This document shows, one piece after another, positions 1 through 64,000 of a stretch of 64,000 nucleotides of DNA. Both the position numbers and the translations under genes were made by a program. Source of the DNA: Demequina litoralis (GTDB taxonomy: Bacteria; Actinomycetota; Actinomycetes; Actinomycetales; Demequinaceae); assembly GCF_030418455.1 (NCBI RefSeq), contig NZ_JAUHPW010000001.1, forward strand, positions 310,001-374,000. Reading direction: 5' to 3'. Every line of letters starts with the position of its first letter. Positions within the stretch are counted from its first letter, which is position 1. The notes under the pieces are model-generated. The model did not search any database, was not told where the DNA came from, and saw only the letters and a list, made by a program, of their open reading frames with translations.

Positions 1-479
1 CGCCGCGGTTCGCCGCGCTGCTCGGCGGCGAGTCCGCCGCGGCGGGCGCGTACGCGGTGCTGGTGACCGCGGGCTTCCTGGGCTCGGCGTCCGGCTCGGC
101 CCTCGCGCCCGTGGTGGCCCGCCTCACGCGCGGGCCATCGCGTGCGGCGCTCGTGGGGGTCCTCGGCGCGGCCGTCGCCCTCGCGGCGGTGGCGCTGCCG
201 GCGCCTCTCGCCGCCGCGGTCGCGTTCGTCGCCTTCTACGTCCTGCTGGGCATCGCGGTGCCGCTGGTCGAGGAGCTCACGCATGCCGCCGCAACGTCCG
301 GGCAGCGCGCCACCGTGCTGTCGCTCAACTCGATGGCGATGCAGGGCACCGCGATCGTCACGACCGCGGGCCTGGGCGTGCTCGCGGGAGCCACGTCGAG
401 CGCGGCCGCGCTGTGGCTGCCAGCAGCGGTGCTCGCGGTCGGCGCGCTGGCGCGCGCGCGGTGGCCGCGCCTCAGTTGA
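1..479 (+). CDS. MFS transporter, C-terminal part (truncated by window edge)
   Basis: The frame is open from base 3 and stops at 477-479, giving about 158 residues of a protein that starts before the window. It is almost entirely hydrophobic, with about five Ala/Leu/Val-rich membrane segments separated by short basic or acidic loops, as in the second half of a major facilitator permease. It has no soluble domain, and the substrate cannot be inferred. The last 8 bases overlap the stop of the convergent LysR gene. The family call rests on hydropathy and loop pattern only. Confidence 0.6.
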   Translation, partial: PRFAALLGGESAAAGAYAVLVTAGFLGSASGSALAPVVARLTRGPSRAALVGVLGAAVALAAVALPAPLAAAVAFVAFYVLLGIAVPLVEELTHAAATSGQRATVLSLNSMAMQGTAIVTTAGLGVLAGATSSAAALWLPAAVLAVGALARARWPRLS

Positions 480-1365
480 GCCCCGCACCCACCTCGGCCA
501 GCGCGTCGAGCACGGCGCTCACCGCCCGCCGCGCGACGCGGTCGTGCCGGCCGATCGCGACGATCGCGCGCGTCGCCCTGACCCCGGTGAGCGGCACGAG
601 GCGGTAGTCCTCGGACGGCGGCGTGGAGAAGCGCGGCAGCAGCGCGAGCCCGAGCCCGCGTCCCACCAGCGACTCCACGAGTCGGTTGTCGCGGATCTCG
701 ACGATCCGCTCGAGCGTCGCCCCGGTCGCGGCCTCGACGCCCTCGAGCACCGTCGCGAACGGGAAGCCGCGCGGGACAGCGATCCACGGCTGGCCCACCA
801 CGTCCTCGGGGACGAGGCTCGCGCGCGCCGCGAGCGGGTGGGACGCGGGCACCGCGACATCGATGGGCTCGCGCGCGACCACGCGCGAGAACAGGCCCTC
901 CGCACCGGCGGGCACGTCGGCGCTGAGGCTGTGCGCGATGACGAGGTCGTGGTCGAGCGTGCGCGCGGCGTAGTCGGCCTCGGCGAGGTCGAAGTCCTCG
1001 AGCTCCAGGCGCAGACGAGTGCCCGCCAGGCCGCCCATGAGCCCGGGCAGGAGCGCGGCGCCCGCGCTCGGCAGGGTGCCGATGCGCACGGTGCCGCTGG
1101 GCTCCCCCCGGCCCTCGTCCAAGGCGGACTCGACCCGCGCGAGGGCCGCGAGCACGTCCCCCGCGCCGTCGGCGAGGATCTCCCCCGCCCACGTGAGCCT
1201 CAGCCCGCGGGCGGCGGGCTCGACGAGCGCGACGCCCAGCTCGCGCTCGGCGGTCCGCAGCTGCTGGGACAACGCCGAGGGCGTGCGGTACGTCGCCGCG
1301 GCGACCGCGCCGAGCGTGCCGCGCTCGCGCAGGTCCCGCAGGAGCTCGAGATGACGAACCTCCAT
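472..1365 (-). CDS. LysR-family transcriptional regulator
   Basis: A 297-residue protein of normal LysR length. Residues 1-60 form the winged helix-turn-helix (RHLELLRDLRERGTLGAVA, then the recognition-helix segment SALSQQLRTAERELG). The remainder is a periplasmic-binding-like effector domain starting near GTVRIGTLPSAGAALLP and ending in the LVGRGLGLALLPRF segment typical of the family. It is divergent from an EamA-type exporter with a 71-bp gap (1366-1436), the usual arrangement of a LysR regulator and its target, so control of that exporter is inferred. I could not pick a convincing T-N11-A operator in the gap. The effector is unknown. Confidence 0.9.
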   Translation of the reverse strand: MEVRHLELLRDLRERGTLGAVAAATYRTPSALSQQLRTAERELGVALVEPAARGLRLTWAGEILADGAGDVLAALARVESALDEGRGEPSGTVRIGTLPSAGAALLPGLMGGLAGTRLRLELEDFDLAEADYAARTLDHDLVIAHSLSADVPAGAEGLFSRVVAREPIDVAVPASHPLAARASLVPEDVVGQPWIAVPRGFPFATVLEGVEAATGATLERIVEIRDNRLVESLVGRGLGLALLPRFSTPPSEDYRLVPLTGVRATRAIVAIGRHDRVARRAVSAVLDALAEVGAGLN

Positions 1366-1436
1366 GAAGGCATCCTAGACATGACCGTCACATCAATGCG
1401 CTTGTCCTTCACGTATCCCGGATCGAGACTGGCCGC

Positions 1437-2363
1437 ATGCCCCTCCGCCACTCCGCCCTCGCCGTGCTCGTCGCGGTCCTGTGGGGCCTCAACTTCCTCG
1501 CGATCCACGCGTCGCTCGAGCACTTCCCGCCGCTGTTCCTGGTGGCGTTGCGGTTCGCGCTCATCGCCGTCCCCACGGTGCTGCTCGTGCCGCGCCCGCA
1601 GGTGCGGTGGCGATGGCTCATCGGCTACGGGCTGGGCTTCGGGACCTTCCAGTTCCTGTTCCTCTACCTGGGCATGGCGGCCGGCTTCCCCACCGGGCTG
1701 TCCTCGCTCGTGCTGCAGGCCTCGGCGCCCTTCACCGTGGTGCTCGGCGCTCTGCATCTGCGCGAGCGGATCGGCCTGCGCGCCGCCTTGGGCGTCGCGG
1801 TGGCGGCCGCGGGGCTCGTCCTCGTCGGCCTCTCGTACGGCGCCGACGCCCCCGTATGGCCGTTCCTCCTCGTCGTGCTCGGCGCGCTGGCCTGGGCGTT
1901 CGGCAACCTCGCGAGCCGTCAGGCGCGCGCGGACCGGCCGCTCCACCTGGTGTTGTGGATGTCGGTGGTGCCGCCGCTGCCCATGCTCGCGGTGTCGCTC
2001 GTGGTCGAGGGGCCCGCCACGATCGGCGACGCCCTCGCGACGTCGTGGAGCGCCGCCGCGGTCCCGGCCTGGATCGGGCTCGCGTACACGGTGCTGCTGG
2101 GCACGCTCGCGGGGTCGGGGATCTGGGTGTGGCTCATGGCCCGGCACCCGGCGGGCACGGTCGCGCCGTTCTCGATGCTGGTGCCCGTGGTCGGGATCGT
2201 CACGGCGTGGCTCGCGCTGGGCGAGGTGCCCGGCTGGGGCGAGCTGGCGGGCGGCGGGCTCGTCATCGGCGGCGTGCTGTGGGCGTCGCGACCGACGCGC
2301 GCCGCGCATCGTCCCCCGACCGCGGCGGCGCCCCGTGAGGTGTTCGGTGCCCGAAGCGGCTGA
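1437..2363 (+). CDS. eamA: EamA-type DMT-superfamily exporter
   Basis: A 308-residue inner-membrane protein with about ten membrane segments in two EamA repeats. From recalled sequence it tracks E. coli EamA (O-acetylserine/cysteine exporter) closely: LWGLNFLAIHASLEHFPPL, LRFALIAVPTVLLVPRPQV, GLSSLVLQASAPFTVVLGA and a SMLVPVVGIVTAWLALGE block in the second repeat. Export of cysteine-pathway metabolites is therefore plausible; the family is otherwise broad. It lies divergent from the LysR gene, which probably regulates it. The C-terminal tail contains a copy of the GGACGATGC repeat (2306-2314), read there as Ala-His-Arg-Pro. Confidence 0.85.
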   Translation: MPLRHSALAVLVAVLWGLNFLAIHASLEHFPPLFLVALRFALIAVPTVLLVPRPQVRWRWLIGYGLGFGTFQFLFLYLGMAAGFPTGLSSLVLQASAPFTVVLGALHLRERIGLRAALGVAVAAAGLVLVGLSYGADAPVWPFLLVVLGALAWAFGNLASRQARADRPLHLVLWMSVVPPLPMLAVSLVVEGPATIGDALATSWSAAAVPAWIGLAYTVLLGTLAGSGIWVWLMARHPAGTVAPFSMLVPVVGIVTAWLALGEVPGWGELAGGGLVIGGVLWASRPTRAAHRPPTAAAPREVFGARSG

Positions 2364-2445
2364 TTCCGGGCACTGAGCACCTCGCAGCGCGGCGGACCGG
2401 CGGCGGACCGGCGGCGGCCGCGGCGGCGTGCGCATGGACGCAGCA

Positions 2446-2477
2446 AGGGCGGGACCCCTCGGTGGGGATCCCGCCCT
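2446..2477 (-). terminator. Hairpin downstream of aspS
   Basis: Inverted repeat with arms AGGGCGGGACCCC and GGGGATCCCGCCCT (one bulged base) around a short TCGGT loop. It lies 25 bases after the aspS stop and 80 bases after the eamA stop, so it may serve both converging genes. Confidence 0.65.
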
Positions 2478-2501
2478 CGCGGCGTCTGGACGAGCGGAGC
2501 G

Positions 2502-4280
2502 CTACGCCTTCGCGCCGACCTCGGCCTCCTCGGCCTCCGGCTCGAAGTCCACGCCGGCCTCGGCGCGCTGCTCCGGCGTGATGGGCGCGGGCGCCGCGGT
2601 CAGCGGGTCGTAGCCGCCGCCCGACTTCGGGAACGCGATGACGTCGCGGATCGAGTCGGCCTTCGCGAGGAGCGCGGTGACGCGGTCCCAGCCGAGCGCG
2701 ATGCCGCCGTGCGGCGGGGCGCCGTACTGGAAGGCGTCGAGGAGGAAGCCGAACTTCTCCTGCGCCTCCTCGTGGCCGATCCCCATGACGCGGAACACGC
2801 GCTCCTGCACGTCCTGGCGGTGGATACGGATCGAGCCGCCGCCGATCTCGTTGCCGTTGCAGACGATGTCGTACGCGTAGGCCAGGGCCGGGCCCGGGTC
2901 CGTGTCGAACGTGTCCATGAACTCCGGCTTGGGGCTCGTGAACGCGTGGTGCACGGCGGTCCAGGCGGAGGAGCCGAGGGCCACGTCGTCGTCGTCCACG
3001 TCGACCGGCTTGAACAGCGGCGCGTCGACCACCCAGCAGAACTCGAAGCGGTCCTCGTCGATGAGGCCGACGCGGCGCGCGATCTCGTTGCGGGCGGCGC
3101 CGAGCAGCGCGCGCGAGGCGCCCGCCTTGCCGGCCGCGAAGAACACGCAGTCGCCCGGGTTCGCGCCGGTGGCCTCGGCGAGGCCCGCGAGCTCGGCCTC
3201 GGAGAGGTTCTTGGCGACGGGGCCGGTGAGGGTGCCGTCCTCCTGCACCAGGACATAGGCCAGCCCGCGCGCGCCGCGCTGCTTGGCCCACTCCTGCCAC
3301 GCGTCGAGCACCTTGCGGGGCTGCGAGGCGCCGCCGGGCATGACTACCGCGCCCACGTACTCGGCCTGGAACACGCGGAACGGCGTGTCGCTGAAGTAGG
3401 AGGTGAGCTCGGTGAGCTCGAGGCCGAAGCGCAGGTCGGGCTTGTCGGTGCCGAAGCGCGCCATGGCGTCGTGGTACGTGATGCGCGGGATGGGCAGCGG
3501 GACCTCGTAGCCGATGAGCGACCACAGCTCGCGGACGAGCTCCTCGCCCAGCGCGATGACGTCGTCCTGGTCCACGAAGCTCATCTCGATGTCGAGCTGC
3601 GTGAACTCCGGCTGACGGTCCGCGCGGAAGTCCTCGTCGCGGTAGCAGCGGGCGATCTGGTAGTAGCGCTCCATGCCCGACACCATGAGCAGCTGCTTGA
3701 ACAGCTGCGGCGACTGCGGCAGGGCGTACCAGGAGCCGGGCGACAGGCGCGCGGGCACCAGGAAGTCGCGCGCACCCTCCGGGGTCGAGCGCGTCAGGGT
3801 CGGGGTCTCGATCTCGAGGAAGTCGTGACGCTCGAGCACGCGGCGGGCGGCCTTGTTCACCTCGGAGCGCAGCACGATGTTCGCGCGCGGCTGCGGGCGG
3901 CGCAGGTCCAGGTAGCGGTGCTTGAGGCGCGCCTCCTCGCCGACGGTGACGTGCTCGTCGATCGGGAAGGGCGTGGGCGCGGACTCGTTGAGGATCGTCA
4001 CGTCGTGGACGGCGACCTCGATCTCGCCGGACGGCATGTTGGGGTTCGCCGAGCCCTCGGGGCGCAGGCGCACCTCGCCGGTCACCTGGATGACGTACTC
4101 GGTGCGCAGCGCGTGCGCGACCTCCTCGCGGATGACGATCTGCGCGAGGCCCGAGGCGTCCCGCAGGTCGATGAACGCGACGCCGCCGTGATCGCGGCGG
4201 CGGCCCACCCAGCCGGCGAGGGTGACGGTGGCGCCGGCGTCGGCGGCGCGCAGGTTTCCAGCGAGATGCGTGCGGAGCAA
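2502..4280 (-). CDS. aspS: Aspartyl-tRNA synthetase (bacterial type)
   Basis: A class II synthetase of 592 residues, the full bacterial length, that charges tRNA-Asp with aspartate. The N-terminal OB-fold anticodon domain ([19 protein letters not shown]) is followed by the catalytic core ([19 protein letters not shown]; motif 2 [20 protein letters not shown]), the GAD insertion domain, and motif 3 ([13 protein letters not shown]) near the end. A His in RDHGG, where discriminating E. coli AspRS has Leu, matches the known hallmark of non-discriminating enzymes. It may therefore also make Asp-tRNA-Asn for GatCAB, which is an inference. It follows hisS by 56 bases on the same strand. Confidence 0.98.
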
Positions 4281-4336
4281 GGTGTTGCCTTTCTATCGCG
4301 CGGAGGCGCGCGGGGTTGTGAAGAGCGGGTATCAGT

Positions 4337-5698
4337 CTAGCCGCGGACGATGCGCGGCTTCAGGTCCTCGGTCGGGGGTGCCCAGGCGTCGGCGTCGGCG
4401 GGCACCTGCTCTCCCGAGCGGATGTCCTTGACCTCGCCGTCGGGCGACGTGTCGTCGCCCGCAGCCGGGAACCATACGAACGGGATGCCGCGACGGTCGG
4501 CGTACTGGATCTGCTTGCCGAACTTCGCCGCGTTGGGCGACACCTCGCACGCGATCCCGCGGGCGCGCAGGCGGTCCGCGATGGAGGACGATGCGCCGCG
4601 GTGCTCCTCGTCGGTGACCGCGACGAGCACGGCCTGGGGCACGGAGCGGCTCGCGGTCGCGAGGCTCGCGCCGAGCATGCGGCTGACGAGGCGGCTCACG
4701 CCGATCGACATGCCCACGCCGGGGAAGCCGCCGCCCGCGACAAGGGAGTCGTAGCGCCCGCCGGAGCAGATCGAGCCGAGGTCCTCGTGCCCGTCGAGCA
4801 CGGTCTCGTAGACGGCGCCCGTGTAGTAGTCGAGGCCGCGAGCGATGCGCAGGTCCGCGATCGCGGTGTCGGGGACGGCCGCGTTGACGGCGTCCACGAG
4901 GGTCGCGAGCGAGCGGGCGCCGCGGTCGAACTGCTCGCGCGCGTCGTCGGCGTCCGCGACGATCGGCGAGTGGTCCCACAGCGCCTCCACGAGGTCGACG
5001 AACGAGCCGTCGGGCGTCTGGATCGCGGCGAGCTCGAGGATCGCGTGCACGGCCTCGGGGCTCACGCCCTTGGCGTGCAGCTCCTCGGCGACGCCGTCGC
5101 GGCCGATCTTGTCGAGCTTGTCGACGCTGCGCAGCGCGCCCGCGATGTCGACGATGCCGACGCCCCGGTAGAAGCCCTCGACCAGGCCGCGGTTGTTGAG
5201 GTGCATGCGGGCCGCGGGCAGCGGCAGCGCACGCAGGGCACGGGCCATCACGATCGCGACCTCGGCCTCGAGGTGCTCGGGCAGGGTGTCCCGGCCGACC
5301 ACGTCGATGTCCGCCTGGTAGAACTCGCGGAAGCGGCCCTCCTGCGGACGCTCGCCACGCCACACCTTCTGGATCTGGAAGCGGCGGAACGGGAACTGCA
5401 GGCGGCCCTGGTTCTCCTCGACGTAGCGCGCGAACGGCACGGTGAGGTCGAAGTGGAGGCCCAGCTTGGCCTCGCGGCCGGCCTGCTCGTCGGCGTTGAA
5501 GCGGCCGATCGCGTAGATCTCCTTCGCGGCGTCCGAGTCGCCCGCGAGGCGCTCGACGGGCTCGACCGCGCGCGTCTCGATCTCGCCGAATCCATGGAGG
5601 GCGAAGACCTCGCGCAGGGTGCCGAGGACGTGCGCCTCGACGAGGCGCTCCTGCGGGGACCATTCGGGGAATCCGGAGAGGGGTTGCACGCGTGCCAT
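4337..5698 (-). CDS. hisS: Histidyl-tRNA synthetase
   Basis: About 453 residues of class II HisRS. The N-terminus PLSGFPEWSPQERLVEAHVL is typical of the actinobacterial enzyme. Motif 2 (FRRFQIQKVWRGERPQEGR), the histidine-A signature GLDYYTGAVYE, and a C-terminal anticodon domain (GKQIQYADRRGIPFVWFP) follow. The reading frame is open much further upstream but that part runs over the divergent cyclophilin gene. I start at the ATG at 5698; an ATG three codons upstream (5707) is equally possible, and neither has a strong Shine-Dalgarno. Two GGACGATGC copies lie inside, one at the last codons (4345-4353) and one at 4586-4594. Confidence 0.97.
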   Translation of the reverse strand: MARVQPLSGFPEWSPQERLVEAHVLGTLREVFALHGFGEIETRAVEPVERLAGDSDAAKEIYAIGRFNADEQAGREAKLGLHFDLTVPFARYVEENQGRLQFPFRRFQIQKVWRGERPQEGRFREFYQADIDVVGRDTLPEHLEAEVAIVMARALRALPLPAARMHLNNRGLVEGFYRGVGIVDIAGALRSVDKLDKIGRDGVAEELHAKGVSPEAVHAILELAAIQTPDGSFVDLVEALWDHSPIVADADDAREQFDRGARSLATLVDAVNAAVPDTAIADLRIARGLDYYTGAVYETVLDGHEDLGSICSGGRYDSLVAGGGFPGVGMSIGVSRLVSRMLGASLATASRSVPQAVLVAVTDEEHRGASSSIADRLRARGIACEVSPNAAKFGKQIQYADRRGIPFVWFPAAGDDTSPDGEVKDIRSGEQVPADADAWAPPTEDLKPRIVRG

Positions 5699-5713
5699 GC
5701 CCGCCATTGTTCC

Positions 5714-5722
5714 GCATCGTCC
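5714..5722 (-). repeat. GGACGATGC repeat, intergenic copy
   Basis: Exact copy (GGGGACGATGCGG in context) in the gap between the divergent hisS and cyclophilin genes, just upstream of the hisS start. Confidence 0.85.
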
Positions 5723-5765
5723 CCACCTAGACTGACCTGGCACATCCGCGGCACGGGAAGGCTCG

Positions 5766-6557
5766 ATGAGTACAAGCAAGCAGGCGCGGGCGCAGGCCCG
5801 CAAGAAGCAGCAGGCGTACGAGGCGCGCATGGCGGCGAAGCGGCGGCACCGCGAGCGGATCATCCGGATCACCGCGCTCATCACCGCCGGGGCGCTGCTG
5901 CTCGGCGGCGGGCTCGCGGTGCTGCTCATCGCGATGCACGAGAACAGCCAGGCCAAGGCGTCCGCCGAGGCCGCCGCATCGTCCACCGCGGACGAGGAGG
6001 TGACGCTCGAGTCGGGGTGGGCCGTCTCCCCCGAGCCGCCGGACCCGTCGTACGCCGAGGACCGCACGTGGACGGCGACGCTCGCGACCAACCAGGGCGA
6101 CATCGTGGTCGAGCTCGACGGCGCGGCCGCGCCCCAGGCGGTCGCGAGCTTCGTCGAGCTCGCGAAGGAGGGCTTCTTCGACGGCACGGGATGCCACCGC
6201 CTCACCACCGCGGGGATCTACGTGCTCCAGTGCGGCGACCCCGACGGCACCGGCCTGGGCGGACCGGGCTACAGCTTCGGGCCGATCGAGAACGCGCCCG
6301 AGGACGACCTCTACCCCGCCGGCACCGTCGCGATGGCCCGCGTGGGCGGCGACGCGGAGTCCATGGGCAGCCAGTTCTTCATCGTCTACCAGGACTCGAC
6401 CATCCCGTCGGACAGCGCGGGCGGCTACACCGTGCTGGGCCAGGTGGTCGACGGAAACGGTAGTGTGAGCCGTGTTGCCGAAGCAGGCACCATCACCGGG
6501 GACACCGACGGTCCGCCGGCCATGTCCGTCATCGTGAACGAGGTATCCGTCTCATGA
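5766..6557 (+). CDS. Membrane-anchored cyclophilin-type peptidyl-prolyl isomerase
   Basis: 263 residues. A very basic N-terminus (residues 1-31) precedes one membrane helix (about 32-57), then an acidic Ala/Ser linker, then a cyclophilin domain from about residue 98 (TWTATLATNQGDIVVELDG). The active-site region is recognisable: GCHRL supplies the catalytic Arg, followed by LQCGDPDGTGLGGPGY and GSQFFIVYQDS, then YTVLGQVVDG. Fold and topology suggest it helps fold exported proteins at the outer face of the membrane. The linker carries a GGACGATGC copy at 5976-5984, read Ala-Ser-Ser. The stop overlaps the next start (ATGA), so the two genes are translationally coupled. Confidence 0.93.
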   Translation: MSTSKQARAQARKKQQAYEARMAAKRRHRERIIRITALITAGALLLGGGLAVLLIAMHENSQAKASAEAAASSTADEEVTLESGWAVSPEPPDPSYAEDRTWTATLATNQGDIVVELDGAAAPQAVASFVELAKEGFFDGTGCHRLTTAGIYVLQCGDPDGTGLGGPGYSFGPIENAPEDDLYPAGTVAMARVGGDAESMGSQFFIVYQDSTIPSDSAGGYTVLGQVVDGNGSVSRVAEAGTITGDTDGPPAMSVIVNEVSVS

Positions 6558-8095
6558 CCGAGTCGCCCGACGCTCAGGCGTCGAAGACCGAGGCCGCCGA
6601 GGCCCCGTCCCAGTCCACCCCCGAGCCCGCGGCCGAGGCCGTGACCGAGGCCGTCGCCGAGGAGGCCGCGCCCGCCGCGGAGACCCCCGCCGCGGAGACC
6701 CCCGCCGAGGACGCCCCGGTCGAGGAGCCGGCCGCGAAGGCGCCCCGGGCCCCCAAGCCGAAGGCGCCGAAGCCGGGGTCGTTCAAGGCCCCCTCGCCCG
6801 TCGCCGTCGCGAAGCAGACCACGCACACCGTGGTCGCCGTGCCGGTCGCGGCCGAGGTGCCCGACGAGCGCTTCGAGGAGGCGCTCGCGCACGGGCTCGT
6901 CGAGGACGGGAAGGCGTTCGTCATCGTGGCGGAGGAGCGCGTCGAGGTCGGCCCGGCCGACGACGACGAGGCGCTCAAGGCCTACGCCCACGCGTTCTTC
7001 GAGCTCGAGGCCGCGGTCGAGCGCTTCCACGCGCGCCTCGCGTCCGCCGAGCTCTCCCCCAAGGACATCGACGAGTCGATCGCGACCATCGAGGCCGTGC
7101 TGACGCCGCCGAGCGTCGTGGGCGACCTCGACACGCTCGGCGAGCGCTACGCGGCCGTCAAGGTCGAGGCCGAGGAGACCCGCACCCGCATCCACGAGGA
7201 GCGCCGCGTGGCCCGCGAGGCCGCGATCGCCTCCCGCGAGGAGATCGTCGCGACCGCCGAGGCCCTCGCCGCGAAGCCCGAGGACAAGGTCCACTGGAAG
7301 AACGACACCGCGACGCTGCGTGGCTTGCTCGACCAGTGGAAGGAGGCGCAGCGCTCCGGCGCCCGCATCCCCAAGGACGTCGAGCGCGCCATGTGGACCC
7401 GCTTCACGCACGCCCGGTCGTCGTTCGAGAAGGCGCGCAAGCACCACTTCGCGGAGCTCGACCGCTCCAACGCGGACGTCGCCACCCGCAAGGAGGACCT
7501 CGTCGCGCGCGCCGAGGCGCTCGCCCAGACCACCGACTGGGACCACGGCGCCCGCGGCTTCCGCGACCTCATGAACGAGTGGCGCAACGCCGGCCGTGGC
7601 CGCCGCTCCGTCGACGACGCGCTGTGGAAGCGCTTCCAGGCCGCGCAGGACTCGTTCTTCGAGGCGCGCCGCGGCGCCGCCGACGCCGAGGACGAGGCCC
7701 TGTCGGGCAACGTCGAGGCGAAGGAGGCCGCGGTGGTCGAGGCCGAGGCGCTCCTGCCGGTCAAGGACCTCGCGGCCGCCAAGCAGGCGCTGCGTCCCAT
7801 CCAGGACCGCTTCGAGGCCGCCGGCCGCGTCCCGCGCGCCGACATCGCCCGCCTGTCCAAGCGCATGGCAGCCGTCGAGAAGGCCGTCCGCGACGCCGAG
7901 GACGCCGAGTGGAACTCGCGCAACCCCGAGCTCGAGGCCCGCGCCTCGGGTGCGGCCGCGCAGCTCAACTCCGCGATCCAGGCGCTCGAGGACGAGATCG
8001 CCGAGGCGAAGGCCGCCGGCAAGAGCACGAAGAAGCTCGAGGAGTCGCTGGCCGCCCGCCAGGCGTGGCTCAAGCAGATCGAGGGGCTGGCCTAA
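6554..8095 (+). CDS. DUF349 domain protein
   Basis: 513 residues, acidic and strongly helical. Residues 1-90 are a low-complexity Ala/Pro/Glu tract. The rest holds several DUF349-like repeats, seen in LLDQWKEAQRSGARIPKDV, LMNEWRNAGRGRRSVDDAL and RPIQDRFEAAGRVPRAD, each with the conserved Trp/Phe and Gly-Arg-Val/Ile pattern. It ends in a Glu/Lys coiled coil. The biochemical role is not known to me with confidence. It is coupled to the upstream cyclophilin by a 4-base overlap, a pairing common in actinobacteria near the rel/sec region. Confidence 0.88.
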   Translation: MTESPDAQASKTEAAEAPSQSTPEPAAEAVTEAVAEEAAPAAETPAAETPAEDAPVEEPAAKAPRAPKPKAPKPGSFKAPSPVAVAKQTTHTVVAVPVAAEVPDERFEEALAHGLVEDGKAFVIVAEERVEVGPADDDEALKAYAHAFFELEAAVERFHARLASAELSPKDIDESIATIEAVLTPPSVVGDLDTLGERYAAVKVEAEETRTRIHEERRVAREAAIASREEIVATAEALAAKPEDKVHWKNDTATLRGLLDQWKEAQRSGARIPKDVERAMWTRFTHARSSFEKARKHHFAELDRSNADVATRKEDLVARAEALAQTTDWDHGARGFRDLMNEWRNAGRGRRSVDDALWKRFQAAQDSFFEARRGAADAEDEALSGNVEAKEAAVVEAEALLPVKDLAAAKQALRPIQDRFEAAGRVPRADIARLSKRMAAVEKAVRDAEDAEWNSRNPELEARASGAAAQLNSAIQALEDEIAEAKAAGKSTKKLEESLAARQAWLKQIEGLA

Positions 8096-8100
8096 CCGCC

Positions 8101-8109
8101 GCATCGTCC
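8101..8109 (-). repeat. GGACGATGC repeat, intergenic copy
   Basis: Exact copy 5 bases after the DUF349 stop and just before the terminator hairpin; in context CGGGACGATGCGG on the minus strand. Confidence 0.85.
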
Positions 8110-8115
8110 CGAGGG

Positions 8116-8142
8116 GCCCCGTCACCGTCGAGGTGGCGGGGC
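8116..8142 (+). terminator. Intrinsic terminator after the DUF349 gene
   Basis: Arms GCCCCGTCACC and GGTGGCGGGGC pair with one G-T wobble around GTCGA, followed by a T-rich run (TCTTCGCTT). It starts 20 bases after the stop of the DUF349 gene. Confidence 0.8.
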
Positions 8143-8164
8143 TCTTCGCTTCCCCTCCCGGGGC

Positions 8165-8263
8165 CCTCTCCACGCGCGCGAGTCACTGCTCCACACATGA
8201 CGCCCGATGTGACCGTCACCACCGCCGGATCCGGGTCCGGCGGCGCCGGCTGGCGTGGAGAGG
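8165..8263 (+). ncRNA. Candidate three-way-junction structured RNA (strand uncertain)
   Basis: Three nested perfect inverted repeats. Outer arms CCTCTCCACGC (8165-8175) and GCGTGGAGAGG (8253-8263) enclose CACAT/ATGTG (8194-8198, 8207-8211) and CCGCCGGA/TCCGGCGG (8222-8229, 8236-8243). Together they could fold as a three-way junction 67 bases before the GTG of the small AbiEi-like gene. It may be a leader of that gene, an independent RNA, or only DNA symmetry. I do not recognise it as a known riboswitch class. Confidence 0.35.
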
Positions 8264-8330
8264 TGAACGGGGATGGCGGGCCCGTCCACAGGGGCTGGCC
8301 CGGCACGCCCCCACGCGCGACCCTGGAGCC

Positions 8331-8873
8331 GTGATCCTGCTGCGCGCCGCGGACGTGGGCCGGCCCGCCTTCGCGCGCCTCGCCCGCCAGCGCATCGTCG
8401 CCCCGCACGGTCCCGGCGTCGCGCGGCCGCTGGACGTGCCCGACTCCCCCGGCCTGCGCGCGCTCGCCGCCTCGCCGCGCGTGCCGGCTCACGTGGTCCT
8501 CACGGGCACGGCGGCGCTCTGGGTCCACGGCTGGGTGGACGATGCTCCGGTCGCCTGGCACGCGGTGGGTCACCGGGGCCTGTACCGGCCGCCGCACGCG
8601 GAGGTGGCGCTGCACTCGGGCGTCACCGCGCGGATGGGCGTCCGGGTCGAGGGCGGGCTGATGCTCGCTCCCCCGGCGCGGGCCTGCGTCGACGCGCTGC
8701 GCTGGGAGGAGCCGGCGGTGGCCCTCGCGGCGGTGTGCGGCGCGCTCGCTGCCGGACGCATCGGACCGCCGGACCTCGAGGCGGCGCTCGCCCACGACGC
8801 GATCACCGGCGGCGGCTACGCGCGGCTGGCGTCGCTCGTGGACGAGGTGTCTAGGGCCGCTTCGCGCCCGTGA
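8331..8873 (+). CDS. Small protein resembling AbiEi-family antitoxin C-terminal region
   Basis: About 180 residues from a GTG at 8331. The core VVLTGTAALWVHGW, followed by PHAEVALHSGV and LAPPARACVDALRW, resembles the central part of actinobacterial 'type IV TA AbiEi-like antitoxin' proteins. That resemblance is from memory of the family pattern and is weak. No AbiEii-type nucleotidyltransferase partner is adjacent. The frame continues upstream into the DUF349 region, but that part is antigenic shadow of another gene; the GTG follows the structured intergenic region. The last 23 bases overlap the convergent rel stop. It contains a GGACGATGC copy at 8537-8545 (Val-Asp-Asp-Ala). Confidence 0.55.
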   Translation: MILLRAADVGRPAFARLARQRIVAPHGPGVARPLDVPDSPGLRALAASPRVPAHVVLTGTAALWVHGWVDDAPVAWHAVGHRGLYRPPHAEVALHSGVTARMGVRVEGGLMLAPPARACVDALRWEEPAVALAAVCGALAAGRIGPPDLEAALAHDAITGGGYARLASLVDEVSRAASRP

Positions 8874-11103
8874 CGCGGCGCGCGTCGTAGACGCCGTCGA
8901 TGCGGCGCACGGCGGACAGGATCGCGCCGAGGTGCGACGGGTCCGCCATCTCGAACTGGAAGCTCGACATCGCGACCCGCTCGCGCGTGGTCGACACGTT
9001 CGCGGACAGGATGTTGACGTGGTGGTCGGACAGCACCTGGGTCACGTCCGAGAGCAGGCGGTTGCGGTCGAGGGCCTCGACCTCGATCTGCACGAGGAAC
9101 GTGCCCGCGCTGTGGCCGGTCCACTCGACGTCGATGAGCCGCTCGCTCTGGTTGTGCAGCTGCGCGAGGTTGTCGCAGTCGGCGCGGTGGACGGAGACAC
9201 CGGAACCACGGGTGATGAAGCCCTGGATCGGGTCGCCAGGCACCGGCGTGCAGCAGCGCGCGAGCTTGACGACCACGTCGGTGAGCCCGTGCACCGAGAC
9301 GCCGGGGTCGCCCCGTCGCGCGGAGATCCGCTGCGGCGGCAGGCCGGGACGGGTGATCTCGGTGAGGTCCTCGTCGGCGCCCTCCTGGCCGCCGACGGCC
9401 TCGGTCATGCGGGCGACGACGTCTGCCGGCTGCTCCTTGTGCTCGCCGATCGCCGCGTAGAGCGCGTCGACGTCCTCGTAGTGCATCTCCTTCGCGAGGG
9501 CGAGGAGCGTGGGACGGCTCATGAGGCGCTGCATGGGCAGCTGCTGGCGGCGGATCGCGCGGGCCAGCATGTCGCGCCCGGTCTCGATCGACTCCTCGCG
9601 GCGCTCGCGCGTGAACCACTGCCGGATCTTGTTGCGGGCACGCGTGGACTGCACGAACTCGAGCCAGTCGCGCTTGGGATGCGCGTTCTCGTCGGAGGTG
9701 GTGAGCACCTCGACGGTGTCGCCGTTCTCGAGCGTCGAGTCGAGGGGCACGAGGCGCCCGTTGACCTTGGCGCCGATGGTCTTGTGGCCCACCTCGGTGT
9801 GGACGGCGTACGCGAAGTCCACGGGGGTCGCGCCCTGCGGCAGCGACAGCAGCTTGCCGCGCGGAGTGAAGACGTAGACCTCGGCCTTGGAGATCTCGCC
9901 GCGGAGGCTGTCGAGGAACTCGGTGGGGTCCGCGGTCTCCTGCTGCCAGTCGGCGATCTGGCGCAGCCAGCCCATCTCGCCGCCGCCCTTCGACGGCTGG
10001 CCGGTCTTCGCGGTCTCCTTGTAGCGCCAGTGCGCCGCGAGCCCGTACTCGGCGCGGCGGTGCATGTCGTACGTGCGGATCTGCAGCTCGACGGGCTTGC
10101 CCGTGGGCCCGATCACCGTCGTGTGCAGCGACTGGTAGAGGTTGAACTTGGGCATCGCGATGTAGTCCTTGAACCGGCCCGGGACGGGCTGGTAGCGGGC
10201 GTGCATCGCGCCGAGGACCGCGTAGCAGTCGCGCACCGTCTCGACGAGGATGCGGATGCCGACGAGGTCGTAGATGTCGTTGAGGTCGCGGCCCCGGACG
10301 ATCATCTTCTGGTACACGGAGTAGTAGTGCTTGGGGCGGCCGGTGATCTCCGCCTTGATCTTCATCTGGCGGAGGTCCTTCTCGATCTCCGCGCGGACCT
10401 GCGCGAGGTACTTCTCCCGCTCGGGCGCCCGCTCCGTGACGACGTCGACGATCTCCTGGTAGATCTTCGGGTACAGCGTCTGGAAGCTGAGGTCCTCCAG
10501 CTCCCACTTGATCGCGTTGAGGCCCATGCGGTGCGCGAGCGGCGCGTAGATCTCGAGCGTCTCCTGCGCCTTCTTGCGCGCGGACTCGGGAGCCACGTAC
10601 TTCCACGTGCGCGCGTTGTGGAGGCGGTCGCACAGCTTGAGCAGCAGGACGCGGATGTCCTTGGCCATCGCGACGACCATCTTGCGGACCGTCTCCGCCT
10701 GCGCGGCGTCGCCGTACTGGACCTTGTCGAGCTTGGTGACGCCGTCGACGATCATCGCGACCTCGTCGCCGAACTCCTGCTGCATCCGCTCGAGCGGGTA
10801 CTCGGTGTCCTCGACCACGTCGTGCAGCAGCGCCGCCGCGATGACCGAGTCCGGCATGCCCAGGTCCGCGATGATCTGCGCGACGGCGATGGGGTGCGTG
10901 ATGTACGGCTCGCCGCTCTTGCGCAGCTGGCCGCGGTGGGCCTCCTCCGCCACGCGGTAGGCGCGCTCGATGAGGCCGGTCCGTCCGCGCGGGTACATGC
11001 GCCGGTACGTGTCGAGCACGCCGTCGATCGCGCTCGCCTCACGGCTCCCCCGGCGGAGGAACCCGAGCCCGAGCGTCCCGGTCGAGGGACGGGTCTCAGT
11101 CAC
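8851..11103 (-). CDS. relA: Bifunctional (p)ppGpp synthetase/hydrolase (Rel)
   Basis: About 750 residues of long RSH protein that makes and degrades the stringent alarmone. The hydrolase HD domain is intact (ALLHDVVEDT, near residue 96), so it should be bifunctional. The synthetase domain follows (DIYDLVGIRILVETVRDCY, GRFKDYIAMPKFNLYQSLHT, VELQIRTYDMH), then TGS (VYVFTPRGKLLSLPQGATP), a zinc-finger-like segment with CCTPVPGD, and a C-terminal ACT domain. I chose the GTG at 11103 because GGAGG lies 5 bases upstream; the GTG at 11109 would touch that Shine-Dalgarno. It is the last gene of the long minus-strand chain. Confidence 0.97.
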   Translation of the reverse strand: MTETRPSTGTLGLGFLRRGSREASAIDGVLDTYRRMYPRGRTGLIERAYRVAEEAHRGQLRKSGEPYITHPIAVAQIIADLGMPDSVIAAALLHDVVEDTEYPLERMQQEFGDEVAMIVDGVTKLDKVQYGDAAQAETVRKMVVAMAKDIRVLLLKLCDRLHNARTWKYVAPESARKKAQETLEIYAPLAHRMGLNAIKWELEDLSFQTLYPKIYQEIVDVVTERAPEREKYLAQVRAEIEKDLRQMKIKAEITGRPKHYYSVYQKMIVRGRDLNDIYDLVGIRILVETVRDCYAVLGAMHARYQPVPGRFKDYIAMPKFNLYQSLHTTVIGPTGKPVELQIRTYDMHRRAEYGLAAHWRYKETAKTGQPSKGGGEMGWLRQIADWQQETADPTEFLDSLRGEISKAEVYVFTPRGKLLSLPQGATPVDFAYAVHTEVGHKTIGAKVNGRLVPLDSTLENGDTVEVLTTSDENAHPKRDWLEFVQSTRARNKIRQWFTRERREESIETGRDMLARAIRRQQLPMQRLMSRPTLLALAKEMHYEDVDALYAAIGEHKEQPADVVARMTEAVGGQEGADEDLTEITRPGLPPQRISARRGDPGVSVHGLTDVVVKLARCCTPVPGDPIQGFITRGSGVSVHRADCDNLAQLHNQSERLIDVEWTGHSAGTFLVQIEVEALDRNRLLSDVTQVLSDHHVNILSANVSTTRERVAMSSFQFEMADPSHLGAILSAVRRIDGVYDARRVTGAKRP

Positions 11104-11179
11104 GCGCACCTCCGAGGCTGGTAGGGGGACAGTCTATCCGGGCGGCCCCTCCCACCGACACGCCCCCAAACGCGACGAA

Positions 11180-11211
11180 GGGGACGATGCGGCGGCCACC
11201 GCATCGTCCCC
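11180..11211. terminator. Inverted pair of GGACGATGC repeats forming a hairpin
   Basis: Two copies of the repeat face each other: GGGGACGATGCGG (11180-11192) and CCGCATCGTCCCC (11199-11211), a perfect 13-bp stem with a 6-base loop. It sits in the 125-base gap between secF (upstream) and rel (downstream) on the minus strand. A hairpin built from two head-to-head copies of a dispersed repeat is how uptake-sequence terminators look in Neisseria and Haemophilus. No clear T-run follows on either side. Confidence 0.7.
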
Positions 11212-11229
11212 CTCGCCGGAGGCCCGGGA

Positions 11230-12318
11230 TCAGGCCTTGCGGTTCTTGCGCGTGGGCTGGGCTGCGGCGCCCTGATGGCGGCCCTTGTCGACCGCGCCGA
11301 CGCGCACGTCGCCGGTCTCCGAGATCGCGACGTCGGTCTGGCCGGCGGCGCGCAGCTCGAGCACCTTGGCGGTGTGGTCCTTGATGCGCTGCTCGTTGTC
11401 GCGCAGCTGCACCTCGACCGGCGTGGCCACGAAGATCGACGAGTACGTGCCGACCGCCATGCCGACGAAAAGCGCGAGAGAGATGTCCTTGAGCGTGCCC
11501 GCGCCCAGGAGGAACGAGCCGATGAAGAGGATCGCGCTCACGGGCAGCAGGGCCACCACCGACGTGTTGATCGAGCGCACGAGGGTCTGGTTGAGGCCCA
11601 GGTTCGCGAGCTCGTCGTACGTGTAGCGATGCTGCGCGGTGAGGTTTGCGGTGTTCTCGCGGATCTTGTCGAACACCACGACCGTGTCGTACAGCGAGTA
11701 GCCGAGGATCGTGAGGAAGCCGATCACCGACGCCGGCGTGACCTCGAAGCCCACGAGCGCGTACACGCCGGCGGTGATGATGAGGTCGTGCGCCAGCGCG
11801 ACGAGCGCCGCGACGGCCATGCGCCAGGCACGGAAGTACAGCGACATCACGATCGTCACGAGGACGAGGAACACGATGAGGCTGGTGACCGCCGCCTTGC
11901 CGACCGACGCGCCCCACGTGGGGCCGATCTGCGTGAAGCTCACCTGCTCCTCGGGGACGTCGTACGCGTCCGCGAGGGCCGTGGTGATGTCGCGCGCCGT
12001 CTCGGTGTCGACGACGCCGATCTGGATGCGCACGTCGCTGTCGCCGAGGATGGTGACACGAGCGGTCGCCTCGGGCGCGAGCTCGGCCACCACGTCCTGT
12101 GCCTCGGCGGGCTCGGTGATCGCGGTGTCGGTGACGCGGAACTCGGTGCCGCCGACGAAGTCGATGCCCGGGTTGAGCCCCTTGGTGAAGAGCAGCAGCA
12201 GCGACAGCGCGACGAGCACGCCGGACACGATGAACCAGCGCTTGCGCTGCTGGACGATCGGGTAGGTCTTCTCCCCCGAGTGCAGCTTGTTGCCCCACTG
12301 GGCCAGGTTGAGCTTCAT
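11230..12318 (-). CDS. secF: Protein translocase subunit SecF
   Basis: 362 residues, six membrane helices with one large external loop after helix 1. Recognisable features are the first helix leading to GLNPGIDFVGGTEFRV, the family motif SVGKAAVTSLIVFLVLVTI, and the GYSLYDTVVVFDKIREN block in the second half. It partners SecD to pull secreted proteins through SecYEG using the proton gradient. The start ATG overlaps the secD stop by one base (TGATG) and has GGAGGAG upstream, so translation is coupled. Confidence 0.97.
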   Translation of the reverse strand: MKLNLAQWGNKLHSGEKTYPIVQQRKRWFIVSGVLVALSLLLLFTKGLNPGIDFVGGTEFRVTDTAITEPAEAQDVVAELAPEATARVTILGDSDVRIQIGVVDTETARDITTALADAYDVPEEQVSFTQIGPTWGASVGKAAVTSLIVFLVLVTIVMSLYFRAWRMAVAALVALAHDLIITAGVYALVGFEVTPASVIGFLTILGYSLYDTVVVFDKIRENTANLTAQHRYTYDELANLGLNQTLVRSINTSVVALLPVSAILFIGSFLLGAGTLKDISLALFVGMAVGTYSSIFVATPVEVQLRDNEQRIKDHTAKVLELRAAGQTDVAISETGDVRVGAVDKGRHQGAAAQPTRKNRKA

Positions 12319-14120
12319 CAGTTCTCCTCCCCCTCGGGGCGGGCGTCGCCGGCGGCGGCAGCGGCGGCCGCCGCCTTGCGCTCGGCGAGGGTGGGCTGGC
12401 CGGTGACGATGCGGCCGCGGCCCTTGTACATCGTGTCGCGTCCGAGCTGGCGCGGGTCGAGGCCCGACCACCGGTGGCCGCGTGCGAAGAACGGGCGCTT
12501 GCTCAGCAGCATGAGGATCGGGTGGGTGAACAGGAACACCACGAGGATGTCGACCAGCGTGGTGAGACCCAGCGTGAACGCGAAGCCGCGCACGCCGCCG
12601 ACGGCGAGCATGTACAGCACCACCGCGGCGAGGATGTTGATCGCGTCCGAGGCCAGGATCGTGCGGCGGGCGCGACGCCAGCCGTGGTCGATCGCGGCCT
12701 GCAGCGAGCGGCCCTCGCGCAGCTCGTCCCTGACACGTTCGAAGTAGACGATGAACGAGTCCGCCGTCACACCGATCGCGACGATCAGACCCGCGACACC
12801 GGCGAGCGACAGGCGGTACCCGATGGTCCACGACAGCAGCGCGATGAGCACGTAGGTGATCGCACCGGCGATCGCGAGCGAACCGACCGTGACGAGGCCG
12901 AGCGCGCGGTACTGGATGAGCGAGTAGACGACCACCAGGATGAGGCCGATCGCGCCGGCGATGAGGCCCTTCTGGAGCTGGTCGGCGCCGAGCGTCGCGG
13001 AGATCTGCTGCTCCGACTGCACCTCGAGCGTGAGGGGCAGGGCACCGAACTTCAGCTGGTTGGCCAGCTGCTGCGCGCTCTCCTGCGTGAACGAGCCTGT
13101 GATGGACGCCTGGCCGCCGGTGATGGAGGTCGAGACGCTCGGCGCGGAGATCACCACGCCGTCGAGCACCATCGCGAACTGGTTGCGCGGCGACTCGAGG
13201 TCCTTGATGCGGCCGGTGATGTCGGCGAACTTCTTGCCGCCGTCGTTGGTGAGCTCGAGGCGCACCTCGTAGCGGCCGGTGAGCGTGCCGGTCGAGTTGT
13301 ACTCGGGGCCGGAGGTGGCGGTGTCGACGTCGGTGCCGTCCATCTCCACCGGGCCGAGGATGTACTTCGCGAAGCCGTCCTGGTCGCACGCGACGTCGGC
13401 CTTGGTCGGGTCGCCGGGCGTGACGCCGGAGAGGTTCTCCGGGTCGGTGCAGTCGAGGGCGTCGTACTTCGCCTGGACCTCGTCGGTCACCCAGTCGAGG
13501 GACGATGCGTCGGTGCCCTCGGCGGGCTCAGTCGAGGCGTCCGCGGAGGCGGTCGCGTCGGCGTCCGCGGAGGCGGAGGCGCTGGGCTCGGCCGTGGCCT
13601 CGTCGGTGGGCTCCGCGGACTCGCTGGCGTCGGTGCCGGCCTCGGCGGAGGCCGAGGCGCTCGGCTCGGCCGACGCGGAGGCGTCCGCGCTGGACTCGTC
13701 CGTGGTGGTCGCGGCGGGCGAGCCCGACACGAGCACGGGGCGGAACTGCAGCTGCGCGCTCTGGCGCACGAGGTCGACGGTCTCCTCGGACGGGTTGCCC
13801 GGGAGCGCCACGACGATGTTCTGGCCCTGCGTGCTGATCTCCGCCTCGGCGACGCCGGACGCGTCGATGCGGCGACGGATGATGTCGACGGCCTGGTCCA
13901 GGTCGGCCTGGTCGATCTGCTGGTCGCTGCCCTCGGCCAGCGTGGGCGCGAGCACGATCTCGCGTCCGCCGGCCAGGTCGAGCGCGAGGGCCGGCGTCCA
14001 CGACGCACCCCCGGTCACGACGCCGATCGCCAATGCCGCATAGAGGCCGACGACGATCGCGCCCAGCCAGGTGAGCGCTCGACGCGCCTCGTTCTTCACT
14101 CGTGCCACAGGAATCCTCAC
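12318..14120 (-). CDS. secD: Protein translocase subunit SecD with a low-complexity insert
   Basis: 600 residues. Helix 1 is followed by the SecD signature LALDLAGGREIVLAPTLAEG and the periplasmic P1 domain. The C-terminal five-helix block has VVYSLIQYRALGLVTVGSL and AIGVTADSFIVYFERVRDELREG. Between residues of about 135 and 210, P1 carries a Ser/Ala/Glu/Asp/Thr-only insert; a GGACGATGC copy (13500-13508) sits at its end, read Asp-Ala-Ser-Ser. Start GTG at 14120; a GTG four codons in is possible. No yajC gene lies between ruvB and secD, where many actinobacteria have it. Confidence 0.96.
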   Translation of the reverse strand: MRIPVARVKNEARRALTWLGAIVVGLYAALAIGVVTGGASWTPALALDLAGGREIVLAPTLAEGSDQQIDQADLDQAVDIIRRRIDASGVAEAEISTQGQNIVVALPGNPSEETVDLVRQSAQLQFRPVLVSGSPAATTTDESSADASASAEPSASASAEAGTDASESAEPTDEATAEPSASASADADATASADASTEPAEGTDASSLDWVTDEVQAKYDALDCTDPENLSGVTPGDPTKADVACDQDGFAKYILGPVEMDGTDVDTATSGPEYNSTGTLTGRYEVRLELTNDGGKKFADITGRIKDLESPRNQFAMVLDGVVISAPSVSTSITGGQASITGSFTQESAQQLANQLKFGALPLTLEVQSEQQISATLGADQLQKGLIAGAIGLILVVVYSLIQYRALGLVTVGSLAIAGAITYVLIALLSWTIGYRLSLAGVAGLIVAIGVTADSFIVYFERVRDELREGRSLQAAIDHGWRRARRTILASDAINILAAVVLYMLAVGGVRGFAFTLGLTTLVDILVVFLFTHPILMLLSKRPFFARGHRWSGLDPRQLGRDTMYKGRGRIVTGQPTLAERKAAAAAAAAGDARPEGEEN

Positions 14121-14191
14121 GGTCTCGGCTCGCTTGAGCCCCGAGCGATTCTAGCCAGCCTGAGCGTGCACCGGGTGCCGCCCGGCCGGGC

Positions 14192-15235
14192 TCAGTCGAA
14201 GAGCCGGCCCCCGGACTCGCCGCCGATCGCGTCCGCGGGCGGCTTCAGACCGAGGTGATGCCACGCGTCGGCGGTCGCGATGCGGCCGCGCGGGGTGCGG
14301 CTCATGAGGCCCTCGCGCACGAGGAACGGCTCCGCGACGGTCTCGACGGTCTCCGTCTCCTCGCCCACCGTGACGGCGAGCGTCGACAGGCCCACGGGCC
14401 CGCCCGCGAAGCGCGTGCACAGCGCCTTGAGCACCGCGCGGTCCAGCCGGTCGAGGCCGCGCTCGTCGACCTCGTACACCGTGAGGGCCTCGCGGGCGGC
14501 GTCGAGCGTGCCGCGGCCGGTGCCGTGCACCTCGGCCCAGTCGCGCACGCGGCGCAGCAGCCGGTTCGCGATGCGCGGGGTGCCGCGCGAGCGGGACGCG
14601 ATCTCGTGGGCCGCGTCGTGGGTGATCGACAGGCCGAGCCGGCCCGCCGAGCGCACCACGATCGCCTTGAGCTCGTCGTCCTCGTAGAAGTCGAGGTGGC
14701 CGGTGAAGCCGAAGCGGTCGCGCAGCGGCGCGGGCAGCAGGCCGGCGCGGGTGGTGGCGCCCACCACGGTGAACGGGGGCAGGCTCAGCGGGATCGACGT
14801 CGCGCCCGCGCCCTTGCCGACCACCACGTCCACACGGAAGTCCTCCATCGCGAGGTAGAGCATCTCCTCGGCGGGGCGCGCCAGGCGGTGGATCTCGTCG
14901 AGGAACAGCACGTCGCCCTCGTCGAGCGAGGACAGGATCGCGGCGAGGTCGCCGGCGTGCTGGATCGCGGGGCCCGAGGTGACGCGCAGGGTCGAACCGA
15001 GCTCCGCCGCGATGATCATCGCGAGCGTGGTCTTGCCCAGGCCCGGCGGGCCGGACAGCAGCACATGGTCCGGCGGGGCGCCGCGGCCGGTGGCGGCGCT
15101 CAGCACGAGGCCGAGCTGCTCGCGCACGACGCGCTGGCCGACGAACTCGTCGAGGTTGACGGGCCGCAGCGCGGCCTCGTTGGAGCGCTCGATCGCGTCC
15201 GCGTCGGGGCTCACCACCCGGGTCTCGTCATCCAC
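14192..15235 (-). CDS. ruvB: Holliday junction branch-migration ATPase RuvB
   Basis: 347 residues, normal length. N-terminal [12 protein letters not shown]; Walker [11 protein letters not shown] (residues 61-70); Walker [11 protein letters not shown]; sensor [19 protein letters not shown]; arginine/winged-helix end with [16 protein letters not shown] and the C-terminal RTPRGR motif. It forms the hexameric motor that drives branch migration with RuvA. Its start overlaps the ruvA stop by 8 bases, so it belongs to the ruvC-ruvA-ruvB operon. The gap to secD is 71 bases. Confidence 0.98.
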
Positions 15236-15818
15236 GCGTGCCTCCCAGGTGCTTGAGCGCGGCCCTCAGGGCGCCGGCGGTCTCCCCCGGCGCGAGGGGC
15301 TCCTCGGCGACCGCGTCGACCGCGGCCTGGGCCTGCTTGGCCGGGTAGCCGAGCCCCACGAGGGCCTCCACGACCTCGCCGCGGGCGTCCGCGGCCGGGG
15401 CGCCCGGCGCATCGTCCGGCAGCACCAGCTTGCCGCCGAGCTCGAGCAGCAGGCGCGCCGCGACCTTGGGGCCGATGCCCGGCACCTTGGTGAGCGCCTT
15501 CTGGTCGCCGGCGGCGACGGCGCCGGCGAGGGCCTCGGGCGAGTGCACCGCGAGCATCGCGAGGGCGAGCTTGGCGCCCACCCCGGACACGCCCTGGAGC
15601 TGCTCGAACATGTCCCGCTCCCCCGACGTGAGGAAGCCGAACAGCGTCATCGAGTCCTCACGGACCACCAGCTGCGTGTGGAGCGTGGCGTCCAGCCCGG
15701 AGCGGAGCTCCGCGAGCGTGGCCGGCGTCGACAGCACGCGGTAGCCCACGCCCTGCACGTCCAGCACGAGCGAGGCGGCCCCCGCATGCGCCACGGTTCC
15801 CGACAGCTGCGCGATCAC
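15228..15818 (-). CDS. ruvA: Holliday junction DNA-binding protein RuvA
   Basis: 196 residues in three domains: an N-terminal OB fold ([20 protein letters not shown]), two helix-hairpin-helix motifs ([15 protein letters not shown] and [17 protein letters not shown]) that bind the junction, and a C-terminal RuvB-contact helix bundle after an acidic/Ala linker ([19 protein letters not shown]). The linker contains a GGACGATGC copy at 15409-15417 (Pro-Asp-Asp-Ala-Pro). Overlaps ruvB by 8 bases; a near-consensus SOS box lies 13 bases upstream of the start, so it may have its own damage-inducible promoter. Confidence 0.97.
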
Positions 15819-15830
15819 CCGGCTCCCCTT

Positions 15831-15846
15831 TCGAACACCTGTGCGA
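15831..15846 (-). promoter_or_regulatory. Candidate LexA (SOS) box upstream of ruvA
   Basis: TCGAAC-ACCT-GTGCGA differs at one base from the actinobacterial SOS box TCGAAC-N4-GTTCGA. It lies in the 60-base ruvC-ruvA gap, 13 bases before the ruvA start. The ruv genes are known SOS targets in mycobacteria; binding here is inferred from the sequence alone. Confidence 0.5.
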
Positions 15847-15878
15847 ACAGGCTAGCGGATGGGAGGGACAGCGCCGCA

Positions 15879-16433
15879 CTATCGCCGGCGGCGCGCCGCC
15901 TTCTCGGCCTCGGCCCACTGCCGCTGCGCCGCCGTGGTCGCGCCCGAGCCCACCGGGGCGGCGCCGCCGCGCCACGCGTGGGCGATGGCGATCGCGAGGG
16001 CGTCCGCCGCATCGGCCGGGCGCGGGGCCTCCGCGAGCCCCAGCAGGCGCGTCACCATGGTCGTGACCTGGGCCTTGTCGGCGCGGCCGTTGCCGGTGAC
16101 GGCGGCCTTGACCTCGGACGGCGTGTAGAGCGTGAGCGGCAGCCCGCGCCGCTCGGCGGCGAGCATGATGACGCCGGACACCTGCGCGGTGCCCATGATG
16201 GTGGAGACGTCGGAGCGCGCGAAGATGCGCTCCATCGCGACGGCCTCGGGCTGGTGCTCATCGAGCATGGCCTCGAGGACCGTCGCGATCTGGGCGAGAC
16301 GCGCGGGCGTCTCGTGCGTCGAGGGGGACGTGGCGACGCGCACGTCGAGCATCGTGACGCGGCGCGCCGCGCCGGACTCGACCACGCCGAGGCCGCACCG
16401 GGTGAGGCCGGGGTCGACCCCGAGGATGCGCAT
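15879..16433 (-). CDS. ruvC: Holliday junction resolvase RuvC
   Basis: 184 residues. The RNase H-like catalytic acids are visible: Asp7 in [14 protein letters not shown], Glu in [11 protein letters not shown], and two Asp in [16 protein letters not shown]. It cleaves Holliday junctions symmetrically after RuvAB migration. The C-terminus is a short Ala/Arg-rich tail. The ATG start lies inside a GGACGATGC repeat copy (16430-16438), so no classical Shine-Dalgarno is present except the GGGGA of the repeat context. It follows yebC by 20 bases on the minus strand. Confidence 0.97.
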
Positions 16434-16438
16434 CGTCC
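16430..16438 (-). repeat. GGACGATGC repeat overlapping the ruvC start codon
   Basis: On the minus strand the context is GGGGACGATGCGC; the ATG inside the repeat is the ruvC start codon and its GGGGA could serve as a weak, very close ribosome-binding sequence. Confidence 0.85.
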
Positions 16439-16453
16439 CCCTGCCGCGTGCCG

Positions 16454-17209
16454 CTAGGCCTGCGCGGCCTCGAGCACCTCGTCCGACGTGTCGAAGTTCG
16501 CGTAGACGTTCTGCACGTCGTCCGAGTCCTCGAGGGCGTCGATGAGGCGCAGCATCTTGCGGGCGCCGTCCACGTCGAGCTCGACCTTCATCGAGGGCAT
16601 GAAGGTGGCCTCCGCGCTCTCGTAGTCGATGCCCGCCTCCTGCAGCGCGGTGCGCACGGCCACGAAGTCGGTGGCCTCGGAGATGATCTCGAAGACGTCG
16701 CCCAGGTCGTTGATCTCCTCGGCACCGGCCTCGAGGGTGGCCTCCATGAGGTCGTCCTCGGAGACGTCGCCCTCCTTGGAGACGATCACCTGGCCCTTGC
16801 GCGAGAACAGGTAGGACACCGAGCCCGGGTCCGCGAGCGTGCCGTTGTTGCGGGTGAGGCCGACGCGGACCTCGGTGGCCGCGCGGTTGCGGTTGTCGGT
16901 GAGGCACTCGATCAGCACGGCCACGCCGCCGGGGCCGTAGCCCTCGTACATGATCGTCTCGTAGTTGACGCCGTCAGCGTCCTCGCCCGAGCCGCGCTTG
17001 ACCGCGCGGTCGATGTTGTCGTTCGGGACCGAGGACTTCTTGGCCTTCTGGATCGCGTCGAACAGCGTCGGGTTGCCGGCCGGGTCGCCGCCGCCCACAC
17101 GCGCCGCGACCTCGATGTTCTTGATGAGCTTGGCGAACAGCTTGCCGCGCTTGGCGTCGATCGCGGCCTTCTTGTGCTTGGTCGTCGCCCACTTGGAATG
17201 CCCGGACAC
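16454..17209 (-). CDS. yebC: YebC/PmpR-family protein
   Basis: 251 residues, full length. The N-terminus [20 protein letters not shown] is diagnostic. Further family blocks are [40 protein letters not shown] and [20 protein letters not shown]. Members have been described as transcription factors and, more recently, as ribosome-associated factors that relieve stalling; I cannot choose from sequence. Start GTG at 17209 is set by GAGGAG five bases upstream. It sits directly before ruvC, the usual actinobacterial order. Confidence 0.96.
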
Positions 17210-17267
17210 GTGTGCTCCTCGTCGAATGTCGGTCTGGAATCCCGTCCAGTGTAGTGCCCGCGCGGAG

Positions 17268-17276
17268 GGACGATGC
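17268..17276 (+). repeat. GGACGATGC repeat, intergenic copy
   Basis: Exact copy (GGGACGATGCGG in context) in the pdxT-yebC gap, about 40 bases before the TTGGTACCAA pair. Confidence 0.85.
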
Positions 17277-17318
17277 GGCGCCCGGGCGGGGCTGGATCGC
17301 GGCGCACCGCCTGTCGGA

Positions 17319-17368
17319 TTGGTACCAACCGCTACGACCCGGGCCGACGTCGTCACGCTTGGTACCAA
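17319..17368. repeat. Pair of TTGGTACCAA palindromes, 40-bp period
   Basis: Two perfect 10-bp palindromes TTGGTACCAA at 17319-17328 and 17359-17368, exactly 40 bp apart, in the 241-bp gap between pdxT and yebC. The spacer is related in sequence, in reverse orientation, to the spacers of the three-copy array at 48743-48831 (shared TACG, GGGCCG and TCGTC blocks). No protein-coding interpretation is convincing. Confidence 0.75.
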
Positions 17369-17406
17369 AGCGGACGGGTGGAGAGCGGTCCGCCGGCGGG
17401 GCGGAC

Positions 17407-17415
17407 GGACGATGC
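17407..17415 (+). repeat. GGACGATGC repeat, intergenic copy
   Basis: Second exact copy in the pdxT-yebC gap, 36 bases before the pdxT stop codon region. Confidence 0.85.
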
Positions 17416-17450
17416 GACCCCGGTCGGGCCGCGGAGGGCGGCGGCGCGGC

Positions 17451-18050
17451 TCAGATCAGGTCGAGCAGCAGCCGGTGGACGCGGTCGTCGTGGACGGCGC
17501 CCGGCGCGGCGATCTCGGGGTGGAAGCTCGTCGCGATCGCCGAGCCGTGGCGCACGGCCACCGGGTGGCGGGTGCCGTCGGGACCGGCCGCGGTGGCGAG
17601 GATCTCCACCTCCGGCGAGCACGCCTCGACCCACGGCGCGCGGATGAAGGTGGCGTGCATGGCGGAGCCGTCGGGCTCCCACACGAGCTCGGTCTCGGCG
17701 GAGTCGACCTGGCGGCCGAAGGCGTTGCGGCGCACGGTCATGGGGATCGCGGCGAGCGACTGCTGGCCCTCGATGCCGCCCACGAGGTCGGTGGCGAGCA
17801 TGATCATGCCGGCGCACGACCCCATCACCGGCATCCCGGCGTGGATGCGCTCCTTCAACGGCTCGAAGAGGTCGAAGGCACGCAGCAGCTTGTCGATCGT
17901 CGTCGACTCGCCGCCGGGGATGATGAGCGCGTCGACGGACTCGAGCTCGGCCAGGCGGCGCACGCCGATCGCGGTCGCGCCCACGCGCGTCGCCGCGGCC
18001 AGGTGCTCCCGCACGTCGCCCTGCAGGGCCAGCACGCCCACGGTGCTCAT
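17451..18050 (-). CDS. pdxT: PLP synthase glutaminase subunit PdxT
   Basis: 199 residues of class I glutamine amidotransferase that feeds ammonia to PdxS for pyridoxal 5'-phosphate synthesis. N-terminal [31 protein letters not shown]; nucleophile Cys79 in [12 protein letters not shown]; catalytic His-Glu in ATSFHPEI near the C-terminus. The ATG at 18050 overlaps the stop of the upstream Nudix gene (ATGA). It is separated from its partner pdxS by that Nudix gene rather than directly adjacent. Confidence 0.96.
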
Positions 18051-18568
18051 TCGTCCACCTCTCCCAGGTCTCGGGTGACGCCGTCCCATTCGAGGAACCA
18101 CGCCCACGTCTCGCGCAGCTGCGCGGGGAACACCTCGATGGGCGACTCCCGCAGCTCGCTCTCGCTCAGCCAGGCCACCTCGTCGATGGTCTCCAGCTCG
18201 ATCTCGGTCCACGCCGCCTCGGTCTGCGCGCGGGCGACGGCGTGGGAATGCAGCCCGACGTAGATCTCCTCGAACTGCGTGTATGGCCGCGACGCGAAGT
18301 CGAACACCGCGGTGCGGCGCCACACCGGCCCGACGAGCTCCTCGTCGAGCAGGACGTGCCCCGTCTCCTCGGCGAGCTCGCGGACCGCGGCGGCGCGCAT
18401 CGTCTCCCCCTCCTCGAGCCCGCCTCCGGGGGTGAACCAGAAGTAGCGGTCGGGGTCGTGCGGGTCGTGGCCCCGCACCATGAGGAGCCGGGGCTCCCCG
18501 GCGGAGTGGGAGACGAGGAGCACGCGGGCGCCGCGACGGTGGATGCGATCCCCCGACGCGGCGCCCAT
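18047..18568 (-). CDS. Nudix hydrolase
   Basis: 173 residues. A complete Nudix box, [20 protein letters not shown] then ETGH, gives the G-x5-E-x7-REUxEExGU pattern that binds the metal and hydrolyses a nucleoside diphosphate linked to another group. Substrate cannot be predicted. An extra C-terminal segment (about 40 residues, rich in Trp/Glu) extends past the domain. It lies between pdxS and pdxT, with 24 bases to pdxS and a 4-base overlap with pdxT, so it is co-transcribed with PLP synthesis. A few methionine-free N-terminal residues suggest no signal peptide. Confidence 0.92.
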
Positions 18569-18592
18569 ACGTCTCCGTCTACCGGCCGGTGC

Positions 18593-19501
18593 CTACCAGC
18601 CGCGCTCGGCGAGGCGGTGCGGCTCCGGGATCTCGTCCACGTTGATGCCGACCATGGCCTCGCCCAGGCCCCGCGACACGTCGGCGATGACCGCCGGGTC
18701 GTCGAAGAACGTGGTCGCCTTGACGATCGCCTTCGCGCGGGTCGCCGGGTCGCCCGACTTGAATATGCCGGAGCCGACGAACACGCCCTCGGCGCCCAGC
18801 TGCATCATCATCGCGGCGTCGGCCGGGGTGGCGATGCCGCCCGCGGTGAACAGCACGACGGGCAGCTTGCCGGTCTTCGCGATCTCCTGGACCAGCGGCA
18901 GCGGCGCCTGGAGCTCCTTGGCGGCCACGTAGAGCTCGTCCTCCGGCAGCGCGGTGAGGGCCTTGATCTCGGCGCGGATCTTGCGCATGTGGGTGGTGGC
19001 GTTCGACACGTCGCCCGTGCCGGCCTCGCCCTTAGAGCGGATCATGGCCGCTCCCTCGGAGATGCGGCGCAGCGCCTCGCCCAGGTTGGTGGCGCCGCAC
19101 ACGAACGGCACGGTGTAGTTCCACTTGTCGATGTGGTGCGTGTAGTCCGCGGGGGTGAGCACCTCGGACTCGTCGATGTAGTCGACGCCGAGGCTCTCGA
19201 GGACCTGCGCCTCGACGAAGTGGCCGATGCGGGCCTTCGCCATGACGGGGATCGAGACGGCGTCGATGATGCCCTGGATCATGTCCGGGTCGCTCATGCG
19301 CGAGACGCCGCCCTGGGCGCGGATGTCGGCGGGGACGCGCTCGAGCGCCATGACGGCGACGGCGCCGGCGTCCTCCGCGATCTTCGCCTGCTCGGGGGTG
19401 ACCACGTCCATGATGACGCCGCCCTTGAGCATCTCGGCCATGCCGCGCTTCACAAGGTCGGTTCCTACCTGGGGCTTCGTGGTCTCATCGGTGGTGGTCA
19501 T
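18593..19501 (-). CDS. pdxS: PLP synthase synthase subunit PdxS
   Basis: 302 residues of the (beta/alpha)8 enzyme that condenses ribose 5-phosphate, glyceraldehyde 3-phosphate and ammonia. [38 protein letters not shown], the Schiff-base Lys89 in [14 protein letters not shown] and the second Lys in [11 protein letters not shown] are all intact. ATG at 19501 overlaps the pimA stop (ATGA), tying PLP synthesis to the mannoside operon as in other actinobacteria. Very high conservation leaves no doubt about identity. Confidence 0.98.
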
Positions 19502-20652
19502 GGGGTGCTGACGTCCTTCGTCGGATGGGGATGGAACTCGGCGTCCATCCTAATGGCGTCGCGGTACGTCTCCTCGACGCGAGGCGCGACATTGGACCAG
19601 TCGAAGGCGGCCGCGCATTCGCGTCCGCGCTCGGCCAGCTCCTCGCGACCCGCGGGGTCGTCGAGCAGCTCGTTGATGCGTGCGGCGAGCGACGCCGGGT
19701 CGCCCACCGCGTGATGGGCGGCCGCGTGGCCGCCGTCGGCGATCGTCGACACGTCCATGAAGGCCGTGAGGTCGGAGGCGACGACGGCGGCGCCCGCCGC
19801 CATCGCCTCGACCAGGACGATGCCGAAGCTCTCGCCGCCCGTGTTGGGGGCGCAGTAGATGTCGACCGAGGCCATGAAGCGCGCCTTCTGGTCCTCGTCG
19901 AGCTCCCCCACCACCTCGGCACCCGCGCGGGCCGCCTTCGCGGCGATGCGGTCGGAGAACCGCCCGGCGACGAGGAACCGCGCGTGCGGGTGACGCGCGC
20001 GGACCGCCGGGATGGCGGCGAGCAGGTCCTCGAGTCCCTTGCGGGGCTCGTCGAGGCGCCCGAGGATGCCGATCGTCGGCGCCTCGCGGGTGCCCTCCCA
20101 GCGGGTGTCGGCACGGGCCCGCACGTAGCGGGAGGTGTCGACGCCGTTGGGGATGATGTGGGTCGCCTGGACGCGCAGGTGGTCGCGGATGGTGGCCGCC
20201 GCGGACGGCGAGACCGCGATGCGGGCGTCGAGCTCCTCGTAGCCCGGCTTGATCCAGGGCTTGCCGAGCCGCATCGCCAGCGACTCGGACTGCGACGAGT
20301 GGAACGTCGCGACGGTGGGCCCCACGCGCGCCCACATCGCGATCACGCTGAGCGAGGGCGCGCCGGGCTCGTGGAGGTGCACCACGTCGAAGTGGCCGAG
20401 CTTGAGCCACTCGCGCACACGGCTCGCGGCCATCAGCCCGAAGGTGAGACGCGCGGTGGAGCCGTTGTAGCGGATCGGCACCGACCGTCCCGCGCTCGAG
20501 ACGTAGGCGGGCACGGCCGTGTCCTTCGCCGCGGGTGCCAGCACGGAGACCTCGTGCCCGCGCTCCATGAGCGCCTTGGCGAGGTCGAGCACGTGGAGCT
20601 GGACGCCGCCGGGCCGGTCGAGCGAGTAGGGGCAGACGATGCCGATCCTCAC
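19498..20652 (-). CDS. pimA: Phosphatidyl-myo-inositol mannosyltransferase PimA
   Basis: 384 residues, GT-B glycosyltransferase of family GT4. N-terminal [20 protein letters not shown] with the GGVQ loop; [26 protein letters not shown]; nucleotide-sugar E-x7-E motif in [17 protein letters not shown]. It transfers the first mannose from GDP-mannose to phosphatidylinositol on the cytoplasmic face. Start GTG at 20652 (read VRIGIV) overlaps the acyltransferase stop (GTGA). Order pgsA, acyltransferase, pimA is the conserved PIM cluster. Confidence 0.95.
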
Positions 20653-21545
20653 CCGTTGGTCTCCGTCCATCCGAATCGCTGCAGCATGTGCCAGTCCTCG
20701 GGGTGCTCCCCGATGGCCTCGCTCATGAACTGTACCCACGCGCGCGTGAGGTGCCCGACCCGGTCGTCGGCGGGCGCGTCGGCGGGCTCGATCACGGGTC
20801 CGAAGCGCAGCACGGTCCCCCACCGCGAGCGGGCGCGCAGGCGGGCGCGGCCGCGCAGGCGCTCGTAGTGCACGTGCACGGGGAACAGCGGAGCGCCGGT
20901 CGCCGCTGCCAGCGCGGCGGGGCCGGGCGCGACCTTGACGCCGTGGCCCCACATGTCGACCTCGATGCCCGAGCCGGACAGGTCGCGGTCCGCGAGCAGG
21001 CACACCAGGACGTTGTCGGTGCGCGCGATGCGGATGAGCTCGCGGAAGGTGGAGCCGCCCTCGTGGCCGAGGATGCGCATGCCCACCTTCTCCCGCAGGG
21101 CGACGAACTCGTCGAAGACCTCGCGCGGCTTGAGCACCTCCGCCACGGACACCACGGGCAGGATGTGGCGGCACGCGAACGCGCCCACGAGGTCCCAGTT
21201 GCCCGAGTGCGACAGCGCGAGCACCGCGCGGCCGTCGGCCTTGATCCGCGACAGGGCGTCGTGCGGGTCGTCGAGGCGCACGCGCGCGTCCACGACCGCG
21301 GGCGTCATGCGCCCGAGCTCGAACGTCTCGGCGTAGTAGCGCGCGGCGGAGGCCATGCCACGGCGAGACAGCGCGCGCAGCTCCGCACCCTCGAGCCCGG
21401 TCACCCGGTGGAGGTTGTCCTCCAGCCGGCGCGCGGGCTTGGCACGACGGCGCCACTGCGCATCGAAGCCCGCCCACAGCAGGGCGCGGGTGAGCGAGCG
21501 GGGCGCGTACCGCGAGGCGCGGAACGCGAGGAGCATGCCGTTCAT
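20649..21545 (-). CDS. Phosphatidylinositol mannoside acyltransferase (PatA-like)
   Basis: 298 residues of the LpxL/HtrB-like acyltransferase family. The H-x4-D catalytic motif is LSHSGNWDLVG, followed by VAEVLKPREVFDEFVALREK and LLADRDLSGSGIEV. In mycobacteria the enzyme at this place (Rv2611c, PatA) acylates the mannose of PIM1/PIM2; the same role is inferred from position between pgsA and pimA. ATG at 21545 overlaps the pgsA stop (ATGA). The protein lacks a clear signal peptide but is likely membrane-associated. Confidence 0.9.
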   Translation of the reverse strand: MNGMLLAFRASRYAPRSLTRALLWAGFDAQWRRRAKPARRLEDNLHRVTGLEGAELRALSRRGMASAARYYAETFELGRMTPAVVDARVRLDDPHDALSRIKADGRAVLALSHSGNWDLVGAFACRHILPVVSVAEVLKPREVFDEFVALREKVGMRILGHEGGSTFRELIRIARTDNVLVCLLADRDLSGSGIEVDMWGHGVKVAPGPAALAAATGAPLFPVHVHYERLRGRARLRARSRWGTVLRFGPVIEPADAPADDRVGHLTRAWVQFMSEAIGEHPEDWHMLQRFGWTETNG

Positions 21546-22201
21546 TCGTGCGGGTACGGCTGGGGCTGGCCGTCGAGGCGCGCGTTCCACTCGGGGTGCC
21601 GGCGCGCCTGGCGCACCACCGCCCAGATGCGCTGGCCGACCGTGATCGTCGCGAGCACCGTGAGGATCCACAGGGCCGCCGTGAGCACCCACAGCGGGAA
21701 CAGGCCCAGCCCGTAGAAGCCGACCGCGACCAGGGAGATCACGAGGCGGTCCGAGCGCTCGGCGAGCCCGAAGTTCGCGGCGACGCCCATGCCCTCGGCC
21801 TTGGCGCGCGCATACGGCACGAGCGACCCGATCGCGAGGCACAGCAGCGCGCCGAGCGCGGTGGGACGGTCGATGTCGATGAACACCCACGCGAGCGTGC
21901 CGAAGATCGCCGCGTCGGCCACGCGGTCGAGCGTCGAGTCGAGGAACGCGCCCAGCCGCGAGCTCTTGCCGCCGAGGCGGGCCATGGTGCCGTCGAGCAT
22001 GTCCGTCACCACGAAGAACGTGATGAACAGCGTGCCCCAGAACAGCCAGATGCCGCCGTGCGGGAAGAACAGCAGCGCGCCCAGCACGACGCCGACCGTG
22101 CCGATCACCGTCATGACGTTGGGGTGGATCCCCCGGGCGAGCAGGAAGCGCGCGGGCGCCTGCCACAGGGCGGCCATGTAGGGCCGGAGCCTGCCGAGCA
22201 T
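21542..22201 (-). CDS. pgsA: CDP-alcohol phosphatidyltransferase, phosphatidylinositol(-phosphate) synthase
   Basis: 219 residues with about six membrane helices. The CDP-OH-P motif is complete: DMLDGTMARLGG, then LGAFLDSTLDRVAD, giving D-x2-D-G-x2-A-R-x8-G-x3-D-x3-D. In this position the actinobacterial enzyme (PgsA1/PIPS) uses CDP-diacylglycerol and inositol 1-phosphate. It starts the PIM cluster after the Ap4A phosphorylase gene with no gap. The suhB gene at the far end of the window could supply inositol by dephosphorylation. Confidence 0.93.
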   Translation of the reverse strand: MLGRLRPYMAALWQAPARFLLARGIHPNVMTVIGTVGVVLGALLFFPHGGIWLFWGTLFITFFVVTDMLDGTMARLGGKSSRLGAFLDSTLDRVADAAIFGTLAWVFIDIDRPTALGALLCLAIGSLVPYARAKAEGMGVAANFGLAERSDRLVISLVAVGFYGLGLFPLWVLTAALWILTVLATITVGQRIWAVVRQARRHPEWNARLDGQPQPYPHE

Positions 22202-22744
22202 TCAGTCGTCCTCTCTCCAGGCGTCGCTCACGCGGCGCCACGTGTCGTCGAGCAGCTGGGGCACCGCCTTGGTCTGCGCGATGATCGGCAGGAAGTTCGT
22301 GTCGCCCTCCCAGCGCGGCACCACGTGCTGGTGCAGGTGGCCCGAGATGCCGGCGCCGCCCACGCTCCCCTGGTTCATGCCGATGTTGTACCCCTGCGGG
22401 CCGCTCACCCTGGTGAGGACACGCATGGCCTGCTGCGTGAGCGCGCTCATCTCGTCGCGCTCGGCGTCCGTGCACTCGGTGTACCAGGCGATGTGACGGT
22501 ACGGGCACACCATCAGGTGGCCGGGGTTGTAGGGGTACAGGTTGAGCACCACGTAGCAGTGCTCGCCCCGATGCACCACGAGGCTCTCACGGTCGCCCTC
22601 CTCCGCCTTGCGGCACAGGGGGCAGGCCTTCGGGCCGTCGTCGGGCCGCTCGCCCTCGACGTACGCGAGCCGATGCGGGGTCCACAGACGCTCGAAGCCG
22701 TCCGGGACCCCTCCCATCGTCTCCGCGTCGAAGGCCTCCGTCAC
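22202..22744 (-). CDS. HIT-family Ap4A phosphorylase-like protein
   Basis: About 180 residues. FERLWTPHRLAYVEG, VLNLYPYNPGHLMVCPYRH and the histidine triad GHLHQHVVPRW match M. tuberculosis Rv2613c, characterised as AP4A phosphorylase. A CPLC pair near residue 50 may bind zinc. Start is taken as the GTG at 22744, five bases after the thrS stop; an internal ATG (MGGVPDG) is also possible. The open frame extends further upstream but inside thrS. Position between thrS and pgsA is conserved in actinobacteria. Confidence 0.92.
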   Translation of the reverse strand: MTEAFDAETMGGVPDGFERLWTPHRLAYVEGERPDDGPKACPLCRKAEEGDRESLVVHRGEHCYVVLNLYPYNPGHLMVCPYRHIAWYTECTDAERDEMSALTQQAMRVLTRVSGPQGYNIGMNQGSVGGAGISGHLHQHVVPRWEGDTNFLPIIAQTKAVPQLLDDTWRRVSDAWREDD

Positions 22745-22748
22745 GTCG

Positions 22749-24740
<1,992 letters not shown>

Positions 24741-24769
24741 AGGTCACTCCTTGGACGTTCGGTTGTACG

Positions 24770-24778
24770 GGACGATGC
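24770..24778 (+). repeat. GGACGATGC repeat, intergenic copy
   Basis: Exact copy (GGGACGATGCT in context) in the dgt-thrS gap, about 30 bases upstream of the thrS start. Confidence 0.8.
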
Positions 24779-24820
24779 TACCGAGCCGCGGGCGTCGCGG
24801 TCGCCGCGGCCCGGTGGCGG

Positions 24821-26395
24821 CTACAACCCCTGTCCCCCGTCCCACAGCCGCTCGGAGGCTCCCGAGACGAGGTTGGCGACCGACATCGCCTGCGCGTCCG
24901 TGAGGGACGCGACGTAGTCGATGATGCCGCGACCGGTGGCGTAGCGCCGGAGCGTGGCGGCATCCGTGGTGGGCAGCAGCTCGGGGCGGGTGTCGCGCAC
25001 CTTGAGGTAGTCCTCGGCGGCGAGCTCGACCAGGTCGAGGAGGCGGCGCGGGGCGCGTCGCACCTCGTCGTCGTCGTCGAGCCACGCGGCGAAGCTGGTG
25101 ACGAGGCGCTCGATCACGCTCGCCTGGCCGCGCTGGTACACCGCGAGGTCGGGACGGTGGAGCACGAAGCGCTCCTGGAGGAACTTGAGCACGGCCACGT
25201 CGTGGAAGGCCGCGGCGTCGAGGCTCACGTGGCCCGAGCGCACGTCCGGGTCGCGCGTCACCTGGATCGAGTGCTGGAGGCGCGCGATCCACCCCGCCAT
25301 GAACACCGCCAGCGTGCGGTCCGCGGCGAGCGAGCCGTCGTACGGGACCGACAGCAGGCCGTCCACGACCTCGTCGGCGACCCGTGCGACGGACTCGCCG
25401 AACGCATCGTCCCCCGCGATCCACGGGTCGTGGCTCACCATGCGCCGGCGCAGCAGCTCGAGACCGTGCCCGGGCGTGCGGCGCGCGCGCACGAGGTCCT
25501 CGCGCGGGATCCTCGCGAGCGCGGCGCGGTCGCGGATCCACGTGCGGAACTCGGCCGAGACGGCGGCCTGGTTGAGCAGGTCGGCGCGGTAGAAGTCGTC
25601 GAGGTCGTGCAGCGAGTACGCGATGTCGTCCGCGATGTCCATGACCGAGCACTCGACGGTCTGCTGGAGCGGCTCGATCGCGGGGAACGCGGCGCGGGAG
25701 GCCTCCATGTCGTCGAGGTCGAGCGTGTAGGCGGAGAACTTCCGCGCGCCCTCCCCCGGGCGGCGCGGCGCGAGGCCGCGCGGGGTGTACGGGCCAGGCG
25801 ACCAGCCGTCGCCCTCCACGCGCAGCCACGGGTACTTGAGCACCGCGGCGCGCACCGCGGCCGTGAGGTTGAGGCCCGTGCCGGCGCGGTCGTACTCGTC
25901 GAGGCGCGTGAGGATGCGGAAGGTCTGCGCGTTCCCCTCGAAGCCCTCCTCGAGCCCGAAGCGCTCGCGGGCCAGGCGGTCCAGGGTCTGCTCGCCCAGG
26001 TGGCCGAACGGCGGGTGGCCCAGGTCGTGGGCGCTCGCCGCGGCCTGGACGACGACCGCATCGCAGCCGCCGAGGTCGCGCACGAGCGCGCCCCGCTCGC
26101 CCCAGTCCCCCGCGAGCGACACCGCGATGGCGCGCGCGACCGCGGTCACCTTGACGGAGTGCGTGAGGCGGTTGTGCACCGCGAGCCCGGCGCCCGACTG
26201 CGAGATCACCTGGGTGACGGCCGACAGCCGCGAGAAGTACGGCGAGAAGCGGATCCGCTCGAGGTCGACGCGGTACTCGGGCCGGTACTCGACCAGCTGG
26301 AACTCGTCGAGGCCCTCGGGCACGGAGCGCGCCACGCGGGGGTCGGTGGCCGCGGGGGCGTCCGCAGCGTGGTCCCGCGCCGGGCTGCCTGTCAT
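24821..26395 (-). CDS. dgt: Deoxyguanosinetriphosphate triphosphohydrolase-like protein
   Basis: 524 residues, HD-superfamily dGTPase. Substrate-pocket start FSPYFSRLSAVTQV; metal ligands in HNRLTHSVKVTAVAR, then SAHDLGHPPFGHLGEQTLD; the third block MDIADDIAYSLHDLDDFYR completes the HD site. It hydrolyses dNTPs to the nucleoside and triphosphate, controlling dNTP pools. It is longer than the approximately 420-residue dgt type 2 proteins, with a C-terminal extension. A GGACGATGC copy (25404-25412) is read Gly-Asp-Asp-Ala in a loop. It stands alone between thrS and thpR. Confidence 0.93.
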   Translation of the reverse strand: MTGSPARDHAADAPAATDPRVARSVPEGLDEFQLVEYRPEYRVDLERIRFSPYFSRLSAVTQVISQSGAGLAVHNRLTHSVKVTAVARAIAVSLAGDWGERGALVRDLGGCDAVVVQAAASAHDLGHPPFGHLGEQTLDRLARERFGLEEGFEGNAQTFRILTRLDEYDRAGTGLNLTAAVRAAVLKYPWLRVEGDGWSPGPYTPRGLAPRRPGEGARKFSAYTLDLDDMEASRAAFPAIEPLQQTVECSVMDIADDIAYSLHDLDDFYRADLLNQAAVSAEFRTWIRDRAALARIPREDLVRARRTPGHGLELLRRRMVSHDPWIAGDDAFGESVARVADEVVDGLLSVPYDGSLAADRTLAVFMAGWIARLQHSIQVTRDPDVRSGHVSLDAAAFHDVAVLKFLQERFVLHRPDLAVYQRGQASVIERLVTSFAAWLDDDDEVRRAPRRLLDLVELAAEDYLKVRDTRPELLPTTDAATLRRYATGRGIIDYVASLTDAQAMSVANLVSGASERLWDGGQGL

Positions 26396-26435
26396 CCGTG
26401 CCTCCGTCCGTCCCTACCGGGACGCTAGCGAGACG

Positions 26436-26444
26436 GGACGATGC
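26436..26444 (+). repeat. GGACGATGC repeat, intergenic copy
   Basis: Exact copy (CGGGACGATGCGGG in context) in the 58-base gap between thpR and dgt. Confidence 0.85.
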
Positions 26445-26453
26445 GGGCAAGCG

Positions 26454-27008
26454 TCATGCGGCGGCCGCACCCGGTCCGGCGAAGGGGTGGGTCGAGAGGA
26501 CCCGGTAGCGCGCGCCCGGGCCGGGCTCGCTCGCGACCACGTGGAGCGCGGTGGGCTGCCACGGGATCGCCAGCGGGGCGTGTCGCAGGGCGTCGTGCGC
26601 GGCGGCCCCCCGGACCCGATGACGCGACCTGCCGACCGTGAGGTGCCCGGTGAAGGGCCGGTCGCGGTCCGCGATCCCCGCCTCCGCGAGCGCCGCGTCG
26701 AGGCTCGCGGCGGCACGGTCGGCGCCCTCGACCGGAAGCGCGACCACGCGCGCGGTGAGCGCGACCGCGAGGGGCCCGATGAGCAGGCGCGGGGGCGCAG
26801 AAGCTGCGGCCGCGAGCGCGGCCGCCGCCTCGACGTCGGCGCGGGCATCGGTCTCGCCGACGAAGCGCAGGGTGACATGGCGCTCGTCTCGCGGCGTCCA
26901 GCGGTCGACGCCGGCCTCCCGCGCGCGGAACACCACCGCGGCGTCGAGGACGGCATCGAGAGCGTCGTCCACGGCGTCGGGCGTCATGATCCCCACGAAG
27001 AGCCGCAC
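26454..27008 (-). CDS. thpR: RNA 2',3'-cyclic phosphodiesterase (LigT/ThpR)
   Basis: 184 residues, 2H phosphoesterase fold. N-terminal MRLFVGIMTPDAVDDAL; the two H-x-T/S motifs RHVTLRFVGE (near residue 43) and GHLTVGRSRH (near 121). The family opens 2',3'-cyclic phosphates, with roles in RNA end processing. The C-terminal tail is Ala/Gly-rich. A single gene, head-to-head with the wax ester synthase-like gene. Confidence 0.92.
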   Translation of the reverse strand: MRLFVGIMTPDAVDDALDAVLDAAVVFRAREAGVDRWTPRDERHVTLRFVGETDARADVEAAAALAAAASAPPRLLIGPLAVALTARVVALPVEGADRAAASLDAALAEAGIADRDRPFTGHLTVGRSRHRVRGAAAHDALRHAPLAIPWQPTALHVVASEPGPGARYRVLSTHPFAGPGAAAA

Positions 27009-27127
27009 ACCTCAGCGTAGGACCGGGCGCGGGCGCCGACACGACGAGGGCGCCGCCGCCACGCGGGAGCGGCCGCGCTCGTAGCCTGGAGTCATGGCAC
27101 GACGACGTGGCCGGCGGTAGGTGCGGC

Positions 27128-28366
27128 GTGCGCGACCCCGATCGCCTGACCCCGGCCGACGAGGCGAACCTGACCCTCGACGGCGTCGGCGTCTACGTGC
27201 TCACCATCGTGGGGCTGGCGGGTGCCGGCGGCTTCGTGCGCGGACCGCGCGACGTCGACATCGACGCGCTCCGCGCCACGCTGGCGGGGCGTGTCGCGGG
27301 GCTGCCGCGCCTCACCCGTTCCGTCGTGGGCGACGCGGGCCGTCGCCGTCTGGTCGACCGCGGCCTGCGGATCGAGGACCACGTGCGTGCCGTCGAGCCG
27401 GTCGACGGGTTGGACGGGCTGCACCGGTGGTGCGCCGCGCTGTCGACGAGGAGGCTGCCGTCGGACAGGCCCCTGTGGGAGCTGCTCATCGTGCCGGGGG
27501 CGCACGCGGACGGGGTCGCATGGGTGTTCCGCATCCACCACGCGCTCGCCGACGGCGGCGCCGCCGTGCGGCTGTTCGATGCGCTCTTCGACCCGGATCC
27601 GTCCGCGCCTGGAGCACCGGCGCCCTCCCCCGCGGCCGCTGTCACCGCGCACCGGCGTCACGGCCCCGCCTGGCGGCAGCTCGGCACGGTCCTGCGGCCG
27701 ATGCGGCGCACGGCGCTGATCGGCCCGAGCGGCACGGGACGCCGGCTCCACGTCGTCGACGTGGACCTTCCCGGCGTCGCGGGTGCCTCCCACGCGCTCG
27801 GCGCGACGGTCAACGACGCCGTCCTCGCGGCGATCGGGGACGGCGCGCGCGCCGCCCTGACCGTGCTCGAGGAGCGCATCCCGGACACGCTTCCCGTGCA
27901 GGTCCCCGTCCTGCTTCCCGGCGGGGCGCACCGGACGAACCAGGTGGCGGCGTTCACGGCGCGCGTCCCGCTCGGGGACGTCGGCGTGGCGGCACGGGCG
28001 CGCGCCCTGGCGCCCGCCACACGCGCGGGGGCGTCCGAGGTGCGCGATCGCGCGCTGCCATGGTGCGTCGGCACGCCCGCCGGCGCACGCGTCATGCGCC
28101 GCTTCGTGGCGCGGCAGCGCGTGATCGCGGTGCTCACCACCAACGTGCGCGGGCCGGACCGGCCGCGCCGCCTGTGCGGTGCGCCGGTCGAACGTGTCTG
28201 GGCCCTGCCCGTGCTCGCGGGCACGGTCCGCGTCGGGGTCGCCGCCGTGTCCTACGCCGGCAGGCTGTCGGTGTGCGTCCTGTGGAGCGAGGCCATCGCA
28301 GATGCGGGTGCGGCCCTGGCACGCCGGTTCGAGGACTCGTTGGCAGCGTTCGCCGCACCTGGGTGA
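27128..28366 (+). CDS. Wax ester synthase/diacylglycerol acyltransferase-like protein
   Basis: About 412 residues of WS/DGAT fold. The catalytic HHxxxDG motif is intact in RIHHALADGGAAVRLFDAL, and a second family block, GATVNDAVLAAIGDGARAAL, follows. Most members are 450-470 residues, so this one is short; the N-terminus begins almost at DRLTPADEANL. Start is uncertain: GTG at 27128 or 27107, neither with a good Shine-Dalgarno. An ATG-led mini-ORF of eight codons (27094-27120) lies just ahead. Product could be triacylglycerol or wax ester; actinobacteria often carry several paralogues. Confidence 0.8.
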   Translation: MRDPDRLTPADEANLTLDGVGVYVLTIVGLAGAGGFVRGPRDVDIDALRATLAGRVAGLPRLTRSVVGDAGRRRLVDRGLRIEDHVRAVEPVDGLDGLHRWCAALSTRRLPSDRPLWELLIVPGAHADGVAWVFRIHHALADGGAAVRLFDALFDPDPSAPGAPAPSPAAAVTAHRRHGPAWRQLGTVLRPMRRTALIGPSGTGRRLHVVDVDLPGVAGASHALGATVNDAVLAAIGDGARAALTVLEERIPDTLPVQVPVLLPGGAHRTNQVAAFTARVPLGDVGVAARARALAPATRAGASEVRDRALPWCVGTPAGARVMRRFVARQRVIAVLTTNVRGPDRPRRLCGAPVERVWALPVLAGTVRVGVAAVSYAGRLSVCVLWSEAIADAGAALARRFEDSLAAFAAPG

Positions 28367-28390
28367 CGCCGCGAACCTTGTCGGCACGCC

Positions 28391-28399
28391 GCATCGTCC
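28391..28399 (-). repeat. GGACGATGC repeat, intergenic copy
   Basis: Exact copy (AGGGACGATGCGG on the minus strand) between the wax ester synthase-like stop and the tRNA-Val terminator. Confidence 0.85.
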
Positions 28400-28408
28400 C
28401 TGGAAAGG

Positions 28409-28445
28409 CCGAGAGGCCGTCCGGATGATCCGGACGGCCTCTCGG
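28409..28445. terminator. Long intrinsic-type hairpin after tRNA-Val(CAC)
   Basis: An 18-bp perfect stem (CCGAGAGGCCGTCCGGAT with its complement) and a minimal loop. It lies 3 bases past the CCA end of the tRNA on the minus strand and 42 bases past the stop of the plus-strand acyltransferase gene, so it can terminate both. Confidence 0.85.
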
Positions 28446-28447
28446 CG

Positions 28448-28522
28448 TGGTGGGCGATACTGGGATCGAACCAGTGACCTCTTCCGTGTGAAGGAAGCGC
28501 GCTACCCCTGCGCCAATCGCCC
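28448..28522 (-). tRNA. tRNA-Val(CAC)
   Basis: A full cloverleaf: acceptor GGGCGAT/ATCGCCC, anticodon arm CTTCC-TTCACAC-GGAAG with anticodon CAC, and T arm ACTGG-TTCGATC-CCAGT. The 3' CCA is encoded. TATAGT at 28540-28545 on the minus strand, 18 bases upstream, is a good -10 element. The body matches the two tRNA-Val(GAC) genes at 30.8 and 31.1 kb except in the anticodon loop and one or two D-loop bases. Confidence 0.97.
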
Positions 28523-28549
28523 CTTGCGGTGCGACGACAACTATAGCGG

Positions 28550-29419
28550 CTATTTGGAGTGCCTCGGTGCAGGATCGGCGTCGAGCGCGGCCCGATCGTC
28601 GAAGACCTGCGCGAGCCGCTCCAGCAGCGGGCCCCTGCCGACGAGGGCCCCGTCGAGCGCCGTGAGGGGCTGGACACGGCGCGTCGAGGACGTGACGGCG
28701 GCGAAGGCGTCGCCCGCGATCACCTCGTCGAGCACGGCCATGTCGAGCTCGCCGGGCGCGGCGGCGCGGATGGGGATGGCTGCGTCGGAGCCCCATTCGA
28801 GCGCGAGGCCCCGGACGATGCCGGGCAGGCAGCCGGACGCGAGCGGCGGCGTGACGATCTCGTCGCCGCGCTCGATGAGGATGTTGCTCGCGGTGCCCTC
28901 GCACAGGTGGCCGTGGGTGTTGGCCATGAGCGCCTCGTCGGCGCCCCGCGAGCGCGCGAACTCCATCATCACGACGTTCTCGGCGTACGAGGTGCTCTTC
29001 ACGCCCGCGATGGGAGAGCGCTCGTTGCGGCGCCACGGCACGCGCACCGCGCGGCACTCGGTCAGGGCGGGCCCGTCGTTGGCGGTCACCACGATCGTGT
29101 GGGGCCCGCCCCCGCGCGCCGAGGACATGGGCCCCGGGCCCGAGGAGACCGTGACGCGCAGGCGCGTCAGCCCGGTCCCGGCGGCGAGCACCTCGCCGAT
29201 CGCCTCGCGCACGGCGTCCTCGTCGATCGGCGGCATGCCCATGCGCGCGGCCGAGTACGCCAGCCGCTTGAGGTGGCGGCGCAGCGCGAACGCGCGGCCG
29301 CCGACCACCTCCATCGTCTCGAAGACGCCGTCCCCGACGGTCCACCCGTGGTCCCCTGCCCGGACGATCGGCTCGTCCTCGGCACGCAGGAGCCCCCCAG
29401 CCCACACCAGCGTTGTCAT
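28550..29419 (-). CDS. pabC: Class IV aminotransferase, probable aminodeoxychorismate lyase
   Basis: 289 residues, fold type IV PLP enzyme. DHGWTVGDGVFETMEVVGGR near the N-terminus; catalytic Lys in AGVKSTSYAENVVMM; GTASNILIERG in the C-terminal half. Next to pabB, so it most likely releases pyruvate from aminodeoxychorismate to give p-aminobenzoate for folate. Branched-chain or D-amino acid aminotransferase activity is the alternative. The ATG at 29419 overlaps the pabB stop (ATGA). Confidence 0.88.
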   Translation of the reverse strand: MTTLVWAGGLLRAEDEPIVRAGDHGWTVGDGVFETMEVVGGRAFALRRHLKRLAYSAARMGMPPIDEDAVREAIGEVLAAGTGLTRLRVTVSSGPGPMSSARGGGPHTIVVTANDGPALTECRAVRVPWRRNERSPIAGVKSTSYAENVVMMEFARSRGADEALMANTHGHLCEGTASNILIERGDEIVTPPLASGCLPGIVRGLALEWGSDAAIPIRAAAPGELDMAVLDEVIAGDAFAAVTSSTRRVQPLTALDGALVGRGPLLERLAQVFDDRAALDADPAPRHSK

Positions 29420-30513
29420 GGCGTCATTGTGGTGCCCGAGGCCAGGCCGATCAACCGACGCGCCTTGAGCTCGGTCTCCTCCCACTCCCCATAGGGGTCA
29501 GACCCCCACGTAATGCCCGCGCCGGTGCCGAACCGGAGGCGTCCTCCCTGGTCAGGCGACCATGTGAAGGTGCGGATGCCCACCGCGAGCTCGGCGGTCC
29601 GGGAGTCGGCGTCGATCCACCCGATGCCGCCGCAGTACGCGCCGCGGGGCGCCGTCTCCTCACGGGCGATGATGCGCAGCGCCGACGACTTGGGCGCGCC
29701 CGACACGGAACCCGGCGGGAAGGTGCCGTCCAGCAGCGCGGGCCACAGGGCGGGCGTCCAGTGGTACGCGGGCGCGAGCCGGGCCTCGACCGTGGACTGC
29801 AGATGCACGAGCCCGGGGTGCGCGTGCAGCCCCAGGAACTCGGGCACGGTGACCGAGCCGGGGAGCGCGACGTGCGAGACGTCGTTGCGGATGAGGTCGG
29901 TGATCATCACGTTCTCCGCCTCGTCCTTGGGGAGCATGGCCTCCCCCGGCGCGCACGTGCCCTTGATCGGGCTCGAGGCGATGCGGGCGCCGTCGACGCG
30001 CAGGTACAGCTCGGGCGAGGCGGACACCACCCAGGCGCCCGGCCACGCCGCCGTGCGCGGGATGACGATGCGGGAGGCGAAGCGGGCGGGGTTGCCCGTG
30101 GCGAGACGATGCGCGAGGGCCACCGCGTCGGGGCCCGGCTCGGGCGCCGGCAGGGGGGCCTCGAGCATGCGGCAGAGGTTGACCTGGTACACCTCGCCGT
30201 CGCGGATGTCGTCGCGGATGGCGTCGACGCCGGCGACGTACGCGTCGCGGTCGAGGGACGTGCGCCACGTCTCGGGCAACGGCCCGTCCCACCCGCGCCC
30301 GGGCGCGGGCTCGGGCGCCGCATCGTCCCTCGCGACGTCGGCCATGCGCCACGCGTCGAGGCGACCCTCGAAGGTCGCCACGACGACCCAGAAGCCGCCT
30401 TCCGCGATCCGCGCGCCGTCACGCGCGAGGTCGATGTGCTCGACCGGGCGGGACGCGCGAACTCCCCGGAACGCGGCGCTGCCGGACCGGCGCGGATCGT
30501 CCTCCCACTGCAT
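29416..30513 (-). CDS. pabB: Aminodeoxychorismate synthase component I
   Basis: 365 residues of chorismate-binding fold from the ATG at 30513 (MQWEDDPRRSG); the frame is open to 30573 with no better start. Key features: DGEVYQVNLCRMLEA, SASPELYLRVDG, the PIKGT motif whose Lys is the PabB nucleophile (TrpE has PIAGT), ENVMITDLIRNDVS and PGSVSGAPKSSALRII. It makes aminodeoxychorismate with an amidotransferase; no pabA is in the window. The linker holds a GGACGATGC copy (30320-30328, Arg-Asp-Asp-Ala). Confidence 0.93.
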   Translation of the reverse strand: MQWEDDPRRSGSAAFRGVRASRPVEHIDLARDGARIAEGGFWVVVATFEGRLDAWRMADVARDDAAPEPAPGRGWDGPLPETWRTSLDRDAYVAGVDAIRDDIRDGEVYQVNLCRMLEAPLPAPEPGPDAVALAHRLATGNPARFASRIVIPRTAAWPGAWVVSASPELYLRVDGARIASSPIKGTCAPGEAMLPKDEAENVMITDLIRNDVSHVALPGSVTVPEFLGLHAHPGLVHLQSTVEARLAPAYHWTPALWPALLDGTFPPGSVSGAPKSSALRIIAREETAPRGAYCGGIGWIDADSRTAELAVGIRTFTWSPDQGGRLRFGTGAGITWGSDPYGEWEETELKARRLIGLASGTTMTP

Positions 30514-30591
30514 GGCGCCCACGCTAGCGGTGGCGGTGAACAGGGGCCGAACGGGAGCCGAACGGGGCGACACGCTCAGCGCCTCGCCGAT

Positions 30592-30621
30592 TTGGTTTCG
30601 CGCGCCGATATCCGCTAAGGT
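30592..30621 (+). promoter_or_regulatory. Candidate promoter of the tRNA cluster
   Basis: TTGGTT (30592-30597) and TAAGGT (30616-30621) with an 18-base spacer fit a housekeeping -35/-10 pair, about 30 bases ahead of the first tRNA-Gly. Confidence 0.5.
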
Positions 30622-30652
30622 CTATCTCTCGTCAGGGCAACAGCCCAGACAT

Positions 30653-30725
30653 GCGGACGTGGCTCAGTTGGTAGAGCATCACCTTGCCAAGGTGAGGGTC
30701 GCGGGTTCGAGTCCCGTCGTCCGCT
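30653..30725 (+). tRNA. tRNA-Gly(GCC), copy 1
   Basis: 73 bases; acceptor GCGGACG/CGTCCGC, anticodon arm TCACC-TTGCCAA-GGTGA giving GCC, T arm GCGGG-TTCGAGT-CCCGT. The 3' CCA is not encoded (the next bases are CGG), unlike copy 2. Confidence 0.97.
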
Positions 30726-30757
30726 CGGAGCGTCGCAGCCCTAGGTTGCGGCACTAC

Positions 30758-30828
30758 GGTGGAGTGGCCGAGAGGCGAGGCAGCGGCCTGCAAAGCCGTA
30801 TACGTGGGTTCGAATCCCATCTCCACCT
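30758..30828 (+). tRNA. tRNA-Cys(GCA)
   Basis: 71 bases; acceptor GGTGGAG/CTCCACC, anticodon loop CTGCAAA with anticodon GCA, T arm GTGGG-TTCGAAT-CCCAT. No encoded CCA. Only one base separates it from the following tRNA-Val, so processing must be endonucleolytic within one transcript. Confidence 0.96.
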
Positions 30829-30829
30829 C

Positions 30830-30904
30830 GGGCGATTGGCGCAGCGGTAGCGCGCTTCCCTGACACGGAAGAGGTCACTGGTTCGATCCCAGTATCGCCC
30901 ACCA
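30830..30904 (+). tRNA. tRNA-Val(GAC), copy 1
   Basis: Acceptor GGGCGAT/ATCGCCC, anticodon arm CTTCC-CTGACAC-GGAAG with anticodon GAC, T arm ACTGG-TTCGATC-CCAGT, encoded CCA at 30902-30904. Identical to copy 2 at 31085. Confidence 0.97.
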
Positions 30905-30905
30905 C

Positions 30906-30925
30906 GAGGTTCCTTCGGGATCCTC
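30906..30925 (+). other. UUCG-loop hairpin in the tRNA cluster
   Basis: Arms GAGGTTCC and GGATCCTC (one mismatch) around the stable TTCG tetraloop, directly after the first tRNA-Val. It could be a weak terminator or a processing element; no T-run follows. Confidence 0.45.
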
Positions 30926-30954
30926 ATGAAGTCCGAGGCTTCTGCCCCGGCAAC

Positions 30955-31030
30955 GCGGACGTGGCTCAGTTGGTAGAGCATCACCTTGCCAAGGTGAGGG
31001 TCGCGGGTTCGAGTCCCGTCGTCCGCTCCA
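30955..31030 (+). tRNA. tRNA-Gly(GCC), copy 2
   Basis: The 73-base body is identical to copy 1, including anticodon GCC, but here CCA is encoded (31028-31030). Together with copy 2 of tRNA-Val it looks like a partial duplication of the Gly-Cys-Val block without the Cys gene. Confidence 0.97.
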
Positions 31031-31032
31031 AG

Positions 31033-31066
31033 GACCGCCGGTCTCCCCCAGGGGAAGCCGGCGGTC
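31033..31066 (+). terminator. Hairpin after tRNA-Gly copy 2
   Basis: Arms GACCGCCGG and CCGGCGGTC form a perfect 9-bp stem around a 16-base loop. It lies between the second Gly and Val genes and may attenuate rather than end transcription. Confidence 0.5.
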
Positions 31067-31084
31067 GCTCCGTCTGGAGAAGAC

Positions 31085-31159
31085 GGGCGATTGGCGCAGC
31101 GGTAGCGCGCTTCCCTGACACGGAAGAGGTCACTGGTTCGATCCCAGTATCGCCCACCA
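31085..31159 (+). tRNA. tRNA-Val(GAC), copy 2
   Basis: Identical to the copy at 30830, anticodon GAC, with encoded CCA (31157-31159). Confidence 0.97.
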
Positions 31160-31164
31160 CGCAC

Positions 31165-31194
31165 GAAGGCCACCGGTTCGTCCCGGGGGCCTTC
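31165..31194 (+). terminator. Terminator hairpin at end of tRNA cluster
   Basis: Arms GAAGGCC and GGCCTTC with further pairing inside, 5 bases after the last tRNA CCA and followed by TGTCGTCTCC. Confidence 0.65.
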
Positions 31195-31244
31195 TGTCGT
31201 CTCCAGCCCGCGCGCGCTGCGGCACGCCGCTCGATGATGGAGGC

Positions 31245-32642
31245 ATGACCGATGCGCTGGATCCGAGCGCGCCCCGCCCACGGCTCGAGGAGCAGCTCGC
31301 GCGCGGCCGCGCGCTGCGCCGCACGCTGAAGCGCCGCGGCCATGCCGCCCTCTCGCTGCCCGATCGAGATGTCATCGGCCTTCTCGAGGAGCAGAACGCG
31401 ACCCGCATGCCCGAGATGGTGCCGATCCGGGTCGGGCGCATGATGCAGTCGCCTTTCGCGTTCTATCGGGGCACCGCCGCGCAGATGGCCCACGACCTGC
31501 GCGACGCCCCGCGCACGGATGTCCGCGTCGTGGCGTGCGGCGACGCGCACCTCGCGAACTTCGGGCTGTACGCGTCGCCCGAGCGCCGGCTGATGTTCGA
31601 CCTCAACGACTTCGACGAGGTCGACGTCGCCCCGTGGGAGTGGGACGTCAAGCGGCTCGGCGCGAGCATCGTGCTGGCGGGCCGCGACATCGGCGCCTCC
31701 GAGAAGGCCTGCGCCGAGGCGGTGTCCGAGGCAGTGCGCGCGTACCGCGTCGGGCTCGAGAAGCTGTTCGCGATGACCGCGCTCGAACGCTTCTACTACC
31801 GGGTGGAGGCGGACCGGGTCGAGGAGTCGACGCGGGGCTCCGCCGCGCGCCGCCTCATGCGGGCGGCGGAGAGGAAGGCGCGCAAGCGCACCTCGACCCG
31901 GGTGCTGCGGTCGATCACGACCGAGGGCTCGGGCGGCGACCTGCGCATCGTCGACGATCCGCCCATCCTGCGGCACCTCGGGCTCATCACCCCCGAGTCG
32001 ACGCTGCGGCTCTTGAAGGTGTACCGCGACACCGCCGCGCCCGACGTGGTCACGCTGCTCGAGCAGTTCACGGTGGTCGACGGCGCGTTCCGTGCGGTCG
32101 GCGTCGGCTCGGTGGGGCTGCGCGCGCACATCGCCCTGCTCGTCGGACCGTCGGGCGAGCCCCTCTTCCTGCAGGCGAAGGAGGCACGCCCGTCGGTGCT
32201 CGTGAGCCAGGGCGGCATGCCCCTCGGGCGCCCGGGGCGCGAGCCCCAGCCCCCGGTCGGCCCGGGGCGCGAGGGCTGGCGGGTCGTGACCGGGCAACGC
32301 ATCATGCAGGCGGTCTCCGACCGCTTCCTCGGCTGGTTCGCGCACGAGGGCCGCGACTACTACATCCGGCGGTTCCGGGACATGAAGGGCGCGATCGACC
32401 TCGAGTCGCTCACCGCAGCGACGCTCGCGGACTACGCCGCCGTCTGCGGCGCACTGCTGGCTCGCGCGCATGCGCAGAGCCCCGGCGCCGGCATCATCCG
32501 GGGCTACCTCGCCGACGGCACGACCTTCGACGAGTCGATCGCCGCCTGGTCCCGGCGCTACGCGGACGTCGCCGAGCGGGACCACACGGCGCTCGTCGCC
32601 GCGGTCAGATCAGGCCGCCTCGATGCCGAGGAGGGCGTGTAG
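31245..32642 (+). CDS. DUF2252 family protein
   Basis: 465 residues. The family hallmarks VACGDAHLANFGLYASPE and MFDLNDFDEVDVAPWEWD, with RLGASIVLAGRD following, resemble the catalytic HGDxxxxN and metal-binding DxD of aminoglycoside-kinase-like folds, so a small-molecule kinase-like activity is possible but not established. The second half contains FLQAKEARPSVL and RRFRDMKGAIDL, also conserved in the family. It follows the tRNA cluster and precedes an ion channel gene; no functional link is evident. Confidence 0.88.
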   Translation: MTDALDPSAPRPRLEEQLARGRALRRTLKRRGHAALSLPDRDVIGLLEEQNATRMPEMVPIRVGRMMQSPFAFYRGTAAQMAHDLRDAPRTDVRVVACGDAHLANFGLYASPERRLMFDLNDFDEVDVAPWEWDVKRLGASIVLAGRDIGASEKACAEAVSEAVRAYRVGLEKLFAMTALERFYYRVEADRVEESTRGSAARRLMRAAERKARKRTSTRVLRSITTEGSGGDLRIVDDPPILRHLGLITPESTLRLLKVYRDTAAPDVVTLLEQFTVVDGAFRAVGVGSVGLRAHIALLVGPSGEPLFLQAKEARPSVLVSQGGMPLGRPGREPQPPVGPGREGWRVVTGQRIMQAVSDRFLGWFAHEGRDYYIRRFRDMKGAIDLESLTAATLADYAAVCGALLARAHAQSPGAGIIRGYLADGTTFDESIAAWSRRYADVAERDHTALVAAVRSGRLDAEEGV

Positions 32643-32738
32643 CAGGGCGTGGGGAGCACCGCTCGCGGAGCTCCGCTTCCTACGATGGCGAAAGGCGCAT
32701 CGTCGCGCCCGCTCAGCCCGCGCGCAGGAGGAGGAATC

Positions 32739-33071
32739 TTGTCAGACCCGCTCGACCAGCCTGAGATCCGGTACAAGGACTCCGCGACCTACCGCCGCCT
32801 GGGGATCGGCGCGGTGGGCCTCCTCGCCGTCGGGACCGTCGTCTACCACCAGCTGGAGGGCTGGAGCTGGGTCGACTCCCTCTACTTCAGCACGGTCGCG
32901 CTCACCACGGTCGGCTTCGGCGACCTCACGCCCACGTCCGACGGCGCGAAGCTCTTCACCGTGGCCTACCTCTTCGTGGGCGTGAGCATCCTGCTCGCGT
33001 TCCTCAACGCCCGGATGGTGCGGCGCCGGCCCTTCCACCCGCGCGACGGCGGGGCCACGAGCAGCGACTGA
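32739..33071 (+). CDS. Two-TM ion channel (K+ channel pore domain)
   Basis: 110 residues from a TTG at 32739, chosen because GGAGGAGG lies about 5-8 bases upstream; the longer frame from 32649 has no ribosome-binding sequence. Two membrane helices (about residues 18-36 and 70-90) flank a pore helix and the selectivity filter TTVGFGDLTP, a KcsA/Ion_trans_2-type K+ signature. No cytoplasmic RCK domain is fused. The protein should tetramerise; gating is unknown. Confidence 0.9.
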   Translation: MSDPLDQPEIRYKDSATYRRLGIGAVGLLAVGTVVYHQLEGWSWVDSLYFSTVALTTVGFGDLTPTSDGAKLFTVAYLFVGVSILLAFLNARMVRRRPFHPRDGGATSSD

Positions 33072-33087
33072 CGTGCCGGACGCCGCG

Positions 33088-33119
33088 GAGGGCCGCCGGC
33101 TCGCGCCGACGGCCCTCCT
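33088..33119. terminator. Bidirectional hairpin between ion channel gene and fucO
   Basis: Arms GGAGGGCCGCCGG and CGGCCCTCC with its flanks pair with one mismatch, 16 bases after the ion-channel stop and 15 bases after the fucO stop. A GGACGATGC copy follows immediately at 33121. Confidence 0.75.
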
Positions 33120-33120
33120 T

Positions 33121-33129
33121 GCATCGTCC
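33121..33129 (-). repeat. GGACGATGC repeat, intergenic copy
   Basis: Exact copy (GGGGACGATGCAA on the minus strand) between the convergent ion-channel and fucO genes, flush against the terminator hairpin. Confidence 0.85.
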
Positions 33130-33133
33130 CCGG

Positions 33134-34300
33134 TCAGCCGACCGTGACGCCGAGCAGCGAGCGGTACAGCGTCTCGAACTGCGCGACCGTGGTCTCGCGG
33201 GGGTTGCCGCCCGCGCAGACGTCGTCGAACGCGGCCTGCGCCAGCGCCGGGATGTCCTCCGACTTGGCGCCGATCTCGTCGATCGTGAGCGGGTTGCCCA
33301 GGTCGCGGGTGAGCTGCGCGACGGCGTCGACAGCGGCCTCACGGGCGTCCTCGAGGGGCATGCCGTAGGCGTTCTCGACGCCGAAGGCCGCGGCGATGTC
33401 GCGGTACTTCTCCCCCGTCTCGGGCGCGTTGAACGCCATCACCGGGGCGAGCAGGATGCCGTTGGCGACGCCGTGCGGGGCCGCGTAGAAGGCGCCGAGG
33501 GGGTGCGCCATCGCGTGCACGATGCCGAGGCCCACGTTGGAGTAGCCCATGCCCGCGATGTACTGGGCGAGCGCCATGCGCTCCATCGCGTCCGCGTCCC
33601 CGTCGGCGGCCGCGCGCAGCGACGCGGCGATCACCTGGATCGCCTTGAGGTGGAACAGGTCGGACAGCTCCCACGCACCCTTGGTCGTGTAGCCCTCGAT
33701 GGCGTGCGTGAGCGCGTCGAGGCCGGTGGCGACCTTGAGCGCGCGCGGCGCGGTGGCCATCATGTCGGCGTCCACGACCGCGAGGATCGGGATGTCGTGC
33801 GGGTCCACGCACACGAACTTGCGGTTGCGCTCGACGTCCGTGATGACGTAGTTGATCGTGGTCTCCGAGGCGGTGCCCGCGGTGGTGGGGACCGCGATGA
33901 TCGGCACGGACGGGTTCTTCGTGGGCGCCACACCCTCGAGCGAGCGCACGTCGCCGAACTCGGGGTTCGCGATGATGATGCCGATCGCCTTGCACGTGTC
34001 CTGCGGCGAGCCGCCGCCGACCGCGATGAGCACGTCCGCTCCCGCCGCCTTGAACGCCTCCACGCCGGCCTGCACGTTCTCGATGGGCGGGTTCGGCAGC
34101 ACGTCGGAGTACACCTCGTAGGGGAAGCCCGCGGCGTCGAGCAGCGCGGTCACCTTCGCGGTCACGCCGGTCTCGATGAGCACCTTGTCCGAGACCACGA
34201 AGGCCTTGGTGAAGCCGCGCGACTCGAGCTCGCCGGGGATCACGTCGATCGCGCCCGCGCCGAAGTAGGCCGTCTGGTTCCAGATCATCCGATGTGCCAC
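33134..34300 (-). CDS. fucO: Iron-dependent lactaldehyde reductase (FucO)
   Basis: 388 residues, group III alcohol dehydrogenase. It tracks E. coli FucO closely from recall: AVGGGSPQDTCKAIGIII, VPTTAGTASETTINYVITD, RKFVCVDPHDIPILAVVDAD. Iron ligands lie in TGLDALTHAIEGY and GIVHAMAHPLGAFYAAPHG. It interconverts lactaldehyde and 1,2-propanediol at the end of fucose or rhamnose breakdown. GTG at 34300 is set by GGAGGTG a few bases upstream. No other sugar genes adjoin; a LacI-type operator lies 64 bases upstream. Confidence 0.94.
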   Translation of the reverse strand: MAHRMIWNQTAYFGAGAIDVIPGELESRGFTKAFVVSDKVLIETGVTAKVTALLDAAGFPYEVYSDVLPNPPIENVQAGVEAFKAAGADVLIAVGGGSPQDTCKAIGIIIANPEFGDVRSLEGVAPTKNPSVPIIAVPTTAGTASETTINYVITDVERNRKFVCVDPHDIPILAVVDADMMATAPRALKVATGLDALTHAIEGYTTKGAWELSDLFHLKAIQVIAASLRAAADGDADAMERMALAQYIAGMGYSNVGLGIVHAMAHPLGAFYAAPHGVANGILLAPVMAFNAPETGEKYRDIAAAFGVENAYGMPLEDAREAAVDAVAQLTRDLGNPLTIDEIGAKSEDIPALAQAAFDDVCAGGNPRETTVAQFETLYRSLLGVTVG

Positions 34301-34363
34301 GTCGCACCTCCATTTCCTGAGCCCGCGTGCGGCGGTCGTCGCAGGAGACACGGACCCGATGCG

Positions 34364-34375
34364 TGAATCGTTTCA
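34364..34375. promoter_or_regulatory. Candidate LacI-family operator upstream of fucO
   Basis: TGAATCGTTTCA, an inverted repeat TGAA/TTCA centred on CG, matches the general LacI-family operator form (TGAAACGTTTCA-like). It lies in the 217-base divergent gap, 64 bases before fucO and 143 bases before the unknown gene. No LacI gene is in the window. Confidence 0.45.
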
Positions 34376-34517
34376 GGCTTCTGGGGCCTCAAGCAGGGCC
34401 GGAGGTCCCGCCCCGCCGATGCCTCCCCGCGCGCCGCGCGGCCCTGCACACGCCCCTGACCTGCGCGTACGGTGGCAGGGAGGGCGTCGACGCCGCGGCG
34501 CCGGGAGGAGGCGCACC

Positions 34518-35054
34518 ATGACACGCGAGGACCGGCTCAAGGAGGCGGCGCGGACGGCCACGGGCGACGACTCGATCCTGGACGTCGCGGAGTTCATGCC
34601 TGAGACCGCGCTCGACGATCCCATCTGGAACACCCGCGCCGACAGCCACGTCGCCCACGACGACGAGGGCGCCCCGGAGACGGTCGCCGCCGGCGCGCAC
34701 CTGGGCGAGGACCTCGCGGAGCACCACGCCGAGCTGCCCCCGCACGTGTGCCTCGCCGTCACCCCCACGCAGGTCCACATCCTGGGCCTGCCCCACGGGT
34801 TCTTCGCGGCGCACCCCGAGCGCGCCTACCTCATGGGCACCTTCGCGCGCCACGCCCTCGAGGTCGAGGTCAAGGGCCGGCTCACCGACATCGTGCTGCG
34901 GCTCACCGACACCGGCACCGGCGCCGTGATGAGCCTCGTCGCGGACCGGCTCTCCGCCTACCACCCGAAGACGGTCGTCGAGCTGCTGCGGATGTCCGCG
35001 GCCCATCGGACGGACGATGCGGCGGACCCCGCCGCCGACCAGCCCCAGACCTAG
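34518..35054 (+). CDS. Protein of unknown function
   Basis: 178 residues from the ATG at 34518, with GGGAGGAG 8 bases upstream. I do not recognise the family. The first half is acidic and His-rich (WNTRADSHVAHDDEG, DLAEHHAELPPHVC). The second half looks like alternating strands and a helix: CLAVTPTQVHILGLPHGFFA, a Phe/His segment, VEVKGRLTDIVLRLTDTGTG and VMSLVADRLSAYHP. There is no signal peptide or membrane helix. The tail carries a GGACGATGC copy at 35012-35020 (Thr-Asp-Asp-Ala). The stop overlaps the convergent DUF1684 gene by 4 bases. Confidence 0.8.
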   Translation: MTREDRLKEAARTATGDDSILDVAEFMPETALDDPIWNTRADSHVAHDDEGAPETVAAGAHLGEDLAEHHAELPPHVCLAVTPTQVHILGLPHGFFAAHPERAYLMGTFARHALEVEVKGRLTDIVLRLTDTGTGAVMSLVADRLSAYHPKTVVELLRMSAAHRTDDAADPAADQPQT

Positions 35055-35650
35055 CCGTCGACAGGCACGTACCTCTCCCCCGCCTCCACGGGCACGGCGA
35101 GCGTGTTGCCGGGCCCCGGAAGCGGGCACACCCACTCCGAGGAGTACGCGCACGAGGGCTGATAGGCGAAGTTGAGGTCGACCACGAGCGCCTCGCGGGC
35201 GCCCCCGAGGTCCGCGCCCTTCACGGTGTCGAGCACGTACCGCCCGCCGCCATACGTGCGCGGCGACGCGTCCTTGAGCGGCACGAAGATGCCGCCGCCG
35301 TAGCTGTCGAGCCACCACACGTCGAGACCGCCGACCCCGGGCAGCTCGACGCGACCCACGCGCGCGAACGGCACCACCCCGTCGGTCGGCGTAGGCACCT
35401 CGCGGCGCTCCGGGTCCGCGTCCTCGACCGGGACCACGAAGCGCAGGTCCGGGTCGTACGGCGCCACGTCCGGGGTGAACGATGCGCGGGCGCGCCCGGG
35501 CACCGGGGTCGCCGGGTGCCCGCGCAGCAGGGCGGCGCGCCCGTGCACCCAGATGCGGTGGGCGACCTCGGGGTCGGGCTCGGCGCGCACCTCGGCGTAG
35601 AGGTCCGCGACGCGGATGCGCCAGTCGCGGACCGCCCAGGCGTCGGTCAC
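35051..35650 (-). CDS. DUF1684 family protein
   Basis: 199 residues. The family signature near the C-terminus is VVDLNFAYQPSCAYSSEWVC followed by PLPGPGN; the mid-protein block WWLDSYGGGIFVPLKDAS also fits. Function of the family is unknown; its members are soluble and beta-rich. It overlaps the tetR gene upstream by 4 bases (ATGA type), so the two are co-transcribed and may share the operator at 36284. Confidence 0.88.
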   Translation of the reverse strand: MTDAWAVRDWRIRVADLYAEVRAEPDPEVAHRIWVHGRAALLRGHPATPVPGRARASFTPDVAPYDPDLRFVVPVEDADPERREVPTPTDGVVPFARVGRVELPGVGGLDVWWLDSYGGGIFVPLKDASPRTYGGGRYVLDTVKGADLGGAREALVVDLNFAYQPSCAYSSEWVCPLPGPGNTLAVPVEAGERYVPVDG

Positions 35651-36228
35651 GACGCCTCGCGCACCAGGGCCCCGATGGCGTCGGCGAGCGCGCGGGCGAC
35701 GCCGTCAGGGTCGTGGTCGAGGTAGCCGGCCACGAGCGCCCCGTCGCGCAGCATCATGATCTGCTCGGCGAGCGCGGCACGTTCGGCGACGCCGCGCCGC
35801 TCGAGCCACGCGTCGATCGCCTCGACCATGAGCGCGCGGAACTGCGCCACGACCCTCCTCACGGGATGCCCGGGATCCGGGTACTCCGCGGCCGCGTTGA
35901 TGAACGGGCAGCCGCGGAAGTGCGGCCGGCACATCTCCTCGGTGAGCGCGGCCGCGAGAGCGTCGCGGTCGACCTCCTCGACCGCGGAGCCCTCCACCAC
36001 GGCCCGCACCCGCGCGAGCTCACGCTCGAGGTACGCGACCACCGCATCGTCCTTCGTCGGGAAGTGCCGGTAGAAGGTGACCTTCGAGAACCCGGCCTCC
36101 GCCAGGATGCGGTCCGCGCTGACGGCGCGGATGCCGTGCTCGGCGAACTGCGCGGCGGCGACGTCGAGGATCGCGTCGCGCACGCCCGGGCCGCGGGCCG
36201 GGCGCGGACGCTCCGAGGTGACGGTCAT
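35647..36228 (-). CDS. TetR-family regulator, probable repressor of ohr
   Basis: 193 residues. N-terminal HTH: VRDAILDVAAAQFAEHGIR, then SADRILAEAGFSKVTFYRHF. The ligand domain contains a Cys in FRGCPFINAAAEYPDPGHP, a motif seen in a TetR subgroup. It is divergent from the Ohr gene, and a 24-bp palindrome lies between, so autoregulation and repression of ohr are inferred. Actinobacterial ohr is more often under MarR-type OhrR, so a TetR partner is of some interest. A GGACGATGC copy at 36044-36052 reads Lys-Asp-Asp-Ala. Confidence 0.9.
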   Translation of the reverse strand: MTVTSERPRPARGPGVRDAILDVAAAQFAEHGIRAVSADRILAEAGFSKVTFYRHFPTKDDAVVAYLERELARVRAVVEGSAVEEVDRDALAAALTEEMCRPHFRGCPFINAAAEYPDPGHPVRRVVAQFRALMVEAIDAWLERRGVAERAALAEQIMMLRDGALVAGYLDHDPDGVARALADAIGALVREAS

Positions 36229-36268
36229 GGAGAAATCCTCCCTCCTCGGGAATCCATCCTGCCCCGAC

Positions 36269-36297
36269 TTGCGTTCGGCTTCATGTAGACGTACTAG
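36269..36297 (+). promoter_or_regulatory. Candidate ohr promoter
   Basis: TTGCGT (36269-36274) and TACTAG (36292-36297) with a 17-base spacer. The -10 lies inside the TetR operator palindrome, which would explain repression. Confidence 0.5.
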
Positions 36298-36307
36298 TAA
36301 CTCTACA
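36284..36307. promoter_or_regulatory. TetR-type operator palindrome between tetR and ohr
   Basis: A 24-bp dyad with outer arms TGTAGA (36284-36289) and TCTACA (36302-36307) and a central TACTAGTA; 20 of 24 positions are symmetric. It sits in the divergent gap, 29 bases before the Ohr start. Confidence 0.75.
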
Positions 36308-36335
36308 ACCTCAGCACCGAACCCTGGAGGACCGC

Positions 36336-36845
36336 ATGACCGAGCAGACCGACACCGTGGCCGCCGACGCCGACCTCGACATCACGCCCGGCGAGGGCGC
36401 CGCGCACGCCCGCACCCCCAAGCACCCGAAGGCCTTCTACACCGCGGAGGCGCACGCGACCGGCGACGGCCGCAACGGGCATGTGACCACGAGCGACGGC
36501 CTGCTCGACCTCGACCTCGTCATCCCCAACCCGATCACCAAGCCCAAGAAGACCAACCCCGAGCAGCTCTTCGCGTCCGGCTTCGCGGCGTGCTTCAACT
36601 CGGCGTTCCAGGGGGCGGCGAAGCTGCTCAAGGTGAAGCTGCCCGCCTCCGAGGTGACGGCCCGCGTGGGCATCGGCCCCGTCGCGCTCAACCGCTTCGG
36701 GCTGGGCGTGCGACTCACCGTGACCGCCGCCGGGATCGACCAGGAGACCGCGGAGCGGGTGGCCTCCAAGGCCGAGGAGATGTGCCCCTACTCGAACGCG
36801 ACGCGCGGCAACATCCCCGTCGAGATCGAGGTCAGGGTCAAGTAA
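36336..36845 (+). CDS. ohr: Organic hydroperoxide resistance protein (Ohr/OsmC family)
   Basis: 169 residues. The two redox cysteines are in place: FAACFNSAFQGAAK and EMCPYSNATRGNIPVEI; LFASGFAACF is the Ohr active-site helix. It reduces organic peroxides using thiols. Residues 1-30 form a low-complexity acidic extension not usual for Ohr (about 140 residues). GGAGG lies just before the ATG. Expression is probably released when the divergent TetR leaves the operator at 36284. Confidence 0.93.
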   Translation: MTEQTDTVAADADLDITPGEGAAHARTPKHPKAFYTAEAHATGDGRNGHVTTSDGLLDLDLVIPNPITKPKKTNPEQLFASGFAACFNSAFQGAAKLLKVKLPASEVTARVGIGPVALNRFGLGVRLTVTAAGIDQETAERVASKAEEMCPYSNATRGNIPVEIEVRVK

Positions 36846-36863
36846 AAGCCCTCCCAAGGGAAT

Positions 36864-36917
36864 ACCAGCCTCCGCGGGGTGCGTCTGTCATGATGGTCAC
36901 ACCCTGAGGAGGCTGGT
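36864..36917 (+). promoter_or_regulatory. treY leader hairpin masking the ribosome-binding site
   Basis: Perfect 10-bp arms ACCAGCCTCC (36864-36873) and GGAGGCTGGT (36908-36917), with an inner GGGTG/CACCC stem. The 3' arm contains the GGAGG of treY, whose ATG is at 36925. The fold would hide the Shine-Dalgarno. A short T-rich run (TTCTCTCT) follows, so it could instead terminate ohr transcription. Confidence 0.5.
36886..36901. promoter_or_regulatory. CRP/GlxR-like site upstream of treY
   Basis: TGTCA-TGATGG-TCACA differs at one base from the CRP/GlxR consensus TGTGA-N6-TCACA. It lies 24 bases before the treY start, inside the loop of the leader hairpin. Confidence 0.4.
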
Positions 36918-36924
36918 TCTCTCT

Positions 36925-39450
36925 ATGACGACAGACGTCACGCACGAACGATCGAGGAGCACGAGGAGGCAGGGTCACCGCGCCGACGCGCAGGTACCCG
37001 TGTCGACGTACCGGCTGCAGCTGAGCGAGGACTTCACCTTCGCGGACGCGGCGGCACGCCTCGACTACTTCGCATCGCTGGGCGTGTCCCACCTGTACCT
37101 CTCCCCCATCCTCACCGCGGCGCCCGGGTCCACGCACTTCTACGACGTGGTGGACCACTCGCGGATCGCCGAGGTGCTCGGCGGCGAGCAGGGGCTGCGC
37201 AACCTCTCGTGGCAGGCCGGCGAGCGCGGCATCGGGCTCGTGGCCGACGTGGTGCCGAACCACATGGCGGTGCCCACCCCGGCCTTCCACAACAAGGCGC
37301 TGTGGTCGGTGCTGGAGCACGGCCTCGAGTCCCCGTTCGCGCACTGGTTCGACGTCGACTGGGAGTCCGGCGAGCCGGTGCTCATGCCGGTGCTGGGCCA
37401 GCGCATCGGCACCGTGCTGTCCGCCGGTGAGCTGTCCGTCGAGCACATGGTCGTTCCGGGCCACGAGGACCGCGGCGAGGTCCCGGTGCTCCGCTACTGG
37501 GACCACGTGTTCCCCATCCGCGCGGGCACCGAGCACCTGCCGCTCGCGTCGCTCGTCGAGGAGCAGCACTATCGGCTCGCGTACTGGCGCGTGGCCAACG
37601 AGGAGCTCAACTACCGGCGCTTCTTCGACGTCGGCTCGCTCGTGGCCGTGCGCGTCGAGGACCAGGACGTCTTCGACGCGACGCACGAGCGCATCGTCGC
37701 CCTCGTCAACGACGGCACCCTGCAGGGCCTGCGCATCGACCACCCGGACGGCCTCGCGGACCCCGAGGGCTACATCGCGCGCCTGTCCGAGGCGACCGAC
37801 GGCGCCTGGATCGTCGTGGAGAAGATCCTCGAGGACGAGGAGCGCCTCCCCACCACGTGGCGCTGCGCGGGCACCACCGGCTACGACGCATCGTGGCGCG
37901 TGGGCGCACTGCTCCGCGACCCCTCGGGCGCCGCCCCCCTTGCGGGCACGCTCCACCGGGTCGCCGGAGACGCGATGGGCGAGCTGCCCGACATGATCGA
38001 CGCGGCCAAGTGGGAGATCGTCCGCGAGTCGCTGTCGAGCGAGGTGCACCGCCTCGCCACGATCGCGCACAACGTCTGCACCACCGATGTGCGCCTGCGC
38101 GACCACACGTGGCGCTCGCTCTACGACTGCCTGCGCACGCTCCTCGTCACCTTCGACCGCTACCGCGCGTACGTCATCGCGGGCGAGAAGGCGCGCCCCG
38201 CCTCGGCCGAGGTCATCGACCATGCCGCCGAGCGCGCCCGCCGCGTGCTGGACCCCGAGCGGTACGAGACCCTCGACGTCGTGGTGGACCTGCTCAAGGG
38301 CGCCGAGGTGGGCTCCGCCGGCCGCACCACGGACGCGAAGCGCAACGAGCTCATCACCCGCTTCCAGCAGGCCTGCGGCGCGGTCATGGCGAAGGGCGTC
38401 GAGGACACCGCGTACTACCGGTGGACGCACCTGCTGCCGCTGTGCGAGGTCGGCTCCCCCGCGGGCCGCTTCGCGATGCCGCCGGCGGCCTTCCACGCGT
38501 GGGCGCACGAGCAGCAGCAGATCTTCCCGCACGCGATGACGTGCCTGTCGACCCACGACACCAAGCGCTCGGAGGACGTGCGGGCGCGCCTCGGCGTGCT
38601 GTCCGAGGCGGCGGACCAGTGGGACGAGCTGGTCCAGCACCTGCGCACCATCACCGAGGAGCTGCGGCCCGCGGAGCTGGACGGCCGCACCGAGAACCTC
38701 TGGTGGCAGACCCTGGTGGGCACCTCGGACGAGGACGGGCTCATGGAGTGGGACCGTCTCGAGGGCTACCTCGTCAAGGCGATGCGCGAGGCCAAGTCGC
38801 ACACCACGTGGACGTCGGTCAACGAGACCTACGAGTCGCAGGTGCTGTGGTTCGCGCAGACCACCCACGGGGACCCCGCGGTGCGCGAGGCGGTCGACGG
38901 CTGGCACCGGCTCACCGCGACCGGCGTGCGCGCGTCGATCCTCGGCCAGAAGCTGCTCCAGCTCACCATCCCCGGCGTCCCCGACGTCTACCAGGGCACC
39001 GAGCTGCTCGCGCCGAGCCTCGTCGACCCCGACAACCGCCGTCCGGTCGACTTCGACCTGCGCGGCGAGACCCTGCGCCGGCTCAGCCGCCGCGCGAAGC
39101 CGCGCGGGCTCGCCGAGGAGAAGATGCTCGTCACCATGGCGGCCCTGCGGATCCGCCGCGACCACCCGGAGGCCTTCATCGGCGCCGACTCCGGCTACGT
39201 GCCCCTCGCATCGTCCTCGGGTCATGCGGTGGTCTTCGCGCGCACCGTGAGCGACGAGCCCGTCGCCATCACGGTCGTGACCCGCGCGGGGCTCGAGCTC
39301 GAGCGGCTCGGCGGCTGGTCCGAGCACACCGTCCAGCTGCCCGAGGGGCACTGGCGCGACGTCATCGGCCGCCAGGTGGTGGAGGGCGGACCCGCACCGC
39401 TCGCCCAGCTGCTGCGCAGCCACCCCGTCGCCCTCCTGGAGCGGGTGTGA
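36925..39450 (+). CDS. treY: Malto-oligosyltrehalose synthase (TreY)
   Basis: 841 residues, GH13. STYRLQLSEDFTFADAAARL and YLSPILTAAPGSTHFYDVVD mark the TreY N-terminus. Catalytic region: LRIDHPDGLADPEGYIARL (nucleophile Asp), WIVVEKILEDEERLP (acid Glu) and MTCLSTHDTKRSEDVRARL. It isomerises the reducing-end linkage of malto-oligosaccharides to alpha,alpha-1,1 trehalose. It overlaps treZ (GTGA). A GGACGATGC copy at 39208-39216 lies in the C-terminal domain. No treX debranching gene is adjacent. Confidence 0.97.
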   Translation: MTTDVTHERSRSTRRQGHRADAQVPVSTYRLQLSEDFTFADAAARLDYFASLGVSHLYLSPILTAAPGSTHFYDVVDHSRIAEVLGGEQGLRNLSWQAGERGIGLVADVVPNHMAVPTPAFHNKALWSVLEHGLESPFAHWFDVDWESGEPVLMPVLGQRIGTVLSAGELSVEHMVVPGHEDRGEVPVLRYWDHVFPIRAGTEHLPLASLVEEQHYRLAYWRVANEELNYRRFFDVGSLVAVRVEDQDVFDATHERIVALVNDGTLQGLRIDHPDGLADPEGYIARLSEATDGAWIVVEKILEDEERLPTTWRCAGTTGYDASWRVGALLRDPSGAAPLAGTLHRVAGDAMGELPDMIDAAKWEIVRESLSSEVHRLATIAHNVCTTDVRLRDHTWRSLYDCLRTLLVTFDRYRAYVIAGEKARPASAEVIDHAAERARRVLDPERYETLDVVVDLLKGAEVGSAGRTTDAKRNELITRFQQACGAVMAKGVEDTAYYRWTHLLPLCEVGSPAGRFAMPPAAFHAWAHEQQQIFPHAMTCLSTHDTKRSEDVRARLGVLSEAADQWDELVQHLRTITEELRPAELDGRTENLWWQTLVGTSDEDGLMEWDRLEGYLVKAMREAKSHTTWTSVNETYESQVLWFAQTTHGDPAVREAVDGWHRLTATGVRASILGQKLLQLTIPGVPDVYQGTELLAPSLVDPDNRRPVDFDLRGETLRRLSRRAKPRGLAEEKMLVTMAALRIRRDHPEAFIGADSGYVPLASSSGHAVVFARTVSDEPVAITVVTRAGLELERLGGWSEHTVQLPEGHWRDVIGRQVVEGGPAPLAQLLRSHPVALLERV

Positions 39451-41195
39451 ACGCGCCGGTGCGGGTCTGGGCGCCCGCCGCGAGCAAGGTCGAGTGCCGG
39501 ATCGGCCCGGCGGAGGCGCCGGTGTCCGCCGCGATGCGTCCCGCCGCCGACGGCTGGTGGGAGGGCCCGCGGCTGCCCGCGCGGACCGACTACGCGTTCG
39601 TCGTGGACGGCAACGGACCCTTCCCCGACCCCCGCAGCGCGTGGCAGCCGCACGGCGTGCACGGGCCCTCGCGGACCTTCGACGCCTCCGCGTACGCATG
39701 GGGCGACGATGCGTGGGCGGGCCTGGACGCCCGCGGCGCGGTCCACTACGAGTTGCACGTGGGCACCTTCACCCCCGGCGGCACGCTCGACGCGATCGAC
39801 GGCCACCAGCTGCGGGACCTCGCCGCGCGCGGGGTGCAGATGGTCGAGCTCATGCCGCTCGCCGCCTTCCCCGGCAACCGCGGCTGGGGCTACGACGGCG
39901 TCGCGCTGTACTCCGTGCATGAGGCCTACGGCGGCCCCGCCGCCCTGCAGCGCTTCGTCGACCGGGCGCACCAGCACGGCCTGGGCGTGTGCCTGGACAT
40001 CGTCTACAACCACCTGGGTCCCGACGGGAACTACCTCGCGCAGTACGGGCCGTACTTCACGGACGCGCACGAGACCCCGTGGGGCTGGGCGGTGAACCTC
40101 GACCAGCCGTCCGCGGAGGGCATGCGTCGCTTCATCGTCGACAACGCGCTGCGCTGGTTCGCGGACTTCCACGTGGACGCCCTCCGCCTGGACGCGGTGC
40201 ACGCTCTGGTGGACGACTCGGAGCGCCACATCCTCGCCGAGCTGGCCGACGAGACCGCGGCGCTCGCGGCCCGGCTCGGGCGGCCGCTGTCGCTCACCGC
40301 GGAGTCCGACCTCAACGACGTGGCCATGGTGACGCCCTCCTCGGAGGGCGGGCTCGGCATGACGGCCCAGTGGGCCGACGACGTCCACCATGCGCTGCAC
40401 GCGTACCTCACGGGCGAGCGTCACGGCTACTACTGCGACTTCGGGTCGATCGAGGTGCTCGACAAGGTCTACCGCGAGGTGTTCCTCCACGACGGGGGCT
40501 ACTCGACCTTCCGCGGCGAGGACTGGGGCGCCCCGGTGCCCGCGTCCACCGACCGGCGCAGGTTCGTCGTGTTCGCCTCGAACCACGACCAGGTGGGCAA
40601 CCGCGCGCTCGGGGACCGGCCGGGCTCGCGGCTGTCGGCCGGCGCACAGGCGGCCTCGCTCGCGCTCGTGCTGCTCTCCCCCTTCACCCCGATGCTGTTC
40701 ATGGGCGAGGAGTACGGGGAGACACGACCCTTCATGTTCTTCACGGACCACGACGAGCCGCTGGGCTCGGCCGTGTCCGAGGGGCGCATGAGCGAGTTCG
40801 CGGGCCACGGCTGGGAGGAGCTGTACGGCGGCGCGATCCAGGTGCCCGACCCCCAGGACCGGCAGACGTTCCTCCGCTCGAAGCTCGGGTCGGGGGTGTC
40901 GGCGGCGTCCGCGTCGCATCGGCTCATCGAGGAGTGGGTGGCCGCCGTCATGTCGGCGCGGGCGCTCACCCTCTCGGCCGAGGCCTGGGCCGCGTACCCC
41001 GCTGGCGCCTCGGAGCAGGCCCCGCGCCAGCTGACGATGCATGGGCCGGTGCTGGTGCACGCCAACCTCTCCGACTCCCCGATGCTGGTAGCGGCACCTT
41101 CCGAGGCCCTCGCAACCTTCGGGTCCGTGGAGGCCACGGAGGAGGGCCTGGTGCTCGCGCCTGACGCCGTGGCGCTGGTGGCGGCCGAGGGCTGA
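39447..41195 (+). CDS. treZ: Malto-oligosyltrehalose trehalohydrolase (TreZ)
   Basis: 582 residues, GH13. N-terminal carbohydrate-binding-like domain (VRVWAPAASKVECRI), then the barrel: LPLAAFPGNRGWGYDGV-like GNRGWGYDGVALYSVHEAYG, LDIVYNHLGPDGNYL, nucleophile FHVDALRLDAVHALVD, acid LTAESDLNDVAM, and FASNHDQVGNRALGDRPG. It releases trehalose from the TreY product. GTG at 39447 overlaps the treY stop. The pair makes trehalose, a stress solute, from glycogen or starch. Confidence 0.97.
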   Translation: MNAPVRVWAPAASKVECRIGPAEAPVSAAMRPAADGWWEGPRLPARTDYAFVVDGNGPFPDPRSAWQPHGVHGPSRTFDASAYAWGDDAWAGLDARGAVHYELHVGTFTPGGTLDAIDGHQLRDLAARGVQMVELMPLAAFPGNRGWGYDGVALYSVHEAYGGPAALQRFVDRAHQHGLGVCLDIVYNHLGPDGNYLAQYGPYFTDAHETPWGWAVNLDQPSAEGMRRFIVDNALRWFADFHVDALRLDAVHALVDDSERHILAELADETAALAARLGRPLSLTAESDLNDVAMVTPSSEGGLGMTAQWADDVHHALHAYLTGERHGYYCDFGSIEVLDKVYREVFLHDGGYSTFRGEDWGAPVPASTDRRRFVVFASNHDQVGNRALGDRPGSRLSAGAQAASLALVLLSPFTPMLFMGEEYGETRPFMFFTDHDEPLGSAVSEGRMSEFAGHGWEELYGGAIQVPDPQDRQTFLRSKLGSGVSAASASHRLIEEWVAAVMSARALTLSAEAWAAYPAGASEQAPRQLTMHGPVLVHANLSDSPMLVAAPSEALATFGSVEATEEGLVLAPDAVALVAAEG

Positions 41196-41315
41196 CTCAC
41201 GGCTGGCTTCACCGGTTCAGCTGCCGTCGCCGCTCTTCCCGTCGAGCTTGGAGCGAGGCCACCCGGGCATGCCGGTGCGGCGCCTCCCGTGGGGGTGGGC
41301 GCCGTCGGGGCGGGG

Positions 41316-42788
41316 TCATCTGGGTGGGTCGGTGGTGCCGGTGTCGTCGCGGTGGTCGGAGCGGTCGGTGGGGCGGATGTCGGTGATGTCGATTCGTAGT
41401 GCTGCCTTGCCGCCTTGGCGGGGTCGTTGGAGGGGGTCGACCGTGACGGGCGGGATGAACCACACCTCGGTGGCGGTGGCCTTGACCTGCCAGCCGTCGT
41501 CGTGGATCCGATGGTGGCAGCGTGTGCACAGGAGGACCCCGTTGGACAGGTCGGTGGGGCCGGAGTCCAGCTTCCACCAGGCGATATGGTGGGCGTCGCA
41601 CCATGCCACCGGGGCATGGCAGAACGCGCATCCACCGTCCCTCTCGGCGAGCGCGTGGCGTTGGGCGGGGGTGAAGTATCGGCGGGCGTAGCCCACGTCG
41701 AGGACCTGGGAGCCGCCACCGAGGACGATGGGGAGCATCCGCGCGTCGACCATCATGCGTCGCATCTGCCCGGCTGACAGCGGTGTCGAGACAGCGTCGC
41801 ACGATCCGAGCCCCACCCCGGTGGTGAGGGCGTCGTAGTCGATGCGGATCACGACCTCGGTCGACACCCCCGAGCCGGGCTGGTCGCAGCGCATCCCGTG
41901 ACGGGCGAGGTCTACCAGCGCGTCCACGCGGATCCGGCCCGCCTCCCCCGGAGGGGCCGCCCCCAATCCTTCGTCGCGGCGCTTGCGGAACGCGTCCTTG
42001 ACCTGTGCGTCGCACCACGTCTTGAGCGGTGCCGCCGATGCCGGATCCAGCAGGCCCGAGATCCGCACCATCCCGTCGGCGCCTTCCGTGAGGGACAGGT
42101 AGCGTTCGGCGCGCTGGCGCTTCTCCCGCTCCTCCCACCGGCCCTGGTCCCACCGGGCCCGCAGCTCCAGGCATGCCTTGCGCAGATCCGCCAACGACAG
42201 CTTCAACGCCTTCGCGACCAGCGCCTTCTCGACGTCCTCGCCCGCACCCTCGAGGGCCTCGAGGGTGTCGATCACCAGCGCCGCCTGCGCCGCCGACAGG
42301 TCGCCCGCCCTCACCGCGGCCGCCACATGCCCGAACCTCGGCGTCTCACCGCTCCCGCGTGCACCGGCACCATCCCCGGCGCCGCCGCTGCTGCTCGCGC
42401 CACCACCGCCGGCACCGCCACCACCGCCGGCGCCCGCGCCACCCGCACCGCCCGCATCGTCACCGTCGTCGTCGCCGTTGTCGAACAGCCGGCCCGTGAC
42501 GATCGCATCACGTGCCTGCCCGGCCGACCCGCCCCGCTTCTTCGCGACCATCCCGTTGGCGTTGCGGTGACCGCGCCTGCGCGCCATCCCGCCACCGGGC
42601 TTGTCCTTGGAGCGCCGCTCCGCCTCGGCCGCGAGCATCACCCCCGGCACGTCCGCGAGCCGCGCCAGCTTGCCCGCGACCTCCAACGCGGTCGCGAGCT
42701 CGTCCTCGGACAGGGTGCGCAGGTCGCGCTGCTCGAAGGGCTTGAGCGGCACCAAGCCCTTCGCGACATCCAGCACCGAGAACTCCAT
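41316..42788 (-). CDS. DUF222-HNH endonuclease (13E12-type repeat family protein)
   Basis: 490 residues. The N-terminal DUF222 domain is interrupted by a Gly/Ala/Asp tract (about residues 103-145) and continues to VRAGDLSAAQAALVIDTLEAL and PLKTWCDAQVKDAFRKRRDE. The C-terminal HNH zinc-finger nuclease has CAFCHAPVAWCDAHHIAWW and LSNGVLLCTRCHHRIHDDGW. Such genes occur in many copies in actinobacteria, including M. tuberculosis 13E12 elements, and behave as mobile or selfish genes; host function is unknown. Lower-complexity third positions and its isolation agree with a mobile origin. Confidence 0.93.
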   Translation of the reverse strand: MEFSVLDVAKGLVPLKPFEQRDLRTLSEDELATALEVAGKLARLADVPGVMLAAEAERRSKDKPGGGMARRRGHRNANGMVAKKRGGSAGQARDAIVTGRLFDNGDDDGDDAGGAGGAGAGGGGGAGGGGASSSGGAGDGAGARGSGETPRFGHVAAAVRAGDLSAAQAALVIDTLEALEGAGEDVEKALVAKALKLSLADLRKACLELRARWDQGRWEEREKRQRAERYLSLTEGADGMVRISGLLDPASAAPLKTWCDAQVKDAFRKRRDEGLGAAPPGEAGRIRVDALVDLARHGMRCDQPGSGVSTEVVIRIDYDALTTGVGLGSCDAVSTPLSAGQMRRMMVDARMLPIVLGGGSQVLDVGYARRYFTPAQRHALAERDGGCAFCHAPVAWCDAHHIAWWKLDSGPTDLSNGVLLCTRCHHRIHDDGWQVKATATEVWFIPPVTVDPLQRPRQGGKAALRIDITDIRPTDRSDHRDDTGTTDPPR

Positions 42789-42842
42789 GCGACAAGTCCA
42801 CCACGAGGGTCAGACAACGCCCAGAAACCATCACCCCAGGTA

Positions 42843-42879
42843 TGTGGACAGTTTCCACCCCGACACGGCCTGTGGACAT
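42843..42879. other. Two DnaA-box-like 9-mers
   Basis: TGTGGACAG (42843-42851) and TGTGGACAT (42871-42879) each differ by one base from TGTGGACAA, the reverse of the high-GC DnaA box TTGTCCACA. They lie in the 200-base gap upstream of the HNH gene. The first also forms GTGGA/TCCAC symmetry. No AT-rich stretch is nearby, so this is not an origin. Confidence 0.25.
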
Positions 42880-42988
42880 CACCCCGCCCGAGCACGCGCG
42901 GACGCGGGGACACGACAGCGAGGCGACTGACGCGCACCCAGCGGGCACGGAGCCACCGCCCCCAGGCCCCGACCCGGCACCCGCGAGG

Positions 42989-43171
42989 CTACGCGTTCAG
43001 CGCCTCGAACACGTCGTAGATCAGGAACGCGGGCCACACCAGCGCCTGCAGCAGCGCGCCGACGTGCTCCCAGAAGCCGTCCGCCTGCTGCCAGAACCAC
43101 ACCGCCGACCCGACGATCGCCAGGAAGTAGGTGCCGCCCCACCCCGCGTTCGCGCCCGTGTTGCTGCTCAT
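42989..43171 (-). CDS. Small two-helix membrane protein of unknown function
   Basis: 60 residues from the ATG at 43171; a GTG one codon upstream is possible. The sequence runs from a polar start (SSNTGANAGWGG) into TYFLAIVGSAVWFWQQADGF and a second hydrophobic stretch (VGALLQALVWPAFLIYDVFE). The pattern GFW...ALVWPAFLIY resembles short conserved membrane proteins seen across bacteria, but I know no function. It lies between the HNH gene and ppk2, divergent from ppk2. Confidence 0.75.
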   Translation of the reverse strand: MSSNTGANAGWGGTYFLAIVGSAVWFWQQADGFWEHVGALLQALVWPAFLIYDVFEALNA

Positions 43172-43292
43172 CACCGCTCACCCCCCGAAGAGGCGCCGAT
43201 GCGCCCCACCTCCCGGTCTAGCAGGACCGCCGCCCTGCCGCGACCCGCAGGGCGTGGTTATCGTGGCGGCAACAGGCATCGAGGGGGCTGCC

Positions 43293-44171
43293 ATGACGGA
43301 GACAGGCTGGCGGGATCGGCCGTCGGAGATCCTGCGCGTGGGCGAGGGCTTCGACCTCGGAACCTTCGACACCCGCGCCACACCCGGCTTCACCGGCGGC
43401 AAGGTCGAGGGCAAGGCGGCGCGGGCGCGGCTCGGCGAACGGCTGTCGGACCTCCAGGAGATGCTGTACGCGGAGGGGCGTTCCGGCGGCGGCCGCGCCG
43501 TGGTGCTCGTCCTCCAGGGCATGGACACGTCGGGGAAGGGAGGCATCTCACGCCACGTGCTCGGCATGGTCGACCCGCAGGGCGTCGCGGTCAGGTCGTT
43601 CGGCGCGCCCACGCCGGAGGAGCTCCAGCATCACTACCTGTGGCGCGTGCGGCGCGCCCTCCCCCGCCCGGGGCGCATCGGGGTCTTCGACCGCTCGCAC
43701 TACGAGGACGTGCTCGTCGCGCGGGTCGCGAGGCTCGTCGAGGGCGATCCGTGGCAGCACCGGTACGCCGAGATCAACCGCTTCGAGCGCGAGACCGAGG
43801 CCGCAGGCATCACCGTGGTGAAGATCGCGCTGATGATCTCGCCGGAGGAGCAGCTGGCGCGCCTCGGGGAACGTCTCGAGCGCCCGGAGAAGTTCTGGAA
43901 GTACGACCCGAGCGACCTCGACGCACGAGAGCGCTGGGACGAGTACATGCACGCCTACCAGGATGTCTTCGACGCCACCTCGACGTCCTCGGCCCCGTGG
44001 CACGTGGTCCCCGCCGACCGCAAATGGTACGCGCGACTCGCGGTGACGCAGCTGCTCGTCGACACGCTCGAGGACTTGCACCTCTCCTGGCCCGAGGCCA
44101 CCTTCGACGTCGGGGCGGAGCGGGCGCGCTTCCGGGCGCTCCTGCCGGTGGACGATGCGGTGGCCGGGTAG
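43293..44171 (+). CDS. ppk2: Polyphosphate kinase 2 family protein
   Basis: 292 residues, P-loop kinase. Walker A VLQGMDTSGKGGISRHVLG, lid region RSFGAPTPEELQHHYLWRVR, Walker B RIGVFDRSHYEDVLVARV, and FWKYDPSDLDARERW in the C-terminal part are the PPK2 blocks. It moves phosphate between polyphosphate and nucleotides; single-domain proteins of this type prefer AMP or ADP as acceptor, and which one cannot be told here. ATG at 43293 follows GAGGGGG. The last codons include a GGACGATGC copy (44150-44158, Val-Asp-Asp-Ala). Confidence 0.92.
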   Translation: MTETGWRDRPSEILRVGEGFDLGTFDTRATPGFTGGKVEGKAARARLGERLSDLQEMLYAEGRSGGGRAVVLVLQGMDTSGKGGISRHVLGMVDPQGVAVRSFGAPTPEELQHHYLWRVRRALPRPGRIGVFDRSHYEDVLVARVARLVEGDPWQHRYAEINRFERETEAAGITVVKIALMISPEEQLARLGERLERPEKFWKYDPSDLDARERWDEYMHAYQDVFDATSTSSAPWHVVPADRKWYARLAVTQLLVDTLEDLHLSWPEATFDVGAERARFRALLPVDDAVAG

Positions 44172-44245
44172 GCGACGACGGCGGCCGGCCGGCCGATAGC
44201 CGCGTCGCCCGCACGCGCGCACGGTGCGCGCGGCGCGACCCCTGC

Positions 44246-45244
44246 TCAGACGGGCCGGGTGTGCTCGAGCGCGGCGTGCGCCATCGACTCGAGACGGGAC
44301 AGCGCCCGCAGGTACTTCTTGCGGTAGCCGCCCCGCATCATGTCGGGCGTGAACAGCTCCGTGAGCGCCACTCCCGAAGCCGCGATCACGGCGTCCCGGT
44401 CGTACAACCGGTCCACCAGCGCCACCACCCGCAGCGCCTGGTTCTGGTCCTCGAGCGGCGCGACGTCGCGGAGGGCGAGCCGCTCGACCCCGGCGACGTA
44501 CGCGCCGTAGCGGGACGCGTGGACGTTGACGAGGTCCGCGACCAGATCGGACCACACCGCCGCGGCCCCACCCGGACCGCCCGCGAGCTCGTCGAGCAGC
44601 TCCGGCGACGCCGGCGCCGGGAAGTCCAGCGAACCGCGGTGCCGGTAGTCGGGCCCGTCGATGCGCACCGTCTCGAAGACGCGGGCGACCGCCTGGATCT
44701 CCCGCTGGAAGTCGGAGGCGGCGAAACGTCCCTCGCCCAACGCATCGGGCAGGGTGTTGGACGTCGCCGCGACGCAGGTTCCCGCGTCGGTGAGCTCGCG
44801 CATGAGGCGCGCCATGATGAGCGTGTCTCCCGGGTCGTCGAGCTCGAACTCGTCGATGCACACGACGGCGAACGCCGACAGCGCCTCGCGCGCCTTCACG
44901 AATCCCAGCGCACCCACGAGGTTGGTGTACTCGACGAACGTGCCGAAGGCGGCGCGCGACGGACCGAGCGCGTGCGCGAGCGACGCGAGCAGGTGGGTCT
45001 TGCCCACGCCGAACCCGCCGTCGAGGTACAGCCCGATGCCGGGCCCCTTGCGTGCCCGGAACCGTCGCGTGTGCGGCGCCGCGAACTCGCGGACCTCGGC
45101 GAGCGCGGCGCCCTGCGACGGGTGCGCCGGATCCGGCACGTACGTGTCGAAGGACGCGGACGCGAAGTGCGGCGGCGGAACGAGCGCGGCGATGAGCTGC
45201 TCGGGGGCGACCTCGGGCCTGCGCCCGACCAGCTCGATGCTCAC
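44246..45244 (-). CDS. zapE: Cell division ATPase ZapE/AFG1-like
   Basis: 332 residues, AAA-type. FASASFDTYVPDPAHPSQG; Walker A DGGFGVGKTHLLASLAHA; Walker B VVCIDEFELDDPGDTLIM; sensor ATSNTLPDALGEGRF; C-terminal YRKKYLRALSRLE. In E. coli ZapE destabilises FtsZ rings; the mitochondrial homologue AFG1 acts in protein quality control. In actinobacteria the role is untested as far as I know. GTG at 45244. It lies alone between ppk2 and gnd. Confidence 0.92.
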   Translation of the reverse strand: MSIELVGRRPEVAPEQLIAALVPPPHFASASFDTYVPDPAHPSQGAALAEVREFAAPHTRRFRARKGPGIGLYLDGGFGVGKTHLLASLAHALGPSRAAFGTFVEYTNLVGALGFVKAREALSAFAVVCIDEFELDDPGDTLIMARLMRELTDAGTCVAATSNTLPDALGEGRFAASDFQREIQAVARVFETVRIDGPDYRHRGSLDFPAPASPELLDELAGGPGGAAAVWSDLVADLVNVHASRYGAYVAGVERLALRDVAPLEDQNQALRVVALVDRLYDRDAVIAASGVALTELFTPDMMRGGYRKKYLRALSRLESMAHAALEHTRPV

Positions 45245-45286
45245 GGCGCCCAGACTAACGGGACCTTCGTCCCCTCCCGGACGCGC

Positions 45287-45295
45287 GCATCGTCC
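45287..45295 (-). repeat. GGACGATGC repeat, intergenic copy
   Basis: Exact copy (GGGGACGATGCGC on the minus strand) between gnd and zapE, 10 bases from the gnd terminator hairpin. Confidence 0.85.
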
Positions 45296-45304
45296 CCGCA
45301 ATGC

Positions 45305-45339
45305 GGAACGGGGCGCCGGCCGCAGCCGACGCCCCGTCC
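45305..45339 (-). terminator. Terminator hairpin after gnd
   Basis: Arms GGAACGGGGCGCCGGC and GCCGACGCCCCGTCC with one mismatch and a short loop, 17 bases after the gnd stop. Confidence 0.7.
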
Positions 45340-45355
45340 GGGAGCGATCAGAGGA

Positions 45356-46792
45356 TCAGGCCTCGACCTCGGTGCGGTCGCCCGACCACAGCGTGTGGAA
45401 CGTGCCCTCGACGTCCACGCGCTTGTAGGTGTGCGCGCCGAAGAAGTCGCGCTGGCCCTGGATGAGGGCCGCGGGCAGGCGCTCCGCGCGCAGCGAGTCG
45501 TAGTACGACAGCGACGACGAGAAGGCCGGGGCCGGCACACCGGTGAGGGCGGCCTGCGCGACCACGCGACGCCAGGCGCCCACGCCGTCCGCGATCGTGT
45601 CCGAGAAGTACGGGTCCACGAGCAGCGTCGGCAGGTCGGCGTCCCGGGTGAACGCATCGGTGATGCGGTCGAGGAAGCGGGCGCGGATGATGCAGCCCGC
45701 GCGCCAGATCTTGGCCATGTCGCCCAGCGTGATGTCCCAGCCGAACTCCTCCGACGCCGCGCGGATCTGGTCGAAGCCCTGCGCGTACGCGACCACCTTC
45801 GAGGCGTACAGCGCGAGGCGCACGTCCTCGATGAAGCCCTCGCGGTTGTTGATGTGGAAGTCGCCGGTCGACGCCGTCAGCACGTCCCGGGCGGCCGCGC
45901 GCTGCGCGACCTGCGACGAGATGGCGCGGGCGAAGGTCGCCTCGGCGATGCCGGTGACGGGCACGCCCAGGTCGAGCGCGGACTTCACGGTCCAGCGGCC
46001 GGTGCCCTTCTGGCCCGCCTCGTCCTTGATAACGTCGACGAGCGCCTTGCCGGTGCGCGCGTCGGTCTGGCGCAGCACCTCGGCGGTGATCTCGATGAGG
46101 AAGGACTCGAGGTCGCCCTGGTTCCACTCGGCGAAGATGTCCGCGATCTCCGCGGGCTCGAGGTCGAGGCCGGTGCGGAGCAGGTCGTACGCCTCGCCGA
46201 TGAGCTGCATGTCGGCGTACTCGATGCCGTTGTGCACCATCTTGACGAAGTGGCCGGCGCCGTCGGGGCCGATGTGCACGCAGCACGGGGTGCCGTCCTC
46301 GGCCTTGGCGGAGATCTTCTCGAGGATGGGGCCGAGGGTCACGTAGGACTCGGCGGGGCCGCCGGGCATGATCGACGGGCCGAGCAGCGCGCCCTCCTCA
46401 CCGCCGGAGACGCCGGAGCCGACGAAGTGCAGGCCCTTGGCGGCGAGGTCCTTCTCGCGGCGCATCGTGTCGGTGTACAGCGCGTTGCCCGCGTCGACGA
46501 TGATGTCGCCCTTCTCGAGCAGGCCCGTGAGCTGGTCGATGACGGCGTCGGTCGGGCCGCCCGCCTGCACCATGATCACGACGGTGCGCGGCACCTGCAG
46601 CGAGGCCACGAAGTCCTCGAGCGTCTCGGAACCGATGAACTCGCCCTCGTCCCCGTGCTCCTCGAGCAGCGAGTGCATCTTCTGCGGCGAGCGGTTGTGC
46701 ACCGCCACCGTGAAGCCGTTGCGTGCGAAGTTGCGGGCCAGGTTGCGGCCCATGACCGCGAGGCCGGTCACACCGATCTGAGCGAGCGCCAT
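45356..46792 (-). CDS. gnd: 6-phosphogluconate dehydrogenase, decarboxylating
   Basis: 478 residues, the long form. NADP fold IGVTGLAVMGRNLARNFAR with HNRS after strand 2; DAGNALYTDTMRREKDLAAK; substrate site FVGSGVSGGEEGALLGPSIM; catalytic KMVHNGIEYADMQLIGEAYD; DEAGQKGTGRWTVKSALDLG. It makes ribulose 5-phosphate and NADPH in the oxidative pentose phosphate path. ATG at 46792 follows AAGGA by 6 bases; the start context GGACGATGG is one base off the dispersed repeat. A single transcription unit with its own terminator. Confidence 0.98.
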   Translation of the reverse strand: MALAQIGVTGLAVMGRNLARNFARNGFTVAVHNRSPQKMHSLLEEHGDEGEFIGSETLEDFVASLQVPRTVVIMVQAGGPTDAVIDQLTGLLEKGDIIVDAGNALYTDTMRREKDLAAKGLHFVGSGVSGGEEGALLGPSIMPGGPAESYVTLGPILEKISAKAEDGTPCCVHIGPDGAGHFVKMVHNGIEYADMQLIGEAYDLLRTGLDLEPAEIADIFAEWNQGDLESFLIEITAEVLRQTDARTGKALVDVIKDEAGQKGTGRWTVKSALDLGVPVTGIAEATFARAISSQVAQRAAARDVLTASTGDFHINNREGFIEDVRLALYASKVVAYAQGFDQIRAASEEFGWDITLGDMAKIWRAGCIIRARFLDRITDAFTRDADLPTLLVDPYFSDTIADGVGAWRRVVAQAALTGVPAPAFSSSLSYYDSLRAERLPAALIQGQRDFFGAHTYKRVDVEGTFHTLWSGDRTEVEA

Positions 46793-46897
46793 CGTCCATC
46801 CTTCAAGGGAGGTTGCCGGGGTACGGGGCCAGCCTAGACGTTCGCACCGTGCGTGGCGTACGCGTCCCGTGCCAGGCACGGGGCATAGGCTCCGGTT

Positions 46898-47452
46898 ATG
46901 GCCAGCGACCTCAGCGAGGCGCCCGCGGACTTCCGCGAGGCGCTCCTGTCGCTGCGCGACGCCCCCACCCATCCCTCCGTCCGGCTGACGGAGGTGCCCG
47001 CCCCGCACCGCATCGCGCCGTACGCGGCGGCCATCAGCGGCGAGGTCGAGGGCGAGGAAGCCTCCGGGCGCTTCGTGATCCTCCACGACCCCGACGGCCA
47101 GGCCGCCTGGGAGGGGACGATGCGCATCGTCGCCCTGGTGAAGGCGTCGGCCGACCCCGAGGTCGGCCGGGACGAGCTGTGGGGCGACGTCGCGTGGTCG
47201 TGGCTGTCGGACTCCCTCGCCGGCGCGCCCCACCGCGCCCGCGGCGGTACCGTGACCAAGGTGACCTCGACGTCGTTCGGAGAGATGTCCGACCGACCGG
47301 ACGAGGTCAGCATCGAGCTGCGGGCGTCGTGGACGCCCACCACGACCGATCTGGCCCCGCACATCGCGGCGTGGACGGATCTCATGGCCGCATGCGCCGG
47401 CGTCCCCCCGACGCCCGATGGCGTGCGCACGCTGCCGGGAAGGACCCTGTGA
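46898..47452 (+). CDS. DUF3000 family protein
   Basis: 184 residues. ALLSLRDAPTHPSVRLTEVP and IAPYAAAISGEVEGEEASGR, then WGDVAWSWLSDSLAG and GTVTKVTSTSFGEMSDRPDE, match the actinobacterial DUF3000 family usually encoded just before RNase D, as here. Function unknown. The stop overlaps the next GTG (GTGA). It contains GGACGATGC (47115-47123) within a 16-bp perfect palindrome, read Thr-Met-Arg-Ile-Val. Confidence 0.88.
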   Translation: MASDLSEAPADFREALLSLRDAPTHPSVRLTEVPAPHRIAPYAAAISGEVEGEEASGRFVILHDPDGQAAWEGTMRIVALVKASADPEVGRDELWGDVAWSWLSDSLAGAPHRARGGTVTKVTSTSFGEMSDRPDEVSIELRASWTPTTTDLAPHIAAWTDLMAACAGVPPTPDGVRTLPGRTL

Positions 47453-48705
47453 CCGAGCCCACCGCCGCGTCGTCCCCGGAGGACGATGCGCCCGTCGCCA
47501 TCCCGCTGACCGAGCCCGCGGACGGGGTGCCGCCGATCATCGACACCCCCGAGGCGCTCGCCGAGGCCTGCGCCGCCTTCGCCGCCGGCACCGGCCCGGT
47601 CGCCGCCGACGCCGAGCGCGCCTCCGGCTTCCGCTACGGCCAGGGCACCTACCTCGCGCAGTTCAAGCGCGCCGGCGCCGGCATCGCGCTCATCGACACC
47701 GCCGCGCTACCGGACCTGTCGAGCTTCGGCGAGGCCCTCGGCGATGCGGAGTGGGTGTTCCACGCCGCGAGCCAAGACCTGCCCGGCATGCGCGAGCTCG
47801 GGATGACGCCCGCGAAGGTCTTCGACACCGAGCTGGGCGCTCGCCTGCTCGGCTGGCCCCGCGTGGGCCTCGCCGCCGTGGTCGAGCGCGAGCTCGGCTT
47901 CGCGCTCGCCAAGGAGCACTCGGCTCAGGACTGGTCGACGCGCCCGCTCCCCCACGACTGGCTCGTCTACGCGGCGCTCGACGTCGAGGTGCTGCTCGAC
48001 CTGCGCGACAGGCTCGCCATGCACCTCGAGGCCGCCGGCAAGCTCGAGTGGGCCGAGCAGGAGTTCGAGGCGGTCCGCCTCGCCCCGCCGCCCGAGCCCC
48101 GCGAGGAGCCGTGGCGCCGCACGTCCGGCAGCCACCAGGTCCGCGACCAGCGCGGCCTCGCGATCGTCCGCTCCATGTGGGAGGCCCGCGACAAGGAGGC
48201 CCGCCGCCGCGACGTCTCCCCCGGCCGCGTGCTGCGCGACCAGGCCATCGTCGCCGCCGCGCTGGCCAAGCCCACCTCGCTCGACGCGCTCCTGGGCGTC
48301 CGCGAGTACCAGTCGAAGGGCACCAAGCGCCGCGCTCCCCAGTGGTACAAGGCCGTCGAGGAGGCCATGGCGCTGCCCGACAAGGCCCTGCCCTCGCGGC
48401 GCGCGCCCCAGGGCGACGGCCCGCCGCAGCAGCGGGTGTGGAAGGACAAGCGCCCCGAGGCCTTCGCGCGGCTCACGGTCGCGCGCGAGCGCATCGCCGC
48501 GCTGGTCGACCGCCACGCGGTCCCCGCCGAGAACCTCCTCCAGCCCGACGCGCTGCGCCGCACGTGCTGGGAGTACGCCGACGGCGGCGAGGAGTGGATC
48601 CGCGCGTTCCTCGCGGGCCGCGGCGCCCGTGCGTGGCAGATCGACCTGGTCGCGCCCGAGCTCTCCGCGGCCTTCGCCGAGGCGCAGGTGCCGTCGGAGG
48701 GCTAG
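47449..48705 (+). CDS. rnd: Ribonuclease D-like 3'-5' exonuclease
   Basis: 418 residues. DEDDy exonuclease domain: GPVAADAERASGFRYGQGTY (first Asp/Glu), WVFHAASQDLPGMRELG, and PLPHDWLVYAALDVEVLLDL (Tyr/Asp). Two HRDC-type helical regions follow (RGLAIVRSMWEARDKEARRR and RPEAFARLTVARERIAALVD). It trims tRNA or other RNA 3' ends. Residues 1-25 are an acidic linker with a GGACGATGC copy (47481-47489, Glu-Asp-Asp-Ala). Coupled to DUF3000 by a GTGA overlap. Confidence 0.93.
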   Translation: MTEPTAASSPEDDAPVAIPLTEPADGVPPIIDTPEALAEACAAFAAGTGPVAADAERASGFRYGQGTYLAQFKRAGAGIALIDTAALPDLSSFGEALGDAEWVFHAASQDLPGMRELGMTPAKVFDTELGARLLGWPRVGLAAVVERELGFALAKEHSAQDWSTRPLPHDWLVYAALDVEVLLDLRDRLAMHLEAAGKLEWAEQEFEAVRLAPPPEPREEPWRRTSGSHQVRDQRGLAIVRSMWEARDKEARRRDVSPGRVLRDQAIVAAALAKPTSLDALLGVREYQSKGTKRRAPQWYKAVEEAMALPDKALPSRRAPQGDGPPQQRVWKDKRPEAFARLTVARERIAALVDRHAVPAENLLQPDALRRTCWEYADGGEEWIRAFLAGRGARAWQIDLVAPELSAAFAEAQVPSEG

Positions 48706-48713
48706 GCCCCGCC

Positions 48714-48722
48714 GCATCGTCC
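48714..48722 (-). repeat. GGACGATGC repeat, intergenic copy
   Basis: Exact copy (CGGGACGATGCGG on the minus strand) 9 bases after the RNase D stop, next to the 40-bp-period array. Confidence 0.85.
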
Positions 48723-48742
48723 CGCCGCGCGACACGCCCCGG

Positions 48743-48831
48743 TGGTACCACTCGGGACGAGGCGGCCCCCGAACGTACCGATTGGTACCACTCGGGACGA
48801 GGCATCCCTCGAACGTGCCGATTGGTACCAA
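48743..48831. repeat. Three-copy TGGTACCA array, 40-bp period
   Basis: TGGTACCA at 48743-48750, 48783-48790 and 48823-48830, exactly 40 bp apart; the last is TTGGTACCAA. The two 32-bp spacers are nearly identical and contain CTCGGGACGAGG followed by CGAACGT(A/G)CCG. The array fills most of the gap between the convergent rnd and dxs genes. A related pair lies at 17319-17368. The short frames across it are not coding. Confidence 0.85.
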
Positions 48832-48885
48832 TAGCGCCGCGGTGCCCGGGCGCCGGCCGCGCGGAGTGGAACCCGGAGGACCCGC

Positions 48886-50748
48886 TCAGTCCTGGTCGAG
48901 CCGCGCCAGGGTGTCGTCGGCGATGGCCGAGGGGTCGAGGCCCAGGTCCTCGACCAGCTGCGCGCGCGAGGCGTGCTGGAGGAACTCGCGCGGGATGCCG
49001 TGGTGGGACCACTCGGCGCTCAGGCCCTGGAGCCGCGCGAAGCTCGCCCACTCCTGGCCGATGCCCGCGTCGGTGAGCCCGTCCTCGACGGTCACGACCA
49101 GCTCGGCGCCGCCGATCAGCCCGGACAGCCCCTCCGGCACCGGGTGGACCCAGGTCGCGGTGGCGGCGAGGGTGGAGATGCCGTCCGCGGCGATCTTGTC
49201 GGCCGCCTCGATCGCGGTCGCGGCCATCGAGCCGAGCCCCACCACCACGACCCGCGGCGCGTCGCCGTGCTCCGCGAGCACCTCGAGCCCGCCAACCTCA
49301 CGGATCGCGGGGATCGGGTCGCCGACCGCGCCCTTGGGGTACCGCACCACGGTGGGCGCGTCGTCGACGTCGATCGCGTCGCGGAAGGCCTGCCGCAGCG
49401 TGTCCGCGTCGCGCGGCGCCGCGAGCTGCAGGCCGGGCACGTGACGCAGCAGCGCCATGTCCCACATGCCGTTGTGGCTGGGGCCGTCGTCGCCCGTGAT
49501 GCCGGCGCGGTCGAGCATGAAGGTCACGCCCGCGCCGTGCAGCGCCACGTCCATGAGGACCTGGTCGAACGCGCGGTTGAGGAAGGTCGCGTAGACGGCG
49601 ACCACGGGGTGCAGGCCCGCGTACGCGAGGCCCGCGGCGCTGGTCACCGCGTGCTGCTCGGCGATGCCGACGTCGATGACACGGTCCGGGTGCGCGTCGG
49701 CGAACGGCTGCAGGCCCACCGGGGCGAGCATCGCCGCGGTGAGCGCGACCACGTCGGGACGCTCCTCGGCGACGGCGAGGATCTCGTCGGCGAACACCGA
49801 CGTCCACCCGAAGCGCGACGGCTCGATGGGCAACCCGGTCTCGGGGTGGATCTTGCCGACCGCGTGGAAGCGGTCGGCGACGTCCTGCTCCGCGGGCGTG
49901 TAGCCGCGCCCCTTCTCGGTGAGCACATGCACGATGACGGGCCCGGCGAAGTCGTGGGCCTGCTGGAGCGCGCGCTCGACCTGCGGAAGGTCGTGCCCGT
50001 CGATCGGGCCGATGTACTTGAGGCCGAGGTCCGCGAACACGCCGTCCTCGGTGAGCAGGCCCTTGAGGGCGCGCTTGCCGTGCTGCACGGACGAGTACAT
50101 GAAGCTGCGGAACGGGCCGCGGTTCTGGAAGGTCCGCTTGCCCCAGCCGAGGAACTCCTCGTAGCGGCGGTCCGTGCGGATGGTGTCGAGCTTGCGCGCG
50201 AGGCCGCCGATGGTGGGCGCGTACGAGCGGCCGTTGTCGTTCATCACGACGACCACCCGGTCCTGCGAGGCGCCGAGCGAGTTGAGCGCCTCCCAGGCCA
50301 TGCCGCCCGTGAGCGCACCGTCGCCGATGACCGCGATGGTGCTGCGGCCGGTCTCACCCTTGATCGTGTGCCCGCGCGCGATGCCGGCCGCCCACGACAG
50401 CGCCGTCGAGGCGTGCGAGTTCTCGACGATGTCGTGGACGCTCTCCTGACGGTCCGGGTAGCCCGACAGCCCGCCGCGGCGGCGCAGCGTCGAGAAGTCC
50501 TGGCGGCCGGTGAGCAGCTTGTGCACGTACGCCTGGTGGCCCGTGTCGAAGACGATGGAGTCGTGCGGCGAGTGGAACACCCGGTGGATGCCGATGGTGA
50601 GCTCGACGACGCCCAGGTTGGGACCCAGGTGGCCGCCCGTGCGGGAGACGTTGTCGACCAGGAAGTCGCGGATCTCCGCGGACAGCTCGGCCAGCTCCTC
50701 GTAGGTCAGCCCGCGGAGATCCCGCGGCGACCCGATGCGCTCCAGCAC
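48886..50748 (-). CDS. dxs: 1-deoxy-D-xylulose-5-phosphate synthase
   Basis: 620 residues. Thiamine-diphosphate enzyme with SRTGGHLGPNLGVVELTIGI, the TPP motif VIGDGALTGGMAWEALNSLG, NDNGRSYAPTIGGLARKLD and the C-terminal transketolase fold. It condenses pyruvate and glyceraldehyde 3-phosphate, the first step of the MEP isoprenoid path. The N-terminal LERIGSPRDLRGLTYEELAE is standard, and length is normal. It follows acnA on the minus strand with a 180-base gap that contains the acnA terminator. Confidence 0.98.
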   Translation of the reverse strand: MLERIGSPRDLRGLTYEELAELSAEIRDFLVDNVSRTGGHLGPNLGVVELTIGIHRVFHSPHDSIVFDTGHQAYVHKLLTGRQDFSTLRRRGGLSGYPDRQESVHDIVENSHASTALSWAAGIARGHTIKGETGRSTIAVIGDGALTGGMAWEALNSLGASQDRVVVVMNDNGRSYAPTIGGLARKLDTIRTDRRYEEFLGWGKRTFQNRGPFRSFMYSSVQHGKRALKGLLTEDGVFADLGLKYIGPIDGHDLPQVERALQQAHDFAGPVIVHVLTEKGRGYTPAEQDVADRFHAVGKIHPETGLPIEPSRFGWTSVFADEILAVAEERPDVVALTAAMLAPVGLQPFADAHPDRVIDVGIAEQHAVTSAAGLAYAGLHPVVAVYATFLNRAFDQVLMDVALHGAGVTFMLDRAGITGDDGPSHNGMWDMALLRHVPGLQLAAPRDADTLRQAFRDAIDVDDAPTVVRYPKGAVGDPIPAIREVGGLEVLAEHGDAPRVVVVGLGSMAATAIEAADKIAADGISTLAATATWVHPVPEGLSGLIGGAELVVTVEDGLTDAGIGQEWASFARLQGLSAEWSHHGIPREFLQHASRAQLVEDLGLDPSAIADDTLARLDQD

Positions 50749-50833
50749 CCGTTGCTCCTCACTGCTGTTGACGTTCCACTGTACGGCCTTCCGGTCCCGC
50801 CGCCCGGCGACGCTGCCGGGTGAGGTGCGGCGA

Positions 50834-50853
50834 GCATCGTGCCGGGACGATGC
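50834..50853. repeat. Inverted pair of GGACGATGC half-matching copies
   Basis: GCATCGT (50834-50840) and ACGATGC (50847-50853) around GCCGGG form a 7-bp perfect stem; the right side is an exact GGACGATGC copy (50845-50853), the left a one-base variant. It lies in the dxs-acnA gap. Confidence 0.65.
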
Positions 50854-50880
50854 GCGGCGCGCCCGGCCCGGAAGGCCGGC

Positions 50881-50910
50881 GGCCCCGCCCGGCGCATGCC
50901 GGACGGGGCC
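50881..50910 (-). terminator. Terminator hairpin after acnA
   Basis: Arms GGCCCCGCCCGGC and GCCGGACGGGGCC with one mismatch around GCAT, 19 bases after the acnA stop. Confidence 0.75.
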
Positions 50911-50928
50911 ACCGAAGCCAAGCGGCGC

Positions 50929-53739
<2,811 letters not shown>

Positions 53740-53875
53740 GCGTCTCCTCCGTGGTGCGGGGTCTCCCGGCGATGGGTCTGGGGCCATCCTAGCCATCGAG
53801 GTTGCGCCGCCGATGCACGTCCGATGCGGGCGCTTCCCTGGCAGGATGTCGGCGGCTCGTGCGACGCTTGAGGTC

Positions 53876-56251
53876 ATGGGGGGACTGGAGGACCTCCGGC
53901 CCGTGAAGGTGCCGGACGGCACACTCGAGCTGCGCATCCACGGCGTGTCCGGCACGCCGCCCGAGTCGCTGCTCAAGGACGGCGCGTTCGCCGTCCGTCT
54001 GGGCACCGTCACCGGCTTCTTCCGGCGCAAGGACGAGCGCACCGCGAAGCCCGGCGAGGACGGTCCCGGCATCGTCGAGGCGTACTCCTGGGGCGGCCTC
54101 ACCTCGGGGAGCCGGTACCTGTCCGCGCTGCGTCTGCTGCTCCTGCCGTTCGCTCTGATGAACGTCGCCGGGTGGATGATGCCAGGCGTCCGCGACGACG
54201 CCGACGGCGCACCGACCGCGCCGGCTGCTGGGGGCGGAGGAACGCGCGACATCATCCACACGCTCGCGGCCCGTCTCATCGCCCTGGCTCTCACCGCGTA
54301 CGCGGTCCTGGGTGCGCAGTGGCTGTGCGCGCTCGCGCTCACGTCGCTCCCGGCGCGCTTCGGGTGGGCCGACGTCGCGCCCGGATGGCGCGACCCGATC
54401 TGCCTGAGCGTCGCGATCGTCGCGATGGCGGCATGGGCCTGGATCGCGCGCCGTCGCCAGATGTCCCACCTGCTGGCCCGGTTCGACGACCCCGAGGGCG
54501 GCGAGACCTACGGCGCCACCGCGCGCGATGCGCTCGTCCGCACCCCGCCCGCGGCGCCTCAGCGGGCCGGGCTCGGCACGTGGGCGCTGTGGAGCGCCGC
54601 TCCCGTCGTGCGGCATCTGTCCTGGATCCACACGACGACCGGTGCGGGCGCGCTGCTCACCCTGTACGCGACCAGCCACGGCGAGGGCGCCGCCGCCACC
54701 ACGGCGCGCATCATCGGCTGGACGATGCTGGGAGGCGGCCTTGCGTGGATGCTCGCCTTCTCGGCGTTCGGGCGCCTCGTCCCGGACGCCTGGCGCACCG
54801 CGGTCGGCCGCGCCACGTGGGGCGTGACGATCGTCGCGACCGTCGCCGTCGGCGTGCTCGCCGGAGGCACCGCCACCGAGGGCGCCACCGCCGCGTTCCA
54901 GCGTGTGCTCGTCATCATCGTGGGCGCCGTGGTCGTGCTGCTCCTCGTCGAGATGGTGGCGGCGCCGCGCCACGGCCCGTGGCGGGGTCGGCTCTTCGCG
55001 GGCGCGTTCCAGGTGGTCGCGTTCGGTACGGCGATCACCGCCGTGTCGGGCGGCGGCGTGTTCCTCGCCAAGGTGCTCGCGCCCCCGGGCACCGGGGTCG
55101 CACCGACGGCGTTCACGTCCACCCTCGCCGTCCTCGGCTTCGGCGCCGTGCTCGTCACGCTCGCGGCGGTGCTGGCGCAATGGCCCGTGCTCAGGCGGCT
55201 GTCGAGCCCCGCATGGTTCATGCGTCTGCGCGCCGTCGCCGCCCGGGCGCGCGGGGTGATCATGACGGGCGCGGCGGCCTTCGCGGTCGGCGGAGTGGTC
55301 ATCGCCGTCCTCGGCAACGTGGCGATCGGCGGAACCGACGCCTTCCCTCCGCCCGTGCGTGGAGGCGAGCTCGCGTGGACCGCCGCGGGGTGGATCCTCG
55401 TCGCCGTCGTCGTCGGCGCGCTCGCCTCCGGTCTGGCCCCCGCGAACCGAGCAGGTGTGGCCGTCGCGGTGGTGGTCGGCGCCGTGTTCGCGGGGGGCAC
55501 CTGGTGGATCCTCGGCGACCAGGCGGACGAACGGTTCACGCAGCTTGCAGTGTGGGTGGCCTTCCTCGCGCCGATCGGCTGGGTCCTCACCTTCATGCGG
55601 TCGGGGTCCAGCGACGGCGGCGCGCGGCGCCAGGTGGGCGTGGTGTGGGACCTCGTCAGCCTGTGGCCGCGCGCCTTCCACCCGTGGTCGCCCGCCCCGT
55701 ACACGGACACCACCATCCCGGAGCTGGTGGACCGGATCGGCGAGCTGGCCAAGGCAGGCGGCGCCCGTCACATCGTGGTCAGCGCGCACAGCCAAGGCGC
55801 GATCTTCTCCGTTCCGGTGGTCGAGCGGATCCTTCGCAGACCGCCTTCAGGGGCCAAGCCCGCATCTCTGCCCGAGACCACGACGGTGTCGCTGCTCACC
55901 TACGGGCAGCTGCTCGACGTCCACTACCGCTGGCTCTTCCCACGGATCTACAACCCCGTGCGCTTCACCGAGCTGAGAGCCTCGCTCACGGGCGATGCCG
56001 CGGCGGACGGCACCCCGCGGCCCGCGCGCTGGCTCAACCTGTACCGGCTCACCGACCCTCTCGGCCATCCGATCGGCTGCCTCGGAGAGCTCAACATCGA
56101 GAACAAGCCCACCGCGGACCCGGAGGGTCCCGAGCCGTACGTGCTCGAGACGGACGGCCGGCGTATCACCATGCAGCACAGCGACTACCAGTACGGTGCC
56201 GCCTACCAGGCCGCCCTCAAGGAGCTCGACGCCCGGTCGCGCGTGCCCTGA
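53876..56251 (+). CDS. Multi-TM protein with split alpha/beta-hydrolase motifs
   Basis: 791 residues, not recognised by name. N-terminal [17 protein letters not shown] carries an oxyanion-like HGxSG. A long middle (about residues 85-580) has ten or so membrane helices. A cytosolic-looking C-terminal part holds [20 protein letters not shown], a lipase-type nucleophile elbow with Ser, and [15 protein letters not shown]. The pieces together suggest a membrane-embedded esterase or lipase with the membrane domain inserted between the first strand and the nucleophile. The ATG at 53876 follows GAGG. It is divergent from acnA. Confidence 0.8.
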
Positions 56252-57448
56252 TCAGCCCCGCACGAACGTCGCGACCGTCTCCACGTGGTGCGTCATGGGG
56301 AACAGGTCGAAGGCCTCGGCATCCTCGAGCGCGTAGCCGTGGTGCGCCAGCAGGGCGGTGTCGCGCGCGAGCGCCACGGGGTCGCACGCGACGTACACCA
56401 GGCGGTCCGCCCCGACTGCCGCGAGCGCGTCGACGGTCTTGCCGCCCGCTCCCGACCGGGGCGGGTCGAGCACGATCGCGTCCGGAGCCTCCGGTCCGGA
56501 CTCGAGGAACGCGCGGGTGTCCCCGTGGACGATGCGCGCGTCGGGCAGCCCGTGGACGTTGCGGCGGGCGTCGCGCGAGGCGCGTGCGTCCGCCTCGACC
56601 GACGTCACCCGGCGTCCCGCGGATGCGAGCGGCACGGTGAACAGCCCTGCCCCCGCGTAGAGGTCGAGCACCGTGCGGGCATCGCCCAGCCTGCCGAGCA
56701 CGGCCTCGACCAGCACCGCGGGCGCCTCCCGGTGCACCTGCCAGAACCCCTCGACGTCCACCTGGTAGGTCCACTCCCCCGTGCCCGTCGCGACGGCCTC
56801 GCGCACCCGCCGGGGCGCGTTGTCGCGACGGTCCGGCCGTCCTGCGCGCCACGGGGTGCCGTCGACCACGAGGCGTGCCGCCTCGCCTCCGGGCGCCACG
56901 CCCATGACGTGGGCTCCGGCCGGGTAGCGCGTGCCCAGCACGAGCTCCTCGAGCGCCGGCGCCGCGATCGGCAGCGCGTCCAGCGCGCGCAGCTCGCGGG
57001 AGCGGTGCACGTGCATCGAGGCGCGGCCGTCGGGGCCCGCCACCGTGGTGACGCGCGTCCGGTAGCCGAGCCCGCCGCGCTCGTCGTCGCCCGGGGCGGC
57101 GTGCACCTCGCCCGGGAACTCGCGATCCGCGAACCTCACGAACGCCTCCCGCAGGACGTCATGCTTCCAGCGACGCTGCGCCGGCAGCGCGACGTGCGCG
57201 AGCTCGCCGCCGCCCACACCGCCGGGGCCGGCCTCGGGCCAGGCCGAGTCGACACGGTCGGGCGACGCCTCGATCACCTCGACGGCATCGGCGCGCCACA
57301 GCCGCGCATCGTCCCCCGCCTCGGTGAGCCGCGCGCGGACCACCTCGCCTGGCAGCGCGTGCCGCACGAACACCACCCGGCCCTCGTGCCGGGCGACGCA
57401 GTGACCGCCGTGCGCGACCGCGCCGATCTCCAGGACCAGGTCACCCAC
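56252..57448 (-). CDS. TrmA/RlmD-type 5-methyluridine RNA methyltransferase
   Basis: 398 residues. N-terminal TRAM-like domain (VGDLVLEIGAVAHGGHCVAR, FVRHALPGEVVRARLTEAGD), a central insert, the VEGFWQVHREAPAVLVEAVL block, SAM site VLDLYAGAGLFTVPLASAG, IVLDPPRSGAGGKTVDALA and catalytic Cys in LVYVACDPVALARDTALL. It would methylate U in rRNA or tRNA; target not predictable. GTG at 57448 overlaps the permease stop by 8 bases. The same order is seen in M. tuberculosis (Rv2689c after Rv2690c). Two GGACGATGC copies at 56527 and 57306. Confidence 0.93.
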   Translation of the reverse strand: MGDLVLEIGAVAHGGHCVARHEGRVVFVRHALPGEVVRARLTEAGDDARLWRADAVEVIEASPDRVDSAWPEAGPGGVGGGELAHVALPAQRRWKHDVLREAFVRFADREFPGEVHAAPGDDERGGLGYRTRVTTVAGPDGRASMHVHRSRELRALDALPIAAPALEELVLGTRYPAGAHVMGVAPGGEAARLVVDGTPWRAGRPDRRDNAPRRVREAVATGTGEWTYQVDVEGFWQVHREAPAVLVEAVLGRLGDARTVLDLYAGAGLFTVPLASAGRRVTSVEADARASRDARRNVHGLPDARIVHGDTRAFLESGPEAPDAIVLDPPRSGAGGKTVDALAAVGADRLVYVACDPVALARDTALLAHHGYALEDAEAFDLFPMTHHVETVATFVRG

Positions 57449-59369
57449 GGGTCGTCGCCTCCTCGGCCTCGTCGTCCGCGCCGGCGATCCGCGGCAGCTC
57501 GCGCGTGAACGCCGCGCCCTCCGCGGTGTCGAGCGAGGACTGAAGGTGCCACGGCACGGCGGACACGACCACGCGGGGCACGGACAGCAGCCGCGCACGC
57601 AGCCGCAGGGTCGCCCGGTTGTGGAGGAACCTCTCCCACCAGCGTCCCACGATGTACTCGGGCACGTAGACCACCACCATGTCGCGGGGCGAGACGCGGT
57701 GGATCGAGCGCACGTGCTCGAGCACCGGGCCCACCATGTCGCGGTACGGGGAGTCGAGGATCACGAGGGGCACGCCGAGCCGCAGCTCGCCCCACCGGCG
57801 CTGCAGCTCGCGCGTCGCCGCCGGCTCCACCTGCACCGCGACGGCCTCGAGCGACGAGTGGCGGGCCGCCTTCGCGTACGCGATCGCGCGCAGCGCGGGA
57901 CGGTGCAGCTGCGCGACGAGCACGATGCCGTGGGTCGCGCTCGGACGGGACGATGCGCGGTCGTTGGGCTGGATGGCGAGCTGGCGGCGGACGTCGGCGT
58001 AGTGCGAGTGGATGCCGCGCATGAGCAGCACGAGGCCCGCGACGAGCACCAGCGCGAACCACGCGCCCGCGGCGAAGTTGAACACCGCGATGACGATCCA
58101 CACGGCCGCGGCCACGACCGCGGCGGCGATGTGGAGCACGCGCGTGCCCTTCATCCGCAGGCGCGGCCGCCCGGTGGGCTCGACAGCGATGCGCCCCGAC
58201 TGCAGGCGCACCATCGCGACCTGGCTCAGCACGATCGCCGCGAACGCGCCGATGAGGTACATGTGCACCAGCTGCTCGAGGCGCGCGCCGGTCGCGATCA
58301 CGATCGCCGCGGACGCTCCCGCGACCCACAGCACGCCGCCACGGAACACCAGCCGCTCGCTCTGCTGGGACAGCTGGCGCGGCAGGTAGGCGTCGCGCGC
58401 GAGGAACGACGTGAGGCGCGAGAAGCGGCGGAACACCGTCGACGCCGCGGCGTAGAGGAGCGCGACGGCGGGGATCGCCACCACCCACACGGTCCAGCCG
58501 GCCTCGAAGATGCGGTCGGTGGCCTGCAGCAGGACGGGGCCCGACTGCCAGCCCGAGACGCGGTAGCGCCACACCATGATCGTCACCGCGAGGAACGCGG
58601 CCGCGCCGGTGAGCACGGCGAGGATGAGCGTGCGGCCGGCGCGCTTGGCGCGCGGCTCCGCATGCTCGGGGGCGGACGAGGCGAGGTGCTCGATGCCCGT
58701 GAGCATCACCGCGCCGGACGCGATCGCGCCGGCGAAGGCGATCGCCGACGACCAGGTCGGCTCGGGCGGGTTCGCGGGCGGCACCACGTCCCCGCGGCTC
58801 GCGCCGAAGGCGATCACGAGGAAGATCACGAGCAGGAAGCCGAACCACACGACGAGCATCACGTGCGCGCGCTCGCGGATGCCGCGCAGGTTCGCGAGCG
58901 TCATGATCGCGATCGACACCACCGCGACCAGCGTGTGCCGGTCGCCGACGACAGGGACGACGTACGCCACGAACTGCGCGATGGCCGCCACCGACACCGC
59001 CACGGTGAAGATGTAGTCGACCAGCAGCGACGAGCCGGTGATGAGCGCCGCCGTGGGGCCGAGCTTGTCGGACACGAGCCCGTAGTCGCCGCGCTCGTCG
59101 GGCCGCTTGCGCACGTTGGACCGGTACGCGAAGCCGAGCAGCACCATGATCGCCACGACCGCGACCGCCATCACCGGGAGCGTCGACTGCACGCCGCCCT
59201 TCCGGAGCGCGTCGACCACCGCGTCCGGGGCGTACGCCACGGTCGACAGGAGGCCGGCGCCGAACACGGGCAGCGCCAGCCGCGTCTTCAACCCGATCCG
59301 CTGCGCGCGCTCGGTCGCGATCGGTCGCCCGAACACCAGCAGTTTCAGTCCCTCAAGAAACCTCTGCAC
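57441..59369 (-). CDS. APC-superfamily permease, KimA-like potassium importer
   Basis: 642 residues: about twelve membrane helices in residues 30-460, then a cytoplasmic domain of about 180 residues starting after a linker that holds a GGACGATGC copy (57948-57956, Ala-Ser-Ser). The start VQRFLEGLKLLVFGRPIATE and GLLSTVAYAPDAVVDALR are close to Bacillus KimA, a K+ importer of the APC/KUP group; it is the likely orthologue of Rv2690c. GTG at 59369. Divergent from two TrkA-type proteins that probably gate it. No TrkH-type subunit is present. Confidence 0.88.
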   Translation of the reverse strand: MQRFLEGLKLLVFGRPIATERAQRIGLKTRLALPVFGAGLLSTVAYAPDAVVDALRKGGVQSTLPVMAVAVVAIMVLLGFAYRSNVRKRPDERGDYGLVSDKLGPTAALITGSSLLVDYIFTVAVSVAAIAQFVAYVVPVVGDRHTLVAVVSIAIMTLANLRGIRERAHVMLVVWFGFLLVIFLVIAFGASRGDVVPPANPPEPTWSSAIAFAGAIASGAVMLTGIEHLASSAPEHAEPRAKRAGRTLILAVLTGAAAFLAVTIMVWRYRVSGWQSGPVLLQATDRIFEAGWTVWVVAIPAVALLYAAASTVFRRFSRLTSFLARDAYLPRQLSQQSERLVFRGGVLWVAGASAAIVIATGARLEQLVHMYLIGAFAAIVLSQVAMVRLQSGRIAVEPTGRPRLRMKGTRVLHIAAAVVAAAVWIVIAVFNFAAGAWFALVLVAGLVLLMRGIHSHYADVRRQLAIQPNDRASSRPSATHGIVLVAQLHRPALRAIAYAKAARHSSLEAVAVQVEPAATRELQRRWGELRLGVPLVILDSPYRDMVGPVLEHVRSIHRVSPRDMVVVYVPEYIVGRWWERFLHNRATLRLRARLLSVPRVVVSAVPWHLQSSLDTAEGAAFTRELPRIAGADDEAEEATTRG

Positions 59370-59410
59370 GTCGCACCATCCTAGGCTCAAGGGGTATACC
59401 GTGGGTTGCC

Positions 59411-60076
59411 GTGCACATCGTGATCATGGGCTGCGGCCGGACCGGGGCGACGCTGGCGACCGAGTTCGAGGCCCGCGGGCACACCGTCGCGGTGATCGAC
59501 CAGTCGGGCGACGCCTTCCGCCGGCTCCCCCCGACCTTCGAGGGACAACGCATCACGGGCATCGGCTTCGACCGCGACACGCTCGTGTCCGCGGGGGTCG
59601 AGGACGCCTACGCGTTCGCCGCGGTCTCCGACGGCGACAACTCGAACATCCTGGCGGCGCGCGTGGTGCGCGAGACCTACGGGATCGACAACGTGGTGGC
59701 CCGCATCGCGGACTTCGGTCGCGCGGAGGTCTACCGCCGGCTCGGGATCCCCACGGTCGCACCGGTGCCCTGGACGGCCGCGCAGATCGTGTCGCGGCTC
59801 CTGCCCGGAGGCTCCGACGCGCTGTACGACGACCCGAGTGCGGGCGTGAGCCTCAGCCGCCTGCCCCTCGACTCCGGCTGGGTGGGCCACCGCTACACCG
59901 AGCTCGAGCGCCGTGCCGGCGCGCGCGTCGCGTACCTCGTACGCTTCGGCGAGCCGCTGCTGCCCGACCCGGACACGCTGGTCCAGGAGGGCGACGAGGC
60001 GTACTTCACGATGGTGCCCGCGACTGGCGCCGACCCGGCCCGCGTCACGGGCCGTTCCCCGGAGGTGTCGAAGTGA
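59411..60076 (+). CDS. trkA: TrkA-family potassium uptake regulator (CeoB-like)
   Basis: 221 residues. NAD-binding RCK_N: MHIVIMGCGRTGATLATEFE (GxGxxG), VAVIDQSGDAFRRLPP, and GDNSNILAARVVRETYGIDN; a C-terminal RCK_C part follows. It senses nucleotide or NAD(H) and controls K+ transport. Start GTG at 59411. GTGA overlap with the second TrkA gene. This trkA pair is divergent from the KimA-like permease by 41 bases, as ceoB-ceoC and Rv2690c are in M. tuberculosis. Confidence 0.94.
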   Translation: MHIVIMGCGRTGATLATEFEARGHTVAVIDQSGDAFRRLPPTFEGQRITGIGFDRDTLVSAGVEDAYAFAAVSDGDNSNILAARVVRETYGIDNVVARIADFGRAEVYRRLGIPTVAPVPWTAAQIVSRLLPGGSDALYDDPSAGVSLSRLPLDSGWVGHRYTELERRAGARVAYLVRFGEPLLPDPDTLVQEGDEAYFTMVPATGADPARVTGRSPEVSK

Positions 60077-60759
60077 AGGTCATGATCGCGGGCGCCGGCT
60101 CGGTGGGACGCTCGATCGCGCGCGACCTCCTCGAGCACGGCCACGAGGTGCTGCTCGTCGACTCGAACCCGGCCGCGATGCGCGTCGCGCAGGTCGCCGA
60201 GGCGGAGTGGATGCTCGCCGACGTCTGCGAGATGTCCGCGCTTCGCGACGCGCAGGTGGAGACGATGGACGTGGTGGTCGCCGCGACCGGCGACGACAAG
60301 GCCAACCTCGTCGTCTCGTTCCTCGCGAAGACCGAGTTCGGCGTGCCGCGCACCGTGGCGCGCGTCAACAACCCGCGCAACGAGTGGATGTACGACACGC
60401 AGTGGGGCGTCGACGTCGCCGTGTCGACGCCGCGCATCATGACCGCCATGGTCGAGGAGGCGGTCGCGATCGGCGACCTCGTCCGCGTCTTCACGTTCCG
60501 CCAGTCCGGTGCCGCGATGGTCGAGGTGACGCTGCCCGCATCGTCCCCGGTGGTGGGCGTGCCGCTCAGCGAGATCCAGTGGCCCGTCGACATCGTGCTC
60601 GCGTGCATCATCCGCGGCGACCGCACCATCGCGCCGACCCCGGACGACACGCTCGAGGCTCACGACGAGCTGCTGTTCATCGTGTCGTCGGAGGCGGATC
60701 CTGAGTCTCTCGAGCAGCTCCTGCGTCGCGGGCCAGCAGCCATACGCCCCACAGCGTGA
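60073..60759 (+). CDS. trkB: TrkA-family potassium uptake regulator (CeoC-like)
   Basis: 228 residues. VKVMIAGAGSVGRSIARDLL with the GxGxxG, EVLLVDSNPAAMRVAQVAEA, WMLADVCEMSALRDAQVETM, and a C-terminal RCK_C domain (MVEVTLPASSPVVGVPLSEI). Partner of the preceding TrkA; the two likely form a hetero-octameric ring. GTG at 60073 has GGAGGTG ahead. A GGACGATGC copy (60538-60546) reads Ala-Ser-Ser. The last 83 bases overlap the convergent DUF3159 gene. Confidence 0.94.
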   Translation: MKVMIAGAGSVGRSIARDLLEHGHEVLLVDSNPAAMRVAQVAEAEWMLADVCEMSALRDAQVETMDVVVAATGDDKANLVVSFLAKTEFGVPRTVARVNNPRNEWMYDTQWGVDVAVSTPRIMTAMVEEAVAIGDLVRVFTFRQSGAAMVEVTLPASSPVVGVPLSEIQWPVDIVLACIIRGDRTIAPTPDDTLEAHDELLFIVSSEADPESLEQLLRRGPAAIRPTA

Positions 60760-61351
60760 GGGCGAACAGCGGCAGCCCCATCGCGAGCTTCGCGGTGCCG
60801 AGCGCGGCGACCGCGCCGGCGAGGTAAAGCGGCACCTGGACGAGCAGGCGCAGCGCGAACATGCCGGCGAGCACGGCGGACGCGAGCTGGTAGCGGCGAC
60901 GCTCGGCGCGGTCCTCGCGCCAGTGCGTGCCCTCGCCGCGGATGAGGCCCACGACGATGCCGACGACCGGCCAGCGGACCGCCATGGAGACGAGGATGCC
61001 CGCGAGGTACGCGGCGTTGAGCCACAGCCCGGGAACGAAGTACCCCGAGGCGTCCCCCGCGCGCCATGCCCAGACGGCACCGATGGCGACGCCGACCGCG
61101 CCCGAGACGGCCTGGACCACGGGCGTGCGCTGGATCAGCCGGAGGAGCACCAGCACCGCCATGACGGCGGCCGCGGCGATGACCGGGATGCGGAAGCCGC
61201 CCCACACGAGGTAGGCGGCGACGAAGACGATGCCGGGCAGCGAGGACTCGACGAACCCGCGCCAGCCGCCGATGGCCTCGTGGAGGTCGAAGGACTCCCC
61301 GCCCAGCAGGCGCGCCGCGCGGCTGCCCGCGACCGGCTGCTCGCCGCTCAT
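60677..61351 (-). CDS. DUF3159 membrane protein
   Basis: 224 residues with about six membrane helices. FDLHEAIGGWRGFVESSLPG and GIVFVAAYLVWGGFRIPVIA match the actinobacterial DUF3159 family; the C-terminal half has HWREDRAERRRYQLASAVLA and LPLFALTLWGVWLL. It occupies the Rv2693c position. Function unknown; its place between TrkA and dut is conserved. ATG at 61351 overlaps the OB-fold gene stop (ATGA). Overlap of 83 bases with trkB at the 3' ends is unusually long but both frames look real. Confidence 0.88.
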   Translation of the reverse strand: MSGEQPVAGSRAARLLGGESFDLHEAIGGWRGFVESSLPGIVFVAAYLVWGGFRIPVIAAAAVMAVLVLLRLIQRTPVVQAVSGAVGVAIGAVWAWRAGDASGYFVPGLWLNAAYLAGILVSMAVRWPVVGIVVGLIRGEGTHWREDRAERRRYQLASAVLAGMFALRLLVQVPLYLAGAVAALGTAKLAMGLPLFALTLWGVWLLARDAGAARETQDPPPTTR

Positions 61352-61632
61352 GCGCTCGGGACGAGCTCGTAGCGGGGGTTGTACAGGCGCGGGAGCGCCT
61401 CGGTCTCGCACACGCGGCCCTCCAGGCTGAGGCGGGTGCCGGGCTCGATGCCGGGGACCTCGCGTCGGCCCATGAACACGGCGTCGATGCGGCCGGTGCC
61501 GTCCTCGAGGCGCACGGTGAAGGCCGGCGGCGCGTCGGACGGCTCGACCTGGATCGCGACGACGCGGCCCGACACGCGGGCGATCCCGCGGGGCGTGACC
61601 TCCGCGATCGCGATGGTCGGCGTGTCGGTCAC
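61348..61632 (-). CDS. OB-fold nucleic-acid-binding domain protein
   Basis: 94 residues forming one OB-fold: VTPRGIARVSGRVVAIQVEP, FTVRLEDGTGRIDAVFMGRR and RLSLEGRVCETEALPRLYNP. It corresponds to Rv2694c in the syntenic block. Role unknown; possibly RNA or DNA binding. Coupled by 4-base overlaps to dut upstream and DUF3159 downstream. Confidence 0.88.
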   Translation of the reverse strand: MTDTPTIAIAEVTPRGIARVSGRVVAIQVEPSDAPPAFTVRLEDGTGRIDAVFMGRREVPGIEPGTRLSLEGRVCETEALPRLYNPRYELVPSA

Positions 61633-62090
61633 TTCGCGGCCGCCGCGGTGGTCACGCCGGTCGAGCCGAAGCCGCCGTCGCCGCGGTGCGAGCCCGGCAG
61701 GGCCTCGACCGCGACGAACGCGGCGTGCTCGACGCGCTGGATGACCAGCTGGGCGATGCGGTCGCCGCGGGACAGCGTGACGGTCTCGCGCGGGTCGGTG
61801 TTGAGCAGGGTCACGGCGATCTCGCCGCGGTAGCCGGCGTCGACGGTGCCGGGCGCGTTGACGATCGTCACGCCGCGCTTGGCCGCGAGGCCGGAGCGCG
61901 GGTGGACGAACGCGGCGTACCCGTCCGGCAGCGCGATCTTGAGGCCGGTGGGGACGGTCGCCCGCTCCCCCGGCTCGAGCGTCACGTCGATGCGGGTGGT
62001 GATGTCCGCGCCCGCGTCACCCGGGTGGGAGTAGTGCGGGAGCGGCACGTCCGGCTCGGTCGTGCTGACGAGGATCTCGAGGTCGGCCAT
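61629..62090 (-). CDS. dut: dUTP diphosphatase
   Basis: 153 residues, trimeric dUTPase. Motif 1 HPGDAGADITTR, motif 2 FVHPRSGLAAKRGVTIVNAP, motif 3 GTVDAGYRGEIAVTLLNTDP, motif 4 RGDRIAQLVIQRVE and the Gly-rich motif 5 RGDGGFGSTGV at the C-terminus are all present. It keeps uracil out of DNA and supplies dUMP. Four-base overlap with the OB-fold gene. Confidence 0.97.
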   Translation of the reverse strand: MADLEILVSTTEPDVPLPHYSHPGDAGADITTRIDVTLEPGERATVPTGLKIALPDGYAAFVHPRSGLAAKRGVTIVNAPGTVDAGYRGEIAVTLLNTDPRETVTLSRGDRIAQLVIQRVEHAAFVAVEALPGSHRGDGGFGSTGVTTAAAAK

Positions 62091-62093
62091 GCG

Positions 62094-62393
62094 TCAGGCC
62101 GCGCACTCCGAGCAGATCGGCTGGTCGTTCTTGAAACTGGCGAGCTGGCTGCGGTGGTGCACCAGGAAGCAGGACATGCACGTGAACTCGTCCTGCTGCG
62201 CGGGCAGCACGCGGACCGAGAGCTCCTCGCCGGACAGGTCCGCGCCCGGGAGCTCGAAGCCCTCCGCCGCCTCGGTCTCGTCCTCGTCGACCACTCCCGA
62301 GGTCTTGTCGGCCCGACGAGCCTTGAGCTCCTCGATCGAGTCGGCCGAGATCTCGTCGTCGGTCTTGCGCGGCGCGTCGTAATCCGTTGCCAT
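62094..62393 (-). CDS. DUF4193 family protein
   Basis: 99 residues from the ATG at 62393. Acidic N-terminal half (MATDYDAPRKTDDEISADSI), then a zinc-ribbon-like end with two Cys pairs, FTCMSCFLVHHRSQLA and PICSECAA. This is the conserved actinobacterial DUF4193 protein that follows dut (Rv2699c). Function unknown; small acidic zinc proteins like this can contact RNA polymerase, but that is speculation. Three bases to dut. Confidence 0.92.
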   Translation of the reverse strand: MATDYDAPRKTDDEISADSIEELKARRADKTSGVVDEDETEAAEGFELPGADLSGEELSVRVLPAQQDEFTCMSCFLVHHRSQLASFKNDQPICSECAA

Positions 62394-62531
62394 GCGGCTT
62401 GCGTCCCTTCCTCGATGCTTGCGGGGGTTCAATGCCTCACAGGGGCGTTTTGTTCCCGCGCGGCTGACGCATTGTGCCCCATTCGCGCGCGGAGCGCATC
62501 TTGTGGCTCCGGCGCGGCGGCGCGGCCCGTC

Positions 62532-63338
62532 TCAGAACGGGCGGGCCCCCGCGCCCGCGAGGGCGTCCCGGAGGGCGTCCCACGCCTCCGGCATCGCCGC
62601 GATGAGCATGTCGCCGTCCGCCGGACCGCCGTCCATCCCGCTCACGCGCACGCCCGCCTCCGCGGCGATGAGCGCGCCGGCCGCGAAGTCCCACGGGTGC
62701 AGGCCCTGCTCGTAGTAGGCGTCGACCAGGCCCGCGGCGACGTGGACGAGGTCCACCGACGCCGATCCGAGCCGCCGGATGTCCCGCACCTGCGGCAGCA
62801 GGCGGGCCACGACCTGCCCCTGGAGCGCACGGCGCTCCGCGATGTACTGGAAGCCGGTGGCGACCAGCGTGCGGTCGAGCGGCGGCGCATCGTCCCTCCG
62901 CAGCGCCTGTCCGTCTCGCCACGCCCCCTGCCCGCGTGCGGCGGTCCAGAGCACCCCGGAGCCGTCCATGACGGCGCCCGCCTCGATGATCCACGCGTGC
63001 GGGTGCGGCGGGCCGCTCACGGCCGCGACCGACACCGAGTAGTGCGGGATGCCGTACAGGTAGTTGACGGTGCCGTCGATCGGGTCGACCACCCAGGTGA
63101 TGCCCGAGGTGCCGACCACGTCGTCGCCCTCCTCGCCAAGGACGCCGTCGTCGGGCCGCAGCTCCGCGAGGCGTTCCCGCAGCAGGCGCTCGGCGGCGAT
63201 GTCCATCTGCGTGACGACATCGACGTCGGACGACTTGGTGAGGGCGACCCGCGCCTCGGCGCGACCCTCGTTGATGAGCCGGCCCGCCTCGGAGGCGAGC
63301 GCGGAGGCGACGTCGAGCAGCTCGGACGGCGTGGTCAT
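62532..63338 (-). CDS. suhB: Inositol-1-monophosphatase family protein
   Basis: 268 residues from the ATG at 63338 (MTTPSELLDVA). Metal site: Glu-Glu in VLGEEGDDVV, WVVDPIDGTVNYLYGIPHYS, and the third ligand in LHPWDFAAGALIAAEAGVRV. It dephosphorylates inositol 1-phosphate and similar sugars, feeding inositol to phosphatidylinositol and mycothiol. The order DUF4193, suhB, sepH is conserved. A GGACGATGC copy (62887-62895, Arg-Asp-Asp-Ala) lies in a surface loop. Confidence 0.95.
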   Translation of the reverse strand: MTTPSELLDVASALASEAGRLINEGRAEARVALTKSSDVDVVTQMDIAAERLLRERLAELRPDDGVLGEEGDDVVGTSGITWVVDPIDGTVNYLYGIPHYSVSVAAVSGPPHPHAWIIEAGAVMDGSGVLWTAARGQGAWRDGQALRRDDAPPLDRTLVATGFQYIAERRALQGQVVARLLPQVRDIRRLGSASVDLVHVAAGLVDAYYEQGLHPWDFAAGALIAAEAGVRVSGMDGGPADGDMLIAAMPEAWDALRDALAGAGARPF

Positions 63339-63421
63339 GGCCTCATCGTAGGGGCGGGGGCAATCCGCGTGAACCGGGGTGTCGCGCGTCACGTCGGGGT
63401 CGCGCGTGGCACCCTGATGCC

Positions 63422-64000
63422 ATGACGCGCCTCACCCTCGTGGGTCCCTCCGAGGACGGCCTTCACCTCGTCGTGGAGGCCGAGTCGGGCGACCGGTTCG
63501 AGCTCCCCCTGACCGACGAGCTGCGCCACGCCGTCCGGTACACCCGGCCCTCCCGGCCCGCCGCGCAGGCGCCCGAGGAGGCCGAGGCCCCCACCATGTC
63601 GCCGCGCGAGATCCAGCAGCGCATCCGCGCCGGCCTGACTGCGCAGGAACTCGCGGAGCTCACGGGCATGAGCCTCGCCGGGATCGAGAAGTACGAGGGC
63701 CCGGTCGCCGCCGAGCGCCAGTACATCGCGGATCTTGCGCGCGACACCCGCATCGGCCGCGACCCGAGCGCCCCGCAGCTCGGCGAGCTCGTGACGGACC
63801 GCCTCGCGGCCCGTGGCGTCGACCCCGAGTCCGTCGAGTGGGACGCCTGGCGCGAGGTCGACGAGCCGTGGAAGGTCGCCGCGGACTACCGCGTGTCGGG
63901 CCGCGGCGTGCGCGCCCTGTGGACGTTCGACCACACCGCACGCACCGTGACCGCCGAGGACGAGGAGGCCCGCTGGCTCTCCGAGACCGAGCTCCTCGAC
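63422..64000 (+). CDS. sepH: Septation protein SepH, N-terminal part (runs off window)
   Basis: The frame from the ATG at 63422 is open to the end, giving 193 residues. TRLTLVGPSEDGLHLVVEAE and FELPLTDELRHAVR mark the DUF3071 domain. A helix-turn-helix-like segment follows (SPREIQQRIRAGLTAQELAE, LTGMSLAGIEKYEGPVAAER). SepH binds FtsZ and promotes Z-ring assembly in Streptomyces and mycobacteria. The long disordered C-terminal part lies beyond the window. Confidence 0.93.
   Translation, partial: MTRLTLVGPSEDGLHLVVEAESGDRFELPLTDELRHAVRYTRPSRPAAQAPEEAEAPTMSPREIQQRIRAGLTAQELAELTGMSLAGIEKYEGPVAAERQYIADLARDTRIGRDPSAPQLGELVTDRLAARGVDPESVEWDAWREVDEPWKVAADYRVSGRGVRALWTFDHTARTVTAEDEEARWLSETELLD

Follow-up and report, generated by a model that had tools for sequence, protein, structure and literature searches.

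An uptake-sequence-like repeat with dialects in the Gram-positive genus Demequina, of putative function, and its hairpin between secF and rel

Between secF and rel of Demequina litoralis, two copies of a short motif face each other, and this arrangement raises the questions of whether the hairpin they form ends the secF transcript and why the motif is there at all. The original prediction, made from the letters alone, had taken the pair for a 13-bp terminator-like hairpin with the architecture of the paired uptake sequences of Neisseria and Haemophilus. The window, by which we mean the whole 64,000-nucleotide stretch of DNA that was analysed, comes from a genome of 3.02 Mb in 22 contigs. In the NCBI taxonomy Demequina belongs to Demequinaceae, Micrococcales, Actinomycetota; the five best loci for Rel are all from Demequina (82-86% identity), four of them from named entries and one from a MAG with no genus name, and the next genus stands at 70%. 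The two genes are co-directional, both on the minus strand. The name secF was given from its sequence and from the original prediction, and relatives are present in 44/44 Demequina genomes; its neighbor we take to be secD from the familiar secDF gene order, and the box TAGACT is presumably a -10 element, as it fits the TANNNT pattern. Coordinates are collected in Table 1.

Table 1. Features at the secF-rel junction and elsewhere in the genome (window positions unless a locus is named)
Feature	Position	Strand	Remark
Motif copy GGGGACGATGCGG	11180-11192	+	core GGACGATGCG at 11182-11191
Facing motif copy, reads CCGCATCGTCCCC on + strand	11199-11211	-	
Six-base spacer between both 13-mers	11193-11198		
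Full hairpin from paired copies	11173-11218	-	starts 11 nt past secF stop codon
secF	11230-12318	-	gene 5' of hairpin; its transcript would end there
secD (presumed)	12318-14099	-	directly upstream of secF
-10-like box TAGACT, ahead of rel	11131-11136	-	between hairpin and rel
rel (RelA/SpoT-type), downstream gene	8851-11109	-	
Unpaired exact 13-mer copy	5712-5724	-	
Unpaired exact 13-mer copy	60536-60548	-	
Motif-free island	L216 ~6.2-20 kb and L217:1-8500		G000 C1 ~449-471 kb

Both 13-mers and their six-base spacer are exactly as had been described. The inverted repeat grows further, to 23-nt arms (11173-11195 and 11196-11218) that are 87% complementary, and the gene-sense (minus-strand) RNA of 11160-11230 has a folding energy of -53.5 kcal/mol; shuffled versions average -34.7 (z -5.4), and 0/200 of them fold as well. 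A stable GC-rich hairpin just past a gene, as in Rho-independent terminators, is present at secF. The sequence directly after the stem is TTCGTCGCGTTT, and a consensus scan of 8500-14500 for U-tract terminators found 0, with 1.4 expected. The hairpin of the original prediction was confirmed, with arms longer than the 13 bp first described. We infer that transcription may terminate at this hairpin.

The motif reaches far beyond this junction. The 10-mer GGACGATGCG occurs 1564 times in the genome (793+771 by strand), about one copy per 1.9 kb, and its reversed control five times (2+3); for GGACGATGCGG the counts are 369+372, with 0+1 for the reversed control. Within the window the 10-mer is present 32 times and the 13-mer, with at most two mismatches allowed, 51 times (9.9 expected), and the most over-represented 8-mer there is GACGATGC, found 59 times against 6.8 expected under a first-order model. 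In a 464-kb sample, consisting of the window and 20 stretches picked for holding pairs so that densities lean towards pairs, the 10-mer occurs 282 times where 7.3 are expected. Most single-letter variants lie near background in this sample; the best kept carry C at position 1 (41 vs 17.7), C at position 3 (32 vs 13.6) and G at position 7 (27 vs 14.2). The flanks of the core weakly favor G upstream and GG downstream. Two further repeats were observed: tandem arrays with a 25-bp period and the motif in each unit (G405 C88:4080-4188; G000 C16:279265-279323), and a palindrome, TTGGTACCAA, at three places in the window (six counting both strands) against 0.0 expected, which is possibly a regulator site.

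An ordinary GC-rich terminator, resembling by chance a word favored by codon usage, would be another account of the hairpin, and it fits the existence of motif-free gene-end hairpins in this genome (27 ends) and, at the junction itself, in five siblings. It is contradicted by the distribution of the motif. Called genes, positioned by a simple gene caller rather than a curated annotation, contain 154 copies, whereas synonymous shuffling leaves a mean of 14 and no more than 18 in any of 20 shuffles; this 11-fold excess rules out codon usage as its source. Outside genes the density is higher still, since 79/262 unpaired copies of the 9-mer GACGATGCG lie in the ~10% of the sample that is intergenic. 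Together with the lack of a matching excess of same-direction pairs, reported below, these counts largely refute the ordinary terminator, which we consider very improbable.

The motif is directional, not palindromic, and both strands are used without bias, 793/771 genome-wide in a draft genome whose replichores are unmapped; the sample count is 132/150 over 21 stretches, none of them uneven, where the pairs held there even out the counts. Chi and FtsK-orienting sites are known by their strand bias along replichores, and a site of this type was ruled out by these counts.

The genome count of inverted pairs that the original prediction had proposed revealed the excess it hinged on. Head-to-head pairs of the 9-mer number 31 genome-wide, with spacers all of 8-16 nt (1-20 searched), and tail-to-tail pairs 28 (spacers 1-30 searched), against 25 same-direction control pairs over two orientations (spacers 1-30). 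This control predicts ~8.3 head-to-head pairs (Poisson 1.4e-9) and ~12.5 tail-to-tail pairs (Poisson 1.1e-4), and general clustering as the source of the pairs is ruled out because same-direction pairs are far fewer. Placement relative to genes covered all 31 head-to-head and 17 of the 28 tail-to-tail pairs. Twenty of the 31 head-to-head pairs lie outside genes and 14 lie no more than 60 nt past a stop; the corresponding fractions are 13/17 and 9/17 for tail-to-tail pairs, 5/5 and 2/5 for same-direction pairs, and 2493/20000 and 685/20000 for random sites. Separately, two head-to-head copies overlap at window positions 47113-47134, one differing from the 13-mer at 1 position and the other at 2.

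REP elements consist of a conserved palindrome of tens of bases and are accompanied by a RAYT gene. Hairpin elements of the REP/BIME kind, spread by a transposase-like enzyme, would resemble the Demequina motif in that its paired copies make intergenic hairpins, but an estimated ~94% of copies are unpaired 10-mers, the flank consensus of these single copies is weak, and the spacers and flanks of the pairs vary from site to site. We therefore hold such elements to be a most doubtful source of the motif. The paired share, ~6% of all copies, is an estimate in which the 9-mer total was scaled by the sample ratio 343/282 from the 1564 10-mers.

Copies were also counted in 396 genomes of the order, including 34 of the 44 Demequina genomes. 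The 10-mer GGACGATGCG is abundant in Demequina only, and bimodally there; the highest total seen elsewhere is 102 (362 genomes). In sampled siblings poor in GGACGATGCG, the over-represented words are mostly GGCCGATGC extended by G, C or T, and over the same 396 genomes GGCCGATGC has a pattern complementary to that of GGACGATGCG, with up to 1004+1014 copies against 60+50 for the control. The 34 Demequina genomes accordingly divide into 14 with the A form (GGACGATGCG), 14 with the C form (GGCCGATGC), a one-letter dialect, and 6 with neither, at thresholds of 800 copies for GGACGATGCG and 600 for GGCCGATGC (both strands together) that were set after the counts were known; G103, above both thresholds, was assigned to the GGACGATGCG group. 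The core common to both dialects is CGATGC.

All 14 A-form and all 14 C-form genomes hold facing pairs in their own form. Head-to-head A-form pairs (spacers 1-16) are found in 16/44 Demequina genomes, namely the 14 A-form genomes and two outside the copy counts, and C-form pairs (spacers 1-22) in 32/44, with up to 28 per genome. Over the 14 C-form genomes there are 185 head-to-head vs 62 same-direction pairs, where ~31 head-to-head pairs would be expected. On the SecF tree the A form occupies one main clade and a separate pair, G322 and G393, among motif-poor genomes, a distribution that, on a tree of a single gene, is no more than suggestive. By eye, the inner part of dialect pairs is often GGTNACC (GGGTCACCC, GGTGACC), an exact dyad seen in G131, G061, G009 and G221; the dyad may represent a loop of favored sequence or a site for a second protein. 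G332 (loci L196-L198, L238, L239 and L253), a genome from another family of the order, is also rich in GGCCGATGC (857+824, control 87+90), and further genomes under its genus label are not. The excess holds within its genes (37 vs about 8), and six 20-kb stretches contain 0 head-to-head pairs and 1 tail-to-tail pair. Transfer and independent origin are both possible explanations of its richness.

The secF-rel junction was compared in 43/44 Demequina genomes, that of the window included; G396, with its SecF match in pieces, was left out. Both arms are exact in nine (G000, G366, G349, G210, G254, G145, G028, G173 and G303), and one arm is changed in G243 and G401. A GACGATGCC pair stands at the junction of G398 and a GGCCGATGCC pair at that of G198, with the same pair bearing one changed base in G187; the GGCCGATGCC pairs are those predicted by the dialect of these two genomes. 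A hairpin of other sequence occupies the junction in five (G331, G264, G375, G103 and G089). In the 14 aligned junction hairpins with the motif or its dialect, 98.1% of stem cells pair, and in two related rows the dialect letter is altered on both sides of the stem, from A-U to C-G. The occurrence of motif, dialect and other-sequence hairpins at one junction indicates that a hairpin is kept at this position even as its sequence turns over; the motif is one of several ways in which the site is filled.

Such recurrence, between secF and the promoter-like box of rel, is what would be expected of a cis-acting RNA or operator specific to secDF-rel, and the sequence TAGACTG itself recurs between the two genes in many siblings. 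No stem of at least 10 pairs, however, is found at the junction in 24/43 genomes, including the A-form G322 and G393, and in many of these 24 the rel box comes straight after secF. Between 11000 and 11400 no match to an Rfam family attains the gathering score of that family, weak matches to microRNA and sRNA models falling far below theirs, and the same motif pairs occur at many other genes. A regulatory element private to these genes is hence hardly to be expected.

Motif hairpins at gene ends mostly lack the U-tract that directly follows the stem of Rho-independent terminators: TTT follows 1/16 motif hairpins (the one between secF and rel), 0/27 motif-free hairpins and 0/1 half-motif hairpins, with a background of 8/516. 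At the junction itself, TTT was seen by eye within about 12 nt after 8/14 motif hairpins. Among perfect gene-end stems of at least 11 in this genome, the motif lies in both arms of 1/4 from stretches not picked for pairs and of 11/32 from stretches that were picked; for randomly sampled siblings the figures are 0/4 (A-form) and 0/21 (C-form), for motif-poor siblings 0/8, and for G332 0/6. So few unselected gene-end hairpins with the motif in both arms imply that a terminator role is limited to a minority of copies. As far as architecture goes, the original prediction had good grounds for its analogy with paired uptake sequences, given an abundant motif, an excess of inverted pairs, their placement at gene ends and a recurring, dialect-matched hairpin; the analogy falls short in that the hairpins mostly lack U-tracts. 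The finding also goes beyond a single hairpin, to a repeat of a Gram-positive genus that resembles uptake sequences, comes in dialects and has a putative function.

Genes for a DNA-uptake machine are found in this genome. Locus L219 encodes ComEA (SLBB and HHH_3) and ComEC, and locus L220, ~12-25 kb before the start of the window, carries pilB, pilT, pilC, a pilin gene, minor-pilin-like genes, pilD and pilM; PilN, PilO and two minor pilins, which are without a Pfam match, we take to be such from their position. Across Demequina the minor-pilin-like genes are strongly diverged, and PilB, PilT and PilC are conserved (L220:3364-7352; L221-L237). A search for the receptor by co-variation found no match between minor-pilin types and dialect in 18 genomes. 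ComEC is present in 43/44 and T2SSF in 44/44 Demequina genomes, and since both are equally common in motif-poor ones, the machine does not explain the distribution of the motif; competence genes were ruled out as a switch between motif-rich and motif-poor genomes. In G357, a motif-poor genome, the matches to comEC and pilC are split, possibly through assembly error.

That competence genes do not separate the two kinds of genome would suit a motif that serves some intracellular process, be it at hot spots of recombination or in the organisation of the chromosome, or that is an unexplained iterated word such as cyanobacterial HIP1; the hairpins would then be a secondary use of close inverted copies. 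HIP1 is an extremely abundant short palindromic word of unproven function, and a role of this sort would account for abundance and dialects without uptake. The Demequina motif shares this extreme abundance, but it is directional and forms facing pairs; it lacks the strand bias of Chi or FtsK-orienting sites (132/150; 793/771), and inverted pairs at gene ends combined with dialects are the documented pattern of the DNA uptake sequences (DUS) of Neisseriaceae and the uptake signal sequences (USS) of Pasteurellaceae, both of them Gram-negative families. An in-cell site is accordingly possible, though we think it rather unlikely.

One stretch of the genome is free of the motif. A ~22-kb island of lower GC content (61-65% in its centre) holds no 10-mer, where the genome mean predicts ~11, and its genes encode a phage-type integrase, a DUF499-HEPN protein, helicases (one of the NO VEIN type) and GmrSD; it is probably an integrated defence island. 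It was picked from three gaps in the list of 11-mer copies and is the one clear island among them. In the other two gaps 10-mers are present, if somewhat sparse (14 over 40 kb in one, 5 over 20 kb in the other), so copy-free stretches fail as a general sign of foreign islands. The island illustrates, and does not prove, the uptake reading.

On balance we favor, with restrained confidence, the reading of the motif as a DNA-uptake-sequence system in Actinomycetota, with facing copies serving as transcript-end hairpins. Stated in full, and held with the same slight preference, this proposes that Demequina has a self-recognising uptake system with dialects, independently evolved, the first in Gram-positive bacteria and the third among those known, whose facing copies were recruited to transcript ends. 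The motif would be recognised at DNA uptake: DNA from kin would carry GGACGATGCG, and the type IV pilus/ComEA/ComEC machine would have a putative surface receptor with a preference for this word. Repeated uptake and recombination could have spread the motif to its present density. Where two copies came to face each other just past a stop codon, they would form a long hairpin, and the transcript coming from upstream would end there or be protected by it. At the secF-rel junction this would apply to the secDF transcript, and rel would then start from its own promoter.

If this reading is true, a monoderm phylum would add one more motif, unrelated to the two known ones and with dialects and facing-pair hairpins of its own. 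This would mean that the trait evolves repeatedly and needs no outer membrane. The dialects would provide many natural combinations of motif and host for finding the receptor, and the related word in G332 would indicate a system not confined to the genus. Even if the motif does not serve uptake, it calls for an explanation that one actinobacterial genus keeps a directional 10-mer, with dialects, at such density.

Compared with known systems, the motif has the over-representation, strand symmetry and excess of facing pairs near gene ends expected of DUS and USS, as well as dialects around a constant core and a host with a pilus and ComEA/ComEC, which are also present in the motif-poor siblings. 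A literature search, made without most subscription journals, found no such motif reported in Demequina or Actinomycetota. DUS and USS are described as being just as abundant and as having inverted pairs and dialects too (PMC3630211, PMC2397512, PMC12616744). The DUS of Neisseriaceae is a short directional word with thousands of copies, with dialects in one family around a common core and inverted gene-end pairs described as terminators (PMC3630211, PMC2397512, PMC12616744); a terminator association of DUS pairs is described in two of these papers (PMC3630211, PMC2397512). The hosts of DUS likewise have type IV pili and ComEC. Unlike DUS, the Demequina motif is of unrelated sequence in a Gram-positive host, its pairs are only ~6% of copies, and its hairpins mostly lack a U-tract; the receptor is ComP in Neisseria and a putative one in Demequina. 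The USS of Pasteurellaceae also has a short core with weak flank preference, many copies, two sequence types and inverted pairs at gene ends, but its cores are AAGTGCGGT and ACAAGCGGT (PMC12616744) and its hosts belong to a different phylum. The string TGCGG is common to USS and the motif, one of its positions being half G and half C in Demequina. Micrococcus luteus, of the same order, is naturally competent and takes up DNA by Flp pili, with no uptake word described in the accessible part of the source (PMC6370729). Demequina differs from it in having an additional operon of the PilB/T/C type.
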